From Ruegeria sp. 6PALISEP08 (lineage in GTDB: Bacteria; Pseudomonadota; Alphaproteobacteria; Rhodobacterales; Rhodobacteraceae), in the NCBI RefSeq assembly GCF_001238295.1, contig NZ_LGXZ01000005.1, forward strand, positions 124,001 through 188,000: a stretch of 64,000 nt of DNA, read 5' to 3'. The translations under genes and the position numbers were made by a program. This document shows, piece by piece, positions 1 through 64,000 of the stretch (its first letter is position 1; every line of letters begins with the position of its first letter). A model generated the notes under the pieces. It ran no database searches. It was not told the DNA's origin and was given only the letters and a program-made list of their open reading frames with translations.

Positions 1-551
1 AACTCCGCCTCGATCGCTTGCCCGATCTGCATGAACTGGCCGTCGCAGGCACCGTTTTTCACGGCTTCGGACACCAACGCCATCAAACGCGGGGCCCTAG
101 GGTCCGTGGGGGTATGGAACCGGTGGCCAAAGCCCGGCAATATTTTCCCCTCGTTATCAATCCAGTCGTCCAGGGCCTGTTCCAAACTGCCGGGATGTTC
201 AGTTACGAAATGGAAAAGAGTTACGGCTTGCTCGCCAGCCCCGCCGTGAACGTCCCCCAACATGTTCACGGCGCTTGCCATCGCGTTGTTGAGGGGCAGG
301 CCGCAGGTTACTGCCATGCGCGCTGTAGCAATCGAAGGCGCCTGAGGCCCATGGTCTACTGCGGCGACCAATGCGGCCTCAAACAACCGTGCCTGCGCGT
401 CGGAAGGGTGATCACCGCGCACCATGAACCAGATCATTTCAGCGAAGCTGAGGTTTCCGATCAAGTTCTGGATCGGTTCACCGCGCAAATCGATTCGGCC
501 GGGTTCCATATCAATGATGGATGTTGTCCACCAATCGGACACATCGCTCAT
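1..551 (-). CDS. Citryl-CoA lyase-like protein (citrate synthase family), C-terminus missing
   Basis: The left window edge cuts this gene; about 183 N-terminal residues are visible, starting at an ATG at 551. It shows citrate-synthase-family features: a DVHGGAGEQ segment and an LPGFGHRFH motif, the usual GFGHR signature around a catalytic histidine. Short citrate-synthase-fold proteins of this type are often annotated citryl-CoA lyase, which splits citryl-CoA into acetyl-CoA and oxaloacetate. The start overlaps the stop of the upstream CoA-transferase (ATGA), so the two are translationally coupled. This fits a two-step route in which the transferase makes a CoA ester and this enzyme cleaves it. 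The substrate is inferred; a citramalyl-CoA or other 3-hydroxyacyl-CoA lyase cannot be excluded. Confidence 0.7.
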   Translation of the reverse strand, partial: MSDVSDWWTTSIIDMEPGRIDLRGEPIQNLIGNLSFAEMIWFMVRGDHPSDAQARLFEAALVAAVDHGPQAPSIATARMAVTCGLPLNNAMASAVNMLGDVHGGAGEQAVTLFHFVTEHPGSLEQALDDWIDNEGKILPGFGHRFHTPTDPRAPRLMALVSEAVKNGACDGQFMQIGQAIEAE

Positions 552-1732
552 ATGATCCCCTCCTTGCGCAACGTGTCGATTTCTGCACCGGACAAACCGA
601 CTTCAGTCCAAATTGAGGCATTGTCGGCCCCAAGCTCGGGTGGCGCGGTCTTTGGCATAGGCCGCGTGCCGTCCATCACGACAGGGCTGCCCGCAAGCTT
701 CATGTCTTCGCCCTGAACCTGCACAGACCCGATTAGGCCGCGACCGGAAAGCTGTTCGTCGGCAAGCGCCTGGGGCACGGTCAGAACCTGACCGGTCGGT
801 ACGCCAATGGCATTGAGTTCACGCACCCAATCTGCTGCGGTTCTGGTCCGAAGAGTCTGCTCCAGCGCTTCGCGCAATGTGTGACGGTTCTGTTTGCGGT
901 CTTCGCGGGTTGAGTAGTCGGGGTTGCTTAGCAGGTCGTCCCGTCCCAGATGGCTTGCTAGGGCCTGCCACTGCTCATCTCGGTTGGCAGCGATATTGAT
1001 CGGGTTGTCGCGCGTCGCAAAGGTGCCAGAGGGGGCAGAGGTTGTATTTTCGTTTCCGTGCGCTCCGGGCATGACACCGCCGACCAGATAGTTCGACACG
1101 ACCCAACCCATCGTTGAAATCACCGCTTCGGACATAGCAACATCCAGATAGGTTCCGCGTGGGGTTGCGTTTAATGCGGCAGACACGGCAAAGGCGGCCG
1201 TCATCCCGCCGACCGTATCCGCCAAAGGGTAGCCAACGCGATAGGGCGCAGTATCAGGTGCCCCGGTGATGGACATCACGCCACTGATGCCCTGAACGAT
1301 CTGATCATAAGCCGGATCGCCCCTTCGTGGGCCATCCTGACCGAACCCGCTTATGGCGCAGTAAATCAGGTTCGGATTGACCTCTCGCAAGACGTTGTAA
1401 CCAAGCCCAAGGCGATCCATTACACCGGGTCGGAAATTTTCAACCAGCACATCAGTAGCTTGGACAAGACGTTTCAGCAACGCCCTGCCTTTTGCCGATT
1501 TCATGTCGAGCGTGACAGATTTCTTTTCGGCGTTTTGGGCCAGAAAGCTGACGCCCATGCCCGCTTTATTTCTGTTGGGTTCAGCGCCCAGAACGCGGGC
1601 AAGGTCGCCGCCACCAGGGCGTTCGACCTTGATCACTTCAGCTCCCATCAGCGCCAGTTGGTAGCAGCAATACGGACCCGCAAGGACATTTGTCAGATCG
1701 AGCACCCGTATTCCTGCCAGCGGTTCAGTCAC
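548..1732 (-). CDS. CaiB/BaiF family (class III) CoA-transferase
   Basis: About 394 residues, normal for the family. It opens with the family-typical PLAGIRVLDLTNVLAGPYC segment and has VENFRPGVMDRLGLGY in the middle; the family's catalytic aspartate lies in this region. I prefer the GTG start at 1732, which overlaps the tctA stop by 8 bp and puts the fold's first strand at the N-terminus; an ATG at 1765 would lie well inside tctA. These enzymes move CoA between carboxylic acids. Its place between a tricarboxylate transporter and a citryl-CoA-lyase-like gene suggests that it activates the imported acid. The exact donor and acceptor are unknown. Confidence 0.85.
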   Translation of the reverse strand: MTEPLAGIRVLDLTNVLAGPYCCYQLALMGAEVIKVERPGGGDLARVLGAEPNRNKAGMGVSFLAQNAEKKSVTLDMKSAKGRALLKRLVQATDVLVENFRPGVMDRLGLGYNVLREVNPNLIYCAISGFGQDGPRRGDPAYDQIVQGISGVMSITGAPDTAPYRVGYPLADTVGGMTAAFAVSAALNATPRGTYLDVAMSEAVISTMGWVVSNYLVGGVMPGAHGNENTTSAPSGTFATRDNPINIAANRDEQWQALASHLGRDDLLSNPDYSTREDRKQNRHTLREALEQTLRTRTAADWVRELNAIGVPTGQVLTVPQALADEQLSGRGLIGSVQVQGEDMKLAGSPVVMDGTRPMPKTAPPELGADNASIWTEVGLSGAEIDTLRKEGII

Positions 1733-3236
1733 CTTCTGCAACCCCAGCCGCCCGCGCCCGTGCACGGCGTGCGCGATAGCTGGGCAGAAGCACCAGAAGT
1801 GCTGCGATGACCAGCAGACCCAGCGTCATCGGGCGTTCCCAGATAAAGGCGATGCCGTCATAGAGCTGCATCGAGCGGGCAAAGTTGTCTTCCATCATGC
1901 CACCAAGGATGAAGCCGATCAGCAACGGTGCCAGTGGGTAATCGGCGAATTTCAACGCTGTCGCGCAGACGCCGAAGCCAACAAGTATCAAAAGCTCAGT
2001 TGCATTGTTCTGCCCGATATAGGCCCCCATCAGGGTGAAGAACAAAATGAATGGGATCAGGTAGTTGCGCGGAACCGAGAGGACTTTGGCGATATACGGG
2101 ATCAGGGGAAGGTTAAGGATCAGCAGCACGAGGTTGCCGATGAACATTGACATGATCACGGCCCAGAAAATCTGCGGCTCATCCAACATCAGACGCGGGC
2201 CCGGTGTCACGTTCAGTGCAATCAGAGCCCCGAGCAAGATCGCCGTTGTACCAGAGCCGGGAATGCCAAGCGTCAGCAGCGGCACGAAAGACCCGGTGCA
2301 GGCAGCGTTGTTTGCCGATTCAGGAGCCGCAAGACCCTTGATTGAGCCTTTGCCGAATTCTTCCTGTTCGTCTTTCGGGGCAATGTTGCGTTCGACCGCA
2401 TAGCCTAGGAAACTTGCAATCGTAGCGCCTGCACCGGGCAGGACACCGATGAAGAATCCTTGTATCGATTGGCGACCAATCACAGGTGCGATGGCCTTTG
2501 CTTCGCTGCCTGATATCCGCAGATCTTTGATCTCGCCATCATCCCCCTGAAGGTCTTTTGGTTTGAGGACCAAAAACAGCGCTTCGGGCAAGGCGAACAT
2601 GGCCATTGCCAAGGTGATGAACCCAAACCCGGACTGCAGGTCCATGATACCCATGGTGAATCGCGGCAAGTTGAACAATGCGCCTTCACCCACCGTGGCC
2701 ATGATCAGGCCCAAAACTGTCATGATGATAGCTTTGGCCACCTGACCTGTACCCGCGAAGGCTGCAATGGCCGATAAGCCAACCACCATCAGGGCGAAAT
2801 ACTCTGCCGAGTGAAAGAGCAATGCCACGGACGACAGGGCAGGGGCGAAGACCATCAGCAAAATGGCACCAATTGTACCGCCTGCAAAACTTGCGATTGC
2901 TGCGATGGTCAAAGCTTTTCCTGCTTTCCCCTGGCGAGCCATCGGATAGCCGTCAAAGCTGGACGCAACAGTGCCCGCGACCCCCGGCGCGTTGAGAAGG
3001 ATCGAAGAGGTGGAGCCGCCAAAGATGGCACCATAGTAAACCCCGGCCAGCAGGATCAACGCCGCGGACGGATCGCCCATGGAAATCGCAACAGGAATCA
3101 TAATGGCGATGATCGACATCGGGCCGAGGCCCGGGAGCATGCCGATGAATGTACCTATAAGACATCCTGCGATGACCATCAGCAGGTTCTGAATTGAGAA
3201 AGCCGTTTGCAGGCCGATCAGAAGTCCTTCAAGCAT
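1725..3236 (-). CDS. tctA: Tripartite tricarboxylate transporter, large membrane subunit TctA
   Basis: About 503 residues, the usual length for TctA, with many hydrophobic segments. Typical TctA features are the N-terminal GTFIGMLPGLGPMS stretch and the repeat-like second half with GVLPGAGATIASFLGYA and TLGIPGSGTTAILLGAL. Starting at the ATG at 3236 places it one base after the tctB stop. It forms the channel of a TTT system, importing an acid delivered by the periplasmic receptor TctC using an ion gradient. Its 3' end overlaps the CoA-transferase start, so uptake and activation of the substrate are probably one transcription unit. Confidence 0.93.
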   Translation of the reverse strand: MLEGLLIGLQTAFSIQNLLMVIAGCLIGTFIGMLPGLGPMSIIAIMIPVAISMGDPSAALILLAGVYYGAIFGGSTSSILLNAPGVAGTVASSFDGYPMARQGKAGKALTIAAIASFAGGTIGAILLMVFAPALSSVALLFHSAEYFALMVVGLSAIAAFAGTGQVAKAIIMTVLGLIMATVGEGALFNLPRFTMGIMDLQSGFGFITLAMAMFALPEALFLVLKPKDLQGDDGEIKDLRISGSEAKAIAPVIGRQSIQGFFIGVLPGAGATIASFLGYAVERNIAPKDEQEEFGKGSIKGLAAPESANNAACTGSFVPLLTLGIPGSGTTAILLGALIALNVTPGPRLMLDEPQIFWAVIMSMFIGNLVLLILNLPLIPYIAKVLSVPRNYLIPFILFFTLMGAYIGQNNATELLILVGFGVCATALKFADYPLAPLLIGFILGGMMEDNFARSMQLYDGIAFIWERPMTLGLLVIAALLVLLPSYRARRARARAAGVAEGD

Positions 3237-3237
3237 G

Positions 3238-3720
3238 TCAGCCTCCGAAAATGCCCGGCAAGGGGCGCATGTAGATGCCAAGAACTTCCTGAACCAGATA
3301 CCAGACGGCACCAGTTGCTATGAAAGCGACGGGAAGCATAATGAGCCATTTGCGCTCGCCCAGAATGAATGAGCCCAGGATCAGGAAAGCCGAAGTCGAG
3401 ATCAGAAACCCGACGGGGCGCAGGCAGAGGGCGTAGATCACCATCAGGGCCAACAGCATCAACGCCTGGTCAAGATGGTAATCACCCAACCGCCGATAAT
3501 CGATATCGGCTTCTTTGGGTTCAGCCTTTTCGAAACCCACCAGAATGATCGTGGTGGTGATGATTCCCAGAATCGACAGCACTTTTGGGAAGGTGCTGGG
3601 CCAGATGGGGTTTCTCTGCATGAAAGGGGGAAGGCTGCCGTCCATCGTGAACCAAGCGGCGTAGCCATATGTTAAACACACACCCAGAAGAATGAGCGCG
3701 ATCCAGCGATCCAGCGCCAT
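3238..3720 (-). CDS. tctB: Tripartite tricarboxylate transporter, small membrane subunit TctB
   Basis: 160 residues with four likely membrane segments: near 7-25, around 43-60, and two in the second half including ICLRPVGF-like and LGSFILGE regions. Length and topology match TctB, the poorly conserved small subunit of TTT transporters. It sits between tctC and tctA in the usual order. It is separated from tctC by 67 bp that contain a perfect stem-loop, and from tctA by one base. Identification rests mainly on context and topology. Confidence 0.85.
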   Translation of the reverse strand: MALDRWIALILLGVCLTYGYAAWFTMDGSLPPFMQRNPIWPSTFPKVLSILGIITTTIILVGFEKAEPKEADIDYRRLGDYHLDQALMLLALMVIYALCLRPVGFLISTSAFLILGSFILGERKWLIMLPVAFIATGAVWYLVQEVLGIYMRPLPGIFGG

Positions 3721-3753
3721 GAGGCCCCCTCCTTTTTTCTTGTTGTTGGGAAT

Positions 3754-3777
3754 GGCAGAGCGGGTACCCGCTCTGCC
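3754..3777. other. Perfect 24-bp palindrome (RNA stem-loop) between tctC and tctB
   Basis: Arms GGCAGAGCGG and CCGCTCTGCC flank a GTAC centre, giving a 10-bp stem. In the minus-strand transcript it lies after the tctC stop and before tctB. No T-run follows, so it is not a standard terminator. It more likely protects the 3' end of tctC mRNA or partly attenuates transcription, raising receptor levels over the membrane subunits. Confidence 0.7.
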
Positions 3778-3787
3778 GGTCGTGATT

Positions 3788-4771
3788 TTAAAGGAAGCCC
3801 AGTTTTTTCATCAGATCGCCGATTTGCTGTTCCTGCTGCTCCAGAAATGACTGGAAGTCGTCGCCTGAATTGTGGATGTTCACCCAACCGTTACGTGCGC
3901 GAACCTCTTCCCATTCAGGAGTGTCGTACATCTTGGCAATCGCGGCCTGGTAGGCGGCCAGCTTGTCTTCGGGCAGACCCGGGGCTGCAAAGAAACCACG
4001 CCAGTTCACGAAGGTTGTGTCGATGCCCTGTTCCTTCATGGTCATGGCATCAGGAGCCGCATCAACACGTTCTTCCGACGTCACGCCGATGATTTTGACT
4101 TCGCCCGCGTTTGCCAGATCAACCGCTTCCGAGAAACCGGTAGATAGCCCCGCAATCTCACCCGACAGCAGGGCTGCCATGGCTTTGCCACCCGCGTCAT
4201 AGGGGATGTATTTCACGCCGAGCGCATCTTTGCCTGCCGCTTCCATCACCATCGCGGCCACCAAGTGGTCCATACCGCCGGGTACCGAGCCGCCGCCAAT
4301 CGCTGTTCCGCCCGGGTCGGCGTCAAAGGCGGCAAGCAGATCATCCATCGAGTTGATGGGGCTGTCTTTGCCCACGACGATCGCGGCATAATCACCAATG
4401 GTGCCCGAGACCAGCGTCAAGTCGCGGAAGTTATGTGGGAATACGCCGGTCAGGGAACGGATCACGATCGGCGTGGAGTTCACCATCAGCGTACCATGAT
4501 TGCTGTCAGCGTTTTCGATCAGGTAACCAATGGCTTTGCCACCACCACCACCTGACATGTTTTCGTAGGACGCAGTGCCCACAAGACCCGCGTTTGTCAG
4601 TGCTTCGCCAGTACCACGTGCAGTACCGTCCCAGCCGCCGCCTGCGCCGCCGGGGATCAGAAAGTGGATGCTGTCCACAACCTGATGATCATCGGCCAAA
4701 GCCGGCCCCGTTAGGCCGATTGCGGCCACAGCTGCGATCAGGGCGCGGCGGCCCAGTGTGAATGTCGTCAT
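3788..4771 (-). CDS. tctC: Tripartite tricarboxylate transporter receptor TctC (Bug family)
   Basis: 327 residues with a Sec signal peptide: positive start, hydrophobic core IAAVAAIGLTGP, probable cleavage after ALA near residue 26. The mature part has Bug-receptor features: an early HFLIPGGAGGGWDG loop that contacts the ligand carboxylate, and the later IPYDAGGKAMAALLSGEIAGLS segment. It binds the acid in the periplasm and hands it to TctAB. A GGAGG ribosome site precedes the ATG. It is the first gene of the minus-strand operon, divergent from tctDE, with a tandem repeat in the shared promoter. The preferred ligand cannot be read from sequence. Confidence 0.93.
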   Translation of the reverse strand: MTTFTLGRRALIAAVAAIGLTGPALADDHQVVDSIHFLIPGGAGGGWDGTARGTGEALTNAGLVGTASYENMSGGGGGKAIGYLIENADSNHGTLMVNSTPIVIRSLTGVFPHNFRDLTLVSGTIGDYAAIVVGKDSPINSMDDLLAAFDADPGGTAIGGGSVPGGMDHLVAAMVMEAAGKDALGVKYIPYDAGGKAMAALLSGEIAGLSTGFSEAVDLANAGEVKIIGVTSEERVDAAPDAMTMKEQGIDTTFVNWRGFFAAPGLPEDKLAAYQAAIAKMYDTPEWEEVRARNGWVNIHNSGDDFQSFLEQQEQQIGDLMKKLGFL

Positions 4772-4828
4772 GATGTCCTCCCATTTGACAACCGGCCGCG
4801 TCGCGGCTCAGATTGACAGAACAAAAAC

Positions 4829-4850
4829 ACATCAACCTGACATCAACCTG
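4829..4850. promoter_or_regulatory. Tandem 11-bp repeat, probable TctD binding site
   Basis: ACATCAACCTG occurs twice head to tail (4829-4839 and 4840-4850) between the divergent tctC and tctD genes. Direct repeats with 11-bp periodicity are the standard binding pattern of OmpR/PhoB-type response regulators, the family of TctD. A TTGACA hexamer lies at 4813-4818 (+ strand). Confidence 0.7.
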
Positions 4851-4878
4851 TCACGTGCCAAAATAGTGCCAAAGCCCC

Positions 4879-5547
4879 ATGAAGTTCTTGCTAGTTGAAG
4901 ACAGTCACGACCTTGCACGCGCGATTTGTTCGCGCATGAGGTTAGACGGACATGTGATTGATCATGCAGCAAATTTGGACGATGCAACCGGCTTTGTGGA
5001 AACTCAGGATTATGACCTGATCCTGCTGGACATCATGCTGCCCGACGGGGATGGGCGTGACTTTCTGAAACGCCATCGCGCTGGCAATCGGGACACGCCC
5101 GTCATTGTGCTGACGGCCCGCAGTCAGGTATCGGATCGAATCGGTTCGCTAGATCTGGGGGCAGACGACTATGTCACCAAACCTTTCGATCACGCAGAAC
5201 TCGAGGCCCGCTGTCGCGCCGTACTACGCCGCAAGTCCGGGAATACGACGACGAAGATCGAGGTCGGCGGCATCGTCTTCGACCCGCTGGCGGGCCACCT
5301 GACCGTAGGGGATCAGACCTTTTCCCTGCGTAACCGTGAACTGCGCCTGCTCGAATTGTTCATCAATGCACCTGGACAGGTTTTTTCAAAGCAAAAGCTA
5401 ACAGACCGGCTGTTTTCTTACGACGACACGGTCTCGGATAATGCGATTGAGGTCTATGTGGGTCGCTTGCGCAAGCATCTGGAACCGTCTGACTTGAAGA
5501 TCACAACACTTCGCGGACTGGGATACAGGCTGGATCATGCCTCTTGA
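4879..5547 (+). CDS. tctD: OmpR-family response regulator, TctD-like
   Basis: 222 residues. Receiver domain about 1-115 with the acidic pair ED at 7-8, phospho-acceptor Asp51 in LILLDIMLPDGDG, and the conserved lysine in YVTKPF. A C-terminal winged helix follows (about 125-220) with SLRNRELRLLELF and the recognition region VYVGRLRKHL. It most likely responds to the kinase encoded next (11-bp overlap) and controls the divergent tctCBA operon. The 11-bp tandem repeat just upstream fits its binding mode. Divergent placement beside a TTT transporter is the classic tctD arrangement. Confidence 0.92.
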   Translation: MKFLLVEDSHDLARAICSRMRLDGHVIDHAANLDDATGFVETQDYDLILLDIMLPDGDGRDFLKRHRAGNRDTPVIVLTARSQVSDRIGSLDLGADDYVTKPFDHAELEARCRAVLRRKSGNTTTKIEVGGIVFDPLAGHLTVGDQTFSLRNRELRLLELFINAPGQVFSKQKLTDRLFSYDDTVSDNAIEVYVGRLRKHLEPSDLKITTLRGLGYRLDHAS

Positions 5548-6904
5548 TCCCAATGTGTCAGGATCGCTGCGGAACAGATTGGTTCTAACCCTCATCGGGG
5601 GTGCTGCTCTACTTGCCTTTCTTCTGTTTGTAGCGGTCCGAAATTATGCCGCGCAGGTCGCGCAACAGGGGCAGGACAATATTCTGGGCGCTTCCGTGAC
5701 CTCTATTCTGGATGCGGCGGCCTTACGTGAAGGTGAGCTTGAGGTTGATATTCCATACGCCGCCTTTGCAATGCTGAGCACCCCGTCAGACGACCGGGTC
5801 TTTTATGCGATTTATCAGGATGGGGAATTTCTGTCTGGATACGAAGACCTGTCGCCATCGTCAGGGCAGAGTGACAGCCGGTGGCGCTTTCAATCCAACT
5901 ACGTCCGAGGTGAGACCATCCGACAGGTCAATGCCAACCGAACGCTGGTTGGATTGGACAAACAAACCATAGTCGAAATTGTGCTGGGGCAAACACAAGA
6001 TGCGTTGGCGGAAACTCTGGACCAGATCTCACGCAACGCAGCAGTTCTTGGGATCGGGTTCTTTGCCCTTGCCGCCGCCTTGTCCTTTTGGGCGACGTCT
6101 TCGACCATTGGGCAGTTGAACAGGCTGACGACCTCTGTCACCCGCCGGGGCCCGCAAGATCTGAGCCCCTTCAAAAAACCCGTGCCTCGCGAAATGGCAC
6201 CATTGGTCGCCTCGCTGAACTCTTTGATGGGTCGACTCGATCAGTCTCTGAGCCAATCCGAAGACTTCATCGCCGAGGCGGCGCACCGCGTGCGGACCCC
6301 GCTGGCAACAGTCAGATCTTATGCTGACGCAACTTTGCAAAGGGTTGAGAAGGAAGAAAACCGCGAAGCGTTGCGATCGATGGTACGGGCCATTGACGAA
6401 AGCTCGCGGGCGGCGGGGCAGTTGCTGGATCATGCGATGATCACGTTCCGCGCGGATCACCTGGAGCGGGAAGAGATCGACCTTGTCGCTCTGGTCCGAG
6501 ACTTGGTGCAGCGTTTGACACCGATTGCCGAAATGAAGGACTTGTCCCTATCCTTGGATGGCGATGCGGAGGTTCTTTATTCCGGGGATCCTATTCTCAT
6601 CCAGAACGCGGTGCGTAACATGATCGATAATGCACTCAAATATGCACCTTCTGACAGTTCTGTCCGCATTGAGGTAACGTCTGCCCCGACTAAGCAGATC
6701 CGTGTCAAAGACCGCGGACCCGGGTTCCCGCCAAACGAAATCCATACGCTGACACGCCGCTTCGAGCGTGGAAAAAACGCAAGCGGCACCATCGGGTCCG
6801 GCTTGGGTCTGACCATCGTGCAGGACGTCGCAACTGCCCATGGCGGCACGCTGGAACTAGAGAACCGACAAGGGGGCGGCGCATGCGTTACATTATCGCT
6901 CTGA
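5537..6904 (+). CDS. tctE: Sensor histidine kinase, TctE-like
   Basis: 455 residues. A membrane segment at about 16-35, a periplasmic sensor region to about 165 and a second membrane segment at 168-187 are followed by a HAMP-like linker. The dimerisation/phospho-acceptor helix has His250 in AEAAHRVRTPLATV. The ATPase domain shows the N-box (NAVRNMIDNALKYA), the DRGPGF G1 box and the GSGLGLTIVQ G2 box. It senses an extracytoplasmic signal, presumably a tricarboxylate, and phosphorylates TctD. It overlaps tctD at its start and the next gene by 22 bp at its end, so the three are one coupled unit. Confidence 0.92.
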   Translation: MPLDPNVSGSLRNRLVLTLIGGAALLAFLLFVAVRNYAAQVAQQGQDNILGASVTSILDAAALREGELEVDIPYAAFAMLSTPSDDRVFYAIYQDGEFLSGYEDLSPSSGQSDSRWRFQSNYVRGETIRQVNANRTLVGLDKQTIVEIVLGQTQDALAETLDQISRNAAVLGIGFFALAAALSFWATSSTIGQLNRLTTSVTRRGPQDLSPFKKPVPREMAPLVASLNSLMGRLDQSLSQSEDFIAEAAHRVRTPLATVRSYADATLQRVEKEENREALRSMVRAIDESSRAAGQLLDHAMITFRADHLEREEIDLVALVRDLVQRLTPIAEMKDLSLSLDGDAEVLYSGDPILIQNAVRNMIDNALKYAPSDSSVRIEVTSAPTKQIRVKDRGPGFPPNEIHTLTRRFERGKNASGTIGSGLGLTIVQDVATAHGGTLELENRQGGGACVTLSL

Positions 6905-7881
6905 TTTTGTTTTTCTTTCCAACATTTGTATTCGCACAAGCCTGGGAAGACAGACAGGTGTTTAATGCTGAGGCAGGTCAGACCCGCCTGCGTGTGATCT
7001 CAAGCACGGATACATTCCTTTTCGCGCCGCTGATTGCCGCGTTTCTTGAGGAGAACCCGGGTATCTCGATAGATTACATGGTGACGGGCACAGCAGACAT
7101 CGACCGGATCGTTCGCGGTGCGCCTGACGACTTTGACATCGTCATTTCCAGTGCAATGGACCTGCAACTAAAATTGGCAAATGACGGTTTTGGGCGGGTA
7201 ATTGATGACGTGAGGCTGCCGTCTTGGGCGCAATGGCACCAAAGTTTGTTTGCGTTTACATTCGAGCCCGCGACAATTGTGATCAACCGTGCCGCTTTTG
7301 AAGGTGGCCCCATACCCGAAACTCGCCAGCAGCTTATTGAAATGCTGCGCGCGCGCCCGGACGAATTCTTGGGGCGCGTGGGGACATATGACATTCGGCA
7401 ATCCGGGCTGGGCTATCTTTTCGCCACCCAGGATGCCCGCGCATCCGAAACCTATTGGCGTCTGATGGAGGTCATGGGCGGGTTGAATGTTCGCCTGTAC
7501 TGTTGCTCGGCCGACATGATTGACGATCTTGTCAACGGAGAGATCGCCGTAGCGTACAACGTTTTAGGCTCTTATGCCTCCGCCCGGGCTGGCGGCAAGG
7601 ACGTGCTAGAGGTGATCCTGCCATCTGATTTTCAGACCACCATGATGCGCACGGCATTGGTGCTGGACGGCACCCCAGAACCTGATGCTGCGGCGACCTT
7701 TGTGCAGCATCTTGTTTCAAGCCCTGCAGGAAGCGTTTTTTCTCTTCCGCCGCTGGCGCTCTACGACGCAGGGGCGGAACGGGAAGCGATTGGGCTCGAC
7801 CCGGCCTTGCTGACCTTTCTGGACAGGTTGAAGCGCCGCCGGTTTCTGACGGAATGGGAAAGCGCGGTGATCCAGAGATAA
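6883..7881 (+). CDS. Periplasmic extracellular solute-binding protein coupled to the tctDE kinase
   Basis: 332 residues with a signal peptide (hydrophobic MRYIIALILFFFPTFVFAQA, cleavage near residue 19). The mature protein resembles ABC-type iron or anion binding proteins: VISSTDTFLFAPLIAAFLEENPGI at the start, FDIVISSAMDLQLKLANDGFG, then AVAYNVLGSYA. It contains an unusual YCCSAD pair of cysteines near 206-207. No ABC permease or ATPase lies nearby. Its 22-bp overlap with tctE suggests an auxiliary sensor that presents ligand to the kinase, rather than a transporter subunit. That role is inferred from context. Confidence 0.75.
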   Translation: MRYIIALILFFFPTFVFAQAWEDRQVFNAEAGQTRLRVISSTDTFLFAPLIAAFLEENPGISIDYMVTGTADIDRIVRGAPDDFDIVISSAMDLQLKLANDGFGRVIDDVRLPSWAQWHQSLFAFTFEPATIVINRAAFEGGPIPETRQQLIEMLRARPDEFLGRVGTYDIRQSGLGYLFATQDARASETYWRLMEVMGGLNVRLYCCSADMIDDLVNGEIAVAYNVLGSYASARAGGKDVLEVILPSDFQTTMMRTALVLDGTPEPDAAATFVQHLVSSPAGSVFSLPPLALYDAGAEREAIGLDPALLTFLDRLKRRRFLTEWESAVIQR

Positions 7882-7892
7882 CCGCGCCGGCT

Positions 7893-9209
7893 TTACTCTC
7901 GGAAAGCGCGATTGAAGTAATCCGCCATCGGTTTGACCAGATAAGACAACGGCGTGCGCTCGTCAGTTTTGATCAGCGTCTCTACCGGCATACCGGGCAA
8001 AAGCTCCTGCCCATTGAGGCGTTCCAACTGCCCATCATTCAGGGCAACTTCAGCACGATAGAAGGTTAAACCGGACTGCTCGTCGGTGAACGTGTCCGCC
8101 GAGACATTGTTGACCTGCCCGTCCAACTCGGGTGTTTCGCGCTGATTAAACGCGGGAAAGCGCAGGGCCACCGGCTGACCAACATGCAATTGATCCACAT
8201 TGATCGCATCCACACGTGCGGCAACCAGCAACGGCGTGTCCTGAGGAACGACATACATCATCGGCTCACCCGGCTGCACAACCGACTGCAAGGCGAACAC
8301 CTGACTTCCGTACACGGTGCCACTGACTGGTGAGCGAATGTCCAGGCGAGTCAGGCGTTCGGTCAAAGACAGTCTGCGTTCGGATAGTTCCGCGATCTGT
8401 GCCTGTACATCCCGCAAGGTGGTGATGGCTTCTTCTCTCCGGGTTGCGGTCAGTTCGACGATCTGAATCTCGGTAGACGCGATCTGCCCTTTCAGGCGCG
8501 CAACAGCAGCTTCCAACCGGCCAATCTCACCGGTCAGACTGGCCTCTTCCCGTTGTAAGGCAAGCACCCGGCTGGTTTGCGTCAGACCTCGTTTCAACAG
8601 GCTTTGCTGATCTTCCAGTTCATCCTCAATCAGCTCGACCTGACGACGCAGCGAGACCAACTGGGCCTGAGTGCCTTCGATTTCGCTTTCGATCTGAACC
8701 AACTGTTTGCGCAACTGTTCATCTTGTCTGGTCAGTGTCTCAAGCCGGGCTTCGAACAGGTTCAGCTGGCCCGAAATCAGGTCGGCGTCAATTTCATACT
8801 CAGTCTGAACCTCACTCAACCGTGTGGCCAGTTCAGCGGATGTCAGGCCATCCCTTTCCGCCTCCAGCCGCGCGCGTCGCGCCAGCAGTTCGAAAAGCTG
8901 TGCCTCGACAATCGTCTGTTCGGAGGACAGGAAAGTATCGTCTAGACGCAACAGCATGTCGCCCGATGACACCACATCCCCGTCGCGCACGAAAATCTCG
9001 CCGACCACGCCACCATCGAGATGTTCCACAACCTGGCGATTGCTTTGCACTTCGATCACACCCGAAGACACGATGGCTCCGGCCAAACGCGTTTTGACAG
9101 ACCAGATGCCCAATCCGCCGACCAGAATGACAAGGGCTGCAAACCCGACCAGCGCAGGAATCTTCATGCTCCAGATCTGAGCTGGTTTCTGTGTAGATTT
9201 CTTCGCCAT
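7893..9209 (-). CDS. HlyD-family periplasmic adaptor of a type I secretion system
   Basis: 438 residues: one N-terminal membrane helix (about 15-37), a lipoyl half-motif (SSGVIEVQSNRQVVEHLDGGVV), a long coiled-coil region of about 110-270 rich in L, E, Q and R, and a beta-barrel second lipoyl half (DIRSPVSGTVYG). This is the normal layout of membrane-fusion proteins of the PrtE/HlyD type, which bridge the inner-membrane ABC exporter and an outer-membrane TolC channel. The start overlaps the stop of the ABC gene by one base (TAATG). No TolC gene and no obvious RTX substrate is in the window. Confidence 0.92.
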   Translation of the reverse strand: MAKKSTQKPAQIWSMKIPALVGFAALVILVGGLGIWSVKTRLAGAIVSSGVIEVQSNRQVVEHLDGGVVGEIFVRDGDVVSSGDMLLRLDDTFLSSEQTIVEAQLFELLARRARLEAERDGLTSAELATRLSEVQTEYEIDADLISGQLNLFEARLETLTRQDEQLRKQLVQIESEIEGTQAQLVSLRRQVELIEDELEDQQSLLKRGLTQTSRVLALQREEASLTGEIGRLEAAVARLKGQIASTEIQIVELTATRREEAITTLRDVQAQIAELSERRLSLTERLTRLDIRSPVSGTVYGSQVFALQSVVQPGEPMMYVVPQDTPLLVAARVDAINVDQLHVGQPVALRFPAFNQRETPELDGQVNNVSADTFTDEQSGLTFYRAEVALNDGQLERLNGQELLPGMPVETLIKTDERTPLSYLVKPMADYFNRAFRE

Positions 9210-10957
9210 TATTCACCTACAGGGCTGAGCTTGCGCTTAATCGCGCCTGCGTTCTGGACCATTGCGCCCAGGACTTCGTCCCGGCTGCCGAATCTCACAA
9301 CCTGTCCTTTTTCGACCACGGCCAGATCGTCACATTCCGAGATGGCCTGTGGACGGTGCGTCATGATGATCGTGGATTTGCCCGCTTCCTTCAGACCTCT
9401 TACAGCCGCGTTCAACGCCTCTGTGCCGTCGGCGTCCAAGGCAGAGTTAGGTTCGTCCAATATCAGAAGAACTGGGTTGCCATAGAGGGCGCGGGCCAGA
9501 GCGATCCTCTGTTTCTGACCCCCGGATAGTTGACTGTCATTGCCTTCAAGGAACGTGCCGTAGCCCTTTTCCAGTGACAGGATCAATTCATGAGCGTTGG
9601 CTTTCTTGGCCGCCGCCACAACGGCTTCGGAGTCCGGCTTTTCAGACATACGGGCGATGTTTTCAGCGACGGTTCCGTTGAACAGTGTCACCTGTTGCGG
9701 CAGATAACCTATATGGCTACCCAGATCATTGGGGTCGTACTGATCCAACGTGGCGCCACCCAGCCTGATCTCGCCTGCGGCGGGGCGCCATAGCCCCAGC
9801 AACGCTTTGGCCAATGTCGTCTTTCCCGACCCGCTTTTGCCGATGACGCCCAGTGCTTTGCCGGGCTCGAGCTTCAGGTTTACGCCCCGAAGCGTCGGTG
9901 TCGACGTACCAGGGGGAATCACGGTCAGAGATTTGGCTTCCAATTGCGCTTTGGGCACAGGCAGGCGGATCCGCTCTTCTTCCGGTGGCATCAGGTCGAG
10001 GAACCGGTTCAGCGACACCCAGGCCGTTCTGGCACGTTCAACGAGGCTCCATTGCCCAACGGCTTGTTCGACAGGCGCAAGGGCGCGACCCAAAAGGATT
10101 GAGCCTGCAATCATCGCGCCAGGCGTCATTTCGTTTTGCAAAACCAACCAAGCGCCCAGGGCCAGCATGGCAGATTGAAAAAACAGCCGTAACGACTTGG
10201 TCAGCGACGTAAAGCTACCGGTCCAATCGCTTGCGGCAATGGACTGACGTAAAGCGTCCGAACGCTGGTTCAGCCATCGTTTGGTCACGTCCGCTTGCAT
10301 ACCCTGCGACCGTACAACCTCAGCCGCTTGTCTGGCGTGTTCAGAAAAAGCGTTGGCCCGCGCGCTAGCGGATTGGGCTTCGGCCACTTTTCGGCTGGTC
10401 ATCGCCTGATTAAGTAGCGCAATTGCCACAAGCAGAACCCCACTAGCCACTGCCAACCATCCCAAAAGAGGGTGAAACAGGAAAATCGCGCCTAAGAAGA
10501 CGGGTGTCCATGGTATGTCCATGACGGCCAGCAGAACCGGTGATGAGCACAGGTTTCGGATGGACTCCAGATCACGCAAAGCCGTTGCCGGGGCCGAGCG
10601 GACCTGCGGAACAAGCGAGCGGCGCATCGTGGCCTCAAAAACCCGTTCATCCAGTTGGGACTGAAACCGCGCGCCAAATCGGGCAACGATACGTCCTCGC
10701 GCAAAATCGAGCATGGCCATCAACGCGTAAAGCAGAGCGACCAGCAAGAACAAAGCAGTCAGAGTTTCCACCGCGCGCGAAGCCAGAACCCGGTCATATA
10801 CCTGCAGCATGAACAAGGGACCGGTCAGCATCAGCAGATTGACGAAGATGCTGAACAAGAACGCCAGCGCCAGAAAGGCGATGCCTTGATTCCGCACGTT
10901 GCGCAGTTCGTGACGGGGGGGCGCAGTTAAGCGGTGTTCAGGTTTCACTGTTATCAA
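9209..10957 (-). CDS. Type I secretion ABC transporter, permease/ATPase fusion (PrtD-like)
   Basis: About 582 residues. The membrane domain (about 25-300) has six likely helices. The ATPase domain has Walker A GKSGSGKT at 373-380, the LSGGQKQRIALARAL signature, Walker B LLILDEP and the switch histidine in IIMTHRP. Two such proteins form the energised core that exports a protein with a C-terminal signal, paired with the downstream HlyD adaptor. It lacks the N-terminal peptidase domain of HlyB types, so it is PrtD-like. The start is uncertain: a TTG at 10957 or a GTG at 10948, both after a weak ribosome site. Confidence 0.92.
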   Translation of the reverse strand: MITVKPEHRLTAPPRHELRNVRNQGIAFLALAFLFSIFVNLLMLTGPLFMLQVYDRVLASRAVETLTALFLLVALLYALMAMLDFARGRIVARFGARFQSQLDERVFEATMRRSLVPQVRSAPATALRDLESIRNLCSSPVLLAVMDIPWTPVFLGAIFLFHPLLGWLAVASGVLLVAIALLNQAMTSRKVAEAQSASARANAFSEHARQAAEVVRSQGMQADVTKRWLNQRSDALRQSIAASDWTGSFTSLTKSLRLFFQSAMLALGAWLVLQNEMTPGAMIAGSILLGRALAPVEQAVGQWSLVERARTAWVSLNRFLDLMPPEEERIRLPVPKAQLEAKSLTVIPPGTSTPTLRGVNLKLEPGKALGVIGKSGSGKTTLAKALLGLWRPAAGEIRLGGATLDQYDPNDLGSHIGYLPQQVTLFNGTVAENIARMSEKPDSEAVVAAAKKANAHELILSLEKGYGTFLEGNDSQLSGGQKQRIALARALYGNPVLLILDEPNSALDADGTEALNAAVRGLKEAGKSTIIMTHRPQAISECDDLAVVEKGQVVRFGSRDEVLGAMVQNAGAIKRKLSPVGE

Positions 10958-11156
10958 TCCACATCATTTAGGGAAGCATCGCCGCATTTAGAAAGCTAGT
11001 TCAGCATTGCCAAGTTTGCACACACTATTTTGAGCAAGAAACCGCAAACGCGATACTAAAAAGCGGCGTCATTTAGCCGTTGTTTCATATTTGCGCAAGA
11101 CAGGTCCTCGCGGACGTCGTGGCGCAAATCTCGGATTGACGATGTATTTCGTGTGA

Positions 11157-12191
11157 TCACTCTCGGGACCGTGTCCATCGCAAAATGAGGTTGGCGGCAA
11201 TGGGTGCGCCGATGATGACCAGCACAATCCGTGTCAGATGGTGGGTGATTACAAAGCCCAGATCAGCACCCGATACGATGGCCAGAATCGTCATCTCGGC
11301 CTGACCACCGGGGGCAAAGGCCAGAAATGCTTCGACGGGGTGCCCCAGTCCTAAGCTTGTGACTATGGCGGTGAATGCCGCTGCCAGAATCGCAAGCACG
11401 ACAACATACGAAACACCCGCTGCCACAACGCGGCGCAATTCAGTCCAGGTTACGCCAACAAACTGCACACCAATTCCGCATCCAATGAAGAATTGAGCGG
11501 CCAGCACGGCCTCGCGCGGGGGACGGGAGTGGATGAAATCTCCCAATGAAAGCGCAGCAGTCAGGATCATGGGCCCCAGTATGGACGCGCCGAACAGGCC
11601 AATGCGTTCGCCCCCTTTCCAGCCGACCAGTGCTGCCATCACCATCAGCGCCAATTCATGCATCGGAAGATCGCGGGCGGGCTGACCGATCGGGTTGGTC
11701 AGATTTGCATCATACAACGCCGTCAGGATTATTGGGGCGAGGGTGACGATGATCAGAACGCGTGTTCCATGTATCAGCGACAGAGTGCGCGGGTTGGCGC
11801 CGGCCTCAGTGCCGAAAATGATCATGTCCTGAAGACCGCCGGGCATTGCCGCGTAGAACGCGGTTTTCGCGTCGAAACCCCAAACCTTGCGGAAAAACGG
11901 AACGCCAACCAGTGCGATAAGCAGAATGAAGAAGGGGACCAACAGAATCGATGCGGCCATCTTTGGCAGCTGGGCAAATAGGGCGGGTGTAATCGACGCC
12001 CCCACTGCGACACCCAGTATGGTACGCGCGGCTACCGAAATCTGCCCGAACCCCGCCATCGGGGCATGCGCCAGAGCCGCAATCAGGCATGCGCTCATCG
12101 GGCCGAACAAGAAGGGCAGCGGTAGGTTCAGCGCCCAGAACACCCCCGTGCCCAGAACCGCCAGGCTGAACGTCACGGCCCGTTTGGCCAT
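11157..12191 (-). CDS. AbrB-family integral membrane protein (AbrB duplication domain)
   Basis: About 344 residues and very hydrophobic, with ten or so predicted membrane segments in two similar halves. PGGLQDMIIFGTEAGA in the first half is echoed by PGGQAEMTILAIVSGAD in the second, the duplication typical of this family. Members have been called ammonia monooxygenase regulators or putative transporters; the true function is not established. I prefer the ATG at 12191 (MAKRAVTFSL); a TTG at 12221 is an alternative. It diverges from the GntR regulator and tcuAB, and shares their control region, so a transport role linked to tricarballylate or a related acid is plausible but inferred. Confidence 0.8.
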   Translation of the reverse strand: MAKRAVTFSLAVLGTGVFWALNLPLPFLFGPMSACLIAALAHAPMAGFGQISVAARTILGVAVGASITPALFAQLPKMAASILLVPFFILLIALVGVPFFRKVWGFDAKTAFYAAMPGGLQDMIIFGTEAGANPRTLSLIHGTRVLIIVTLAPIILTALYDANLTNPIGQPARDLPMHELALMVMAALVGWKGGERIGLFGASILGPMILTAALSLGDFIHSRPPREAVLAAQFFIGCGIGVQFVGVTWTELRRVVAAGVSYVVVLAILAAAFTAIVTSLGLGHPVEAFLAFAPGGQAEMTILAIVSGADLGFVITHHLTRIVLVIIGAPIAANLILRWTRSRE

Positions 12192-12240
12192 GAGAGAGGG
12201 TGCGTTCGTGAGGGAAGGCAAGATGCAGGTTCCGACGTCG

Positions 12241-12270
12241 TTGACTCAATATGTATCCAAATGTATGCAA
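12241..12270 (+). promoter_or_regulatory. Probable promoter and tandem operator in front of the GntR gene
   Basis: TTGACT (12241-12246) and TATGCA (12264-12269) are 17 bp apart and look like -35/-10 boxes. ATGTATCCAA (12251-12260) is followed at once by ATGTATGCAA (12261-12270), a 10-bp tandem repeat overlapping the -10 box. Such placement would suit autorepression by the GntR protein and co-control of the divergent AbrB-family gene. Confidence 0.55.
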
Positions 12271-12299
12271 TAGGACGCAAGAGAGCAAGAGAGCCTGTG

Positions 12300-12980
12300 A
12301 TGACAATTCAAGACGCCGCCATACAGCCCGGCCCACAAGGCAATTCTGCGTACCAACGCCTTCTGGACGAGGTTCGCGATGGCACGCTTCTGCCCGGCGA
12401 TCGCCTGCGCGAGATTGAACTGTCCCAGCGGCTGGGTGTCAGCCGGACCCCTGTGCGCGAAGCGATCCGACAGTTGGAAGCGGACGGGCTGGTCACGCAT
12501 GTTCCGCGGCAGGGCGCGACTGTACGCAGTCTGGATTACGCCGAGGTAATGGAGCTGTATGAAATGCGCGCGGTGCTTGAAGGCACTGCGGCCCGGCTGG
12601 CAGCACGTGCGGCGTCAGACATAGAACTGGATGAGTTGGGCATATTGAATGACCGGCTTGCCGAGGCAGGCACTGGTCCCGACGCGGCTCAGATCAACAG
12701 GATTTTTCATGCAACGCTCCTGGATGCCGCCAAAAACCGTTTTTTGGCCAAGTCCATGCTGTCTCTGCAAAAGGCGTTGCTGATCTTAGGGCCTTCGCAA
12801 TTGTTGGACAGCGAGCGATCCGAAGCGGCGGTGGCTGAGCATCGACGCATCATGGTTGCGCTGAAAGCCCGCGATGGTGCTGCGGCTGAAGCGGAAATGC
12901 GCGCGCATATTCAGGCTGCGCAACGGATGCGGATTCGTGCGTTGCAGGAACGCGACCGCTCAATCGACGAAAATCAGTAG
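12300..12980 (+). CDS. GntR-family transcriptional regulator (FadR/FCD subgroup)
   Basis: 226 residues from the ATG at 12300. The N-terminal winged helix (about 15-80) has the signature LLPGDRLREIELSQRLGVSRTPVREAIRQL. The C-terminal all-helical FCD ligand domain has the usual arginine/acid start VMELYEMRAVLEGTAARLAA. FCD domains bind small carboxylates, often with a metal. It directly precedes tcuAB with a 12-bp gap, so it is probably their regulator, analogous in role (not family) to TcuR. Confidence 0.88.
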   Translation: MTIQDAAIQPGPQGNSAYQRLLDEVRDGTLLPGDRLREIELSQRLGVSRTPVREAIRQLEADGLVTHVPRQGATVRSLDYAEVMELYEMRAVLEGTAARLAARAASDIELDELGILNDRLAEAGTGPDAAQINRIFHATLLDAAKNRFLAKSMLSLQKALLILGPSQLLDSERSEAAVAEHRRIMVALKARDGAAAEAEMRAHIQAAQRMRIRALQERDRSIDENQ

Positions 12981-12991
12981 GCAGGCAGAAC

Positions 12992-14386
12992 ATGGCAACC
13001 CAAACGGAAGCTTACGATATTGCTGTGATTGGCGGAGGAAACGCGGCTCTGTGTGCGGCGATGACGGCAGCCGAGGCCGGTGCCCGTGTTTTGATCCTTG
13101 AAACAGCCCCCAAACCCTATCGCGGGGGGAACTCGCGCCACACGCGCAACTTCCGTTGTATGCATCAGGGCCCTTTGGGTCCCTTGGTCGACGCCTACAG
13201 CGAAGATGAATACCTATCGGACCTTTTGAAAGTCACTGATGGCAAAACGGACGAACATCTGGCCCGACTGGCCATACGAACGTCAGAGGAATGCCTGCCG
13301 TGGATGGAAGAGCGCGGGGTTCGCTTTCAACCGTCCCTGTCCGGGACACTTTCTTTGGCACGCACAAATGCCTTCTTTATGGGCGGCGGCAAGTCTCTGG
13401 TGAACGCATTTTACAGGACAGCGGCTGGTCTGGGCGTTGACGTGCTGTATGAGGCCGCAGTGACGCATTTGGAGTTAAAAGGCGATCAAGTTGAATGGGT
13501 GGACTACACCTACGAAGGACGTTCTCATCGCATAGCGCCAAAGTCCGTCATCGTTGCCTCGGGCGGATTTCAGGGGGACACGGACTGGCTTACCCGCGCT
13601 TGGGGGCCTGCGGCGCAGAACTTTCTGATCCGAGGCACGCCGTATAATCGGGGCGTTGTCCTGGCCGATCTTCTTAAACAGGGCGTTGAGAGCATCGGGG
13701 ATCCCACGCAGTGCCACGCCGTGGCCATTGATGGACGCGCGCCGAAATTCGACGGCGGCATCGTCACCCGCCTGGACTGCGTGCCGTTTTCCATCGTCGT
13801 GAACAAAGACGCAGAGCGATTTTATGACGAGGGAGAGGATGTCTGGCCCAAGCGATACGCGATCTGGGGCCGCTTGGTGGCGGCACAGCCGGATCAGGTG
13901 GGCTATGTGATCATTGATGCGACGTCGCTAAACCTGTTCATGCCATCCGTTTTCCCACCGCTCAAGGCGGACACGTTGGAGGAACTGGCAGAGATGATGG
14001 GGCTGCCTGCCGACAAGCTGACCGCGACGGTCAGCGAGTTCAATGCGGCCTGCGGTGACACCACCGGGTTTCATCCAACTGATTTGGACGGGGTCGCAAC
14101 CGCGGGATTGAGCCCGCCCAAGACCAACTGGGCCCGGCCGATTAATGAACCGCCCTTTTACGGTTATTCGCTGCGCACCGGGGTGACCTTCACTTATCTG
14201 GGGTTGAAAGTTGACGACAACGCGCAATGCTCAACATCTGACGGCAAGATTAAAAACCTTTGGGCGGCAGGGGAAACCATGGCCGGGTCCATTCTGGGGC
14301 AGGGTTATCTGGCCGGTTTTGGCATGACCATCGGAACCGTTTTTGGGCGCGTCGCAGGACGTGAGGCCGCTGCTTATGCAAATTGA
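12992..14386 (+). CDS. tcuA: FAD-dependent tricarballylate dehydrogenase TcuA
   Basis: 464 residues of the succinate dehydrogenase/fumarate reductase flavoprotein type. The FAD dinucleotide fold is at the start (VIGGGNAALCAA, Gly14-16) and GGNSRHTRNFRCMH follows near residue 45, as expected for TcuA. The C-terminal FAD-binding end reads LWAAGETMAGSILGQGYLAGFGMTIG. TcuA oxidises tricarballylate to cis-aconitate, passing electrons to TcuB. The gene overlaps tcuB by 11 bp. No tcuC transporter gene is adjacent; the TctABC system or the AbrB-family protein may supply uptake. Confidence 0.92.
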   Translation: MATQTEAYDIAVIGGGNAALCAAMTAAEAGARVLILETAPKPYRGGNSRHTRNFRCMHQGPLGPLVDAYSEDEYLSDLLKVTDGKTDEHLARLAIRTSEECLPWMEERGVRFQPSLSGTLSLARTNAFFMGGGKSLVNAFYRTAAGLGVDVLYEAAVTHLELKGDQVEWVDYTYEGRSHRIAPKSVIVASGGFQGDTDWLTRAWGPAAQNFLIRGTPYNRGVVLADLLKQGVESIGDPTQCHAVAIDGRAPKFDGGIVTRLDCVPFSIVVNKDAERFYDEGEDVWPKRYAIWGRLVAAQPDQVGYVIIDATSLNLFMPSVFPPLKADTLEELAEMMGLPADKLTATVSEFNAACGDTTGFHPTDLDGVATAGLSPPKTNWARPINEPPFYGYSLRTGVTFTYLGLKVDDNAQCSTSDGKIKNLWAAGETMAGSILGQGYLAGFGMTIGTVFGRVAGREAAAYAN

Positions 14387-15443
14387 TCTGATACAGGAAG
14401 CCCGCCGTCAGGCCGAGATCTGCAATGCATGTCGGTATTGCGAAGGCTATTGCTCGGTCTTCCCCTCGCTGCATTCGGAGCGCGCCTTCTCAGATGGTGA
14501 CATCACGCAATTGGCCAATCTCTGCCACAACTGCCGCGGGTGTTATTATGCCTGCCAGTACACGGCACCGCATGAGTTCGATCTGAACCTGCCCAAAGCA
14601 CTGGCCGAGGTTCGGCGGGACAGTTGGGAAAGCTTCGCCTGGCCGCAGCCGTTAGCGCGCCGGTTTCACACCCATGGCGGGGCCATAGCCATGGCGCTAG
14701 TGGTTGGATTTGCCGTGTTGTTTTGGGTAATCCGCGCGATTGGATCCAGCGGAGGAGAAGGTTTCTACGCCGTCCTGTCCCACAATGCGATGGTCGCGAT
14801 TTTTGCGCCCGCTTTCATGTTGCCGCTTTTCAGTATCGCTATTGGCCTCAGGCGCTATTGGAACGCGGTTGGCGGAACGCCCGTTCAGTTGGCAGACCTT
14901 AAGGTGGCTGTTGAACGCGCCGCAACGATGAGGGACTTGGCTGCAGGCCATGGAGAGGGCTGCAATTTTGAGGATGAAGACAGGTTCAGTCAGGCCCGGC
15001 GGCACATCCACCAGGCCATCATGTACGGTTTCCTGTTGTGTTTCGCCTCTACTTCCGTCGCGACCATTCTGCACTATGGCTTTGGTTTGCAAGCACCATA
15101 CGGGTTTTGGTCCCTGCCCAAACTTTTTGGGGTTTCAGGCGGCATTCTGTTGACCGTAGGATGCGGAGCCATGGTTATGCTGAAACAGAAATCGGATCCA
15201 GACCTTGGGGACAAATCCGCCTGGAGTGGAGACATCGGTTTTATATTGCTGCTTGGTTTTGTTGGGCTGAGCGGGCTTGTTCTCTATGCCTTCGGCGCGA
15301 CGCCGTTGATGCCAGCCCTATTGGCCATCCACTTGGGATCTGTTCTGACATTTTTCGTTCTCACACCGTTCACAAAAATGGCGCACGGGTTCTACCGCCT
15401 CGCGGCTCTTGTCAGGGATGCACAACGAAAGCGTGGCCTCTAA
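14376..15443 (+). CDS. tcuB: Tricarballylate utilisation iron-sulfur membrane protein TcuB
   Basis: About 355 residues from the ATG at 14376. Two ferredoxin-like cysteine clusters lie near the N-terminus (C16, C19, C22, C26 and C50, C53, C56, C60), typical for two [4Fe-4S] centres. Several membrane helices follow, first near 105-125, with the rest across the C-terminal two thirds. TcuB reoxidises the flavin of TcuA and feeds electrons to the quinone pool. The start overlaps the tcuA stop, which is strong support for joint expression. An upstream in-frame start at 14343 would extend far into tcuA and is less likely. Confidence 0.92.
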   Translation: MQIDLIQEARRQAEICNACRYCEGYCSVFPSLHSERAFSDGDITQLANLCHNCRGCYYACQYTAPHEFDLNLPKALAEVRRDSWESFAWPQPLARRFHTHGGAIAMALVVGFAVLFWVIRAIGSSGGEGFYAVLSHNAMVAIFAPAFMLPLFSIAIGLRRYWNAVGGTPVQLADLKVAVERAATMRDLAAGHGEGCNFEDEDRFSQARRHIHQAIMYGFLLCFASTSVATILHYGFGLQAPYGFWSLPKLFGVSGGILLTVGCGAMVMLKQKSDPDLGDKSAWSGDIGFILLLGFVGLSGLVLYAFGATPLMPALLAIHLGSVLTFFVLTPFTKMAHGFYRLAALVRDAQRKRGL

Positions 15444-15670
15444 CGGCTGAATTGAAGCTTATAGGGAATCGGATGGTTTTTGAGGCTGTCAGATTACCAA
15501 GAGCATTGGCGAAGGGTAGGGCAAATGCGCGGCTGTCGAATGTCACTTTCAGTTTGAGTATTTCGTGCATTGTATGGCCGCACAACTTTCTATCGCCGCA
15601 ACGAAATCAGGGATTGGACGAGATCTGTCTGCTTCCGGACCGATGAAGGTGGCCAGATGCGCCGCTCCAA

Positions 15671-16371
15671 TCATGGTTTGTCGGTCCTCAGGTTGCGCAA
15701 GACTGCTTGCGTAACAGTCGCCGTATCGGCCGATCCCCCAAGGTCCGGTGGCAGCAACCCTGCGTTCAGAAAGTTGTCCACAGCCCGCTCGATGGCATCA
15801 GCAGCCGCGGGCCGGCCAAAGCTATGCTCGAACATCGTCGCCACCGACAGGATCGCGCCTAGTGCGTTGGCGATCCCCTGCCCGGAAATGTCAGGTGCAC
15901 TGCCATGCGTCGGCTCTTAGAGCCCACCCTTCGCGGGGTGCTCGTCGCACCCGATCTGTTCCACCGTTTCACTCCAGAGCTTTCCGCTCTCCATCACGTT
16001 GGATTTGTCCAGCGACGTCACGTGACCCCGCCGCCCGCGCTGGCCTCAAAGCGTTGTACACGTCCAACTCGATCCGCAGACGGGTCAGCCCATCTGTTTC
16101 TGTGATCGGTCCATCGAACGTGATGTCGTCCCATTCCGGTCCACCCACAGCGCCAACCAATATGGCGTTCGCATCGTGCCTCGGCGACAACCGCATCGGT
16201 GCAGAACGTGCCATGCGCGTCCCATGACGCGCCACCAAGAAGATCCTCCTCAATGTCGACCGCCACATCGAATTGACGGGCAACCTGACGCAACACCTGC
16301 AACCTGCTGTCCACGACCTCGGGGCCAATGTGGTCACCGCCAAGGCCGAGCACCTTGAATGGCCTGTTCAT
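15671..16371 (-). pseudogene. Isopropylmalate/tartrate dehydrogenase-like pseudogene (frameshifted, internally deleted)
   Basis: The N-terminal part starts at an ATG at 16371 and reads LGLGGDHIGPEVV, the family's beta-strand 1. After about 55 codons the frame shifts near 16180-16220 and continues as ANAILVGAVGGPEWDD and LTRLRIELDVYNALRPARA. Coding then disappears and resumes near 15920 with EPTHGSAPDISGQG, the cofactor-binding signature, ending at a TGA at 15671-15673. Only about two thirds of a usual 350-residue enzyme remain. Its start overlaps the stop of the upstream dioxygenase remnant (ATGA), showing the two were once an operon. Confidence 0.8.
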
Positions 16372-16553
16372 CCCGCCATCCTTTGCTGCAGCACCATATG
16401 CACGGCACCTGGATCCAGATCTCGTTGAAGCAGGCGTAGGCTGGAGTGAAAGTCATCCAGATCAACGGAAGGCGTCAGGACTGCGCGTGCAGGTGTTTCC
16501 GCTTTGAACCCGGTCCGCCCATGCAGTCGCCGCTGATTGTCGAACAAGGTCAC
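16368..16553 (-). pseudogene. TauD/TfdA-type dioxygenase remnant (gamma-butyrobetaine hydroxylase-like C-terminus)
   Basis: About 61 codons read as the C-terminal end of a 2-oxoglutarate-dependent dioxygenase. LFDNQRRLHGRTGF carries the HGR element with the distal iron-ligand histidine and the 2-oxoglutarate arginine, and DLDDFHSSLRLLQRDL is the usual end of gamma-butyrobetaine hydroxylase-like proteins. The rest of the gene upstream is not readable. It was once coupled to the dehydrogenase-like remnant downstream. Confidence 0.65.
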
Positions 16554-16914
16554 GCATCTTCGGTTGCGAGGTGGTCGAGGTGTTCAACGCTGCCACTTGC
16601 GAATGGGTCATAGGGTTCACCCGCCATGACTGGCGGGTCGAACAGATTAACCTCAACGTATTGGGGCCCGAGTTCGGCTGAGCGCAATTTCTCCAAGAAC
16701 AACGGCGTTCGCCATGGCACTGTGATTCAGACGGGAGCCAATCAGCCGATGGAAGGCTGAAGAGGTTCCATCTGCTTTTCAATCAGCCAGAACAAATGGC
16801 TCGTTTGCACCAACTGAAACTCAGTGGCTTGAAACACGCTGCTGAGATCGTGGCAGCCAAACTAATAGGTGCAGATCCTAAGAAAGCGGGGCAATTCGCT
16901 TCGCCCCGGTGTTG
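16554..16914. other. Degenerate stretch upstream of the dioxygenase remnant
   Basis: No intact gene. The minus strand probably holds decayed sequence of the missing dioxygenase N-terminus, split over frames with several stops. I see no RNA gene or clear terminator. Confidence 0.5.
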
Positions 16915-17652
16915 TTACAGTTTGTCGAACAGACGGCCCGGCAGTGCGTCGTGGCGTGGCAGGCTCAGGGCCTGCATCAGGCAGAATATCATCGCTTGGT
17001 TCGAGGTGACGACCGGTTTGTCCAACGCTGTTTCGATCCGCTCGATGGCCTCGACCGAGCGCATGTCGGTGCAACTGAGAACGATGACCTGCGCGTCGGG
17101 GTGGTCAGCCTGACAGGCCAGGTCAAAAACTTCGTCGGGTGTCAGCTCTCCCTGACCGTAATTGCCCAGTTCGCGGCCGACATCGGCGCAGTGTACGGTT
17201 TCGAAGCCGTTTTCAGCCATGAACGCTATGGCCTGAGCATTGATCTCGCCCAGATAGGGAGAAGAAAATCCGACCTTCGTAACCTCCAGCGCCTTGATGG
17301 CGGCGATCAGTGAACCGGCGGCGGTCAGGGACCGTGCCCCGGAACCGGATTCAATCTGCCGCGCCAGATCGGCGTCGAAAGACGGACCATGGGTTAAGGT
17401 GGCCGAGGTGCAACCATACAGCACCACGTCCGGTCGCACCCCAGATATCATGCGCAGGTCGTGACTGATATCCGAGGCGCCCAGACCAGCCATCTGGTTC
17501 GCGCCCGGAATCTCGTCCACGTCATAGCCGCCCATGCGCTGGAAATGAACGGTGGTGTTTGTCGGGCGCAGCATCTCCATATCCGGTTCCAGATTGGTGT
17601 TGGTGAACGGCACCAGAACACCGATCTTGGCTGCGGTGCGTGTCTCGGTCAT
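16915..17652 (-). CDS. Asp/Glu racemase superfamily protein (maleate isomerase / arylmalonate decarboxylase-like)
   Basis: 245 residues from an ATG at 17652 that overlaps the upstream stop (ATGA). It has the two catalytic-type cysteines of the superfamily, Cys81 in VVLYGCTSATL and Cys194 in VIVLSCTDMRS, and the N-terminal IGVLVPFTNTNLEPD that resembles maleate cis-trans isomerases. Such enzymes act on C4 dicarboxylates or substituted malonates through a cysteine pair. It ends the hyuA-hyuB-aminotransferase operon, so it may racemise or isomerise a product or substrate of the hydantoinase. The precise reaction is unknown. Confidence 0.8.
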   Translation of the reverse strand: MTETRTAAKIGVLVPFTNTNLEPDMEMLRPTNTTVHFQRMGGYDVDEIPGANQMAGLGASDISHDLRMISGVRPDVVLYGCTSATLTHGPSFDADLARQIESGSGARSLTAAGSLIAAIKALEVTKVGFSSPYLGEINAQAIAFMAENGFETVHCADVGRELGNYGQGELTPDEVFDLACQADHPDAQVIVLSCTDMRSVEAIERIETALDKPVVTSNQAMIFCLMQALSLPRHDALPGRLFDKL

Positions 17653-18716
17653 GTCAGCACTCCTTTCAGCACGTTGTGCGCCCTGTCCATCACGTCGGGG
17701 GGGCAGATGGTGGCACGCAGACAATCGGACAAGCCATAGCCGCCCATGCCGCGCATCAGCAGATGTTCAGCCCGCAGCGCCACATCTGCCGCCTGCGCCT
17801 GCGCGGCCGAGGCAAAGCGGATCAGCACGAAATTGGTGTGGCTTTCGGGCACTGTCAGGCCCAGATCACGGCAGTTCTGCGCAAACCGGTCCCGGATCGC
17901 CGCCGTCTGCACCACCACATCACGCATATGAACCTGATCGCGCATCGCCGCTGCTGCTGCCGCCTGCGCGGCGATCGAGATATTGTTTGGGTTCAGTAGT
18001 TTGCGTATCTCGCCTGCGAGTCGGTCAGGGAAATACCCCCATCCGGCCCGCGCCCCGGCCAGCCCGTAGGCTTTCGAGAAAGTGCGCGTGATCACCGTAT
18101 CCCCCTGATCCGCCAGCGCGAAGATTTCGGCGGGGTCGTTGGTGGGGTCGGCAAACTCGGCATACGCCTGATCTACCACCAGCAGCACATCGCGGGGCAG
18201 GGAGGAGCGCAGGCGGGTGATCTCGGAATTCGCGATCAGCGTGCCGGTGGGATTGCCCGGATTGCAGACAAAGACGATGCGGGTTTTGGGCGTGACAGCA
18301 GCCAGAACCGCGTTAACAGATACGGTCAGATCGACCTCGGACGCGACGGTGTATTCAGCCTGCGCCTGCGCCGTGGCCGAGGCGACAAAGGCATAACCGT
18401 ATTGTGTCCCAAGCACCTGATCACCCGGACCGGCAAAGGCGCGGATCAGACAGCCGATCAGCTCCATCGACCCGGCTCCGCACAGAATGCGGGCAGGGTC
18501 CAGCCCGTGCGCCGCAGCAATTGCGGTCCGCAACTCGGGCCATTCTGGATCGGGATAGAGTGTCAGATCAGACATCGCCGCTTGTCCCGCAGCCACAGCA
18601 GCCGGGCTGGCGGGAAAGGCGCTTTCGTTTTGCGCCAGCGAAACGGTCTGCGCGCCGCCCAGATCAGCCAGCGCATAAGCGGCCATGGCCCCGACGGAAG
18701 GTACCGGACGGATCAT
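17649..18716 (-). CDS. PLP-dependent aminotransferase, histidinol-phosphate aminotransferase-like (class I/II)
   Basis: 355 residues of fold-type I. Seen are the N-terminal LAQNESAFPASP, the NPGNPTGT motif, Asp in LLVVDQAYAEF, and the PLP lysine in ITRTFSKAYGLAGARAGW. The length matches HisC. Its location, coupled by ATGA overlaps to hyuB before it and the racemase after it, makes a histidine-biosynthesis role unlikely. It probably acts on an amino acid linked to the hydantoinase pathway. The substrate is not predictable from sequence. Confidence 0.85.
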   Translation of the reverse strand: MIRPVPSVGAMAAYALADLGGAQTVSLAQNESAFPASPAAVAAGQAAMSDLTLYPDPEWPELRTAIAAAHGLDPARILCGAGSMELIGCLIRAFAGPGDQVLGTQYGYAFVASATAQAQAEYTVASEVDLTVSVNAVLAAVTPKTRIVFVCNPGNPTGTLIANSEITRLRSSLPRDVLLVVDQAYAEFADPTNDPAEIFALADQGDTVITRTFSKAYGLAGARAGWGYFPDRLAGEIRKLLNPNNISIAAQAAAAAAMRDQVHMRDVVVQTAAIRDRFAQNCRDLGLTVPESHTNFVLIRFASAAQAQAADVALRAEHLLMRGMGGYGLSDCLRATICPPDVMDRAHNVLKGVLT

Positions 18717-20371
18717 GCGTCACCCCCGTATACTTTGGCGCCTGCGGCGCTGACCAGGCCGCGTTTCATATCCAGCGCCAGCGCATCGGGATCGCGATCC
18801 GCAGGATTGCCGAACCCGCCGCCGCCGGGGGTGTCGAAGATCAGGTAGTCACCCCCTTCGACCCGCAGCTCGCCCTTGCCCGGAATGTCGCTATCACCAT
18901 CCCGCAAACGGATGCGCCCGGGCGCGCCGGGTTCGCCACCCATGCGGCCAAGAGCGGGGAATTTCAGGCGTTCGACCGACAGGAAGACAATGAAAGGCGC
19001 ATCGTTGGCCGAGGTCATCTCGATCCGTTGTCCCAGCCCGCCGCGATATTTGCCCGCACCGCCGGAATCCGGGCGCAGTTCGCGCCGCCAGATAGTGACG
19101 GGCGCGACGCTTTCGGTAATCTCGACCTGACTGCCGAACACGCCCGAAGGGTAGGCGGTGGCCGACAGCCCATCCGCATGAGGCCGCGCGCCGGTGCCGC
19201 CATTGTGCACAGGTTCAACCGCGAATTGCCGCCCGCCATCGCGGGCCACCTCGGGTGCATGCCGCATCGGCAGGTCGAACATGCAGCTTGCGCCTTCGGC
19301 CGGGACCTGATCGGGCAGGGCCTGATGCAGGCAGCCCAGCACCAGATCGGGTGTGACCTGACCCAGCGTGTGCCGCATCGCGACCGGCGCCGGGCGCTGC
19401 GCGTTCAAGATACAGCCTTTGGGGCCATCCACTGCGAACGGCTCCAGCGATCCGGCATTGTTAGGGATGTCCGAGCCTACAATGCAGCGTAGCGCGAAGA
19501 CGGTATAGGCCGTGGCATAGTTCAGCGGCACGTTGATGCCCTTGCGTGAACAGCCCGAGGTACCGGTGAAATCCACATGCATCCCCGACTTGGTGACGGT
19601 CAGGGTGGCATGCAACTCCAGCTCGTTCTCATAGCCGTCCATCTTCAGAGCGTTCCTGTAGACGCCTTCGGGCACTTCGGTGATGGCCTCATGCGTGCCG
19701 CGGCGCGAGGTGTCGATGATGTAGGACCCCAGCGCTTCCAGATCGTTCAGGCCGAATTCGTCCATCATCGCCACCAGCCGGCTCATCCCGGCCTCGCAAC
19801 AGGCGATCAGGGCATAGATGTCACCTTCGTTGGCGATGGGCTCGCGGCTGTTGGCGCGGATGATGTCCAGCAGCAGTGCGTTGGGGGTGCCTTCCTCGAC
19901 CAGTTTGCAGGGCGGGATCAGCAGCCCCTCGTCATAGATGTCGGACCCTTCAGGCCCCATGCCCAGGCCACCCAGATCGACCAGATGCGAGGTGCAGGAG
20001 GTGAAGCCCACCACCCTGCCATCCTTGAACGCAGGCATCATCAGCAAGAAGTCGTTCAGATGCCCCGAGGCCAGCCAGGGATCGTTGGTCATATAGATGT
20101 CGCCCGGTTTCATGGTCTGAACTGGGAAGGCTTCGCGCAGGTGCTGTACCGCCTCGGCCATGGTGTTGATATGGCCGGGCGTTCCGGTCACGGCCTGTGC
20201 CAGCATCCGGCCGTTCACGTCGAAAATCCCGGCCGAGATATCGCCGCATTCACGCACGATGGGGGAAAAGGCGGCACGGATCAGGGTCTGGCCCTGTTCC
20301 TCGACCACGGCCAGCAGGCGGTTCCACATCACTTGAAGGCGGGCGGGAGAAAGATCGGCAGTCGCCATCAT
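18713..20371 (-). CDS. hyuB: Hydantoinase B / oxoprolinase-type subunit
   Basis: About 552 residues from an ATG at 20371 that overlaps the hyuA stop. It has family landmarks near the start (RECGDISAGIFD, MLAQAVTGTPGHINTM, DIYMTNDPWLASGHLND) and glycine-rich ends (GGAGKYRGGLGQR, FDTPGGGGFGNP). With HyuA it forms an ATP-dependent hydantoinase, oxoprolinase or acetone-carboxylase-like complex. Codons upstream of the chosen start lie inside hyuA and are not needed. Confidence 0.92.
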   Translation of the reverse strand: MMATADLSPARLQVMWNRLLAVVEEQGQTLIRAAFSPIVRECGDISAGIFDVNGRMLAQAVTGTPGHINTMAEAVQHLREAFPVQTMKPGDIYMTNDPWLASGHLNDFLLMMPAFKDGRVVGFTSCTSHLVDLGGLGMGPEGSDIYDEGLLIPPCKLVEEGTPNALLLDIIRANSREPIANEGDIYALIACCEAGMSRLVAMMDEFGLNDLEALGSYIIDTSRRGTHEAITEVPEGVYRNALKMDGYENELELHATLTVTKSGMHVDFTGTSGCSRKGINVPLNYATAYTVFALRCIVGSDIPNNAGSLEPFAVDGPKGCILNAQRPAPVAMRHTLGQVTPDLVLGCLHQALPDQVPAEGASCMFDLPMRHAPEVARDGGRQFAVEPVHNGGTGARPHADGLSATAYPSGVFGSQVEITESVAPVTIWRRELRPDSGGAGKYRGGLGQRIEMTSANDAPFIVFLSVERLKFPALGRMGGEPGAPGRIRLRDGDSDIPGKGELRVEGGDYLIFDTPGGGGFGNPADRDPDALALDMKRGLVSAAGAKVYGGDA

Positions 20372-22464
20372 GCGCCTCCTTTCTGGTCCTGAACCAGGAC
20401 GAGATTTCCTATTGCATCCACATGGGCCGAGAAATCGGCCGAAACCAGCGTTGTGGTCTGCGGCTCGTGGATCAGCGCGGGGCCACACAGGTGATCCCCG
20501 GCATTCAGATCATCCCGCGCCACAAACGCTGCCTGTTTTAAGGCCCCGTCCACATCGCAGATGATCGGGCGGGTGTCCGATGCGGTGATCGTCGTCAGCG
20601 CGGGTGACTCGGGCAGGGGCGGCACGGCGCTGTCGCTTGTGGCGACGCGAACCGCCCAGTTCAGGATCTCGATCTGCATCCCGGGCACCGGGCGCGAGAA
20701 TTGCTTGCGGTATTCTTCCTCGAACGCGGTGGTCAGCGGGGCGATGTCCCCTGTCGCCAAGGGGCGGTCGGGCAGGGTGATCTCGATCTCGTGCCCCTGA
20801 CCGTTATAGCGCATGAAGGCGGTGCGCAGGGTTTCCGTAGGGGCATCGCCCGCGCCCAGTGAGACCACCTCCTGCGCCTCGGTTATCATGGCGTCGAACA
20901 GGGCGTTGACCTCGTTGATCTCCATTTTGTCCAGCAGGGAATAGCGCGAGCGGACGATCTCGAAGCTGACCGGCGCGAACAGGAAACCCACAGCCGACCC
21001 AACGCCCGGGTTGGGCGGGATCACGATGCGGCCAACACCGGCGGACCGTGCCACGCGGCTGGCGTGCAGTGGCCCGTTGCCGCCAAAGGCGATCATCGTG
21101 CGCGGGCCCAGATCCTTGCCCGATTCCACCGCGTGCATCCGCCCCGCGCTGGCCATGCTTTCATCCACGATGCGGCTGACTCCGTCAGCCGCCCCCACTG
21201 CGTCCAATTCGAGCCGCGACCCGATCACCTGGCTCAGCGCCTGTTTCGCGCTTTCGGGGTCCAGCTTGATATGTCCCTCGGCAAAGGTGTCAGGAACGAT
21301 ATAGCCCAGCGTGATGTCGCTGTCGGTGACGGTCGGATCGGTGCCGCCACGCATGAAGGCGACGGGGCCGGGCTCGGACCCCGCCGATTTCGGCCCCACG
21401 GTCAGACGGCCCAGCCGGTCGACCCCGGCGATGGACCCGCCGCCCGCGCCGATCTCGATCATCTCGATCACTGGGATGCGCACCGGCATCCCCGATCCTT
21501 TGATGAACCGTGCCGCGCGGGCAATTTCGAACTGGCGCGAAGTTTGCGGGCGGGCCTTGTCGATCAGGCACAGCTTGGCGGTGGTCCCGCCCACGTCAAA
21601 GGACAGAACCTGATCCAGTTCGGCGCGCGCGGCAATGCGGGCGGCCAGAATAGCACCCCCGGCGGGCCCGGATTCTACCAGCCGGACCGGGAACCGTGCG
21701 GCGGTGCGCACAGTGCACATGCCGCCTCCTGCGGTCATCATCAGGATCGGGCAGGTCACGCCTTCGGCCTCGAACCGATCGACGAACCGCGCCAGATAGG
21801 TCTGCATCAGCGGCTGGATATAGGCATTGGCGACAGTGGTGCACAGCCGGTCGAACTCGCGTGCCTCTGGGCTGACCTCAGACGAGATTGAGACGGTCAG
21901 TTCCGGGCGTTCTGTGACCAGCACATCGCGCAGTTTTCGTTCATGCACGGGGTTGGCATAAGCGTGCATCAGGCAGATGGCAATGGCCTCGGCCCCGCTG
22001 GCGTCGATGTCATCCAGCAACGCGTCGATGGCCGCATCTTCGAGCTCAATCAGAACGCGGCCATCCGCGGCCATCCGCTCGCGCACGGTCAGCGCGCGTT
22101 CGCGTGGCACCAGCAGATCGGGCTTTTCCAGATTGATGTCATATTGCGAATAGCGCCGCTCATAGGCGATTTCCAGAATGTCGCGGAACCCTTCGGTGGT
22201 GACTGTCGCCACGACCGCGCCGCGCCGTTCAATCAGCGCATTGGTTGCAAGGGTCGTACCATGAACAAAGCCGGTCACATCACCCAACACGCGTCCGGAT
22301 TGCGCCATCACGCGCATCGCGCCTTCCATGGCGCCGTCGGCGGGGTTTTGATGAGTGGTCAGGGTTTTGGTCGAGGCGAGGATCGTATCTTCGCCGGAAA
22401 CAAGAACCGTATCGGTGAAGGTGCCGCCAATATCGGTAGCCAGGCGCAGCGTTTGAGTTGTCAT
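20368..22464 (-). CDS. hyuA: Hydantoinase A / oxoprolinase-type subunit
   Basis: About 698 residues from the ATG at 22464 with GGAAGA six bases upstream; an ATG at 22491 is an alternative. It carries the ASKHA-fold nucleotide sites LATDIGGTFTDTVLV at the start and LSFDVGGTTAKLCLI in the middle, plus FGGNGPLHA near residue 480. It hydrolyses ATP to activate a lactam or carbonyl substrate, working with HyuB. The start of the four-gene minus-strand operon is here. The true substrate (N-methylhydantoin, 5-oxoproline or other) is not evident. Confidence 0.92.
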   Translation of the reverse strand: MTTQTLRLATDIGGTFTDTVLVSGEDTILASTKTLTTHQNPADGAMEGAMRVMAQSGRVLGDVTGFVHGTTLATNALIERRGAVVATVTTEGFRDILEIAYERRYSQYDINLEKPDLLVPRERALTVRERMAADGRVLIELEDAAIDALLDDIDASGAEAIAICLMHAYANPVHERKLRDVLVTERPELTVSISSEVSPEAREFDRLCTTVANAYIQPLMQTYLARFVDRFEAEGVTCPILMMTAGGGMCTVRTAARFPVRLVESGPAGGAILAARIAARAELDQVLSFDVGGTTAKLCLIDKARPQTSRQFEIARAARFIKGSGMPVRIPVIEMIEIGAGGGSIAGVDRLGRLTVGPKSAGSEPGPVAFMRGGTDPTVTDSDITLGYIVPDTFAEGHIKLDPESAKQALSQVIGSRLELDAVGAADGVSRIVDESMASAGRMHAVESGKDLGPRTMIAFGGNGPLHASRVARSAGVGRIVIPPNPGVGSAVGFLFAPVSFEIVRSRYSLLDKMEINEVNALFDAMITEAQEVVSLGAGDAPTETLRTAFMRYNGQGHEIEITLPDRPLATGDIAPLTTAFEEEYRKQFSRPVPGMQIEILNWAVRVATSDSAVPPLPESPALTTITASDTRPIICDVDGALKQAAFVARDDLNAGDHLCGPALIHEPQTTTLVSADFSAHVDAIGNLVLVQDQKGGA

Positions 22465-22777
22465 TAAATCTTCCGAAATTTCCGTGGTCACAGCAGGATG
22501 CCAGAGGGCCTTGGCCCAGGGATCAGGCCGGGATCACAAGATCACAGCCAGTGGCGCGGCGATCCATGGGATTGGAAATGCATATCGGTTTCATGGAATC
22601 CATCATTGCGCGACGGATTCCGCTCATCAAGGGTTTTGTCGGAAAGTTTCTGGTGTTGTCACAATAACCGCTGCTAGATTGCTCATGCCCAGATTGGAAC
22701 GTAGTTGGTTTCGATGAAATCACCCGCCGCCAACCACAAGACCACCGCTGTCAACCTCAAATCATCGCGCATGCGGT
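22465..22777. other. Non-coding region upstream of hyuA
   Basis: About 310 bp with no supported gene. It must hold the hyuA promoter. I see no clear operator, terminator or RNA. Confidence 0.5.
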
Positions 22778-23232
22778 GTGGCTGTAACCATGACATTACC
22801 CAATCTCGTCAACGATAGGTTTGTTGTCGAAACAGGTCTGCGGATCATCGTCCAGGTGCCGGATACCCACGCACAGAAGATTGTTGACGCGGTCCTGGTC
22901 GAGAATACCCTCAAGTACGGTGACTACGATTGCGTCACATTCCGGACCGCGCCCGGGGTCCAGCAATTCAGATCACTGGGAAGAGGGCGCAACGCGGCGA
23001 CACCACATGCGGTCGAGGTGCCCTGTGTGGAACTGTCTTTTTTCTGGGCAAGGACGAAGCAAGGGCCGTGCAGGTGCTCCGAGAGGTTTATTCCTCTCAC
23101 CCCTACGAAGAGCCAGTGGTATTCGTTGTGCCGTGCGCGCGGACGCTCCATATCCGGGGAATGGACGAAGTCAATCCCAACAGGTTCTGGAACAACAAAG
23201 CCGAAGATTGGGTGCCAGAAGAGCATCAGTAG
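22778..23232 (+). pseudogene. NIF3-insert/YqfO-like domain protein, split by a frameshift at a T6 run
   Basis: The first frame reads LRIIVQVPDTHAQKIVDAV and GDYDCVTFRTAPGVQQFRSLG, then EVPCVELSFF. The match continues in the -1 frame as LGKDEARAVQVLREVYSSHPYEEPVVFVV. Together they give the roughly 110-residue stand-alone domain related to the NIF3 insert and CutA fold, with its hallmark HPYEEP. The break is at 23038-23043 (six T). One missing T would restore the frame. In the first frame this is read T TTT TTC, a canonical -1 slippery heptamer, so recoding is possible. The function of this family is unknown. Confidence 0.7.
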
Positions 23233-23382
23233 ACCAAAGTCCCGTTTCGCCCTTGCGAAGCGCTGTTTTGGCTGACCCGGCCTCGGGTCTAGGATGGCTT
23301 CGCAAAGTTATGCCTTTGGATTGTTCCTCTTGCTGAATTGGCTCGTTAAGATGGTGTTAGAGGCAACAAGCAGGAATACTCG

Positions 23383-23685
23383 ATGAGTCGTGCAATCTTC
23401 ATCCCATTAGCGGCTTTTGTTCTAGGCCTCTTTATGAATACTGAGCCTACAGCGGCGGCCTCACTCGGAAGATACGAGGTTTTTGGTGTTGAAGAGGGTG
23501 ACATGCTGAAGATGCGTGCTGGACCAGGAACAGGCTTTAATGTGATCGTTGGGCTTCCAAATGGAACCGCCTTGCGGGTTCACAGTTGCGAACAAACCGG
23601 TGGCACCCGTTGGTGCCGAGTATCGCTGGATCGCGCGCGTAGTCTAAAGGGTTATGTATCCTGGGCCTATTTACGAGACAGATGA
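23383..23685 (+). CDS. Exported bacterial SH3-domain (SH3b) protein
   Basis: 100 residues. A signal peptide (about 1-26, ending around TAAA) is followed by one SH3b domain with the characteristic LKMRAGPGTGFNVIVGLPNGTALRV and WCRVSLDRARSLKGYVSWAYL. Such domains bind peptidoglycan peptides or proteins in the envelope. It is monocistronic between non-coding stretches. A cysteine pair (C66 and C74 region) could form a disulfide in the periplasm. The specific role is unknown. Confidence 0.8.
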   Translation: MSRAIFIPLAAFVLGLFMNTEPTAAASLGRYEVFGVEEGDMLKMRAGPGTGFNVIVGLPNGTALRVHSCEQTGGTRWCRVSLDRARSLKGYVSWAYLRDR

Positions 23686-24134
23686 TCGGATGCACCCTGT
23701 GGTCCCCGCCCAAACAGCACCTTAACAGGTCGGTGGAACCCCCCATCTTTGCCGTTGGGTTCTTTGGCACCTGTATTTCTGGGCTGCCAGGAACAACACA
23801 ATTGTCGGATCAGCCGTAACCCAGCCGAAAAAACCTGCCTCCAAGGGAAAATGGAGCAGGAGGCGCTTAGGCCGGTTTCCCTGAATGGTTCTTCTCGGAC
23901 CGGACAGTTCCAATTCGAACGCGTTCAGATTTTGCTCTTGCGGCAAGCAGAGGCTTTGACCGGCCGCTTTGTCGCAAAGCTCTGATCGCAATTGAAATCG
24001 TAGTATCAGATATGAATCTGCCGTCCCGAACGGAGGCGAGATGGGTCTGCCAGCAAGATGCCGCGCTTGCTCCGAAGTCAGCTGTGAGCCCGAAAACGGC
24101 GTTTGCAAACGCTTAACAGCTTTCAATGAGAGCG
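23686..24134. other. Non-coding stretch containing repeat copy A
   Basis: About 450 bp with no supported gene. It contains one copy of a 59-bp repeat (24036-24094); the other copy lies beyond the next gene. The rest is unremarkable. Confidence 0.5.
24036..24094 (+). repeat. 59-bp dispersed repeat, copy A
   Basis: It begins GCGAGATGGGT and ends GAGCCCGAA. It matches 25858-25916 at 54 of 59 positions, in the same orientation. The two copies flank the PLP decarboxylase gene. Confidence 0.85.
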
Positions 24135-25592
24135 TTAGGCGGTTTGTTCCGACAGAATTTCCTCCGCGATCTGAAGCACATCGCGGAGGAACAGGTCTAT
24201 GTCCTCGCTTTGGGTGCGGTGATTGTTGAACGCGCAGCGAAGCCCATGTTTGCCCTGCACCGTGGTGTCCGAAGGCATAGCGAGCCCGCGCTCCTGAATC
24301 CGAAGCATAATTTCGGTATTGAGCACTTTGGTTGCATCTTCACCTGCCGTTAGATGCCGGAAACAAACAATGTTGAGATCTACAGGAGCGACAAGTTCCA
24401 GAAGCGGATGCGCCGCTACCTGTTCTGCCATATAACGTGCAAAGCTTATGTCTTGCGCAATGAGACGCCCGAACTTTGCCGCCCCTTGTTCCTTGAAAGC
24501 CATCCAGATTTTCAACGCGCGAAAGCAACGGCTAAGGTCTAGGCCGTAGTCTGCAAGGAACTTCCCGGCAATCATTCCGCGTTCCTGGAGTTGCAGGTAG
24601 GGCCCGTGCATCTCGAATGTCTTGAAGTGCGCTTTGGGATCCTTGATCAGTACAGCACCAGCGTCAAAGGGTGTGTGCAGCCATTTGTGGGGATCAATGG
24701 AAACGGAACCGGCACGTTCGATCCCGGCGACCAGATGAGCGTGCTCGGGGGCAAGGCGCAATACACCGCCGATGCATCCGTCAACGTGGAACCATAGGCC
24801 CTCACGCTCACACAGGTCGGCAATCGCGGTCAGGTCATCAATCGCCCCGGTGTTTGTCGTTCCAGCCGTTCCAATTACGCAAGCAGGTTGCAATCCATTC
24901 GCGCGATCTTGCCTGATCGCGTCTTCGAGGGCGTCGAGTTGCATTCTTTGGCGGTCATCGCTCACAATTTCCACCAGGGCTTTCGCGCCAAGGCCCAGCG
25001 TCTCCAACGCCTTCTGGTGGCAGCTATGGACCTGATCAGAGGCGTAAAACCTAAGCGGTTTATCCAGCGCGGCAATACCATCCTGGCGCACATCATACCC
25101 GGCGGTAAAATTGCGGATCACAGTATGCGCCACAAGATTTGCCATTGACCCGCTGCTGGTCAGAGTACCACTCGCATTCTTGGGAAATCCCGCAATTTCT
25201 TTCAGCCAATCAACGACTTGCTGTTCGACCTGCGCCGCACCTGTGTTGCCACCACCAAGATTGCTGCCTTCTACAGCCGCGAGAAAATCACCCAAAGCAC
25301 CAGTAAAATTGCTGGCGCCCATGTACCACCCCCAGAAACGTGGATGGATATTACCCATGGGATACGCACGCACGGTCGCCTGATATTCATCGTAGACCTG
25401 CTCCAGAGGCGAGGGATGGTCCGGCAAACCAGACTGGAAGGTGGCATGGACATTGTCGGGCATGGAACTCCAAACAGGGCGTTCTCGCACCTGTTTTAGA
25501 TGGTCGACGGCCTCATCAACCATCCTGTGCGCGAGTGCGCGGCTGGCCTCCCAATCGTCCGGATCAAGAGTTAACTTTTTGTGTTTCTCCAT
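24135..25592 (-). CDS. Pyridoxal-dependent (group II) amino acid decarboxylase
   Basis: About 485 residues from the ATG at 25592, with AAAGGG nine bases upstream. Typical group II features are HPRFWGWYMGASNFTGALGDFLAA, the SGTLTSSGSMANL cofactor-phosphate segment, a histidine stacked on PLP in DQVHSCHQKALETLG, LWFHVDGCIGG with the PLP-contact aspartate, and the Schiff-base lysine in SIDPHKWLHTPFDAG. It decarboxylates an L-amino acid; diaminobutyrate, aromatic amino acids and aspartate are all handled within the family. It stands alone between two copies of a 59-bp repeat, which may hint at acquisition as a unit. Confidence 0.88.
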   Translation of the reverse strand: MEKHKKLTLDPDDWEASRALAHRMVDEAVDHLKQVRERPVWSSMPDNVHATFQSGLPDHPSPLEQVYDEYQATVRAYPMGNIHPRFWGWYMGASNFTGALGDFLAAVEGSNLGGGNTGAAQVEQQVVDWLKEIAGFPKNASGTLTSSGSMANLVAHTVIRNFTAGYDVRQDGIAALDKPLRFYASDQVHSCHQKALETLGLGAKALVEIVSDDRQRMQLDALEDAIRQDRANGLQPACVIGTAGTTNTGAIDDLTAIADLCEREGLWFHVDGCIGGVLRLAPEHAHLVAGIERAGSVSIDPHKWLHTPFDAGAVLIKDPKAHFKTFEMHGPYLQLQERGMIAGKFLADYGLDLSRCFRALKIWMAFKEQGAAKFGRLIAQDISFARYMAEQVAAHPLLELVAPVDLNIVCFRHLTAGEDATKVLNTEIMLRIQERGLAMPSDTTVQGKHGLRCAFNNHRTQSEDIDLFLRDVLQIAEEILSEQTA

Positions 25593-25965
25593 CAACAGCA
25601 TCCCTTTGTTTCGAAGGAAAGAGTGATCGATAAGTGCATTCAGTGCAATCGTTCTACCGCCCGGTTGAATCTCCAGCAGACGGTGAGTCCTGTTGGAGCG
25701 ATGGTGGATCGGAAGGCTTATGCGTGCGCGTCCTACAGATTGGCGAAACAGCTTTATTGTCCGCAGAGCCACCATCCGGTTTTGGAAACGCTTGGGGAAG
25801 CTGCACTGCAGCTTCGGGGGCATCGATGAGCGGCAACAATGGGCCGTCCTCGACTTAGCGAGATGGGTCCGCCAGCATGATGCCGCGCTTGCTCCGAGGT
25901 CAGTTGAGAGCCCGAAGTGACCAATGCTGCAAGGTGCATGAATGTCTGCGTTCGCCGTCAATGTG
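25593..25965. other. Non-coding stretch containing repeat copy B
   Basis: About 370 bp upstream of the decarboxylase and downstream of the DUF418 gene. It holds the decarboxylase promoter region and repeat copy B. No gene is supported. Confidence 0.5.
25858..25916 (+). repeat. 59-bp dispersed repeat, copy B
   Basis: Same length and orientation as the copy at 24036-24094, with five mismatches and no gaps. It has no coding sense that I can recognise. Confidence 0.85.
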
Positions 25966-27090
25966 TCATGAATGCGAGCTCGTCCCTGCATAGGTGACCC
26001 GTCGTAACAGCCATTCAAACGGGCCCAATTTGAACCAAATTCGCCAGACAGTCAGGACCACAATCGGCAAGATCGTGACCAGAATAGCGATGGTCGACGC
26101 AGTTGCACGGCTTACTTCGCTCCACAAGTCCAACCCGTATGCTGAAAAGATGCTCGACAACAGAATTGATTGACCGAGGTAGATACTCAGGCTTGATCCA
26201 CCAGCGGCAAGAGCGTGCGACATGGCCGGCCCAGGTGGTCGCGAAATCGAGGCGATCACACCGAGGTACCCCAAGGTTGTAATGGGTGCGGCAATGATAG
26301 TCAGGGTTGCCCCGGTCGCGGCCGGGCCCCACTGCCATAGACCAGCCCCCAGCAAGCTGAGACTCAAACCCGGTAGCAGGCACAGCCGCCGCGCACGCTG
26401 CCAAAGCCGGTGGCAAGCATCGTCAATCATGCCTGACTTTACTGACGCCAGACCAAGGCAGAACCATCCAAGTGCAGAGATTCCTTGGATGATCAGGAAA
26501 AGTGGCAACGTGAACGCAAAACCGATACCCCTGAAAATCACAGCATCGAAGAAGCCCCCTTCACCAAAGGCCTCTTCCTCGTACTGAAAGATCTCAGCAG
26601 GCGTTTCGGATGGAGAAAAGAGCAAAGGGAGTCCGACGACCAACTGAAGAATAAGCAAAGCAGCCCCAACTTTTGCAAGTCGTGTCGCCGTCCAGTTGCG
26701 AAAAAAGTACAGAACAGAGCCAGTGATGGAATAGATCACAAGGATGTCGCCGGGAAAAAACAAGCAACCATGCGCGATCCCCAAGAGTAATAGGCCGATC
26801 ATCCGATTGCGATACAGGTGGCCAAAAGGCAAGGTACGACGTTCCGCGGAACCCATCAGAAACCCAAGTCCAACCCCAAACATAAAAGAAAACAGGCCGT
26901 AGGTTTTAAGTAAGGCCAACCCATTGATAAGCCAAAGGACTACCTCATCGCCAAAGGTCTCTCCGACGGATTCAGTGAAGCCGTACAATGCAGAAAATGC
27001 GATGTACTGGACGTTGACGATCACAATGCCGAAGAGGGCAATGAGTCTCAGATAATCGGGCATTAGGGCGCGGTCATGCGTCCCTTTCAC
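25966..27090 (-). CDS. DUF418-type multi-pass membrane protein (YeiB-like)
   Basis: 374 residues with about eight to ten hydrophobic segments. Family-like landmarks are the N-terminal LRLIALFGIVIVNVQYI, FSFMFGVGLGFLMGSAERR, the following NRMIGLLLLGIAHGCLFFPGDILVIYSI, and the C-terminal SLSIYLGQSILLSSIF and FKLGPFEWLLRRVTY. Members resemble acyltransferase-3-like membrane proteins and lack a settled function; transport or envelope modification is suspected. It is a single gene on the minus strand. Confidence 0.82.
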   Translation of the reverse strand: MKGTHDRALMPDYLRLIALFGIVIVNVQYIAFSALYGFTESVGETFGDEVVLWLINGLALLKTYGLFSFMFGVGLGFLMGSAERRTLPFGHLYRNRMIGLLLLGIAHGCLFFPGDILVIYSITGSVLYFFRNWTATRLAKVGAALLILQLVVGLPLLFSPSETPAEIFQYEEEAFGEGGFFDAVIFRGIGFAFTLPLFLIIQGISALGWFCLGLASVKSGMIDDACHRLWQRARRLCLLPGLSLSLLGAGLWQWGPAATGATLTIIAAPITTLGYLGVIASISRPPGPAMSHALAAGGSSLSIYLGQSILLSSIFSAYGLDLWSEVSRATASTIAILVTILPIVVLTVWRIWFKLGPFEWLLRRVTYAGTSSHS

Positions 27091-27329
27091 AGCAAGGCTT
27101 TCTTTGGATACATGTACGAAATTCTCCAGCGGGTCGTTGGGCTTTACTCGCCCAAAAGTCCTGCCTTGCCCAAGTTGATTGCAATTGCGGCTTCGGGGTG
27201 AAGGTCCGTTTCAGGCACTTTCAGGCGGAATCGGTCAAAAAATGTTGGCTCAAAACCTCCATTCTCTTCTCTGCTCAACTACGTTCATGCGCTGATTTCC
27301 TGAACTAATTTGAATGGCGAGAAATGAGA

Positions 27330-28682
27330 TTACACCTGCTTGGTGCAAAGGGAGAAAAGATGGGTCAGTTCTGATTCAGTCAGGCTGTCAAACCTGCCCG
27401 AGAGATTTTCGATTTCGTCCGCTCGGGCTTTGCCCAATACGGGATCGGCTAGCAAGTGGAACTTCTCCGAAATCTGAACGTCGCTTAATGGCAGATCCGC
27501 ATCTCCTCGTGGCGTGCGCGGAGCATCTTCAATTCGGCGGCCATCGTTCAGGATCACCGTCACCTGCGCCCAGCGTTTGTCCGTGCTGATCCGGGTCATC
27601 TCATCATCATCGATCAACGTGGTTGCGCGGCTGATCCGCAAGATCTCGGGATCATTCAGCGTGTCTGTAGTCAGCTCATCCACTCCGACTTGTCCGCGCA
27701 CGATCATCGCCGCCACAGGAAACGCGATGGCATATGCAAATTCATCCTGGGATTTGGGCTCGTGCCCTGCCAACCGGGTTGCATAATGGAAGGTACGAAT
27801 TTCAACGGCAGCAACCTGACTGTGGTGCAACGCATTTTCGCGCATGATGTCGCTTACCGCATCCAGTGAAGGGTGTGCCCAGCGACAGCACGGATAGGCT
27901 TTGTAATGCGTGTGATCGACCACGCGCCATCCTTGCCCCAGATCATCCCAAAACGCAGTTGCATCGGGGCCTTCGCAGGTCAAAGCAGGCGCGCCGGTAA
28001 ACCCTTCCACCGCCAGATAGGCGGCGGTCACACCGCTTGGAGCCCCCCAGCCAACGCCATCGCGCACCATCGATGGGTGATCGATGCAACGCATCATCTG
28101 GCTTCGCGGGCCATGGTATTCGCCGATACCTGCCGCATGACGTATGTGTTCGGCGTCACCGCCAAGCATCTTTGCGCCAGCTGCAGCAACGCCAACAGCG
28201 GTCCAGGCGCCGGACGTGTGATAATCTGCGCAGGTCGCGTGCTGCGCGAGACCGGCCCGATAAGAGATTTCGTAGGCAACTGCCAGCGCCTCGGCAAATC
28301 GTTTGCCATCAAGGGGCCGCCCGCTTTCGGCCTGCGCCTGCGCCATTGCAATCAATGCCGGGAAAACCGCTGATCCGGCATGGCCCTTACATGGGGTTGT
28401 GCCATCATGCGCGTCAACGCTGTCAATGGTGAAGGCCCCAGCCATTGCGGCACCCACCGGGCTGACGGTGCGCCCATCCATCAGCATCGGGACAGCGCCA
28501 GAACTGCCCCCACCAAAAATCATCGGAGCGACGCGTCTGACGATGCCAGACAAGGGGGTTGTTGAGCCAATCGCGGCAACACCCATTGTATCGGTAAAAC
28601 TGCGCCGTAGCGTTTCAAGAACCGCATCCGGCAGATCGTCATAGGTCAGGATCTGTGCGAATTCACCAAATTCAACGCGCAT
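27330..28682 (-). CDS. MmgE/PrpD family protein
   Basis: 450 residues, the normal size for the family that includes 2-methylcitrate dehydratase and cis-aconitate decarboxylase. Seen are an N-terminal helical part with LRRSFTDTMGVAAIGS, the DSVDAHDGTTPCKGHAGSAVFPA active-site region with its histidines, and HYKAYPCCRWAHPSLDAV in the second half. The reaction is probably dehydration or decarboxylation of a citrate-like acid. It stands alone with no prp genes near, so the substrate is open. The start at 28682 (ATG) is the first plausible one. Confidence 0.87.
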   Translation of the reverse strand: MRVEFGEFAQILTYDDLPDAVLETLRRSFTDTMGVAAIGSTTPLSGIVRRVAPMIFGGGSSGAVPMLMDGRTVSPVGAAMAGAFTIDSVDAHDGTTPCKGHAGSAVFPALIAMAQAQAESGRPLDGKRFAEALAVAYEISYRAGLAQHATCADYHTSGAWTAVGVAAAGAKMLGGDAEHIRHAAGIGEYHGPRSQMMRCIDHPSMVRDGVGWGAPSGVTAAYLAVEGFTGAPALTCEGPDATAFWDDLGQGWRVVDHTHYKAYPCCRWAHPSLDAVSDIMRENALHHSQVAAVEIRTFHYATRLAGHEPKSQDEFAYAIAFPVAAMIVRGQVGVDELTTDTLNDPEILRISRATTLIDDDEMTRISTDKRWAQVTVILNDGRRIEDAPRTPRGDADLPLSDVQISEKFHLLADPVLGKARADEIENLSGRFDSLTESELTHLFSLCTKQV

Positions 28683-29407
28683 TGACTATGTGCCCTTATT
28701 GTGGAGCGTCTCGAACCTTTGACTTATTTGGCTGTCAAAACTTCAGGAAACAAGAAAATTACGTAATTCAATTTTGACCCAAACATCAAGCATCTCTGAT
28801 CCAAACAAAAACCGGCCCTTCACCGAAGCGGCGGCGAAGGTGTCAAAAGAGCCCTAGTCGGTCATTGCCGAGTGACCCGGTAGCTGCGGGTGGATTAGGC
28901 CGCTTTACAGCTCATTGCCGACTTTGGCCGCCAAGTGCTCGTCAATTGTCAGAGTGAAATGATCGAATGTTGGTTGCGAGCACAACCTGTGAATTCCGTT
29001 TTCTCACTGCTTGCGCTCGCAGCGCAGAAATGGCGCGTGGGCTATAGATTTGGTGCAGCCGCGCAGCGAGTAGACCACTATTTCATGCGGGCCGCGGCAA
29101 GGACAAGAGGCCGAATTCACATGTCGCGGACTTTGCTGCCTTTTGCCGGTGCAGCTATTGCCTAGGCAAAGAAACCTTCGTATTCGTGGCAGCGATCATT
29201 CGGCGGCGCGGCAGGTTTCCCAAGACCGATCGTTTAATCAAGCCGACTCTGGCTGAATACAAAGAGATCTTTCGCCGAGATCTGGTCTGGCAATCGAGGA
29301 GCGGACAACGCGAAATCGTTCCGAGCACCAACAAAAGGGTTTCACCTCAAGTATTTGGGCTTTTCCGATCTCTCAAACCCAATCTGGCAAGACTTGTTTC
29401 TCGCCGG
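28683..29407. other. Long non-coding or decayed stretch
   Basis: About 725 bp. Short open frames exist on the plus strand (28935-29165 and 29186-29452), but they show no ribosome site, motif or family resemblance that I can recognise. I treat the stretch as decayed sequence. No tRNA, IS end or terminator is evident. Confidence 0.45.
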
Positions 29408-30535
29408 TTAGTCCTGGCTAAGGTCGAGGCGGCCTGCGTTGAGCCATTCTGACAATTCTGTTCGTTCGCTTGGGTCAGGAGGTCCGGCGGCTGTCGGGGG
29501 GTCAACTGGCAACGGATTGTCTGATCCTATTACCTCTCGAACGGTTACGGACTCTGTCGATATGTTCCAGACGAGCATATCCTGAGCCAAAGTGAGCGGC
29601 CCGTCATAGGTCATTCGAATTGCCGCGATGGTATCTGGGGCGATATCGAAATCGGCAAATGTATGATAGGCAATCGCGTGTCGCGGCTCGATTGTCGAGA
29701 ATAACTTGCCGCACGCATCCGGTGGCGTGTGAATTACCGTTGCAACCAATCGGGCGCGTTCGGGATCATAGTTCTTTATATCAATAAACTGTTGTACCGT
29801 CAGGTAACATTCGTGGATGACGAGATCAGCCTCTTTGGCGTTCTCTACGAACCATTTGTTTGGGTTGGTGTCACCCGAATAGACAAACTTAAGCCCGTTC
29901 CATTCCAAGCTGTATGACACAGAGCCGTCAATGCCGTGTATCGCGGGCCAGGACCGTATGATTACACCGTCGTTCTCATAAACCACCTGCGTCTTCGAAT
30001 AGTCGAACTCAGTCACCTTTAAATGCCCTCCTGCCGAGGGCATGTTTCCGCGACGACCTGCGACGTCCCACGCCAGCATTTTTTGAAGTCCGTCCATTGC
30101 CGCCGTGGTTCCATACTCCGGTTCCAAGCCACTTGGCCCCCAGACCCGTAAAGGTACGGTCCGGTTGGAAACCCATCCGCCGACAAAAAGCGCATCCAGG
30201 TCTCCGATATGATCCACGTGCAGATGGCTGATGAACACTTTGTCGAGATACGTGTACGGAATTTCCAAGGCCGCCAAATTTGCTAACGATCCAGTCCCGA
30301 CGTCGAACAGAAACTTGTCACCGTTTCCAAGTTCGACCAACCATGATGCAGACGCTTGGGAGTGTCGAAAATTGGGTGTCCCGGTGCCCAGCGAGACAAC
30401 GCGCATCTCCGCTTCACCAAGTGGTTCGGTATTCGGATAATAGAACTTTCGTGATTCTGACGAACTGTCAGAAGCCGCTGGGGAGCATATCGAAGAAAAA
30501 GCCAGACCGAGAGTTGTTATCAGATTCAATCGCAC
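29408..30535 (-). CDS. Exported metallo-beta-lactamase-fold hydrolase, paralogue 1
   Basis: 375 residues starting at a GTG at 30535 after a G-rich ribosome site. An N-terminal export signal (about 1-22) is followed by an MBL domain. Zinc-site motifs: HLHVDH at 104-109, a later histidine in IHGIDGSVSYSLEW, the bridging aspartate in FVYSGDTNPNKW, and a final histidine in AIAYHTFADF. It is closely similar to the hydrolase at 31430-32626 (shared FYYPNTEPLGEAEMRV-like start and WNGLKFVYSGDT). These broad-family enzymes cleave esters, lactones, phosphodiesters or lactams. The substrate is unknown; some relatives are annotated as GntH of guanitoxin synthesis, which I cannot confirm here. Confidence 0.87.
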   Translation of the reverse strand: MRLNLITTLGLAFSSICSPAASDSSSESRKFYYPNTEPLGEAEMRVVSLGTGTPNFRHSQASASWLVELGNGDKFLFDVGTGSLANLAALEIPYTYLDKVFISHLHVDHIGDLDALFVGGWVSNRTVPLRVWGPSGLEPEYGTTAAMDGLQKMLAWDVAGRRGNMPSAGGHLKVTEFDYSKTQVVYENDGVIIRSWPAIHGIDGSVSYSLEWNGLKFVYSGDTNPNKWFVENAKEADLVIHECYLTVQQFIDIKNYDPERARLVATVIHTPPDACGKLFSTIEPRHAIAYHTFADFDIAPDTIAAIRMTYDGPLTLAQDMLVWNISTESVTVREVIGSDNPLPVDPPTAAGPPDPSERTELSEWLNAGRLDLSQD

Positions 30536-30745
30536 ACGTAGTCCCCCCCAAATCTTCTGATTTCGATAAGGGTACTACGAAAAACCTTCAGCTCGAAATC
30601 GAACACCTGTCGATGGGCTCGGAGCGGTCGCGCAGGGGCCTTGTGTGTGGCGCAAATGTGTACAAAATCAATACCTCAATCAGTACGGAGGCAATCGCGA
30701 AATACTGATAGAAAATGGCGTTTGTTCAACCCAATTGGCGGGAAT

Positions 30746-31315
30746 CTATTTATCCACCAAAACTCGCCAATGCCGATCAATTACATCTGGCCAATCTTTT
30801 TGCAGATGCAGGTTGTTCGTTGTCTCACCCATAAGGGTCATGACCATCATCCGGCCTCGAATCTCAGCATCAAGGGGCGCAAAACCGCGCTCTTCGAATA
30901 ACCATGCAGAAAACTCAAATCGCCGTTTCATAGCGCGCTTATAACATTGTGCGGCGTCAGCATCGGATTTTGCCCAGACCGCGATAGCTCCATCCGGCCT
31001 GGACGCGTCTTCGCGGATAACCTGATGCATTAAGTGCCTTATCCGCTCTTCTGGCGGTCCCTCGAACTGAATTGCGTCTTCAATAATATGTCCAGTCAGA
31101 GCGTCTTCCCAAAACAGCAGAACCGAGTCGAGAAGATCCTTTAGGTTTCGAAAATGCCAGTAAAAACTCCCACTGGTCAGGCCAAGCCTGCGCGCAATAG
31201 CGACAACTTTTACACCTTCGATTCCACGCTCTCTCAGAACGTCCAGCGTCGCAAGAAGCCAGTCTTCCCGTGACGCTTTTTCCCGTTTTTCAATTGTCCT
31301 TGGCTCAGCTTCCAT
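30746..31315 (-). CDS. TetR-family transcriptional regulator
   Basis: About 189 residues from the ATG at 31315, which has AGAGG five bases upstream; an ATG at 31333 lacks a ribosome site. The N-terminal helix-turn-helix (about 20-65) reads VLRERGIEGVKVVAIARRLGLTSGSFYWHFRNLKDLL, a standard TetR signature. The C-terminal ligand domain is about 100-189. It lies between two paralogous exported MBL hydrolases, and its own start overlaps the first of three tandem palindromes. It therefore probably represses itself and the divergent hydrolase operon until a ligand, perhaps the hydrolase substrate, appears. Confidence 0.92.
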   Translation of the reverse strand: MEAEPRTIEKREKASREDWLLATLDVLRERGIEGVKVVAIARRLGLTSGSFYWHFRNLKDLLDSVLLFWEDALTGHIIEDAIQFEGPPEERIRHLMHQVIREDASRPDGAIAVWAKSDADAAQCYKRAMKRRFEFSAWLFEERGFAPLDAEIRGRMMVMTLMGETTNNLHLQKDWPDVIDRHWRVLVDK

Positions 31316-31370
31316 AGACACCTCTATTGACATAGATCAGTCTATGGACCTACCGTAGAGATGTCTACGG
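31312..31370 (+). promoter_or_regulatory. Three tandem TetR operators over a -35/-10 promoter
   Basis: Three 18-bp palindromes share the core TAGA-N4-TCTA: 31312-31329 (CCATAGA cacc TCTATTG), 31330-31347 (ACATAGA tcag TCTATGG) and 31353-31370 (CCGTAGA gatg TCTACGG). A perfect -35 box TTGACA is at 31327-31332 and TACCGT at 31351-31356, 18 bp apart, reading toward the hydrolase at 31430. The middle operator fills the spacer and the third covers the -10 box, so a bound repressor would block this promoter. The first overlaps the start of the TetR gene. Confidence 0.82.
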
Positions 31371-31429
31371 AGAATGGGGGGCTCACGAATTTGTGTGCTG
31401 AATGAATATTTCAGAATGGAGGGGGAACC

Positions 31430-32626
31430 ATGAATAGCTTGCTCAATTCCGCAACGGTCTTGTTTTTTGCAATGGGGATTGCGGTCGCAGGAACCGCCAC
31501 AGCGCAGAACATGTTGCCCACGGGTCGAACGGCCGCCCCCATCGAAGATGGTGTTTATCCAGCTTCCTATTTTCCCAATACTGAAACTCTCGGCGAAGAC
31601 GAGATGCGGATAACCGCATTAGGGACAGGGATGCCAAACCAGACAAAGGCTGCCGTTTCAATTTCGTTTTATGTGGAATTGGGCAACGGTGACGTTTTTC
31701 TGTTCGACGTTGGCACCGGATCAACGGGTAACTTGTTCTCGCTGCGCCCGGACTTTTCGAAAATTGACAAAGTTTTCTTCAGCCATCTGCACGTTGATCA
31801 TGTCGGGGACTTTATGGGGCTGCACGTTGGTGGCTGGTTATCAGGTCGGTACACACCGCTTCACATCTTTGGCCCTTCGGGATCAGAAGATGAGCTTGGA
31901 ACCAAAGCCTACGTAGAGGGTATGTCAAAAGCCTATGCGTGGGACCTTGCCACACGTACAGGCGCGTTGCCGGATGAGGGCGCCAAGCTTGAAGTCACCG
32001 AATTCGACTACATGCAGGAAAACGAGGTCGTTTATCAAGACAACGGCGTCACCATTCGTTCCTGGCCTGCGATCCATAGCCTCGACGGTTCAGTCAGTTA
32101 TTCCCTTGAGTGGAATGGGCTGAAATACGTTTTCGGCGGAGATACCTATCCAAACAAGTGGTATGTCGAGTATGCCAAAGGTGCAGATATCGCATCGCAC
32201 GAGGCTTTCCTGCCACCAGAAGCGCTGGCACCGTACTTTGGCTGGGACATGACGCAAGCGACATATGTCGCCACGCGCGTCCATTCTGAGCCTGCAGCAT
32301 TCGGAAAGGTAATGTCTGCCGTCGAACCGCGTATGGCTTTGGGATATCACTCCGTGCTTTCGCCAGAAAACTATCAAGCAATTCTGGAAGGAGTACGGTC
32401 GACCTACGATGGACCGCTCACGCTGGCACGTGATCTTCAAGTGATCAACGTAACCAAAGACCAGATTGTCGTACGCGAGGCGAGCGTAGATGACTATGCT
32501 TTGCCGCCCGCAGTAAGCGACGAGTACATCAATGCACAGCGTTCAAAGGAAAAAGAACCGTCGGACAAGGTCCAAGCAGGTAAATGGGACGGTTACACGC
32601 CACCGCCTATGCCGGATCAAAACTGA
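31430..32626 (+). CDS. Exported metallo-beta-lactamase-fold hydrolase, paralogue 2
   Basis: 398 residues with a strong ribosome site (GGAGGGGG) before the ATG. The signal peptide spans about 1-26, with cleavage near ATA-QN. The MBL domain carries HLHVDH at 119-124, AIHSLDGSVSYSLEW, FGGDTYPNKW with the metal aspartate, and LGYHSV near the end. It is the first gene after the three-operator promoter and precedes the unrecognised 600-residue protein and a HupE/UreJ-like protein. It is clearly a paralogue of the hydrolase at 29408-30535, about 20 residues longer at its C-terminus, with a proline-rich tail (YTPPPMP). Confidence 0.88.
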   Translation: MNSLLNSATVLFFAMGIAVAGTATAQNMLPTGRTAAPIEDGVYPASYFPNTETLGEDEMRITALGTGMPNQTKAAVSISFYVELGNGDVFLFDVGTGSTGNLFSLRPDFSKIDKVFFSHLHVDHVGDFMGLHVGGWLSGRYTPLHIFGPSGSEDELGTKAYVEGMSKAYAWDLATRTGALPDEGAKLEVTEFDYMQENEVVYQDNGVTIRSWPAIHSLDGSVSYSLEWNGLKYVFGGDTYPNKWYVEYAKGADIASHEAFLPPEALAPYFGWDMTQATYVATRVHSEPAAFGKVMSAVEPRMALGYHSVLSPENYQAILEGVRSTYDGPLTLARDLQVINVTKDQIVVREASVDDYALPPAVSDEYINAQRSKEKEPSDKVQAGKWDGYTPPPMPDQN

Positions 32627-32702
32627 CGAAGAGACATGTTTTGGCGCGGCTCGCTAATGAGCCGCACAAGACGGAATTGACACAGCTTCTGTACCTAGGA
32701 TT

Positions 32703-34505
32703 ATGCCGCGAAGGACGCTGGCCAAATTGTTGATCCAAATCCGATGCCTTCTGACGTTGTTCACTGCCATAATATTGGGCAGCTCTGCAAAAGGTGACGT
32801 CATCCCGTATAGCGGAGCGGAAGTCGCTAGAAATATCGCAGTCTTCCGGGTGGAAAACAACGGCGTCCGTCTTACGCTGGAAGTCTACCCAGAGGATTTT
32901 GAAAGCTTTGAGGCATTTATGCCTGCGGAGCTTTGGCAGGATTTCCACCCAACAGCGGCCGCACGTAAAGCTGCGATTGGCAGCGAAGCTGAAAGCATTT
33001 CGGTTTTCCTCACCGACGGATCACCTCTTTCATTCGAATTTGTGACTGCCGAGCATCGTGAAAGAGTTGACCGCGCATCCCCCCTGGCAGGAAGAACCGA
33101 TCCAATTACCGGGCGCAAAATTCCTGCCCCTCCTAGAAATCCGCAGGTTATCTACATCGAAGCTTTCTTTGGCTTTGACGGCGCGCGCCCCGAGACCCTG
33201 ATCCTTCGCCCCCCGGCACCCAAAGAGGATAAGCCCGCCACATCAATCGGTTTCATGGTTTTTGATCGCGCCGTCCCAGTCACAAGGTTCAGTTACTTAG
33301 ACAGTAATGCGCGACTTGAGATTGACTGGTCCGATCCATGGTTCAGCGCGTTCACCAACGCGAATCTCAATCGGGCGGCTCAAAGCGGCACAACGTCTTT
33401 TCTGTACGTGGCACCACGCGAAATTCGCCACGAAGTCCTTATCCGGCTGCGGGAACTTGCGCCGTGGATAGACACGGACCTGAGCACGGGCTCCTGGTTG
33501 GACCCAACTCAGCAGGGAGCAATACTCAACGCCGCGCTGAACGCGTTCGAAACCCGTAACCCAGTTACCATCGGGGGGGAGCAAGTTCAGCCGGCCTCTG
33601 TCCGGGGCGCATTTCTGACGCTGAACGAGGGAGGAGTTCAGGTTGTCGAGGGCTCCCCAACACTTCTGACCGATACGACTTTTGCAGGATTGATATTGTC
33701 CTATCCGATTTCGGCATTGCCCAAAGAGGCGTCCGTCACATGGGATATGTTTGACCATACCATTCAGCATGTGCCTGTAACGTTGACGGATGTTGCCGGT
33801 CCCTTCCTGGACTGGGCCACCCCGGAAGATCCAGAGGTAGATTGGATCAACCATTTGAAACGCCACGTCGACCCCGAAGTTACGCCGGTACAGGTGGCGG
33901 GGGTTGTCTTTCTGCCGATCTGGACCGCACTGGCTGTCGTTCTGGCGCTTGGCGCAGGCATGGCCGCGCTTTTGTCATCCCGGACACGCCGGCGGATCGG
34001 GTTTGCCCTTCTGTCTGCTGGCGGCTTAGTTGCAGGGGTCGCCCTTCGACACGAAATGCAAATGCCGTTTCAAAACCCAATAGCTGGTCAATCCAGAGAA
34101 CAGATGGTCTCAGATACTTTTTCCCAGCTTTTGGCTAATTCATATGTGGCCGCGCTTGAGGTTTCACCGGAAGCGCGTCGCAAAGCGCTGGAACCAATTG
34201 TTACGAAAATGTCCCTTGCAGACGTCGCTGCTGAACTCGAAACAAACCTTGCCATTCGTGTGCCTAGCGGAAGCCGCGCGCAGATCGCCGACGTAACCGA
34301 TGTCGCAATCGTGGAAGGCGGCATGAAGGCAACCGGAGCCTTCGAGGGTGTTGCCAAGTGGATTGTAAACGCCCGAGCGGGTCATTGGGGCCATGATCAT
34401 CGTCGTCGGGTGGAGTATCGGGCAAGGGTCGAGTTCCGTCCCGAAAGAGGAATTTGGAAGCTTACGGGTATCACTGTAATGGAGGCGCGCGCACCGGATG
34501 TTTAA
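32703..34505 (+). CDS. Unrecognised membrane-anchored periplasmic protein
   Basis: 600 residues; I do not recognise the family. The N-terminus has a signal or anchor (about 8-28). A long, mainly polar region (30-390) looks exported, with several beta-rich stretches and a proline-rich segment near 150. Two hydrophobic segments follow at about 396-426 and 433-452, then a C-terminal domain (about 455-600) with a His-rich spot, GHWGHDHRRR, near 560. It lies 76 bp after the MBL hydrolase and overlaps the HupE/UreJ-like gene by 8 bp, so it belongs to that operon. A metal-related envelope role is possible but only by association. Confidence 0.7.
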   Translation: MPRRTLAKLLIQIRCLLTLFTAIILGSSAKGDVIPYSGAEVARNIAVFRVENNGVRLTLEVYPEDFESFEAFMPAELWQDFHPTAAARKAAIGSEAESISVFLTDGSPLSFEFVTAEHRERVDRASPLAGRTDPITGRKIPAPPRNPQVIYIEAFFGFDGARPETLILRPPAPKEDKPATSIGFMVFDRAVPVTRFSYLDSNARLEIDWSDPWFSAFTNANLNRAAQSGTTSFLYVAPREIRHEVLIRLRELAPWIDTDLSTGSWLDPTQQGAILNAALNAFETRNPVTIGGEQVQPASVRGAFLTLNEGGVQVVEGSPTLLTDTTFAGLILSYPISALPKEASVTWDMFDHTIQHVPVTLTDVAGPFLDWATPEDPEVDWINHLKRHVDPEVTPVQVAGVVFLPIWTALAVVLALGAGMAALLSSRTRRRIGFALLSAGGLVAGVALRHEMQMPFQNPIAGQSREQMVSDTFSQLLANSYVAALEVSPEARRKALEPIVTKMSLADVAAELETNLAIRVPSGSRAQIADVTDVAIVEGGMKATGAFEGVAKWIVNARAGHWGHDHRRRVEYRARVEFRPERGIWKLTGITVMEARAPDV

Positions 34506-35781
34506 CCGATTGAACAAGGTGTTGTTGATTTGGGTGACGGCCAGTTTGATCTTGGCCGCGGTCGCAAGTCAGGCGCATTTTCTGCTGAACCTTAACGTTC
34601 GTATTTTTCATGTAGAACACACAAGTGACGGTCTGCGCATCCATTTGCGAACGCCCATGCCCTATCTTGTGGCGGACAAAATCGGCAAAAAGGATGAGGA
34701 CGGCCTTCCCGAGGCGGCTCCTTTCACGACAAATACCCTTGAGGATGGTCAAGTGGTTCATTTTGTCGATACCTCACAAATCGCTGAAAACCCGCTTGGT
34801 CTTGGGCACATCGCGGAAACGGGTACGATCATCGAAATCTCGGGGACGCGCCTTCAGGGCGACGTTGAATCCGTGACCATCCACAAAGTAGGTGAGGAGC
34901 CGGGTTTTGCGACGCTGAGCGAAGCCCAACAATCTGTATCTGCTGGAACGACCATACAGGATGACCCGCCAGTTTATGTTGGTGACGTTATTGTGGATGT
35001 CACACTCTGGTATGAATTGGGGAATGCGCCTACCTCCTATGCCATCTCCAGTTCTTTGGACCCAGGTCTGCCTGATCAGGAAATGACCGCCAATCTCATT
35101 CTGGATTATGGATCCGGCGATCCGCTTGTCTTTCGAACCCGAGGCCTGATGGATGAACCCGTTGGGGTTTCCCGGTCCCGGTTCTCAGGAATCGTAACTT
35201 TCGTTTGGGAAGGCCTGCGACACATCCTGGAAGGCGTCGACCATGTGCTATTTGTCGTCTGTCTGGTGATTGGTGCCCCCGGATTAAGCGCACTGCTGTG
35301 GCGAGTCACCGGCTTTACGGTTGGCCATAGCGTAACTCTGTCCCTTGGTTTTTTTGGATATGTGCCGTCAGGAGCCTGGTTTGTGCCATTTGTCGAAACC
35401 GGGATTGCCTTGTCCATCGTCTACGCGGCATTTCTGGCCGTTAGGCGGGATAAGTTAGCAAAGAACTCTAACAAAAAAGTCTTTGTTGTAACGGTACTTA
35501 TGGGTCTTCTTCACGGCTTGGGCTTCAGTTTCGTTTTACATGAAATACTCCAGGTGACGTCGCCCAACATCTGGCAGAGCCTACTGGCGTTTAATGTTGG
35601 CGTTGAAGTTGGTCAGCTTGCTATCGTTCTTGTGATCTGGCCATTGCTGCACTTCTTCGCGAAACTAGGCCCGAAACCTGAAATGTCGTTGAGAGTTTCG
35701 ATTGCAATCGGATGTGCAGCTATCGCAAGTTGGTGGACTTTCGAACGTGGAATAGACTTTCTATCATTGATTGCGATTTAG
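34498..35781 (+). CDS. HupE/UreJ-like membrane protein with large N-terminal exported domain
   Basis: 427 residues. A signal or anchor (about 7-25) is followed by a beta-rich extracytoplasmic domain (about 30-230) and a C-terminal HupE/UreJ_2-type membrane domain. Motifs there are HILEGVDHVLFVV (His242, His249), FTVGHSVTLSLGFFG, and HGLGFSFVL (His339), histidines that are typical for the nickel/cobalt-linked HupE/UreJ family. It overlaps the upstream unknown gene by 8 bp. Neither urease nor hydrogenase genes are in the window, so metal supply to the exported MBL hydrolases is one idea; it is inference. Confidence 0.78.
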   Translation: MFNRLNKVLLIWVTASLILAAVASQAHFLLNLNVRIFHVEHTSDGLRIHLRTPMPYLVADKIGKKDEDGLPEAAPFTTNTLEDGQVVHFVDTSQIAENPLGLGHIAETGTIIEISGTRLQGDVESVTIHKVGEEPGFATLSEAQQSVSAGTTIQDDPPVYVGDVIVDVTLWYELGNAPTSYAISSSLDPGLPDQEMTANLILDYGSGDPLVFRTRGLMDEPVGVSRSRFSGIVTFVWEGLRHILEGVDHVLFVVCLVIGAPGLSALLWRVTGFTVGHSVTLSLGFFGYVPSGAWFVPFVETGIALSIVYAAFLAVRRDKLAKNSNKKVFVVTVLMGLLHGLGFSFVLHEILQVTSPNIWQSLLAFNVGVEVGQLAIVLVIWPLLHFFAKLGPKPEMSLRVSIAIGCAAIASWWTFERGIDFLSLIAI

Positions 35782-36132
35782 AAAGCAGTGCGGCTTCCTA
35801 CTCTATGAGAATTTCCGATTTGAGTTCGAAACTGTCCGATGCATCAGCAAAGATGCCTGCTGACAACGGCCGCTTGATCTAGCGATAGTTTTGAGACGTC
35901 AGTGCGGTGCTGACGCTTGGAGCAGGAGCCATCCACCCCATCCGGTTGGTGAAGCTGGGGCGTGGCGCCCGACCCTGTGGCGGATGTCCGAAATGGGCCG
36001 TGAGTGAAGCGTCATGCAGACAGACTGCTTTCTCTGAGGTCGAGAATGGCTTGCCAAGACTAACTTGATCCACGAAAAGTAGGTATCCCAATTGTTGACC
36101 TAGCAGCGAGGGGTAAGGAAATCCGACGGAAG
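35782..36132. other. Non-coding region after the HupE/UreJ-like gene
   Basis: About 350 bp with no supported gene, repeat or terminator that I can recognise. Confidence 0.45.
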
Positions 36133-36765
36133 TTGGATGCCCAAACGGTGAACATGTTGAACAGATTCGGGCATCTTAATGCGCCGCCTGCCGGTCCATT
36201 TCGCTTTATTGCGCTGGACGTCGAAACGGCAGGAAGATCTATCAGCGGCATCTGCCAGATCGGGCTTTGTTTTGTCAGCGACGCAGGTCTTATGCAGACC
36301 TATTCTGTCTTGATAGACCCAGAGGGATCGTTCGAGGCTTTCAATACTGAGCTCCACGGGATTTCCGCTGAAACCGTGAAGGGGGCTGGGACATTCCCAA
36401 CGGTCTATGCGTCCTTGTTCGAGATCCTGAACACGCATAGCCTCGTGCAACACAGTACGTTTGATGAAAAGGCGATGACGGCAGCATGCGCCCGGTATGG
36501 CCTGCCCATGATCACGTCGCATTGGACGAATAGTGTCGCGATTGCCCGTCAAGCATGGCCATCATTGAAGGGGGCCGGTGGCCACGGGCTGGCAAACCTC
36601 AAGAAACATCTCGGCCTTGAGTTTCATCACCATGACGCAGGTGAGGACGCCCGTGCTTCGGCGTCTGTAATCTTAAAGGCAGAAGAGGTTTTAGGCGCGC
36701 GGTTGTCCTATCTTACGACAAACCGCCAGTTGACATTACCTTTCGAAAATCGGCCTGAGAGATAA
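36133..36765 (+). CDS. DEDDh-family 3'-5' exonuclease (DnaQ-like)
   Basis: 210 residues. The exonuclease fold shows motif I FIALDVETAG (Asp29, Glu31), motif II around LVQHSTFDEKAM with the metal aspartate, and motif III HHHDAGEDARAS with the H-x4-D pattern typical for DEDDh enzymes. Such proteins trim 3' ends of DNA or RNA, as proofreading subunits or stand-alone nucleases. It is a single gene among decayed sequences, so the cellular target is unknown. The ATG at 36133 is used; 36154 is a second in-frame ATG. Confidence 0.88.
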   Translation: MDAQTVNMLNRFGHLNAPPAGPFRFIALDVETAGRSISGICQIGLCFVSDAGLMQTYSVLIDPEGSFEAFNTELHGISAETVKGAGTFPTVYASLFEILNTHSLVQHSTFDEKAMTAACARYGLPMITSHWTNSVAIARQAWPSLKGAGGHGLANLKKHLGLEFHHHDAGEDARASASVILKAEEVLGARLSYLTTNRQLTLPFENRPER

Positions 36766-37187
36766 CTGCCAAGGTCTGCAAGATCCTGCTGATCGACGAA
36801 CTAACTGTTCGATGTTACGCAATGGACGGAAGTCAGCTCTTCGGAAGTGGTCATCCCAAATTCTACTTCGCTCGTATGTCCGGAATGGGAATGCTGGTAA
36901 AGAACCGAATCTGCATGTTGAGAAGCGCAAACTCAAACGCATTTGCTCTGCATCATAGGTCGGCATTGAGGCCATTGCGGATTAACCCAGATTTACTGAG
37001 CGCAAGTTAGGCTCGTCACCTCGCAGAATGGCAAGAGGAAATACAACCCTATATGAACAAGATTGGTCTGTACCCTGCCTGCTGATGCACGCGGGTCCGG
37101 GAACAATCGAGAGCGGCACCGATTGTTCCAGCATAGGAAAGTCTGCCTTTTCTCGATCACCACACTCCTGCCGGGACGCGGAGCGCA
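36766..37187. other. Decayed stretch between exonuclease and nitronate monooxygenase remnant
   Basis: About 420 bp. No intact gene or RNA seen. Short open frames show no recognisable domain. Confidence 0.45.
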
Positions 37188-37400
37188 GCGAGCCAGCGCC
37201 GAACTGATCAGACCGATGCCCTCGCCGACAAAGGCGGTCGCCACATCTGGGTCGCCAGCATACTGAGCGGCGGCCCATTTCAGGGCTTCAACGCCAGCTT
37301 CCAGTTTCACGGCGCTCTCCGGTCCGTGCCATATCTCAATGAACGTGTTGCGCAGAACACGGCCAGGGTAGCGGCCAGGCCAATCGTAACCACGGATCAC
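37188..37400 (-). pseudogene. Nitronate monooxygenase C-terminal remnant
   Basis: About 71 codons match the C-terminal region of nitronate monooxygenases: PGRVLRNTFIEIWHG and QYAGDPDVATAFVGEGIGLI, the usual flavin-enzyme end. The N-terminal three quarters are missing and the frame runs on into unrelated residues. Just upstream (about 37420-37580, minus strand) another open fragment ends with ALPLDVQAAAWVQPR and a stop; it may be a methyltransferase tail, but I cannot assign it. Confidence 0.65.
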
Positions 37401-37615
37401 GTCCCCACTCGGGTGCGGATCGCGTTGTCACTTGTTGCCGCAAGAGGGAGAGTTCGACCGAGGCTGGACCCATGCGGCGGCTTGGACGTCCAGCGGCAGT
37501 GCGGACTTTCCCAACTTTATCTGCTCTTGTTCGAATGACTGCATTGACGCACGCACGATAGCACCAGCGTCGCCAAGGTATTGTGTTTGGTGGTGGCAGC
37601 ACCGAAGCTGCGAGT

Positions 37616-38914
37616 ATGACGAACGAAATGGAATTCTCTTTCAATTCACTGACGGATGCGGCGCGTCGGCATGTTCGGGTGTTTCAGATACAACAGTTTC
37701 TAGATCGCTTTGCTATGGGCCTCACAGTGGCGGTAGTTGCGCTGGCACTCACGGACCGAGGGATGGACCTCTTTGAGATATCCCTTCTCTTCGGGGTCTA
37801 CTCGCTGACCACAATGTCGATGGAGCTGCCGTTTGGTGGATTGGCCGACAACATTGGACGCAAGCCGGTGTTTATGGCAGCAGTGATCGCCAGCTTGATA
37901 TCGCTGGCGCTTTTCCTATCCTCGAGCGATTTTTTCGTCTTGGCTCTTTCTTTTGGCTTCATCGGGTTTGGGCGCGCACTTCGGTCGGGCACGCTCGATG
38001 CATGGTTTGTTGAAAAATTCAAAGTGGCCGCGCCAAATGTGGACATTCAACCCGCTCTCGCCAAAGCTCAATGGGCCAATGCTATGGGTCTAGCCATTGG
38101 GGCCGTCATTGGAGGTTTGTTGCCGGACGTTTTTGGTTCGGTGGCAGAGAGACTTGGATTTAGCATCTATGACGTGTCCTACGCGGCAAGCTTTTGTGTG
38201 ATGCTTGGGGTGTTCATTTACACCATGTTTGCCATTGTCGAAACATCTTCTCCAGTCAACACAAACGCGCTTAAACAGGGATTTTTACAAGTCCCATCGG
38301 TGATCAAAGACGCTGGCCTTCTAGCCTTAAGGCATCGTACACTTTCGATACTTTTGGCAGCGCTTGCGCTCTTCCTTATGGCGACCAATCCTGTTGAAAT
38401 AATCTGGCCGACCCACGCCAAGCCAATGTTAGCCGACGGATACGCCAACACTGTCATTGGCCTACTGACCGCAAGCTATTTCTTTTCTATCGCCTTTGGC
38501 GCGTCGCTTTCCCCACGCCTAAGTCGGATTTTCAAACGCCAGCATGCCGCCACGCTTGCAGCGACTTTCGCCTGCCTTACAGGTGTACAGATAGCATTGG
38601 CACTACAAGGCAGCATCATCGGTTTTGCGGTTGTATTCATCTTGTATTCTGTAATCCTTGGTGCAAATGAAACGCCCGCCAGCAGCATTCTGCATAGCTG
38701 CGTACAAGACCGCCAGCGGTCCACAATGCTGTCTCTAAGATCGTTGATCCAGCAAATGGGGGCAGCGCTGGGTCTGGTTTTCTCAGGAGCCATCGCTGAT
38801 ATGTACTCCACCCCGGTCGCGTGGATTGTCGGCACCGCTTTTCTTCTCATGGCGATGACTCTGAGCTTAGAGTTGGGTAAACGACTAGGCTCAGGGTTCA
38901 CGACCAGTAAATGA
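37616..38914 (+). CDS. Major facilitator superfamily transporter
   Basis: About 432 residues from the ATG at 37616 (a GTG at 37583 is also in frame) and about twelve membrane segments. MFS landmarks are the first cytoplasmic loop PFGGLADNIGRKPVF (the G-x3-D-x2-G-R-K motif) and the large central loop near 190-225. It exports or imports a small solute by proton coupling; the substrate is unknown. The last codons overlap the end of an IS5-type transposase remnant on the other strand, so its C-terminus (GFTTSK) may derive from, or have been trimmed by, that insertion. Confidence 0.85.
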   Translation: MTNEMEFSFNSLTDAARRHVRVFQIQQFLDRFAMGLTVAVVALALTDRGMDLFEISLLFGVYSLTTMSMELPFGGLADNIGRKPVFMAAVIASLISLALFLSSSDFFVLALSFGFIGFGRALRSGTLDAWFVEKFKVAAPNVDIQPALAKAQWANAMGLAIGAVIGGLLPDVFGSVAERLGFSIYDVSYAASFCVMLGVFIYTMFAIVETSSPVNTNALKQGFLQVPSVIKDAGLLALRHRTLSILLAALALFLMATNPVEIIWPTHAKPMLADGYANTVIGLLTASYFFSIAFGASLSPRLSRIFKRQHAATLAATFACLTGVQIALALQGSIIGFAVVFILYSVILGANETPASSILHSCVQDRQRSTMLSLRSLIQQMGAALGLVFSGAIADMYSTPVAWIVGTAFLLMAMTLSLELGKRLGSGFTTSK

Positions 38915-39105
38915 CAGTTGCCGTGCGTGAGATGGCTGATTGAAGGACCTTGGGACAAATGTCGTAGCGTGTCGCCATGCACCTCCAATCCTTGAGCCTG
39001 CCATAACTGATCTCAATGCGGTTGCGCCGCTTGTCTCGGCGATTGTCGTATTTGGCCGGGGTCTTGCGTTGCTTACGACTGGGGATGTAGGCGCTTATAG
39101 GTGCG
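38898..39105 (-). mobile_element. IS5-family transposase C-terminal remnant
   Basis: On the minus strand the codons read IPSRKQRKTPAKYDNRRDKR, then IEISYGRLKDWRCMATRYD and end AISRTATVIYWS, which is the conserved C-terminus of IS5-group DDE transposases, including the RNxIExxFxRLKDxR-type element with the third acidic catalytic residue. The stop is at 38898-38900. The rest of the transposase and the terminal repeats are missing. It lies about 130 bp outside the left end of the integrated element. Confidence 0.8.
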
Positions 39106-39238
39106 CTCAGGGCCGTTTGTTCAAAATTAAGGCTTGAAATAGCAGCAAATCAGACTGCCAGAGGCAACTTTAGGTGGCGGAACAGTAAGTGAATTGGTCA
39201 AAAGGCAAAATATCTCTGCATTAGACATCAGATTTTAT

Positions 39239-39291
39239 TGGTCGGAGTGAGAGGATTCGAACCTCCGACCCCTGCCTCCCGAAGACAGTGC
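39239..39291. repeat. Left attachment repeat (tRNA-Pro 3' remnant, 53 bp)
   Basis: Identical to 46707-46759. It runs from the tRNA CCA end through the T arm and the anticodon stem-loop to the edge of the D stem. Downstream of the 53 bp the sequence leaves the tRNA, so this copy is not a functional tRNA gene. Confidence 0.95.
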
Positions 39292-39410
39292 ACGGGCGGC
39301 TGTTTGTCCGACGCTGACATACACTGCACGTCTCCTGCACACACACTTCACTGCGCAAGAACGTCCATGTTGTCAGTGGGTTGAGTGTCGCATGCCGTAC
39401 CATGAAGTGC

Positions 39411-39465
39411 AACACGCGACGTGTTCAGCAGTGCACGTGTATGCACGGCAAACACACGATGTGTT
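39411..39465. repeat. Pair of 15-bp palindromes 40 bp apart
   Basis: AACACGCGACGTGTT at 39411-39425 and AACACACGATGTGTT at 39451-39465 share the pattern AACAC[G/A]CGA[C/T]GTGTT with compensating changes in both arms. Covariation of the arms argues for a protein-binding site rather than chance. Confidence 0.7.
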
Positions 39466-39484
39466 GTGCCAAACACGGTAGGAA

Positions 39485-39513
39485 GTGCAGCGCAGTGCAG
39501 CGGAAGTGCAGCG
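39485..39513 (+). repeat. GTGCAGCG tandem repeats, left arm-type site candidate
   Basis: Three copies of GTGCAGCG occur at 10-bp spacing. The 19-mer GTGCAGCGGAAGTGCAGCG at 39495-39513 recurs once, in the same orientation, at 46617-46635 near the other end of the element. Paired short repeats inside both ends are typical for integrase arm sites. Confidence 0.65.
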
Positions 39514-39652
39514 GAACATCAGGCACAGATGCGAAGGACATCGGCCAACAACGGCATCACTCCCCCGCCAACTTCCCAAAGCCGTGGAGGATGCAAGCGG
39601 TGCCGGTGGGAGGGATGTCGCACGCTCACCCCTCAGCGGCTGTTGATGCGTG

Positions 39653-40180
39653 TCAGTTCGGCAGTTGAACGAGCGCACAGCCACGTTCGCGCATCATGAT
39701 CTGAGCTTTGAAGCTCTGATCGTCGATCCACTTCTCCATCGTCTCTTGCGTCATCTGCTGTGGTGGAGGAACGGCCTCGTTCAAGTCATCTCTCACATCT
39801 TGATAACAACTGCTCCATGCACTTCCGACACGCAAGCCGACGCGGAACGCTTCATCCGTCTGGTTCGAGCTTTGTGGAGGCGGCAGGGTCACGGGAACGA
39901 TGAGGCAGTCGGGTAGTCCCCAAGGCTCGTTGATCGTGACCTGACCACGGAACAGCGCCGTCACAAGCTCACGGCCTGCGATGTTGAACACCTCGTCGAT
40001 GCGCTTCTGCTCGTCTGGGTCACCCGCCATGGTCGCGAGGCTGATGCACTGTTGAGCCTGACCAAGAACCGCAAGTAACTGATTTGCGCGCTCAACCGTA
40101 ATCGGTTGTTCCTGCGCAACCGATGCCGCCGATGACGTAAACACAAAGGCAACGGCAGCCGCGACGTTCTTAAAGTGCAT
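39653..40180 (-). CDS. Small exported protein of unknown family (element cargo)
   Basis: About 175 residues from the ATG at 40180, preceded by GGAG at good spacing; upstream in-frame codons are not needed. A signal peptide (about 1-23, ending SSAASVAQE) is followed by a mostly helical mature domain with single cysteines in QAQQCISL, LPDCLIV, SAWSSCYQ and RERGCAL, which could form two disulfides. I do not recognise the family. Its G+C and context match the element, so it is cargo. Its promoter region has a 15-bp palindrome. Confidence 0.7.
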   Translation of the reverse strand: MHFKNVAAAVAFVFTSSAASVAQEQPITVERANQLLAVLGQAQQCISLATMAGDPDEQKRIDEVFNIAGRELVTALFRGQVTINEPWGLPDCLIVPVTLPPPQSSNQTDEAFRVGLRVGSAWSSCYQDVRDDLNEAVPPPQQMTQETMEKWIDDQSFKAQIMMRERGCALVQLPN

Positions 40181-40565
40181 CTTCAACTCCACAACATCCC
40201 CTACACATAACGCCAGTGTGCCGCGCACACACATGATCTGCAACGTTCGCAGCCATGTTTGTCTCAACCAAAGACCCACTTTCACAGTCGATCAGTGGCG
40301 CGCTATCAACAGCAAACAGGGTGTGTGCATACCCTTGTTTCGTAAGCTCAAACCGGCACACGCGACAGCAGTGAAAGCTGCGACACTCTCTTTCGCCACT
40401 TTGAAAGTCCTGATCTGCGGTGAGTGGACAGCGAGGGCAGTGATTACAACCTCGCTTCAAGCCTCGCACTGCAACCATAGACCTTTGACCCACTTTGCAG
40501 GCTAGTGCAGTCTTCGACGCGATTGTTAAGCCAAGGTCCGTTCGAAACTAAGCACATGCCGCTAT
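40181..40565. other. Non-coding stretch between the exported-protein gene and HNH-HIT
   Basis: About 385 bp. It contains the promoter of the minus-strand exported protein and a GTGTGC-CGC-GCACAC palindrome at 40216-40230, similar in layout (6-3-6) to the left-end palindromes. No gene is supported. Confidence 0.5.
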
Positions 40566-41558
40566 TTAGTAGGCTTGGCGGCTGGGTATGACACCCCGCA
40601 CTCCACCGCGCGGCTCGGCAACGTCGCCTTCACGTCTCGGTATAAGATGAAAGTGAACGTGGAACACAGTCTGTCCCGCTGACGCGCCAGCGTTAACTCC
40701 GACGTTGAACCCAGACACAGACTGGTCCAGCGCGTTTATGTCGGCTTTGAGTTCACGCATCATGGCGTTCGCTGCGTTATGCTCAGGTTGGTGCAGGTCG
40801 AAGTAGTCCGCGACGTGGCGCTTAGGTATCACGAGCGTGTGCAAGTGCGTGACGGGGTAAGCGTCACGTATAGCAAAGCACAACTCGTTCTCAGCGATGA
40901 TGCGTTCCTGCTCAACGTTGCAGAAGATACAGTCCTCTATGCGTTCGTCGTAGCTTTTGAGGATACCTCGAAAGTCGGTGTCGTTTGTGTCGCGCTTGTT
41001 TGCGTTGCACGTGCTGCATAGCGCTTGAAAGTTGCTGATGTCGTCACTGCCACCTTTGTTGCGCGGTATGATGTGGTCAACTTGCAGTGCCGCTTGATGC
41101 TCGTGTGCACCGCACAACTCACATCGCATCTTTGCACGTGAGAGAACTTTGTACCTGACTGACCCGGGAACGTAGCCAGAAGTGTTTCGGCGATGGTCCC
41201 AGATAGCTGCACCGCGCTTGTCGATGTAAGTGCTGATCTTCTCATCGCATAGGGCGGAAAGCCTCTCGGCGTCTTCGGTTGTTAGGTTTTCAACCGCGAG
41301 CCTGTAACCGATAGTGCGCGCGCCTTTCTTAATAGGTTCGACGATACCGTTACTGGTCAACACTTTGCCGACCATCTGTTTCGTGCGGTCCTCGTAGTAC
41401 TCAACTTGCGACTGATCGTGAGACAGCAGCCCTTGCGCTATGTCACGCGTAGATGCCTGTCCACCACCTTGAAGCAACACCCGCAGCATAGCTGGTTGAT
41501 AGACCTGAGACATGCGCATCTTGTTGCGCAGATAGTCTTCGAGTTCAGCCGCCGTCAT
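40566..41558 (-). CDS. HNH nuclease - HIT hydrolase fusion protein
   Basis: 330 residues with GGAGGAAG before the ATG. The N-terminal part (about 15-90) looks like a winged helix. The HNH nuclease is at about 130-190: Cys146/Cys149, the catalytic LQVDHIIPRNKGG (Asp161, His162), Asn177, then C181-x2-C184 and NANK, the zinc-ribbon type. The HIT domain is at about 207-325, with CIFC (210, 213), HLH (238-240) and the catalytic HVHFHLIP (His300, 302, 304). HIT domains hydrolyse or transfer nucleotides; HNH domains cut nucleic acid. The fusion in an integrative element suggests a defence or toxin-like role, which is inference. Confidence 0.88.
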   Translation of the reverse strand: MTAAELEDYLRNKMRMSQVYQPAMLRVLLQGGGQASTRDIAQGLLSHDQSQVEYYEDRTKQMVGKVLTSNGIVEPIKKGARTIGYRLAVENLTTEDAERLSALCDEKISTYIDKRGAAIWDHRRNTSGYVPGSVRYKVLSRAKMRCELCGAHEHQAALQVDHIIPRNKGGSDDISNFQALCSTCNANKRDTNDTDFRGILKSYDERIEDCIFCNVEQERIIAENELCFAIRDAYPVTHLHTLVIPKRHVADYFDLHQPEHNAANAMMRELKADINALDQSVSGFNVGVNAGASAGQTVFHVHFHLIPRREGDVAEPRGGVRGVIPSRQAY

Positions 41559-41781
41559 ACTTCCTCCACCGATACACCAGACGCCTGATTATACGAACTG
41601 TTGCAACACTACGCCATGCGAAGGCGGAGTTTGCATGGCGCAGCGCAATAAGGTGATGAAGGTCGGAGAAGATGACAGGGCGCAAGCGCGAGGAGTTTGG
41701 TTTCCGGCAAGCGTTCCGCGCGCGCACTTCAGTTCTTGCAACATGTATGACAGTTTGCTTGGGTTACTTTTGGGGAAAAAC

Positions 41782-42285
41782 ATGCGTTTTACGTTGAGTA
41801 TGACAGCACTCTGTATCGCGGCTTTGTGGGTGCAACCCGCAACCGCAGAAGAAAGCAGCGAAGCACAGATGCAAGAGTTCGTCGACGAGATGCTTACTTG
41901 CTCAGCAGTATTGAAGATACTGTCAATCGCGCAGATGGATGTGCATCTTGCGCAAGACCCGATTGCAGGAACTGTACGTGAGAAGCTTGATCGGGCGGAA
42001 AAAAGCGGCAGGTACTTCCCAAAGGACAAGTATTTGAACAAAGGCAGGAAAGCCCAACAAGAAGCTGCAGTGGTGCGAGCGGAAACGGAAGACATCACCA
42101 GCAGTGTGGCCAGAGCGTTTACAGCGCGAGAAATCGAGCGGCGGGCGCAACGGCTTGGCATCGAAGGGGTCCGAGAAGCCGACTTTCACAACGATCCAAT
42201 CTTGGCAACGGCGCAGTACGAGGAGTTGCGACATCAACACGCTGAAACGATTGCAGAGTGCAACATCATGATCAACGCTTTGTAG
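41782..42285 (+). CDS. Small exported protein of unknown family (element cargo)
   Basis: 167 residues from the ATG at 41782 with GGGG at suitable spacing. The signal peptide is clear (about 1-22, cleavage after ATA). The mature part is highly helical and charged, with cysteines only in LTCSAV and AECNIM, and an ALA/GLU-rich middle. No family recognised. It converges with, and overlaps by 14 bp, the winged-helix gene on the other strand. With the other exported protein it frames the HNH-HIT gene. Confidence 0.65.
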   Translation: MRFTLSMTALCIAALWVQPATAEESSEAQMQEFVDEMLTCSAVLKILSIAQMDVHLAQDPIAGTVREKLDRAEKSGRYFPKDKYLNKGRKAQQEAAVVRAETEDITSSVARAFTAREIERRAQRLGIEGVREADFHNDPILATAQYEELRHQHAETIAECNIMINAL

Positions 42286-42718
42286 TTGGCATGCGTCTAC
42301 CACCTGATGCGATTTCAAACACGATGCAACTGCTGTTGCCGCTGCTCGAATTTACGGCTCGCCGTAGCTGATGGCCGATCACTGAGAACATCGGGTGCAG
42401 AACCATCGCACTCTGTTTCGTTCGTCGCAGCAAACCGGAACTGATCAACTCGTTCACGCCTCGGCGCGCTGACCACTCAGGCACGCCTGCTTCGTCTGCC
42501 GCTGCTCGCAGTATCGGGCTGTTGTCGCTGACGTGCTCTTCGCACGACACCCACCGTATTATCGCCATCAGCATCGCCTGCGCGTGTCGCGACAAGCCGT
42601 GGAAAGCGCGCAGTGCCGCTGAGTTCGACAGTTCGACTTGCACATCAGGAACGTTCAGCGCTTGGGAAACTTGGTTGCGCGTGTCCATGCTGCTGCGTGG
42701 GAGCGACTTCTCGTTCAT
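42272..42718 (-). CDS. Winged-helix protein, RepL-like
   Basis: 148 residues. The centre (about 35-110) reads as a winged helix: LSRHAQAMLMAIIRWV, then SPILRAAADEAGVPEWSARRGVNELISSGLLRRT, then a beta-wing with VLHPMFSVIGH. The layout resembles plasmid replication proteins of the RepL type and small replication or copy-control regulators. Its start overlaps the stop of the upstream replication-type gene (TGATG), so they are coupled. It could initiate or regulate element replication; the family call is tentative. Confidence 0.6.
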   Translation of the reverse strand: MNEKSLPRSSMDTRNQVSQALNVPDVQVELSNSAALRAFHGLSRHAQAMLMAIIRWVSCEEHVSDNSPILRAAADEAGVPEWSARRGVNELISSGLLRRTKQSAMVLHPMFSVIGHQLRRAVNSSSGNSSCIVFEIASGGRRMPTTKR

Positions 42719-44016
42719 CAGTATGCTCCCATCTTGACCGCATCATGCACTGGACCATCTGCCGGTGCGTCGAACACACTGCCGAGAGCATCGACTTTCT
42801 GTGCGTCGTTGATGTCCGCACGACCGAGAACGCGTCGTGCCTCAGCCAAGAGTGCTTGCTGCCTGTCAACGTTTGCTTGCATCTTGTCGATCACGGATAC
42901 CATCGCTTCGATGCGTGCGTCCTTTGTCGCGATCTGCTCGGCGTGTATCTGTTCCTGAACTTCAAACAACTCCGACTGTCGCGCCAACTGCTTGCCGCGT
43001 TCACCAGCCAGTTTGCGCCAGGCAGCTTTGCTCTCGTCACGTTTCTTGTTCTTGGGTTTGCTCTCGCCCGTTGCCTTCACATCATCGCGTGTGACGGTCT
43101 CGGTTCTGGCTTTGCCGTTTGGTGCGGCGCGTGCCAGAACGGGTTTTGTGCTCGGGTAAGCCTGCGCCATCACCAGATGGTTCAGCAACGCGCCTTGCGT
43201 GCCTTGTGTCTCGGTCAAAACCAACAAGCGCGCGGCAGCAAAGTCTTCGATGATCTGCTCAAACTCGTGCTCTCTGATCTGCGTCACGTCCGAAACCAAC
43301 CGTCGCAGACGCTCGTAGTCATACGTTCTGTCATCATCGAAAGATGTGTCGAGATGCTTGCCGCGTTCACGCATGGTGTTGAGAAGCACGTCGGCATCTC
43401 GGTCGTTCAACATCGGCTCAAACTTGGACCATGAAAGGTCAGCGATGTGAGTGCATGACGTGGGTATGCGATACCAGCACTGGTCTTGCCGCAAAGGACC
43501 GTGCTCTTGTTCAGCGATCACTTCCCCTGTTGTCTCTGCAAGTCGCGCAAGCGGTATGACCTCGCTCTGACGAAGCGGTCTCGCGGCTCGCATCAGCGCT
43601 CGCAACACGCGCCCATGTCTGGCTGGCAGATGGTCTTGTAACGTGTCCACCACTTCATCGACGAAGCGTGTCTCGCTGATCGGTTGGCCGCTGATGTTGG
43701 GAACAAGTAGCACGTTGCCCGTTCGATCTCGCTGTAACTTACCGTTCGCGGCGCGCTTCGGAACAGGAAGCAAACCGCGCACAAGGTAGTGGCCCGATAC
43801 TTCCTGCAGTACCGTGCTGATATCCTCGGAGAACACAACCACGTTGCTGCATGCCATGTCTTCCTGTGCATGCAGCTTCGTTTCTACGTCATCGGCTTGT
43901 GCCCAGTTGCCCAGTTCTTCTTCTTTGGGCAACTGGGCACAGGAAGATGCGCTTTGCATGCACTGTTCTGAAGCTCGCTTTTTCGGGCTTTTCCGGTTTG
44001 GTTTGTTGGTTTTCAC
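42718..44016 (-). CDS. Probable replication-associated protein, family not recognised
   Basis: About 432 residues from a GTG at 44016 with GGAGG ten bases upstream; an open frame continues to 44214 but would overlap the primase gene by 100 bp. The N-terminus is very basic (KTNKPNRKSPKKR). The middle (about 60-310) is helical with RHGRVLRALMRAARPLRQSEVIPLARLA, which resembles a helix-turn-helix. The C-terminus (about 330-420) is a charged coiled coil (KAAWRKLAGERGKQLARQSEL, QANVDRQQALLAEARR). Context between a primase and a RepL-like protein points to replication. A perfect 16-bp inverted repeat lies in its 5' end. Confidence 0.6.
   Translation of the reverse strand: MKTNKPNRKSPKKRASEQCMQSASSCAQLPKEEELGNWAQADDVETKLHAQEDMACSNVVVFSEDISTVLQEVSGHYLVRGLLPVPKRAANGKLQRDRTGNVLLVPNISGQPISETRFVDEVVDTLQDHLPARHGRVLRALMRAARPLRQSEVIPLARLAETTGEVIAEQEHGPLRQDQCWYRIPTSCTHIADLSWSKFEPMLNDRDADVLLNTMRERGKHLDTSFDDDRTYDYERLRRLVSDVTQIREHEFEQIIEDFAAARLLVLTETQGTQGALLNHLVMAQAYPSTKPVLARAAPNGKARTETVTRDDVKATGESKPKNKKRDESKAAWRKLAGERGKQLARQSELFEVQEQIHAEQIATKDARIEAMVSVIDKMQANVDRQQALLAEARRVLGRADINDAQKVDALGSVFDAPADGPVHDAVKMGAY
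43898..43941. repeat. Perfect 16-bp inverted repeat inside the replication-type gene
   Basis: Arm TGTGCCCAGTTGCCCA (43898-43913) pairs fully with TGGGCAACTGGGCACA (43926-43941) around a 12-nt loop. Each arm holds two copies of TGCCCAG. It lies about 75 nt after the chosen start of the gene. Such a strong hairpin inside a replication gene is a good origin or primase-recognition candidate. Confidence 0.85.
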
Positions 44017-44113
44017 AGCTTGCTTGCCTCCTTTTTCGTCCACTGTCTCCGGTTGGCTGGTCTCTGGGTTCGCCCTGCCATCACCGCCTTGGTGCTCGCT
44101 CGTCAGTCTCTCG

Positions 44114-45037
44114 TCACGGCTTCGCCGTGGCTGGCGCTGTCTTTGCAGCTGAGTTGATATACTGAAGTGAGCCTTGCACCGTTCGTTCCACGTAGCGGAT
44201 ACCAGCACCTTCACGGCTCGTTTCGCGTTCCCGTGCTTTCTCAGATGTCGCCATCAACAGCACTTCGACTTGTTCGGGCGCTGATCCGTTTGTGAGTAAG
44301 AACGTTGCGACATGTGCGTCAGCCCTGCTTCGGTTTCCACCAAACTTCGCTGTCGCTTCGTCGATCATCGCCTTCACGATGCTGACTTCGCTTTCGGTGC
44401 TGCCCAACTGTGGCTTGCGTTCGCCGTGGGTGTCGGTGTGCTCGACGCGTACGCTTTGAACGGACAAAGCCCGCTCTTGCGCATCATGAGTGAGGCCTTT
44501 GTTGAAGCGCAAGCGGGGTACGTGATCCCGACTATGATGCACCAACACGAGCGGTGGCTTTCCATCTGGCAGCATGCGTTCTGGCTTCGGGTTGCGCGTT
44601 GTTGGCACTCTGCCGTGTTGCGTTGGTTTGGCGCTGCTGGGATCACCTGCGTACTGCTCGGCCAAGACACGGCAAGCCGCAGCGTGCACATCAGTTGAGT
44701 GGTTGCGACCGGACAGCGTGACCCATGCTTGGAAGTTGTCAGGGCTGGTTTCTACAACTGCGCTTGGCCTGATGCCGTCGCACGCCATCAGGTGCAGTGC
44801 ATCGGCGCTGATGTCGTCAACGAGCACGTGCGTCAGAGGTCCATCGGGGCGGAAGAACACGTGGTGCCGCGCGGCCGACATCGCTGCAAACCAGTCTGCA
44901 GATGCGATGAACTGATGTGGTGTAAACCGACGACAAGCCACGACTTTGCCGCCAAGAGAGATGATACGTATGTCGAACGTCTCGCAGGGCAGTGCATCAA
45001 CCAGTTTGTGAAGCCAGATGCGACGTCGATCAGTCAT
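44114..45037 (-). CDS. RepB-type primase (archaeo-eukaryotic primase fold)
   Basis: 307 residues. Primase-like segments are HHVFFRPDGPLTHVLVDDISADAL (Asp74, Asp75 as metal ligands) and IRPSAVVETSPDNFQAWVTLSG, the typical beta-strand element seen in RepB primase domains. The second half has GDPSSAKPTQHGRVPTTRNPKP, also usual. It synthesises primers for replication of the element. Its start overlaps the HTH gene upstream by 8 bp, so it follows it in one operon. No linked helicase domain is present in this protein. Confidence 0.8.
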   Translation of the reverse strand: MTDRRRIWLHKLVDALPCETFDIRIISLGGKVVACRRFTPHQFIASADWFAAMSAARHHVFFRPDGPLTHVLVDDISADALHLMACDGIRPSAVVETSPDNFQAWVTLSGRNHSTDVHAAACRVLAEQYAGDPSSAKPTQHGRVPTTRNPKPERMLPDGKPPLVLVHHSRDHVPRLRFNKGLTHDAQERALSVQSVRVEHTDTHGERKPQLGSTESEVSIVKAMIDEATAKFGGNRSRADAHVATFLLTNGSAPEQVEVLLMATSEKARERETSREGAGIRYVERTVQGSLQYINSAAKTAPATAKP

Positions 45038-45506
45038 CTCTGTCTCCTTGGTTCGCGGTGGGCACAGGGCCGTCTTCCTGTGCGGTCTTGGACCCAGACC
45101 CCTCGGCGAAGCGAAGCGCCGCCCCTGTCATCTGATGACTTTCAAGGCACTTTGCCTGATCTCGGGTAGCCGATCGGGTCTCACAGCCATCGCTCGGACG
45201 CCGCAGTGCCCTCAGCCAGGCATCGACCTCACACTGGTCGAACTGCACTCGACCTCGAAGCCGATACCAAGGAGGACAAGCGGTTGTGTCGCCGTTCCGA
45301 TGGTCCATCATCATGCGGCTCAGAGTTCGGAGTGAGACCCCGATGTGATCTGCGGTTTCTTGCTTGCTGAGCGGTGGCAAGTTGGCGGCTCCGATGTCTG
45401 GTGATCTGGTGCCGCCTGCGCAACGCCACTCCGACAGAGTGATGACACGTTGCGGTCTTTGGTCAGGACTTCTGGGACAGTTTCCCAGTATGTCCGAAGG
45501 TGGCAC
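45030..45506 (-). CDS. Excisionase-like helix-turn-helix protein (HTH_17/AlpA type)
   Basis: Up to 158 residues, from a GTG at 45506 (start uncertain). The core (about 45-105) reads LPPLSKQETADHIGVSLRTLSRM followed by a wing WYRLRGRVQFDQCEVDAWLRALRR, a MerR-like DNA-binding unit common in excisionases and AlpA regulators. The C-terminal 50 residues are polar and low in structure. It is first in the operon with the primase and replication genes, and next to the integrase. It probably controls excision and the replication genes. Nested inverted repeats lie just upstream (45540-45584). Confidence 0.75.
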   Translation of the reverse strand: MPPSDILGNCPRSPDQRPQRVITLSEWRCAGGTRSPDIGAANLPPLSKQETADHIGVSLRTLSRMMMDHRNGDTTACPPWYRLRGRVQFDQCEVDAWLRALRRPSDGCETRSATRDQAKCLESHQMTGAALRFAEGSGSKTAQEDGPVPTANQGDRDD

Positions 45507-45539
45507 GAACTGGCCCAGAGGTCAAGCCCAAAAGTACCA

Positions 45540-45584
45540 CATGTTGTGTTCATAGCGCTATCATGCGCTGCATAACACAACATG
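45540..45584. promoter_or_regulatory. Nested inverted repeat in front of the HTH-primase-rep operon
   Basis: Outer arms CATGTTGTGTT (45540-45550) and AACACAACATG (45574-45584) are perfect. An inner AGCGC-N6-GCGCT palindrome lies between them. The position, 34 bp upstream of the HTH gene start, fits an operator for that protein or a switch controlling excision. Confidence 0.7.
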
Positions 45585-45608
45585 CAGTGTATGTACTCGC
45601 GCTACATG

Positions 45609-46562
45609 TCACTCAACAGCATGCAACTTGGCGACGATGTCCGACGCTCGCAGCCTTGCGTATCTTTCAAGAAGCACGCCCGCGTCACGATGCCCAGTAA
45701 GTACTTGCACTTCGGCCACTGACCACCCTTCCAGCAGCTTGTCTGTTGCGGCTTGCGCGCGTAAGTCATGCAGCCTGATGTCTTCGACACCGGCACGCGC
45801 ACGCAGCCTCTGCCATGCCAGTCGCACGGCGTTCTCAGTGATGGGCAACACTCGGTCATCAGCGCGCGGCAACGTGGTCAACACCTGAACAGCCATCGGG
45901 CTGAGCGGCACGAACCGCGCATGTCCGTTCTTGGTCATCGACAGCAACACGACCCGTTGTTGCAGGTCAACGTCACACCATTGCATGGACAGCAGTTCGC
46001 CTCGTCGGCAAGCCGTCTCACGTGCCAAAACGATCAGAGGTAGCATCAACGCGTTCTTGCACTGCACTGCCGCATCAAGCAGCCGCTGCCACTCATCGCC
46101 TGTCAGCCGTCTTTCGCGACGGTCACTGATACGTGGACGCCTCACGTGGCGCACTGGGTTGGCATCGCTGTCGTCAAGCTGATGGTCGATGGCTGTCTGC
46201 ATCAACGACAACTCACGCACCACAGTGGATGGCTTGGCTTCTTGTACACGTCGGTCGCGCCACGCTGCGACTTCGGCAGCAGTGAGCACGTCGATGCGCA
46301 AAGTTGCCAACTTCGTGCGAGCAAGCGCGTGCAGTCGCCATCGCTCGCTTGGTTTCTTGTCTGCCAACTGGTGCAGAGCGTCTGAAAGTGTAGCAGTCGT
46401 CGTCTTGGGCTTGCACAACTCGCCACGTTCTGCGCGCATCTCCGCATCGCGTGCCCACATCACTGCATCGGCTCGCTTCGTGAACGTCTTGCTTGTTGAC
46501 CGGCCTGCACGTCGCACCGTCGCCTGCCACTTGCCACTTGGCCGCTTGTTGATCGTCGCCAT
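45609..46562 (-). CDS. int: Tyrosine recombinase / integrase
   Basis: 317 residues with the usual domains: an N-terminal arm-binding part (about 1-60, AP2-like), a SAM-like core-binding domain (about 60-135), and a catalytic domain. Catalytic residues can be read: Arg186 in ACRRGELL, Lys211, His265 and Arg268 in LHDLRAQ, His291 in LTGHRD, and Tyr301 in LLERYARL. It catalyses site-specific recombination between the tRNA-Pro site and the element's own copy. It lies next to the intact tRNA end and is transcribed away from it. Confidence 0.95.
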   Translation of the reverse strand: MATINKRPSGKWQATVRRAGRSTSKTFTKRADAVMWARDAEMRAERGELCKPKTTTATLSDALHQLADKKPSERWRLHALARTKLATLRIDVLTAAEVAAWRDRRVQEAKPSTVVRELSLMQTAIDHQLDDSDANPVRHVRRPRISDRRERRLTGDEWQRLLDAAVQCKNALMLPLIVLARETACRRGELLSMQWCDVDLQQRVVLLSMTKNGHARFVPLSPMAVQVLTTLPRADDRVLPITENAVRLAWQRLRARAGVEDIRLHDLRAQAATDKLLEGWSVAEVQVLTGHRDAGVLLERYARLRASDIVAKLHAVE

Positions 46563-46616
46563 CTCGCATCTCTCCTCGTGCGATGATGGACGTCTTGCGC
46601 CGTGTTTGCGTGCTTG

Positions 46617-46635
46617 GTGCAGCGGAAGTGCAGCG
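46617..46635 (+). repeat. GTGCAGCG repeat, right arm-type site candidate
   Basis: The 19-mer GTGCAGCGGAAGTGCAGCG is identical to 39495-39513 and in the same orientation. It lies between the integrase start and the tRNA attachment repeat, about 70 bp inside the element end. Confidence 0.65.
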
Positions 46636-46706
46636 ATCAGACAACCGACACGGTGCCGGTGCGTGCAACTGCATCCAGATGTGTCAACAACATCAAGCAG
46701 TTGATC

Positions 46707-46783
46707 TGGTCGGAGTGAGAGGATTCGAACCTCCGACCCCTGCCTCCCGAAGACAGTGCTCTACCAGGCTGAGCTACACTCCG
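46707..46783 (-). tRNA. tRNA-Pro (anticodon CGG)
   Basis: The 77-nt cloverleaf is complete: acceptor CGGAGTG/CACTCCG, D stem GCTC/GAGC, anticodon stem CTGTC/GGCAG with loop TTCGGGA (anticodon CGG), T stem GGAGG/CCTCT with loop TTCGAAT, and encoded CCA. The 3' 53 bases form the right attachment repeat of the integrated element, so the element regenerated an intact gene on insertion. Confidence 0.96.
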
Positions 46784-46892
46784 ACCGTGGCGGGTGATCT
46801 ATACCCGGTGTTCTGGATGCGCAAGAGGATTCTGAGGCGTGATTGTGGAGGCTTATACACGGCAATGGATAAGATCGTAATGCTGTCAGTTG

Positions 46893-48008
46893 TCAACGAA
46901 GCGGATCCGTTTTGTACAGGCGAATCTTTGTGCCGCCGTGATCTACCACCGGGCCGGGTTGGAGCAACGGAAGGCGAGTGGCCCGTGCCAATGCGGGTGC
47001 GCTGGTCACTATTCCAACGCGCCATCCCTGAAAACGGCCGGTCAAAACCTTACCCAGAGTGCCATAGACAGAGCGCAACCGCTTTTCGTCTCCTATGCGT
47101 GCCCCATAAGGCGGGTTCACAATAACCAAACCGGCAGGACCTTCTGGTGGCTTAATGTCGCTGACCGAACGCTGCAGAAAACGCGTCATCGCGCCAACCC
47201 CGGCCCGCTCGGCATTGGCTGTGGCGGCGCCCACTGCACCTGAGTTTCTGTCCGATCCGTGGAATGTCAGAGAGCATTCCTGCGCGGTGTTGCTTTCGCG
47301 CATCTTTTGCCACTGGTCGTGATCGAATTCGGCCAGGTTTTCGAACGCAAAGCGACGTGAGCGGCCCGGCATCAACCCAAGTGCAATTTCGGCGGCTTCT
47401 AACACAAACGTACCTGATCCGCACATCGGGTCGAGCACAGGCTCGTCCCCTGTAAACTCGCACTCTCGCAAGAACATGGCAGCCATTGTTTCACGCATCG
47501 GGGCCTTGGCAATTGCTTCCTTGTGACCGCGCTTGTGCAAAAGCTCACCTGAACTGTCGATCGACAGTGTGCAGATATCTTTTTCAATGCGCAGCAAGAC
47601 CCTTAGGTCTGCCTCGGGCGAGATCGGTGCCCCCAAAACCTCGGAAATGGCGCGTTCGATCCGCTGCCGGGCTGCACCCGCATGGTAGATTCTGGACTTG
47701 CGGCTGGTGGCCTCGACCTTCACCGGAACGTCGGTGCGTAAAAAATCACCCCACGGAAACTTGCGCGCACGCTTGTCCAATTGAGCCAGATGCACGGCCG
47801 GAAAGCTGCCCAGGCGTACAAGAACCTTGTTTGCCCCGCGCAATGTCAGATTCGCACGCCAAACTTCGGACCAGGATCCTCGGCACGTTACACCACCTCG
47901 AACAGCTTTTGCTTCGGCAAAACCGCAGGATTGTGCCTCGGCACATAGTGGATTTTCGAGGCCCGGTGTGGCGATCAGAAAGATATCGAGGTCTGCGTTT
48001 TTTTCCAT
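46893..48008 (-). CDS. THUMP-domain class I SAM-dependent RNA methyltransferase (RlmL/TrmN6-like)
   Basis: 371 residues. The N-terminal THUMP RNA-binding region is about 45-155. The methyltransferase part has DPMCGSGTFVLEAAEIALG (SAM-binding loop) and VIVNPPYGARIG (NPPY, N-methylation of a base). The family makes m2G in 23S rRNA (RlmL N-terminal half) or tRNA. Its length equals a single-module enzyme, not the fused RlmKL of gamma-proteobacteria. It lies beyond the right end of the element, outside it. Confidence 0.9.
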   Translation of the reverse strand: MEKNADLDIFLIATPGLENPLCAEAQSCGFAEAKAVRGGVTCRGSWSEVWRANLTLRGANKVLVRLGSFPAVHLAQLDKRARKFPWGDFLRTDVPVKVEATSRKSRIYHAGAARQRIERAISEVLGAPISPEADLRVLLRIEKDICTLSIDSSGELLHKRGHKEAIAKAPMRETMAAMFLRECEFTGDEPVLDPMCGSGTFVLEAAEIALGLMPGRSRRFAFENLAEFDHDQWQKMRESNTAQECSLTFHGSDRNSGAVGAATANAERAGVGAMTRFLQRSVSDIKPPEGPAGLVIVNPPYGARIGDEKRLRSVYGTLGKVLTGRFQGWRVGIVTSAPALARATRLPLLQPGPVVDHGGTKIRLYKTDPLR

Positions 48009-48306
48009 TCCGGTTGCTTACACCGGAAGACGGGCAGGTGCGACACGCTTTTTTGAAGCGCAATATCTGCTAGTTTGACCGGGGTATCGCAGGAATATGC
48101 AGTTTCAGGATAAGTTTTGGCGGTAACAGGTTTGCGTTTAGGGGCGTCCCCGCGTAAAGGGTCCGTGATCGGAATTACGCCAACGGATTTTGGACCCATT
48201 CTGACGCATTTGCGACAGATGGTAAAATTTTCCGCGTTATTGCATAGGCTCGAATGGGCGTCGGCAAGACAGGCGCAGCAACAAAGGCTTGGAAGAACGT
48301 AGCAAC

Positions 48307-49650
48307 ATGCAAACTTTCAAACTGAAAAAAGGGTTGGATCTGCCAGTTGAAGGTGCTCCTGACCAGACCATCCATCCGGGGCCGGAATACAAGACCGTTG
48401 GTGTTTTGGGCGGCGACTATGCCGGCCTGAAGCCAAAGATGTTGGTGCAGGAAGACGATGAAGTTCAGCGGGGTGCTCCGTTGTTCTGTCATAAGGATGC
48501 ACCAGACGCTTTGATGGTTGCGCCTGTAAGTGGCAAGGTTGTCGCCATTAACCGGGGTGCCCGTCGTGTTCTGCAAAGCGTCGTGATTGAAGTGTCGGAC
48601 GTAAATGACCCAGGCATGGATTTCTCTGGCGTCGGCGATGCGGATACGGCCGAGGGCGTGACTGCCAAATTGTGCGCCGCTGGTTTGTGGACCGCTTTCC
48701 GTACACGGCCCTATTCGAAAATGCCCCAGCCGGGCAGTGCACCGACCGCGATTTTTGTCACTGCCATGGACAGTGATCCACTGGCCGCTGATGCCGCGGT
48801 GGTCATCGCTGAGGCACCCGAGGCATTCACTGTTGGCCTGACCGCGATCAGTAAGCTGACCGACGGTAAGACCTACCTCTGCCAGAAAGAAGGTGACGCG
48901 ATCCCCGGAGCAGATGTGCCTGGCGTTGAGGCGGCAGCATTCTCGGGCCCGCATCCATCGGGTTTGGCCGGTACTCATATCCATTTTCTTGAACCTCTTG
49001 CTGGCGAAAAGCAGGTCTGGACCATCGGCTATCAGGACGTCATTGCAATTGGCCGTCTGATGCAGACCGGTCACCTCGACCCAAACATCGTGGTTGCTCT
49101 GACCGGTCCGGGCGCACGTCAGCCACGCTTGATCCGCACAGTCATGGGTGCATCCACCGATGATTTGACCCGTGATGAGGTGAATGTCGACGGAACACCC
49201 CGCATTATTTCCGGCTCGATCCTGTCAGGGCAACACGCAGATGGGCCGACGGCCTATCTGGGTCGGTTCGCCCGTCAGATCAGCATCATCCGTGAAGATC
49301 CCGACCAAATCCCAATGGGCTGGATTCGTCCAATGCCGTCAAAGTATTCTGTCCAGCCGGTTTTGGGGTCGGCATTCGCCAAGAAGCTGTATGCGTTCAC
49401 GTCCAACCTGAACGGCGGGCGTCGCGCGATGGTGCCGACCGGTGTGTTCGAGGAACTGATGCCGCAGGATTACTTGCCCACTCAGCTGATGCGAGCCTTG
49501 TTGGTGATGGATACCGACACCGCCCAGGCGCTGGGTGCGCTGGAGCTGGACGAAGAGGATCTGGGCCTTGTGGGCTTTGCCTGTCCGGCGAAATATGAAT
49601 ACGGGCTGGCGCTGCGCGACTGCCTGAACAAGATTGAAAAGGAGGGCTGA
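48307..49650 (+). CDS. nqrA: Na+-translocating NADH:quinone reductase subunit A
   Basis: 447 residues from the ATG at 48307 (MQTFKLKKGLDLPVEG, the conserved NqrA start). Conserved NqrA pieces such as VGVLGGDYAGLKPKMLVQEDD, SGKVVAINRGARR, FRTRPYSKMP and GLAGTHIHFLEPL are present. NqrA is the cytoplasmic quinone-site subunit of the redox sodium pump. It opens the nqrABCDEF operon; the roughly 300 bp upstream (48009-48306) hold its promoter, with no other gene seen. Genes follow at 5 bp or with overlaps. Confidence 0.97.
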   Translation: MQTFKLKKGLDLPVEGAPDQTIHPGPEYKTVGVLGGDYAGLKPKMLVQEDDEVQRGAPLFCHKDAPDALMVAPVSGKVVAINRGARRVLQSVVIEVSDVNDPGMDFSGVGDADTAEGVTAKLCAAGLWTAFRTRPYSKMPQPGSAPTAIFVTAMDSDPLAADAAVVIAEAPEAFTVGLTAISKLTDGKTYLCQKEGDAIPGADVPGVEAAAFSGPHPSGLAGTHIHFLEPLAGEKQVWTIGYQDVIAIGRLMQTGHLDPNIVVALTGPGARQPRLIRTVMGASTDDLTRDEVNVDGTPRIISGSILSGQHADGPTAYLGRFARQISIIREDPDQIPMGWIRPMPSKYSVQPVLGSAFAKKLYAFTSNLNGGRRAMVPTGVFEELMPQDYLPTQLMRALLVMDTDTAQALGALELDEEDLGLVGFACPAKYEYGLALRDCLNKIEKEG

Positions 49651-49655
49651 TCCAA

Positions 49656-50864
49656 ATGGGTTTGCGCAGCTTCTTCGATCGGATTGAGCCGAACTTTACC
49701 AAGGGCGGCAAGTACGAAAAGTATTTCCCCATCTACGAGATGGTCGAAAGCTTTATCTACACTCCGAAAACTGTGACCACTGTCGCCCCTCATGCACGGT
49801 CTTACGTGGATATGAAGCGGATCATGACCTATGTCGTGATCGCGACGATCCCATGTATTCTGTGGGGGATGTACAATACCGGCTATCAAGCCAACTCGGC
49901 TATTGCCACGCTTGGGCCAGACTCGGCCACAGGATGGCGGATCGCCATTCTGCAGACCTTTGGTATTTCGCTGAGCCCAGACAGCATATTTGCGAACGTG
50001 ATGCACGGGCTGATGTATTTCCTGCCGATCTATATAGTCACGCTTGTGGCTGGCGGCATATTCGAGGTCATCTTCGCGACCGTGCGCGGGCACGAGGTGA
50101 ACGAGGGTTTCCTTGTTACATCAATGCTCTACACGCTGATCATGCCCGCAACCACGCCCCTGTGGCAGGTTGCACTGGGGATCATTTTCGGCGTCGTGAT
50201 CGGTAAGGAAGTGTTTGGTGGAACAGGCAAGAACTTCCTCAATCCGGCGCTGGTTGGTCGGGCCTTTCTTTACTTCGCTTACCCCGCTCAGATGTCGGGC
50301 GATGCGGTCTGGACACCCGTTGACGGGTTCTCAGGCGCAACAGCTCTGGCGGTCTCGGCTGCGGACGGCGTTCAGGCGCTGGCGGCGGATGGCATCACTT
50401 GGTCGAGCGCTTTCTTTGGCCAGATTCAGGGCAGCTTTGGTGAGACTTCTACGCTTGCCTGTATGATCGGCTTGGCTTTCCTGCTGATGACGAAGATCGC
50501 CAACTATCGCCTGATAGTGGGCTGTCTGGCCGGAACCATCGGCTTTACACTGCTGCTGAACTCGGTCGGATCGGACACGAACCCGATGTTCGCGATGCCA
50601 TGGTACTGGCATATCGTGCTGGGCGGTTATGCCTTTGGTCTCGCCTTCATGGTGACTGAACCGGTTTCGGCAAGCCATACCAACGTCGGCCGCTATATCT
50701 ATGGTGCGTTGATCGGTGTCATGGTTGTGATGATCCGTGTCATCAATCCGGCTTTCCCCGAAGGTATGATGCTGGCCATCTTGTTCGGCAACGTCTTTGC
50801 ACCGCTGATCGACTATTTCGTTGTTCAAGCCAACATCAAACGGAGGGCGCGTCGCCATGTCTGA
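49656..50864 (+). CDS. nqrB: Na+-translocating NADH:quinone reductase subunit B
   Basis: 402 residues with about ten membrane helices. The covalent FMN attachment motif SGAT is present in DGFSGATALA, with Thr229 as acceptor, which ApbE (encoded nearby) should flavinylate. GGTGKNFLNPALVGRAFLYFAYP is typical for the family. NqrB carries FMN and riboflavin and forms the core of the sodium channel. It overlaps nqrC by 8 bp. Confidence 0.97.
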   Translation: MGLRSFFDRIEPNFTKGGKYEKYFPIYEMVESFIYTPKTVTTVAPHARSYVDMKRIMTYVVIATIPCILWGMYNTGYQANSAIATLGPDSATGWRIAILQTFGISLSPDSIFANVMHGLMYFLPIYIVTLVAGGIFEVIFATVRGHEVNEGFLVTSMLYTLIMPATTPLWQVALGIIFGVVIGKEVFGGTGKNFLNPALVGRAFLYFAYPAQMSGDAVWTPVDGFSGATALAVSAADGVQALAADGITWSSAFFGQIQGSFGETSTLACMIGLAFLLMTKIANYRLIVGCLAGTIGFTLLLNSVGSDTNPMFAMPWYWHIVLGGYAFGLAFMVTEPVSASHTNVGRYIYGALIGVMVVMIRVINPAFPEGMMLAILFGNVFAPLIDYFVVQANIKRRARRHV

Positions 50865-51672
50865 TACGCAATCCCCAGAACCTAAAGGCGCACTGGCCAA
50901 GTTCCTGGCGGCCTCGCCGGATTCGGTTGGCAAAACGATCTTCGTCGCCGTTGCCGTTTGTCTCGTTGCCTCAATGGTCGTGTCCGCCGCCGCTGTCAGC
51001 TTGCGCCCAGTTCAGGAAACCAACCGTCTGAAGGACAAGCAGGTCAACGTTCTGCAAGTGGCCGGCGTGTTCGAGCCCGGCATCGACGTGACCGAAGCCT
51101 TCGCCGCCTTCGAGCCGCATGTGTTGGAGCTGTCCACCGGCAACTTCGTCGATGACCAGTTCGACCCGACCACATTCGACGACATCGCTGCCGCGAGCGA
51201 TCCTGAACTGAGCGTGGCGCTGGACGATGATCCTGCAGGCATTGGCCGTAAGTCGAAGTACCGCGTAATCTATTTGCTGCGCGACGATGCGGGTGATTTG
51301 GACAAGGTGATCCTACCGCTGCACGGCTATGGTCTTTGGTCGACGCTCTATGGCTTTATCGCATTGGAAAACAACGGCAACGATATCTACGGCCTGCAAT
51401 TCTATCAGCACGGTGAAACCCCGGGCCTTGGCGCCGAGGTGGACAACCCACGCTGGAAAGCGCTGTGGAATGGCAAGAAGCTGCGTGATGACAACGGGGA
51501 TCTTCAGATAACCGTTGCCAAGTCACAGCCTGCTGCCGGACCGGACTTCTATATCGATGCTCTGGCAGGAGCTACTCTGACCTCGGTTGGTGTCGATAAC
51601 CTGGTGAAATTCTGGATGGGCGATGCGGGCTACGCTCCGTTTCTGGCCAAACTGCAAGCAGGAGAGCTCTGA
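50857..51672 (+). CDS. nqrC: Na+-translocating NADH:quinone reductase subunit C
   Basis: 271 residues from an ATG at 50857. One N-terminal membrane helix (about 28-52) is followed by a periplasmic FMN domain. The FMN acceptor is Thr240 in [12 protein letters not shown], the expected threonine motif with Ala in place of the common Ser at the first position. [14 protein letters not shown] and [11 protein letters not shown] are conserved NqrC pieces. It passes electrons within the pump to NqrB. Confidence 0.97.
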
Positions 51673-52325
51673 TGTCCCAGACCAAAAAAGAGATGCTGGT
51701 CGACCCGCTTGTCGACAATAACCCGATCACTTTGCAGGTGCTGGGTATCTGTTCGGCGCTGGCGGTGACTTCGTCACTGCAGGTGTCGATGGTAATGGCG
51801 CTTGCGGTGATCTTCGTGACCTCTTTCTCGTCCTTCTTCATCTCATGCCTGCGCAACCAGATCCCAGGCTCGATCAGGATCATCGTTCAGATGGTGATCA
51901 TCGCCTCGCTGGTGATCCTCGTGGATCAGATCCTGAAGGCTTATGCGTTTGAGATTTCGAAAACCCTGTCGGTCTTTGTCGGCCTGATCATCACCAACTG
52001 TATCGTGATGGGTCGCGCCGAAGCGTTTGCAATGAAGAACCCCCCGGTTGCGTCTTTTGTCGACGGTATGGGCAATGGGATGGGCTATGGCCTGATCCTG
52101 CTGCTGGTCGGCTTTATTCGTGAACTGTTTGGCGCGGGTTCGCTGTTTGGTGTCACCATTCTAGAGACCGTCAACAACGGTGGTTGGTACGTGCCCAACG
52201 GCATGCTTCTGCTGCCACCCTCGGCGTTCTTCATCATTGGTCTGATCATCTGGGCCTTCCGCACATGGAAGCCGAACCAGGTGGAAGAGCGTGAATTCAA
52301 AATTCAGCAGGTAGAGGCCCACTGA
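51672..52325 (+). CDS. nqrD: Na+-translocating NADH:quinone reductase subunit D
   Basis: 217 residues and six membrane helices. Conserved parts are [23 protein letters not shown] and [18 protein letters not shown], where a cysteine in the membrane binds the iron-sulfur centre shared with NqrE. It overlaps nqrC and nqrE by one base each (TGATG). Confidence 0.97.
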
Positions 52326-52933
52326 TGGAAGGTCTGATTTCTCTGGCCGTAAAGGCCATCTTTGTCGAAAACCTTGCGCTCAGCTTCTTCCTGGGGATGT
52401 GTACTTTCATTGCCGTGTCCAAGAAGATTTCGACCGCGCTGGGATTGGGCATTTCGGTCATGGTCGTGCAGGCCATTACCGTACCTGCCAACAATCTGTT
52501 GTTGAATTATCTGCTGAAACCCGGTGCGCTGGCATGGGCCGGGTTCCCGGATGTGGACCTGACATTTCTTGGCCTGATCTCTTACATTGGGGTTATCGCG
52601 GCGATGGTGCAGATCCTCGAGATGGTTTTGGACAAGTATTTCCCGCCGCTCTACAACGCTCTGGGAATCTTCCTGCCTCTGATCACGGTGAACTGCGCCA
52701 TCCTCGGTGGCTCACTGTTTATGGTGGAACGCGATTACAACTTTGCCGAGGCTGCAACCTATGGCCTGTCTTCGGGCTTTGGCTGGGCGCTGGCGATCAC
52801 CGCGATGGCGGGCGTACGCGAAAAGCTGAAATATTCGGATATCCCTGACGGTCTTCAAGGTCTGGGCATCACTTTCATCACCGCAGGTCTGATGGCTATG
52901 GCGTTCATGTCCTTCTCTGGCGTGAAACTGTAA
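52325..52933 (+). CDS. nqrE: Na+-translocating NADH:quinone reductase subunit E
   Basis: 202 residues and six membrane helices, with inverted topology relative to NqrD. Conserved parts are [20 protein letters not shown] and [18 protein letters not shown], each with a cysteine of the intramembrane iron centre. Ten bases separate it from nqrF. Confidence 0.97.
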
Positions 52934-52943
52934 GGAGGCGTCG

Positions 52944-54167
52944 ATGGAAACCTTTACCTTAGGCGTAGCCCTTTTCACCGTAATCGTTCTGGCATTGGTG
53001 GCCATTATCATGGCCGCCCGGTCCAAGCTGGTATCGACAGGCAACGTGAACATCACCATCAACGGTGAGAAAACCATTTCAGTTCCCGCCGGTGGCAAAT
53101 TGCTGCAAACGCTGGCGGCCGAGAAGCTTTTTGTTCCTTCGGCTTGCGGCGGTGGCGGCACCTGTGCCCAGTGTCGCGTACGTGTACATTCGGGCGGCGG
53201 TTCGATCCTGCCGACCGAGGAAAGCCACATCACCAAGCGCGAAGCCTCGTGTGGTGATCGCTTGTCCTGTCAGGTTGCTGTAAAGCAGGACATGGACATT
53301 GAGGTTCCCGAAGAGGTCTTTGGCGTCAAGAAGTGGGAATGCACCGTCCGTTCGAACGAGAACGTCGCAACCTTCATCAAGGCGCTTACGCTGGACCTGC
53401 CCGAAGGCGAAGACGTGAACTTCCGCGCCGGTGGCTATATACAGATCGAGGCACCTTCGCATGCCTTGAATTACACTGACTTCGACGTGGAAGAGGAATA
53501 CCGCGAGGATTGGGATCGCTTCAATCTGTGGCAGTATGAGTCTGTCGTTAACGAGCCGATTGAACGTGCCTATTCGATGGCCAACTACCCGGACGAAAAA
53601 GGCATGATCATGCTGAACGTCCGTGTGGCCTCGCCACCTCCGGGTTCAGAAGGCATCCCTCCGGGTCAGATGTCGTCGTATATCTTCAACTTGAAGCCGG
53701 GCGACAAGGTCACGATCTCGGGTCCGTTTGGTGAGTTCTTCGCCCGCGAAACCGAGAAAGAGATGGTGTTTATTGGCGGTGGTGCGGGTATGGCGCCCAT
53801 GCGTAGCCATATCTTCGACCAGCTCAAGCGCCTGGAGAACCGCAACCGCAAGATCACCTTCTGGTACGGTGCGCGGTCTAGGAAAGAGATGTTCTTTGTC
53901 GAGGATTTCGACCAACTGGCCGAAGAGTTCGATAATTTCGAATGGCATGTCGCCCTGTCGGATGCGCAGCCCGAGGACGATTGGAAGGGCTACACCGGCT
54001 TTATCCATAACGTCTTATTCGATGAGTACCTCAAGAACCACCCTGCGCCGGAAGATTGCGAGTTCTACATGTGTGGCCCGCCAATCATGAACCAGGCGGT
54101 TATCAACATGTTGCTGGATCTGGGCGTGGACCGTGAAGACATCATGCTCGACGATTTCGGCGGGTAA
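52944..54167 (+). CDS. nqrF: Na+-translocating NADH:quinone reductase subunit F
   Basis: 407 residues. One membrane helix (about 4-25), then a 2Fe-2S ferredoxin domain with Cys68, Cys74, Cys77 and Cys109, then the FAD domain with [11 protein letters not shown], and the NADH domain ending in [13 protein letters not shown] and LDDFGG. It is the entry point for electrons from NADH. It closes the operon, followed by a strong terminator 10 bp on. Confidence 0.97.
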
Positions 54168-54176
54168 GAAACAGAA

Positions 54177-54205
54177 AAACCGGCGCACCCAACGCCGGTT
54201 TTTTT
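54177..54205 (+). terminator. Rho-independent terminator of the nqr operon
   Basis: Stem AAACCGGCG/CGCCGGTTT with a 7-nt loop, and the T-run continues to 54205. It lies about 10 bp after the nqrF stop. The convergent epimerase gene begins its stop side just beyond, so it may serve both strands. Confidence 0.9.
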
Positions 54206-54224
54206 GTTTGGCGGTTAGCCAACG

Positions 54225-55238
54225 CTATTTTCCGTAATAGTCCCGATACCAGGCGACGAACTGGGCAATGCCGTCTTTCAGGTCGGTCTGTGGACGATAA
54301 TTGGTCAACCGTTGCAGCAGGCGATTATCGGCCCAGGTCGCATGAACGTCACCCATCTGCATCGGCATGAAATTCTTGACGGCTTTCTGCCCAACGGCCT
54401 CTTCGATGGCTTCGATGAAATCCATCAGACGCACTTTCTCCCCGTTGCCGATATTGACGATGCGATAGGGTGCGACAGGTGAAAGGCTGTCGCCGTCCTC
54501 AATATCCTCAGGACTAGCAGGCCGAACCGGGGGCACATCGATCAGCAATCTTATCCCACGCACAAGATCTTCAACATGGGTGAAGTCCCGATGCATGTCG
54601 CCATGATTGTAGATATCAATGGGACGGCCGTCGAGAATGGCGGCAACAAATTTGAAATAGGCCAGATCGGGCCGTCCCCAGGTGCCATAGACCGTAAAGA
54701 ACCGAAACATCGTGGTCGGCAGATCCCACAGATGCGCATATGAATGCCCCATCGCCTCATTCGCCTTTTTGGTGGCGGAGTAGATGGTCAATTGCGTGTC
54801 CGCTTTTTCCGTCTCGGTAAACGGCATCTCTTCGTTGGCGCCATAGATTGACGAGGTCGAAGCCATCAACAGATGCCCGACTTTATGCTGGCGCGCGATT
54901 TCCATTACGTTGAACGTCCCAACGACATTTGATTCGATATAGCTGCGGGGGTACTCGAGGCTGTGCCGCACACCGGCCTGGGCCGCCAAGTGAACGATGA
55001 CATCGGGCTGGAATTCGTCCGCCACCTGCACCAACCGGTCATAGTTTTCCAGCCGATCCTCGGTTGCGGTGAAGCCGGGGGTTTGCAACAGGATCTGATG
55101 CCTGCGCTGTTTCAGGGTCACATCATAATAGTCGGTCATCCCGTCATAGCCATGCACACGAAACCCATCTGCCAGAAGTAGCTTGGCCAGATGGAAGCCA
55201 ATGAACCCCGCAGAGCCCGTAATCAAAACACGTTTCAT
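54225..55238 (-). CDS. NAD-dependent sugar epimerase (UDP-glucuronate 4-epimerase-like)
   Basis: 337 residues from the ATG at 55238 with GAGGG before it. It is an extended SDR: ITGSAGFIGFHLAKLLL (NAD fold), ASTSSIYGANEEMPF, catalytic YSATKKANE (Tyr-x3-Lys), and FRFFTVYGTWGRPDLA, which matches UDP-glucuronate epimerases. It converts UDP-glucuronate to UDP-galacturonate for surface polysaccharide. An in-frame extension to 55373 lacks a ribosome site. It separates the nqr operon from its maturation genes. Confidence 0.88.
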   Translation of the reverse strand: MKRVLITGSAGFIGFHLAKLLLADGFRVHGYDGMTDYYDVTLKQRRHQILLQTPGFTATEDRLENYDRLVQVADEFQPDVIVHLAAQAGVRHSLEYPRSYIESNVVGTFNVMEIARQHKVGHLLMASTSSIYGANEEMPFTETEKADTQLTIYSATKKANEAMGHSYAHLWDLPTTMFRFFTVYGTWGRPDLAYFKFVAAILDGRPIDIYNHGDMHRDFTHVEDLVRGIRLLIDVPPVRPASPEDIEDGDSLSPVAPYRIVNIGNGEKVRLMDFIEAIEEAVGQKAVKNFMPMQMGDVHATWADNRLLQRLTNYRPQTDLKDGIAQFVAWYRDYYGK

Positions 55239-55422
55239 AAAACCCTCAGATTGCACAACGAAATCATCGTTGACCGAAAGACTTTGTTTCGCGCCTGAGA
55301 TCAACGTTTTTCGACCGCTTCGAAGGTCATTTCGGACAACACGAGGGCGTTGGTCAACAATTTGCCTGTTCAATCAGATGTTCATTGCCGCCATTTGCTC
55401 AGAAGGGTAGGGATCAGGGCGC

Positions 55423-56187
55423 ATGGTTACGAAATGGATCAAATCGCGGTTCAGCCGCACGGCGCGTCCAACGACCGATACGGTGTCTTGCGACATCGCC
55501 CCCACTACGCGAGTGACGGCGGTGGGCGATATTCATGGCCGTTTGGACTTGCTGCATGCGCTATTGCCACGCTTGGATGATCAAAGCCCTCTGGTTTTTG
55601 TTGGCGACTACATCGATCGGGGGCCTTACAGCGCACAAGTGTTGCACCACCTACGCCATCTGAGCGAAGCGTCAGACCGGCAAGTCCATTGCCTTCTTGG
55701 TAACCATGAAGAGATGTTGTTGCATTTCTTGGGCGATCCAGAACGCCATGCAAGGCTTTGGTTTCGAAACGGAGGTATGCACACGCTGGCGTCGTTTGGG
55801 CTCAAACCGACTGGAGACCCAGAAGACAGCCGGCACGTCAACGAACTGGCCGATGACCTTCGGCAAGCGATGGGGCAGGATCTGCTTGAATGGCTGACAG
55901 AGCGGCCCTTGATCTGGACCAGCGGTAACGTCGCTTTTGTTCATGCAGCTTTGGATCCGCATAATCCTGTCGAAGCTCAGGACCGTCAGATTTGCCTCTG
56001 GGGGCATCCCATGTTCCCAAGAATTGCGCGCAGAGACGGCCTGTGGGTGGTGCATGGCCACACTATCGTCGACCACCCCCGTGTCAGAAACAAGGTGTTG
56101 TCAATTGACACGGGTGCTTTCGCAACGGGCCGACTTACGGCTGCCGAAATCGAGGACGGAGGCATCAGGTTTCTTTCGACCGCCTGA
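55423..56187 (+). CDS. PPP-family metallophosphoesterase (serine/threonine or tyrosine phosphatase-like)
   Basis: 254 residues. The metal-binding motifs are in order: GDIHGRLDLL, GDYIDRGPYS and LLGNHEEMLL, then WVVHGHTIVDHP near 205. They match bacterial PPP phosphatases that remove phosphate from protein Ser/Thr or nucleotides. The protein is cytosolic, without a signal peptide. It converges on the CBS gene, two bases apart. Confidence 0.9.
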   Translation: MVTKWIKSRFSRTARPTTDTVSCDIAPTTRVTAVGDIHGRLDLLHALLPRLDDQSPLVFVGDYIDRGPYSAQVLHHLRHLSEASDRQVHCLLGNHEEMLLHFLGDPERHARLWFRNGGMHTLASFGLKPTGDPEDSRHVNELADDLRQAMGQDLLEWLTERPLIWTSGNVAFVHAALDPHNPVEAQDRQICLWGHPMFPRIARRDGLWVVHGHTIVDHPRVRNKVLSIDTGAFATGRLTAAEIEDGGIRFLSTA

Positions 56188-56189
56188 CC

Positions 56190-56714
56190 TTAGCCAACGA
56201 TCATCTGCTTCATCCGCAGGGCTTCATATTCCAGCTCTTTCAGGCGGAAATGCACAACATCTCCGATGGTGACGACGCCACACAAATGGCCATCACGCAG
56301 CACGGGCATATGGCGGAATCGACCGTCAGTCATTGTTTTCAGAACGTCGTTCAGCAGATCGTCAGGTGTGCAGGTCTTGACCTCCTTGGTCATCAGGTCT
56401 TCGACTGCTTGCGGCAAGGTCTGGCCCGGCGTGTCCGCCATGCGCCGTACGATGTCGCGTTCCGACAGGATGCCCTGCAATGCACCGTTCTGGTCCGTGA
56501 CCAAAACGGCACCGATCCGCTTGTCCTTGAGCGTGTTGACCACCGAATGAATCGTATCGTTTGGCCGCACCGAAAATACCGCGTCCCCTTTTCCCTCAAG
56601 CAGTTTGGCCACGGTTGTCTGCGAATGTGACAAGTTCGATTCTGCCGATTGGCTGTAGGTCGTCTTGTCTGCCTTGTCGCCGCGTGATGGTGACTGGTAC
56701 GAGGTTGGGGCCAT
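56190..56714 (-). CDS. Protein with a pair of CBS domains
   Basis: 174 residues from the ATG at 56714 with GGAG seven bases upstream. The first 35 residues are polar and disordered. Two CBS motifs follow: VFSVRPNDTIHSVVNTLKDKRIGAVLV with GILSERDIVRRM, and VKTCTPDDLLNDVLKTMTDGRFRHMPV with GVVTIGDVV. Tandem CBS domains bind adenosine nucleotides and sense energy state. It is a single gene and the partner is unknown. Confidence 0.9.
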   Translation of the reverse strand: MAPTSYQSPSRGDKADKTTYSQSAESNLSHSQTTVAKLLEGKGDAVFSVRPNDTIHSVVNTLKDKRIGAVLVTDQNGALQGILSERDIVRRMADTPGQTLPQAVEDLMTKEVKTCTPDDLLNDVLKTMTDGRFRHMPVLRDGHLCGVVTIGDVVHFRLKELEYEALRMKQMIVG

Positions 56715-56837
56715 GGGCAATCTCCTTATGGTTCTTGCAATGTCTTTCCCTTTCACCTTAGCGCAGCTAAATGACCTGTATAGGGTACAATTGCTCGAAT
56801 GCGCGAAATCTGCGGTCAACAAAGGACGATTAAGCTT

Positions 56838-57023
56838 GTGAGTGAACTCTATCTTACCCCGCCTGTGGCCGTTCTGATCTTCTTTGCAGTCGTCGTGTGT
56901 GGTCACAATTTTCGCATGGTTTGGAAGCAGCAGGCGCCGGGATGGCGGAAGCGGGCGTGGCTGTTTGGGTTGCCAGCAGGAATCGGCCTGTTGTTGCTGG
57001 GTTTCCTACCTCTGAAGCTGTGA
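56838..57023 (+). CDS. Small two-helix membrane protein upstream of apbE
   Basis: 61 residues from a GTG at 56838 with AAGGA ten bases upstream. Two membrane helices (about 9-22 and 38-57) are joined by a basic loop (RMVWKQQAPGWRKR). No family recognised. It lies 66 bp before apbE in the same direction and may be co-transcribed with apbE and nqrM. An ATG at 56799 is also in frame but lacks a ribosome site. Confidence 0.65.
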   Translation: MSELYLTPPVAVLIFFAVVVCGHNFRMVWKQQAPGWRKRAWLFGLPAGIGLLLLGFLPLKL

Positions 57024-57089
57024 TGTGGATTTGACTCTGGCAGAGGGCGCTGGCATATGCCGAGCACAGAATTTCCCGGAGCTCGCCCC

Positions 57090-58115
57090 ATGCGTCTTTT
57101 GCCCTCAGTGGCTTTTGTTGCCCTTCTTTCCGGTTGCCTCTTTGACAAGGAACCCGAAGTTGTCCGCCTGTCGGGTGAAACAATGGGGACAACCTTTAAT
57201 GTCACCGCCATTGGTGACGATCTGGACGAGAACAAACTGGCAATCTCGGTTGAAAAGACTTTGGCAGAGGTCAATGCCAAGATGTCCAATTGGGATCCGA
57301 AGTCCGAAGTCTCTGAGTTTTCGGCATCGGCCAGTACAGATCCGATGTCTGTCTCGGACGAGTTCGCTTTGGTCATCGCGGCCGCCAACGACGTGCACGA
57401 AAAATCCGGCGGCACATTCGACGTAACGCTGGGACCACTTATTGAGCTATGGGGATTTGGCCCCCGCAAGCCAGAAGATCCGGTGCCCTCGGACGCCGAA
57501 ATCGAAACCGCACTCAGCGGCGTTGGACAAAGCCGACTGCTGACGCTCGACACTAACGCCGGTACTCTCGCGAAATCTGATGCCAGTGTGGGTATCAACC
57601 TGTCGGCCATTGCCAAGGGCTATGGCATTGATGCGGTTGCTGAATCTTTGCGGGATGCAGGGATCGAGGATTACCTTGTTGAGATTGGTGGAGACCTTGT
57701 CGCCCAAGGCCAGAACGAAAAAGGCGAAGCCTGGCGGATCGGCATTGAAAAACCGGAAACGGGCAGTCAGACCATTCAGTTGATCGTGTCGCTGAATGAT
57801 CGCGGCATGGCCAGTTCGGGCGACTACAAGAATTTCTTCGAACATGACGGCGTGCGCTATTCGCATATCATCGATCCGACCACTGGCCGCCCGATCACGC
57901 ACCGAACAACCTCTGTCACCGTTCTGGCCGAAAACGCGATGATGGCGGACGCCTGGGCCACCGCGATGCTGTCTTTGGGTCAGGAAAAGGGCCTGAAACT
58001 GGCAGAAGAGCATAAACTTGCCGTGTATTTCATCTCACGGGATGTGACAGGCGGCGATGAAGCCTATATTACGGCGCATAGCACCGCGTTCAAAGACGCG
58101 CTGAACTCAAACTGA
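57090..58115 (+). CDS. apbE: FAD:protein FMN transferase (lipoprotein)
   Basis: 341 residues from the ATG at 57090 with GGAG upstream. The lipobox LLSGC (Cys16) predicts a membrane-anchored periplasmic protein. ApbE motifs are ETMGTTFNVTA, the SNWDPKSEVSEF segment, INLSAIAKGYGIDAVAE, LVEIGGDL, and HIIDPTTGRPI with metal ligands in the last part. It attaches FMN to threonines of NqrB and NqrC. nqrM follows after 14 bp. Confidence 0.95.
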   Translation: MRLLPSVAFVALLSGCLFDKEPEVVRLSGETMGTTFNVTAIGDDLDENKLAISVEKTLAEVNAKMSNWDPKSEVSEFSASASTDPMSVSDEFALVIAAANDVHEKSGGTFDVTLGPLIELWGFGPRKPEDPVPSDAEIETALSGVGQSRLLTLDTNAGTLAKSDASVGINLSAIAKGYGIDAVAESLRDAGIEDYLVEIGGDLVAQGQNEKGEAWRIGIEKPETGSQTIQLIVSLNDRGMASSGDYKNFFEHDGVRYSHIIDPTTGRPITHRTTSVTVLAENAMMADAWATAMLSLGQEKGLKLAEEHKLAVYFISRDVTGGDEAYITAHSTAFKDALNSN

Positions 58116-58129
58116 CAGGTGGAGCTGAA

Positions 58130-58366
58130 ATGAGCACTTTTATTCTGGCCTTCCTTCTTCTCGCCCTCGTCATGGTAGGTATGTCACTTGGCGTCATGCT
58201 GATGGGCAAGACCATCAAAGGCAGTTGTGGCGGCCTGAACGCAATTTCCGGTGCTGATAAGTGCGTTGTATGCCAGAAAGACGTGGACCCCGACAGCCCG
58301 TTGCGCGATCAACTGCAATGCAAGCGCGCCAAGAAGATGCTGGAACAGATGGAACGTCAGGCCTGA
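58130..58366 (+). CDS. nqrM: Na+-NQR maturation protein NqrM
   Basis: 78 residues: one N-terminal membrane helix (about 4-25), then a cysteine-rich domain with Cys33, Cys45, Cys48 and Cys64 in the NqrM pattern (GSCGGLN, KCVVCQKD, LQCKRAK). NqrM supplies iron for the centre shared by NqrD and NqrE. A 7-bp stem-loop (AGCGAAG/CTTCGCT, 58367-58385) follows the stop at once, without a T-run; it may be a weak end signal. Confidence 0.93.
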   Translation: MSTFILAFLLLALVMVGMSLGVMLMGKTIKGSCGGLNAISGADKCVVCQKDVDPDSPLRDQLQCKRAKKMLEQMERQA

Positions 58367-58437
58367 AGCGAAGTTTTGCTTCGCTCTGCGGGTTGAAATG
58401 GCTAACTAGGTCTCCGTAAGGTTTGGGGGGCATTGCG

Positions 58438-60108
58438 TTGGCCAAGGCGAAAAACATCCTGTTCATCATGTTCGACCAGCTGCGCTGGGATTACCTGAGC
58501 TGTTACGGGCATCCACATCTGCATACCCCCAACATAGATCGCCTTGCAGCCAAAGGCGTCCGGTTTAATCGGGCCTACATCCAGTCACCGATCTGTGGCA
58601 GTTCGCGCATGTCGACCTATACCGGGCGCTACGTGCATTCGCACGGGGCGTCCTGGAACGGTATTCCGTTGAAAGTCGGCGAGATCACGATGGGGGATCA
58701 CCTGCGCAAGGCGGGAATGGGGTGTTGGCTTATCGGAAAAACCCATATGCGCGCGGATGCCGAAGGGATGGCGCGGTTGGGGCTGGAGCCTGACAGTCTG
58801 ATCGGTGCCCGAGTCGCCGAATGCGGCTTTGACGTTTTCGAGCGCGATGACGGTATGCTGCCCGAGGGGCCTGACGGATTTTATGATCCGGACGGCGCAA
58901 AGGAATACAACAAGTATCTCAAGGCCAAAGGGTATGAGAGCGACAATCCCTGGCATGACTTTGCCAATTCAGGGCTGGATGACGAAGGTAATGTTTTGTC
59001 CGGCTGGTTTTTGAAGAACGCACCCGAAGCCGCCAATATCGCCGAGGAAGACAGTGAAACGCCATACCTGACCGGCCGCGGCATCGAGTTCATGGAAACG
59101 CATGATGGGCCATGGTGCTGCCACCTGAGCTTTATTAAACCGCATTGGCCTTACATCGTGCCTGAACCTTATGCTTCGATGTATGGTCCAGAGCATGTTC
59201 TACCCGTGGTGCGATCCGAGGTTGAGCGTCAGAATGCGCATCCAGTGCTGAAGGCTTTCATGGACACAAAGATTGGTCAGACCTTTTCACGACAGGACGT
59301 GCGCGAGGCAGTGATTCCGGCCTATATGGGTCTCATCAAACAAGCTGACGACCAGATGGGACGTTTGTTCGACTGGATGGAAAAGACCGGGCGGATGGAC
59401 GACACGATGATCGTTCTGACCTCGGATCATGGTGACTTTCTGGGTGATCATTGGATGGGCGAGAAGACGTTCTTCCATGATGCTTCAACCAAGATGCCGC
59501 TGATTATCTATGACCCATCGCCCGAGGCAGATGCGACACGCGGCACGGTCTGTGATGCGCTGGTGGAGTCCATCGATTTGGCTCCAACCTTCGTTGATAT
59601 GGCAGGAGGTGACGTGGCCACACATATCCTGGAAGGCCACACTTTGCTGCCCATTTTGCATGGAAAAGCAGGAACGTTGCCCCGGGACTTTGTTATCTGT
59701 GAATACGATTACTCGGGCTCACCGATCGCTGATATTGTAGGATCGTCGGTCCGGGATGCGGTAATGTTCATGGTGGCCAACAAAAAATGGAAACTGATCC
59801 ATTGCGAAGGCGGTCACAGACCGATCCTGTTTGATCTGGAAAACGATCCCCAAGAGCTGAACGATCTGGGCGACAGCGCGGACCATGCAGACGTGATTGC
59901 CGAGATGTATGATCACCTGTTCACATGGGCACGACGACCGTCGCAGCGCACCACGCGATCGGAACAGCAATTGATCGACATGCGCACCAAAAGCAGGGGC
60001 AGAGGCATTGTTCTGGGTGTGTATGACGAAAACGATGCGCCTCTGGATCTGACGGTGAAATACCGCAATCGCAAGACACGCCCCTACAAGAGCTACCTCA
60101 AGGAATAA
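58438..60108 (+). CDS. Sulfatase-family hydrolase (phosphonate monoester hydrolase or arylsulfatase type)
   Basis: About 556 residues from a TTG at 58438, with six G bases seven nucleotides upstream. Alkaline-phosphatase-fold metal ligands are Asp12 in FIMFDQLRWDYL and later LTSDHGDFLGDH. Cys53 in SPICGSSRMSTYTGR is at the position converted to formylglycine; the motif is C-G-S-S-R, not the common C-x-P-x-R. The C-terminal half carries the family helix bundle. No signal peptide is seen, so it acts in the cytoplasm. The substrate (sulfate ester, phosphonate or phosphodiester) is open. Confidence 0.85.
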   Translation: MAKAKNILFIMFDQLRWDYLSCYGHPHLHTPNIDRLAAKGVRFNRAYIQSPICGSSRMSTYTGRYVHSHGASWNGIPLKVGEITMGDHLRKAGMGCWLIGKTHMRADAEGMARLGLEPDSLIGARVAECGFDVFERDDGMLPEGPDGFYDPDGAKEYNKYLKAKGYESDNPWHDFANSGLDDEGNVLSGWFLKNAPEAANIAEEDSETPYLTGRGIEFMETHDGPWCCHLSFIKPHWPYIVPEPYASMYGPEHVLPVVRSEVERQNAHPVLKAFMDTKIGQTFSRQDVREAVIPAYMGLIKQADDQMGRLFDWMEKTGRMDDTMIVLTSDHGDFLGDHWMGEKTFFHDASTKMPLIIYDPSPEADATRGTVCDALVESIDLAPTFVDMAGGDVATHILEGHTLLPILHGKAGTLPRDFVICEYDYSGSPIADIVGSSVRDAVMFMVANKKWKLIHCEGGHRPILFDLENDPQELNDLGDSADHADVIAEMYDHLFTWARRPSQRTTRSEQQLIDMRTKSRGRGIVLGVYDENDAPLDLTVKYRNRKTRPYKSYLKE

Positions 60109-60210
60109 CGCCTCTGCGTCGATTAAATCTTCTTCACCGACCCAAAGGTGGTTCACCCGCCGAAGGGCAGACGATAGAAGAGGCTCACGAGCAGTAATCG
60201 GAGAATTTCT

Positions 60211-61728
60211 ATGGCCGCGCCCAAACCTGTTGTCCTGTGCATTCTCGATGGGTGGGGTCTGTCCGCGGACACCAAAGCCAACGCGCCGTATCTGGCACAT
60301 ACGCCGACATTTGATGCGATCATGGCCAATGGCCCTCATGCAACTCTGATCACCCACGGACCCGACGTAGGTCTGCCCAGCGGACAGATGGGCAATTCAG
60401 AGGTCGGCCATACCAATATCGGCGCAGGCCGCGTTGTCGCCATGGATTTGGGCCAGATTGATCTGGCCATCGAAGATGGGTCTTTTTTTGACAATGAAGC
60501 ACTGTGCGCATTTATTGCCAACGTGAAAGCGGCGGACGGTACAGCGCATCTGATGGGGCTGATCTCGGACGGAGGCGTGCATGGGCATCTGAACCATATC
60601 ATCGCCGCAGCGACCGCGATCACCGATGCGGGTGTCCCGGTTGCGCTGCACGCAGTCACCGATGGGCGGGACGTGGCGCCAAAATCGGCGCTGACCTATA
60701 TTGCGGAACTGGAAGAGCGCCTGCCTGAAAACGCGCGAATTGTGACCGTTGGCGGGCGCTATTTTGTCATGGATCGGGACAATCGCTGGGAACGTGTCAG
60801 CGAAGCCTATGACGCGATGATCAAGGGGCAGGGTAGGGCGGCGCAAAGCGCCCATGGTGCGGTCGATCATGCCTATAATCAGTCAGAGTCAGATGAGTTC
60901 ATCACCCCGACTGTTCTTGACGGATACAAAGGCGTTCGAGACGGCGACGGGTTTTTCTGCCTCAATTTTCGTGCTGACCGGGCACGGGAAATCCTGCGCG
61001 CCATTGGAGAGCCCGGATTTTTCGACTTTGATACAGGGTCGCGGCCCAAGCTCTCGGCGCTATTGGGCATGGTCGAATATTCGGACGGCCACAACGCCTA
61101 TATGACCACGGTTTTCCCAAAACGGGCCATCGTGAATACTCTGGGGGAATGGGTGGCCAAACAGGGGTTACGCCAATTCCGGTTGGCTGAAACCGAGAAA
61201 TACCCGCATGTCACCTTCTTCCTGAACGGTGGCAAAGAGACCGCTGAGCAGGGTGAAGACCGTTTTATGCCTAAGTCGCCAAAGGTTGCGACCTATGACC
61301 TGCAACCCGAGATGTCGGCCGCTGCGGTCACGGCCAAATTCATTGAGGCTATCGAAGACGGGTATGACCTGATCGTCACGAACTATGCCAACCCTGACAT
61401 GGTGGGCCATACCGGCGATCTAAAGGCGGCGATCAAGGCCTGTGAGACCGTGGATCAAGGTCTGGCGCAAGTCGTCGCCGCACTGGAAAAGGCCGGCGGT
61501 GCGATGATTGTCACCGCTGATCACGGGAATTGTGAAATGATGGTTGATCCCAAAACGGGTGGTCCGCATACCGCCCACACACTGAACCCGGTGCCGGTGG
61601 TGCTGGTCGGTGGACCTGAGGGTGCGCAGTTGAAGCAGGGGCGTTTGTCGGATCTGGCACCCACACTGCTTGAACTGATGGGCTTGCCAAAACCACCAGA
61701 AATGACTGGGGAAAGCCTTTTGTCATGA
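60211..61728 (+). CDS. gpmI: 2,3-bisphosphoglycerate-independent phosphoglycerate mutase
   Basis: 505 residues. The metal site begins with Asp13 in LCILDGWGLS; catalytic Ser63 lies in GQMGNSEVGHTNIGAGRVV; further ligands are in VTNYANPDMVGHTG and TADHGNCEMM. It interconverts 3- and 2-phosphoglycerate in glycolysis and gluconeogenesis. It overlaps the EnvC-like gene by 4 bp (ATGA), a common alphaproteobacterial order. Confidence 0.97.
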   Translation: MAAPKPVVLCILDGWGLSADTKANAPYLAHTPTFDAIMANGPHATLITHGPDVGLPSGQMGNSEVGHTNIGAGRVVAMDLGQIDLAIEDGSFFDNEALCAFIANVKAADGTAHLMGLISDGGVHGHLNHIIAAATAITDAGVPVALHAVTDGRDVAPKSALTYIAELEERLPENARIVTVGGRYFVMDRDNRWERVSEAYDAMIKGQGRAAQSAHGAVDHAYNQSESDEFITPTVLDGYKGVRDGDGFFCLNFRADRAREILRAIGEPGFFDFDTGSRPKLSALLGMVEYSDGHNAYMTTVFPKRAIVNTLGEWVAKQGLRQFRLAETEKYPHVTFFLNGGKETAEQGEDRFMPKSPKVATYDLQPEMSAAAVTAKFIEAIEDGYDLIVTNYANPDMVGHTGDLKAAIKACETVDQGLAQVVAALEKAGGAMIVTADHGNCEMMVDPKTGGPHTAHTLNPVPVVLVGGPEGAQLKQGRLSDLAPTLLELMGLPKPPEMTGESLLS

Positions 61729-62855
61729 AGCTGTTGGCCCTTGCGGTTTCTCTGATTTCAGCATTTCCGGCGCTGGCCCAGACCAGCTCATCTCAGGCGG
61801 CGCTGGAAGCGGCAAAGATGCTGGAGCAAGCCTCGCTGTCTTTGACTGAGGCTGACAGTGCCCGAGATCGGGTGCGCGCGCTGACCCAGACGATCCAGGC
61901 CTATGAAGCGGGGTTGAGCGCGATGCGGGAAGGGTTGCGTCAGGCCGCAACCCGTGAAGCACAATTGAGCGCCGAGTTGCGGGCACGCGAAAAGGACGTT
62001 CGGCAGTTGATCGGCGTTTTGCAAACTATTGAGACAACGGCACCTCCGGTCTTGATGTTGCACCCTTCAGGCCCGTTGGGGGCGGCGCGCACTGGTATGA
62101 TGCTGTCCGAGGTCACGCCCGGCTTGAACGCCAAAGCGCAGGCCCTGGCAGATGATCTGAATGAAGTAAAGACGCTGCGTCTGCTACAGCAAAGCGCATC
62201 GGAAACTCTGACCGAGGGCCTTACCGGCGCGCAGGATGCGCGCTCCCGCCTGAGCGAGGCCGTGGCCGATCGCAAGGATCTGCCAAGGCGATTTGTCGAA
62301 GACCCCGTGCGCACGGCCATTCTGATATCCTCGACCGAAACGCTGGACGGGTTTGCAAGTGGACTGTCTGAAATCTCGGAAGGCGAAATCATCGAAACCG
62401 ACGCTGACGTTTCGGGTCAGAAAGGGCAAATCCCTTTACCGGTTCAGGGGGTCATGTTGCACAAGGCTGGTGAAACGGATGCGGCCGGAGTGAAACGCGA
62501 GGGTTTGGTACTAGGAACCCGCCCTCGTGCGCTGGTCACATCGCCCACAGCGGCCACGATCCGTTATCGAGGCCCCCTATTGGATTTGGGGAATCTGGTC
62601 ATTCTTGAACCGCAGCCGGGGCTGCTTTTCGTGTTTTCTGGCTTGCAAGAGGTCTACGGCCACCCTGGTCAGGTGATCCCCGAGGGCACTCCGGTGGGTT
62701 TGATGCCCGGTGAAACGCCCGAAATCGGCGCAATATTGTCAACAAGCGGTGATGGCACTGGAACTGATCGCTCAGAAACGCTCTATATAGAGGTAAGAGA
62801 AGATAATAGCCCCGTGGACCCGGAATCATGGTTTCGGACCGACAAGGATGGATAA
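61725..62855 (+). CDS. EnvC-like murein hydrolase activator with degenerate LytM domain
   Basis: 376 residues. A signal peptide (about 1-19, cleavage after ALA) is followed by a coiled coil (about 25-95 and 135-200), then a C-terminal LytM/M23-like domain (about 240-370). The histidines and aspartate of active M23 peptidases are missing: the strand that usually reads VxLDHGNGYxTxYxHL here reads VILEPQPGLLFVFSGL. It therefore probably activates amidases rather than cutting peptidoglycan. Adjacent gpmI and ctpA support the assignment. Confidence 0.88.
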   Translation: MKLLALAVSLISAFPALAQTSSSQAALEAAKMLEQASLSLTEADSARDRVRALTQTIQAYEAGLSAMREGLRQAATREAQLSAELRAREKDVRQLIGVLQTIETTAPPVLMLHPSGPLGAARTGMMLSEVTPGLNAKAQALADDLNEVKTLRLLQQSASETLTEGLTGAQDARSRLSEAVADRKDLPRRFVEDPVRTAILISSTETLDGFASGLSEISEGEIIETDADVSGQKGQIPLPVQGVMLHKAGETDAAGVKREGLVLGTRPRALVTSPTAATIRYRGPLLDLGNLVILEPQPGLLFVFSGLQEVYGHPGQVIPEGTPVGLMPGETPEIGAILSTSGDGTGTDRSETLYIEVREDNSPVDPESWFRTDKDG

Positions 62856-62861
62856 ACGAGT

Positions 62862-64000
62862 ATGAAGAGATTTGTGATGGCCGGTTTGGCCGGAACTGTG
62901 GCAGGTATTCTTGCAACAACCCAGATCGCAGGACCCCTGCTGGCGCAGGAGGCTGAAAACAAGGCCAGCGTCTATGAGCAACTGGATTTGTTTGGTGACA
63001 TTTTTGAACGCATCCGCGCCCAATATGTCGAAGAAGTCGAACCCGAAGAACTGATCGAGGCAGCCATTGATGGCATGTTGACCTCTCTCGATCCGCATTC
63101 CAGCTATCTTTCGCCCGACGATGCCGAGCAGATGCGCGTGCAGACACGAGGTGAGTTTGGCGGACTTGGCATCGAAGTCACGCAGGAGGACGGTTTTGTC
63201 AAAGTCGTATCGCCGATTGACGACACCCCTGCCGACGCAGCTGGAATTGAGGCCGGGGACTTTATCACTCATGTAGATGGAGAAAGCATTCTGGGTCTGA
63301 CGCTGGACAAGGCTGTTGATCTGATGCGTGGTCCGGTGGGCTCTGAGATTGTTATCACTGTTGTTCGCGAAGGTGAGCCGGATCCTTTCGACGTTACAAT
63401 CATCCGTGACACGATCAAGCTGACGGCTGTTCGTGCACGCACCGAAGGCGCTAGCGTGGTTGTGCGTGTGACCACGTTCAATGATCAGACATTCCCGAAC
63501 CTGAAAGAAGGTTTGCAGGAACAGATCGAAGAAGCGGGCGGCATCGACAAGGTCAATGGTTTTGTTCTGGATCTGCGCAACAACCCGGGCGGCCTGCTGA
63601 CGCAGGCGATCAAAGTTTCGGATGCGTTCCTGAACGAAGGCGAAATCGTTTCAACCCGTGGCCGCGATCCCGAAGAAGGAGAACGGTTTAACGCCGCGCC
63701 CGGCGATTTGGCCGAAGGTAAGCCGATCGTGGTCCTGATCAATGGCGGTTCGGCCTCGGCGTCCGAAATTGTCGCCGGTGCCTTGCAGGATCACCGCCGT
63801 GCAATCGTGGTCGGCACGAAAAGCTTCGGGAAGGGGTCTGTTCAGACGGTCATGCCGCTGCGCGGTGATGGGGCCATGCGTTTGACAACATCGCGCTATT
63901 ACACACCGTCGGGTCGTTCAATTCAGGCCCTGGGTGTCAGCCCGGATATCATCGTGGAACAGCCACGCCCGCAGCCCGAAGCTGAAGAAGAAGAGGACAG
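62862..64000 (+). CDS. ctpA: C-terminal processing peptidase (S41 family), C-terminus cut by window
   Basis: About 379 residues are visible before the right edge. The signal peptide is about 1-28; the PDZ domain (about 90-175) has GEFGGLGIEVTQEDG and GPVGSEIVITVVREG; the peptidase core shows Ser299 in GGSASASEI, Lys324 in GKGSVQ and Gln328, the Ser-Lys-Gln triad of Ctp enzymes. It trims periplasmic proteins at their C-termini and is probably regulated through the PDZ domain. The visible end is acidic (EAEEEED). Confidence 0.94.
   Translation, partial: MKRFVMAGLAGTVAGILATTQIAGPLLAQEAENKASVYEQLDLFGDIFERIRAQYVEEVEPEELIEAAIDGMLTSLDPHSSYLSPDDAEQMRVQTRGEFGGLGIEVTQEDGFVKVVSPIDDTPADAAGIEAGDFITHVDGESILGLTLDKAVDLMRGPVGSEIVITVVREGEPDPFDVTIIRDTIKLTAVRARTEGASVVVRVTTFNDQTFPNLKEGLQEQIEEAGGIDKVNGFVLDLRNNPGGLLTQAIKVSDAFLNEGEIVSTRGRDPEEGERFNAAPGDLAEGKPIVVLINGGSASASEIVAGALQDHRRAIVVGTKSFGKGSVQTVMPLRGDGAMRLTTSRYYTPSGRSIQALGVSPDIIVEQPRPQPEAEEEED

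Follow-up and report, generated by a model that had tools for sequence, protein, structure and literature searches.

What kind of element occupies tRNA-Pro in Ruegeria sp. 6PALISEP08, and how might it pass between cells? The window analyzed here is the whole 64-kb stretch (64,000 nucleotides; contig NZ_LGXZ01000005.1, positions 124,001 to 188,000), and coordinates are counted from its first letter. From these letters, the initial annotation had proposed a compact integrated element at tRNA-Pro that looks complete and brings its own primase; it could be an integrated plasmid or a phage satellite. Among the titles and abstract openings returned from an open-access library, none described this element.

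The element is inserted at tRNA-Pro

The following features delimit the element:

39239..39291, no strand: distal att repeat, a 53-bp duplicate of the tRNA-Pro 3′ part (exact repeat; homology with empty-site congeners stops here)
46707..46759, no strand: proximal att repeat, within the intact tRNA-Pro (exact repeat)
46707..46783, minus strand: tRNA-Pro(CGG), intact target gene (ARAGORN, Rfam)

The direct repeats were perfect, as had been claimed; they are spaced by 7468 bp from start to start and bound an element of 7,468 bp, in which about eight genes are accommodated in 7.5 kb. The repeat is the 3′-terminal 53 nt of tRNA-Pro(CGG), the sole tRNA gene that ARAGORN detected in the 64-kb window, and an Rfam search of positions 38900-47000 agreed with this call, so that the intact tRNA-Pro noted at one end was recovered by both programs. 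An empty tRNA-Pro site was found in all six congener loci (fetched as candidates).

Integrase, arm-type sites and a sister element

45609..46562, minus strand: tyrosine integrase, 317 aa, full catalytic set (PF00589 E 1.8e-24; sister 73.5% identical)
46617..46636, minus strand: arm-type site (tandem), int side, putative integrase binding (1 mismatch)
39495..39514, minus strand: arm-type site (tandem), distal side, putative integrase binding (0 mismatches)

The integrase also matched phrog_1 (E 1.3e-48, PHROGs), and R186, K211, H265, R268, H291 and Y301, which we take to be the catalytic residues, were all found, with none of them changed in the sister element described below, in agreement with the claim of a catalytically complete enzyme. 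Repeats that equal the tRNA 3′ part, a complete integrase and empty sites elsewhere place the locus among the tRNA-targeting tyrosine-integrase elements. The codon-position pattern indicated constraint on both the integrase and the primase.

With up to 4 mismatches allowed, the 64-kb window contained just two copies of the tandem 20-bp arm-type site, one near each element end; the site recurred near both ends in 6 of the 7 relatives in which a distal repeat was found. The integrase family is a roseobacter one that targets tRNA-Pro, -Val(TAC), -Val(CAC) and -Arg, and for Pro and Val(CAC) its clades track the tRNA that is targeted. When viral contigs were scanned with the integrase pattern, 34 loci were returned, one of them close (L111, 50%); this is probably the L059 locus, since the upstream sequences are identical.

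A related element at tRNA-Pro in another genome had been set beforehand as a test, and one was found: Ruegeria atlantica CECT 4292 (NZ_CYPU01000024.1; L028/L065) carries a sister element of 8.05 kb at the same tRNA-Pro. It is flanked by 55-bp repeats spaced by 8051 bp, has an arm-type site near each end, and keeps the order of integrase, primase, large protein and winged helix. The integrases are 73.5% (~74%) and the primases 41.6% identical. The sister differs in that an HNH-HTH gene replaces the HTH gene, a 362-aa protein, which is a positional counterpart only, lies in the slot of the 498-aa protein, and the cargo is unrelated.

A decayed prophage remnant, no longer mobile, would also be devoid of virion genes, and integrases that are truncated (L068, L069, L070) or partial (L168, L170) do exist among the relatives. 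However, the repeats are perfect, the integrase and primase are complete, each end has an arm-type site nearby, and the sister combines a comparable size and gene order with different cargo; we give decay hardly any credence. The exact repeats, the tRNA, the empty sites, the sister, the arm sites, the integrase clades, the RepB primase and the constraint argue instead for an integrative element, and its integration and excision through the integrase and the 53-bp core are almost certain. Recombination would take place within the core, i.e., within the 3′ part of tRNA-Pro, so that a whole tRNA is left, as the sequence of the ends supports.

A plasmid-type primase and its neighbors

44114..45037, minus strand: RepB-type DNA primase, 307 aa (PF16793 RepB_primase E 3.2e-20)
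42718..44214, minus strand: protein up to 498 aa (relatives have a counterpart by position only; C-terminal helical region, a putative coiled coil)
42272..42718, minus strand: winged-helix-like protein, 148 aa (three other elements have homologues)

That the element has its own primase was confirmed by the Pfam match and by phmmer, which aligned residues 9-289 with the solved chain 3h20, 'Replication protein B' (E 2.3e-22), which we take to be the RSF1010 protein. D74, D75 and D132 correspond to positions 77, 78 and 134 of that chain, presumably the catalytic ones; the sister primase has a leucine at one of these three presumed catalytic positions. The protein is homologous over this region to the RSF1010/IncQ RepB′ primase (PDB 3h20, 3h25), but here it is encoded in an integrated element in which no RepA helicase, RepC initiator or mobilization gene was recognized. 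IncQ plasmids carry a set composed of the RepA helicase, the RepC initiator, oriV iterons and mobilization genes. Of the replicon part of this set, the RepB-type primase is present and the RepA helicase, the RepC initiator and the oriV iterons were not found: families of RepA-like helicases/ATPases, RepC/IncQ initiators and mobilization proteins were matched nowhere in the element (Pfam, PHROGs, NCBIfam), a search that a diverged initiator could still have escaped, and the only iteron-like array in the element was the arm-site repeat.

The primase family is plentiful in plasmids (344 records), and its phage members were four Xanthomonas records only, with partial matches. The element is rare, the primase being present in 2 of the 54 genus genomes, and a single-sequence pattern scan of the genome contigs gave 48 pattern matches, none of them confirmed. 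Seven weak matches in the bacterial-family sample (E 1e-7 to 4e-5) were left out of membership, but the loci L177 and L178 were inspected; there, a RepB primase accompanies a RepA-like AAA_25 ATPase and another integrase. These two loci, which carry integrases and lie in genomes of the same bacterial family, together with the place of the primase in the plasmid RepB family, speak for a relaxase-less mobilizable element (iOriT) or an integrated IncQ-like plasmid. Such an element would excise and, through an unrecognized oriT, be transferred by the conjugation apparatus of a plasmid or ICE in the cell; the complementary strand would then be synthesized in the recipient by the primase. The element itself, however, matched no relaxase, RepA-like ATPase or IncQ initiator family, and we regard this alternative as rather unlikely. 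As no relaxase family was matched (Pfam, PHROGs, NCBIfam), it does not count as an IME of the iMOB type.

The 498-aa ORF overlaps the primase, so its true start is probably further downstream. Its structural model was poor (pLDDT 42), with a long helix at 393-463. Homology with the 362-, 348- and 394-aa proteins of the same slot found no support: the best BLASTP match was no better than E 0.2, and a profile of the three gave the 498-aa protein -0.8 bits, with at least 9 of 1000 block-shuffled copies scoring higher. Judged from these comparisons, the slot is shared by position only.

The 148-aa protein had been labeled RepL-like, a label that had to be dropped, because no RepL model was matched: Pfam, PHROGs and PADLOC gave no match at E 1, and NCBIfam a single meaningless one. 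It is 34% identical to its homologue in L169 (E 1e-14), 34% in L175 (E 4e-13) and 25% in L028 (E 7.5e-4). The AlphaFold model, built from a two-row alignment, was moderate (pLDDT 63) and retrieved nothing with Foldseek at E 0.001 or better; the top rows were Rio2 kinases, which presumably bear a winged helix at the N terminus, and then several winged-helix regulators. G235, where the winged-helix protein matched only weakly (E 2.6e-4), was left out of membership.

Regulator and cargo

45030..45506, minus strand: AlpA/excisionase-like HTH protein (phrog_66 'excisionase and transcriptional regulator' E 5.9e-8)
45540..45584, no strand: candidate operator preceding the HTH gene, two perfect 11-bp inverted copies separated by 23 bp
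40566..41558, minus strand: cargo, HNH + HIT fusion, 330 aa (PF01230 E 5.4e-22, PF01844 E 2.8e-14)
41785..42285, plus strand: cargo, 166-aa protein, signal-peptide-like start by eye (ORF)
39653..40180, minus strand: cargo, 175-aa protein, start resembling a signal peptide by eye (internal ATG of a 210-aa ORF)

The description of the HTH protein as excisionase-like stood with PHROGs and not with Pfam, where HTH_17 (E 0.023) remained below the family cutoff. AlpA-type regulators (PF05930/PF12728) were above the cutoff in the relatives L056, L169 and L175.

The HNH-HIT protein matched PADLOC models at the domain level only (ThsC E 2.9e-10, REase_II E 1.1e-6, PtuB E 1.2e-5), and for this reason its role is perhaps, at most, anti-phage. 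The two secreted-looking proteins of 166 and 175 aa belonged to no convincing family (Pfam, PHROGs, NCBIfam) and had no plasmid match.

A helper probably moves the element between cells

As initially stated, no conjugation or virion genes were seen: the eight proteins matched no conjugation or capsid family in Pfam, PHROGs, PADLOC and NCBIfam. Two PHROGs labeled 'terminase small subunit' were matched, both through shared domains: phrog_4581 (E 5.1e-8) by the HNH part of HNH-HIT, and phrog_57 (E 0.012) by the HTH protein. PICI, cfPICI and P4-like satellites carry capsid, capsid-redirecting or terminase genes. With no capsid family matched and terminase-labeled PHROGs on HNH/HTH domains only, the element falls outside these groups, although capsid-redirecting proteins could escape the family searches used. 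Pattern-based scans of viral contigs returned no relative of the primase, the 498-aa protein, the 148-aa protein or HNH-HIT.

An element in which transfer genes of any kind went unrecognized (Pfam, PHROGs, PADLOC, NCBIfam), and whose relatives in some cases carry cargo that is metabolic in appearance, might also spread non-specifically, by generalized transduction, natural transformation or the gene transfer agents of Rhodobacterales, its own integrase serving only for re-integration. But carrying a dedicated primase suggests that the element passes through a stage of extrachromosomal replication, and gene transfer agent particles hold roughly 4 kb, less than the 7.5 kb of the element; spread of this kind seems improbable to us. 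In contrast, helper-dependent transfer of some kind is very probable, and the element is one of a scattered family of small elements whose passage between cells probably depends on a helper, perhaps a phage.

The phage-inducible chromosomal minimalist islands (PICMI) of Vibrionaceae offer the closest layout. The type element has 6,110 bp, the group is defined by an integrase + AlpA + DUF5906 gene set together with fis, and the islands are induced by, and packaged as a concatemer in, a helper phage (PMC10803314). PICMI are like the present element in being small, in combining an integrase, a small regulator and a primase between flanking repeats, and in having accessory genes at the far end and no capsid-remodeling genes; they are unlike it in adjoining fis rather than tRNA-Pro and in having a DUF3987/DUF5906 primase rather than a RepB-type one (PF16793) (PMC10803314). 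Their hosts are Vibrionaceae, whereas the element studied here is in a roseobacter. It resembles PICMI-type minimalist phage satellites but lies outside the PICMI definition.

Replication modules vary among the relatives. DUF5906 was found in a single one, a Shimia locus at tRNA-Arg that has a related integrase and AlpA; a tRNA-Val(TAC) locus has a 511-aa phage-type protein, and two further relatives have no recognized primase. This Shimia relative, the small size and the lack of any matched relaxase or mating gene favor the satellite. On the choice initially left between integrated plasmid and satellite, the sequence gives signs both ways: the primase is of plasmid type, but no RepA-like helicase or relaxase family was matched alongside it, and the layout and the Shimia relative point towards minimalist satellites. 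The plasmid-rich primase family, the few and partial phage matches and the lack of viral-contig relatives weaken the involvement of a phage, to which, as helper, we assign an even chance.

In the preferred reading, an intact integrative element is moved by a helper and packaged by a phage. The AlpA-like protein would serve both as excisionase and as switch. Once the element is excised, an origin would be marked by the winged-helix protein together with its putative coiled-coil neighbor, and the RepB-type primase would prime there, with helicase and polymerase supplied by host or helper. An infecting phage would then package the DNA, as in PICMI satellites, and the HNH-HIT and secreted proteins would be cargo, perhaps anti-phage. 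This explanation is weakened by the HTH match below the HTH_17 cutoff, the leucine in the sister primase and the rarity (2/54), and also because no packaging gene, cos/pac site, helper phage or excised form was seen; the whole chain, phage included, falls a little short of an even chance.

If the helper is a phage, minimalist satellites would extend to a major marine bacterial group, and a plasmid-type primase would serve one of them. Even without a phage helper, an element of 7.5 kb and about eight genes, whose ends are defined and for which a sister and strains with the empty site exist, makes a compact test case for two questions: the least gene set of an integrative element, and how an integrase is retargeted among tRNAs while replication modules are exchanged. 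More tentatively, and at less than even odds, roseobacters may have their own family of minimalist phage satellites, with one integrase lineage, conserved arm sites, at least four tRNA genes as targets and swapped replication modules (counted here as RepB primase; DUF5906 + AlpA; 511-aa phage-type; winged helix without recognized primase), so that plasmid and satellite parts would be interchangeable on one chassis.

Other integrative elements of marine bacteria, the tycheposons and VEIMEs, often lie at tRNA genes; the likeness, one of description, is that they too are marine, integrated and made up of a recombinase and cargo. They are mentioned as marine integrative elements in PMC11389934.

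Boundaries of the element and empty sites

The element is a real and intact-looking member of a mosaic roseobacter family, of which no description was found in the open-access literature searched. It lies between two exact copies of a 53-bp direct repeat (39239-39291 and 46707-46759; spacing 7468 bp), the second of which forms the 3′ part of tRNA-Pro(CGG) (46707-46783, minus strand), the sole tRNA gene found in the window by ARAGORN, with Rfam in agreement over 38900-47000. The G+C content was 0.567 within the element and 0.564 outside. Its tetranucleotide distance from the remaining window was 0.377, and 83 other segments of equal length gave 0.090-0.231, a contrast that is somewhat flattered because these segments overlap mutually and most of their sequence is also part of the reference. 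Some part of the region was matched in 54 of the 54 genus genomes searched, and among the matches listed we picked six loci with seemingly joined flanks (L040-L045) and seven further loci at which the tRNA region is split. As expected of an empty site, all six of the former aligned unbroken through a single core, with the sequence of both flanks present. Integration in the 3′ part of the tRNA gene, with the tRNA being restored, is supported by sequence.

The tRNA-Pro gene serves unrelated islands as well, because across the seven split sites tblastn detected an integrase closely related to that of the window in L028 only; L039 gave one weak match (27%). In six congeners (L029, L030, L031/L032, L033/L034, L035-L037 and L038/L039) the same region is interrupted by islands roughly 12 to 42 kb long that lack a close relative of this integrase. 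In addition, a stretch of ~215 bp (38885-39098) that adjoins the left flank of the element is found again with 72-84% identity at many places in congeners and once more in the window genome (contig C22), and is probably an insertion-sequence remnant.

Genes of the element

Features between the repeats
45609-46562, minus: tyrosine integrase
45540-45584: perfect 11-bp inverted repeat upstream of the HTH gene, candidate operator
45030-45506, minus: AlpA/excisionase-like HTH protein
44114-45037, minus: RepB-type primase
42718-44214, minus: protein of up to 498 aa
42272-42718, minus: 148-aa winged-helix-like protein
41785-42285, plus: cargo, 166-aa protein, secreted-looking by eye
40566-41558, minus: cargo, HNH+HIT fusion
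39653-40180, minus: cargo, 175-aa protein, secreted-looking by eye

Residues 9-289 of the primase align with ‘Replication protein B’ (chain 3h20; E 2.3e-22), and in this alignment D74, D75 and D132 correspond to chain positions 77, 78 and 134, which are catalytic in RepB′. No match to relaxase, mating-pair or capsid families was obtained among the element proteins with Pfam, PHROGs, PADLOC and NCBIfam. Two PHROGs named ‘terminase small subunit’ were matched, phrog_4581 by the HNH domain of the HNH+HIT protein (E 5.1e-8) and phrog_57 by the HTH protein (E 0.012), both matches lying on shared domains (HNH and HTH). Relatives of the HNH+HIT fusion also occur outside the element (L046 1134-1988; L047 3547-4539), one on contig C14 of the same genome (60% over 285 aa) and one in a congener (62% over 331 aa), both in unrelated-looking surroundings.

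A sister element in Ruegeria atlantica

The sister element of R. atlantica CECT 4292 (NZ_CYPU01000024.1; L028 and L065, with proteins 100% identical) also occupies tRNA-Pro(CGG), between 55-bp repeats 8051 bp apart. Its genes encode, in order, integrase (73.5% identity to that of the window), primase (41.6%), a protein of 362 aa that takes the slot of the 498-aa protein, and a winged-helix protein (25% to the 148-aa protein, E 7.5e-4). It differs from the window element in its unrelated cargo and in having an HNH-HTH gene where the window has the HTH gene. At the left end, short parts are conserved in both elements. The sister primase (L028 5567-6526) carries a leucine at window D75, the second of the three presumed catalytic positions. 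The codon-position identities between window and sister were 0.78/0.87/0.46 for the integrase and 0.52/0.66/0.32 for the primase, which shows constraint on both genes; synonymous estimates for this pair were saturated.

The integrase family and its putative arm-type sites

A pattern scan for the integrase in genome contigs returned 55 loci, 40 of them actinobacterial (22-28% identity) and 15 from the roseobacters Ruegeria, Shimia, Roseovarius and Roseobacter (L056-L070, the match being partial in L066-L070); genome searches added L166, L168, L169, L170 and L175. ARAGORN placed a tRNA directly before the integrase in 13 of the 15 roseobacter loci, namely Val(TAC) in 10, Arg(CCT) in 2 and Pro(CGG) in 1, and found none in L059 and L060; in L059 the 3′ end of a tRNA-Val is visible by eye. 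In a tree of 17 integrases, including two from Streptomyces as outgroups, the two integrases at tRNA-Pro that are complete clustered (100/100), as did the two tRNA-Val(CAC) integrases (100/100) and the tRNA-Val(TAC) integrases with L060 among them (98/98); these supports apply to the named clades and not to the deeper branching order. The partial tRNA-Pro integrase of L170 fell outside the tRNA-Pro pair.

At ≤4 mismatches, the 64-kb window contains exactly two copies of the tandem site CCGCTGCACTTCCGCTGCAC:
46617-46636: upstream of int
39495-39514: near the distal repeat

We read these as putative arm-type sites of the integrase. In 13 of the 15 roseobacter loci a copy with ≤3 mismatches lies within 100 bp upstream of int; L068 keeps one half, and no copy was seen in the 110 bp present on the L060 contig. 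A distal repeat was found in seven relatives (L058, L061, L062, L063, L065, L068 and L169), and a second site (≤4 mismatches) starts 179-197 bp before it in six of them (223 bp by the same measure in the window); L063 has no second site. L175 showed a single site with 5 mismatches, and no distal repeat within the stretch examined.

Replication modules, cargo and distribution

In the tRNA-Val(TAC) elements L058, L061, L062, L063 and L166, the gene for a 511-aa protein (phrog_2467, E 8.2e-30) precedes that for a 159-aa HNH protein; L060 encodes this HNH protein together with a portion of the 511-aa one. In the Shimia locus L056, for which no distal repeat was found, AlpA (PF12728, E 1.6e-7) and DUF5906 (E 1.2e-19) exceed the cutoff and are oriented opposite to int. 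The tRNA-Val(CAC) loci L169 and L175, from two other genera, each encode an integrase, a regulator of the HTH_17 type (E 1.7e-9 and 1.1e-11, respectively), an HNH protein, a protein of 348 or 394 aa, and a winged helix with 34% identity to that of the window; a primase was found in neither, although L169 has a transposase ORF and L175 starts at a contig end. Among the cargo of tRNA-Val elements, L062 (13978-16595) has a CHAT-domain protein next to one with HARE-HTH, and L061 (14809-15752) an ImmA-type peptidase adjacent to an HTH regulator; both pairs look defensive or regulatory. Amidohydrolase-like genes were seen by eye in L056 and L058.

In overlapping genome draws, each including the window genome, the primase was found in 2 of 54 genus genomes, in 1 of 292 drawn from the order (single-sequence search) and in 8 of 394 drawn from the family (two-row profile; seven weak). 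The integrase was present in 10/54 in the genus at E 1e-40 and 10/390 in the order at E 1e-60, the winged helix in 4/394 from the family (three strong), and the 498-aa protein in 1/292, the window genome itself.

Comparison with known systems

The element may function in the manner of a minimalist satellite or of a mobilisable element. The integrase and the AlpA-like protein would excise it, the winged-helix protein and its neighbour would mark an origin for priming by the RepB-type enzyme, and helicase and polymerase would be supplied by the host or a helper, because none was recognised in the element. For the phage-inducible chromosomal minimalist islands (PICMI) of Vibrionaceae, passages of the published report state that excision requires alpA, int and iolg, that the primase is required for full replication, and that capsid remodelling is not encoded, a virulent phage packaging the island (PMC10803314). 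On the features tested, membership in PICMI was rejected, as were a relaxase-bearing integrative mobilisable element, there being no relaxase family match, and a complete IncQ replicon; by the same features no hallmark of PICI or P4 was seen in the element. The conjugative alternative is retained because oriT sequences are described, in a passage of PMC11389934, as difficult to identify. In other integrase-bearing loci (L177 6688-10968; L178 6791-11076) a RepB_primase is paired with a RepA-like AAA_25 ATPase, an arrangement unlike that of the window element.
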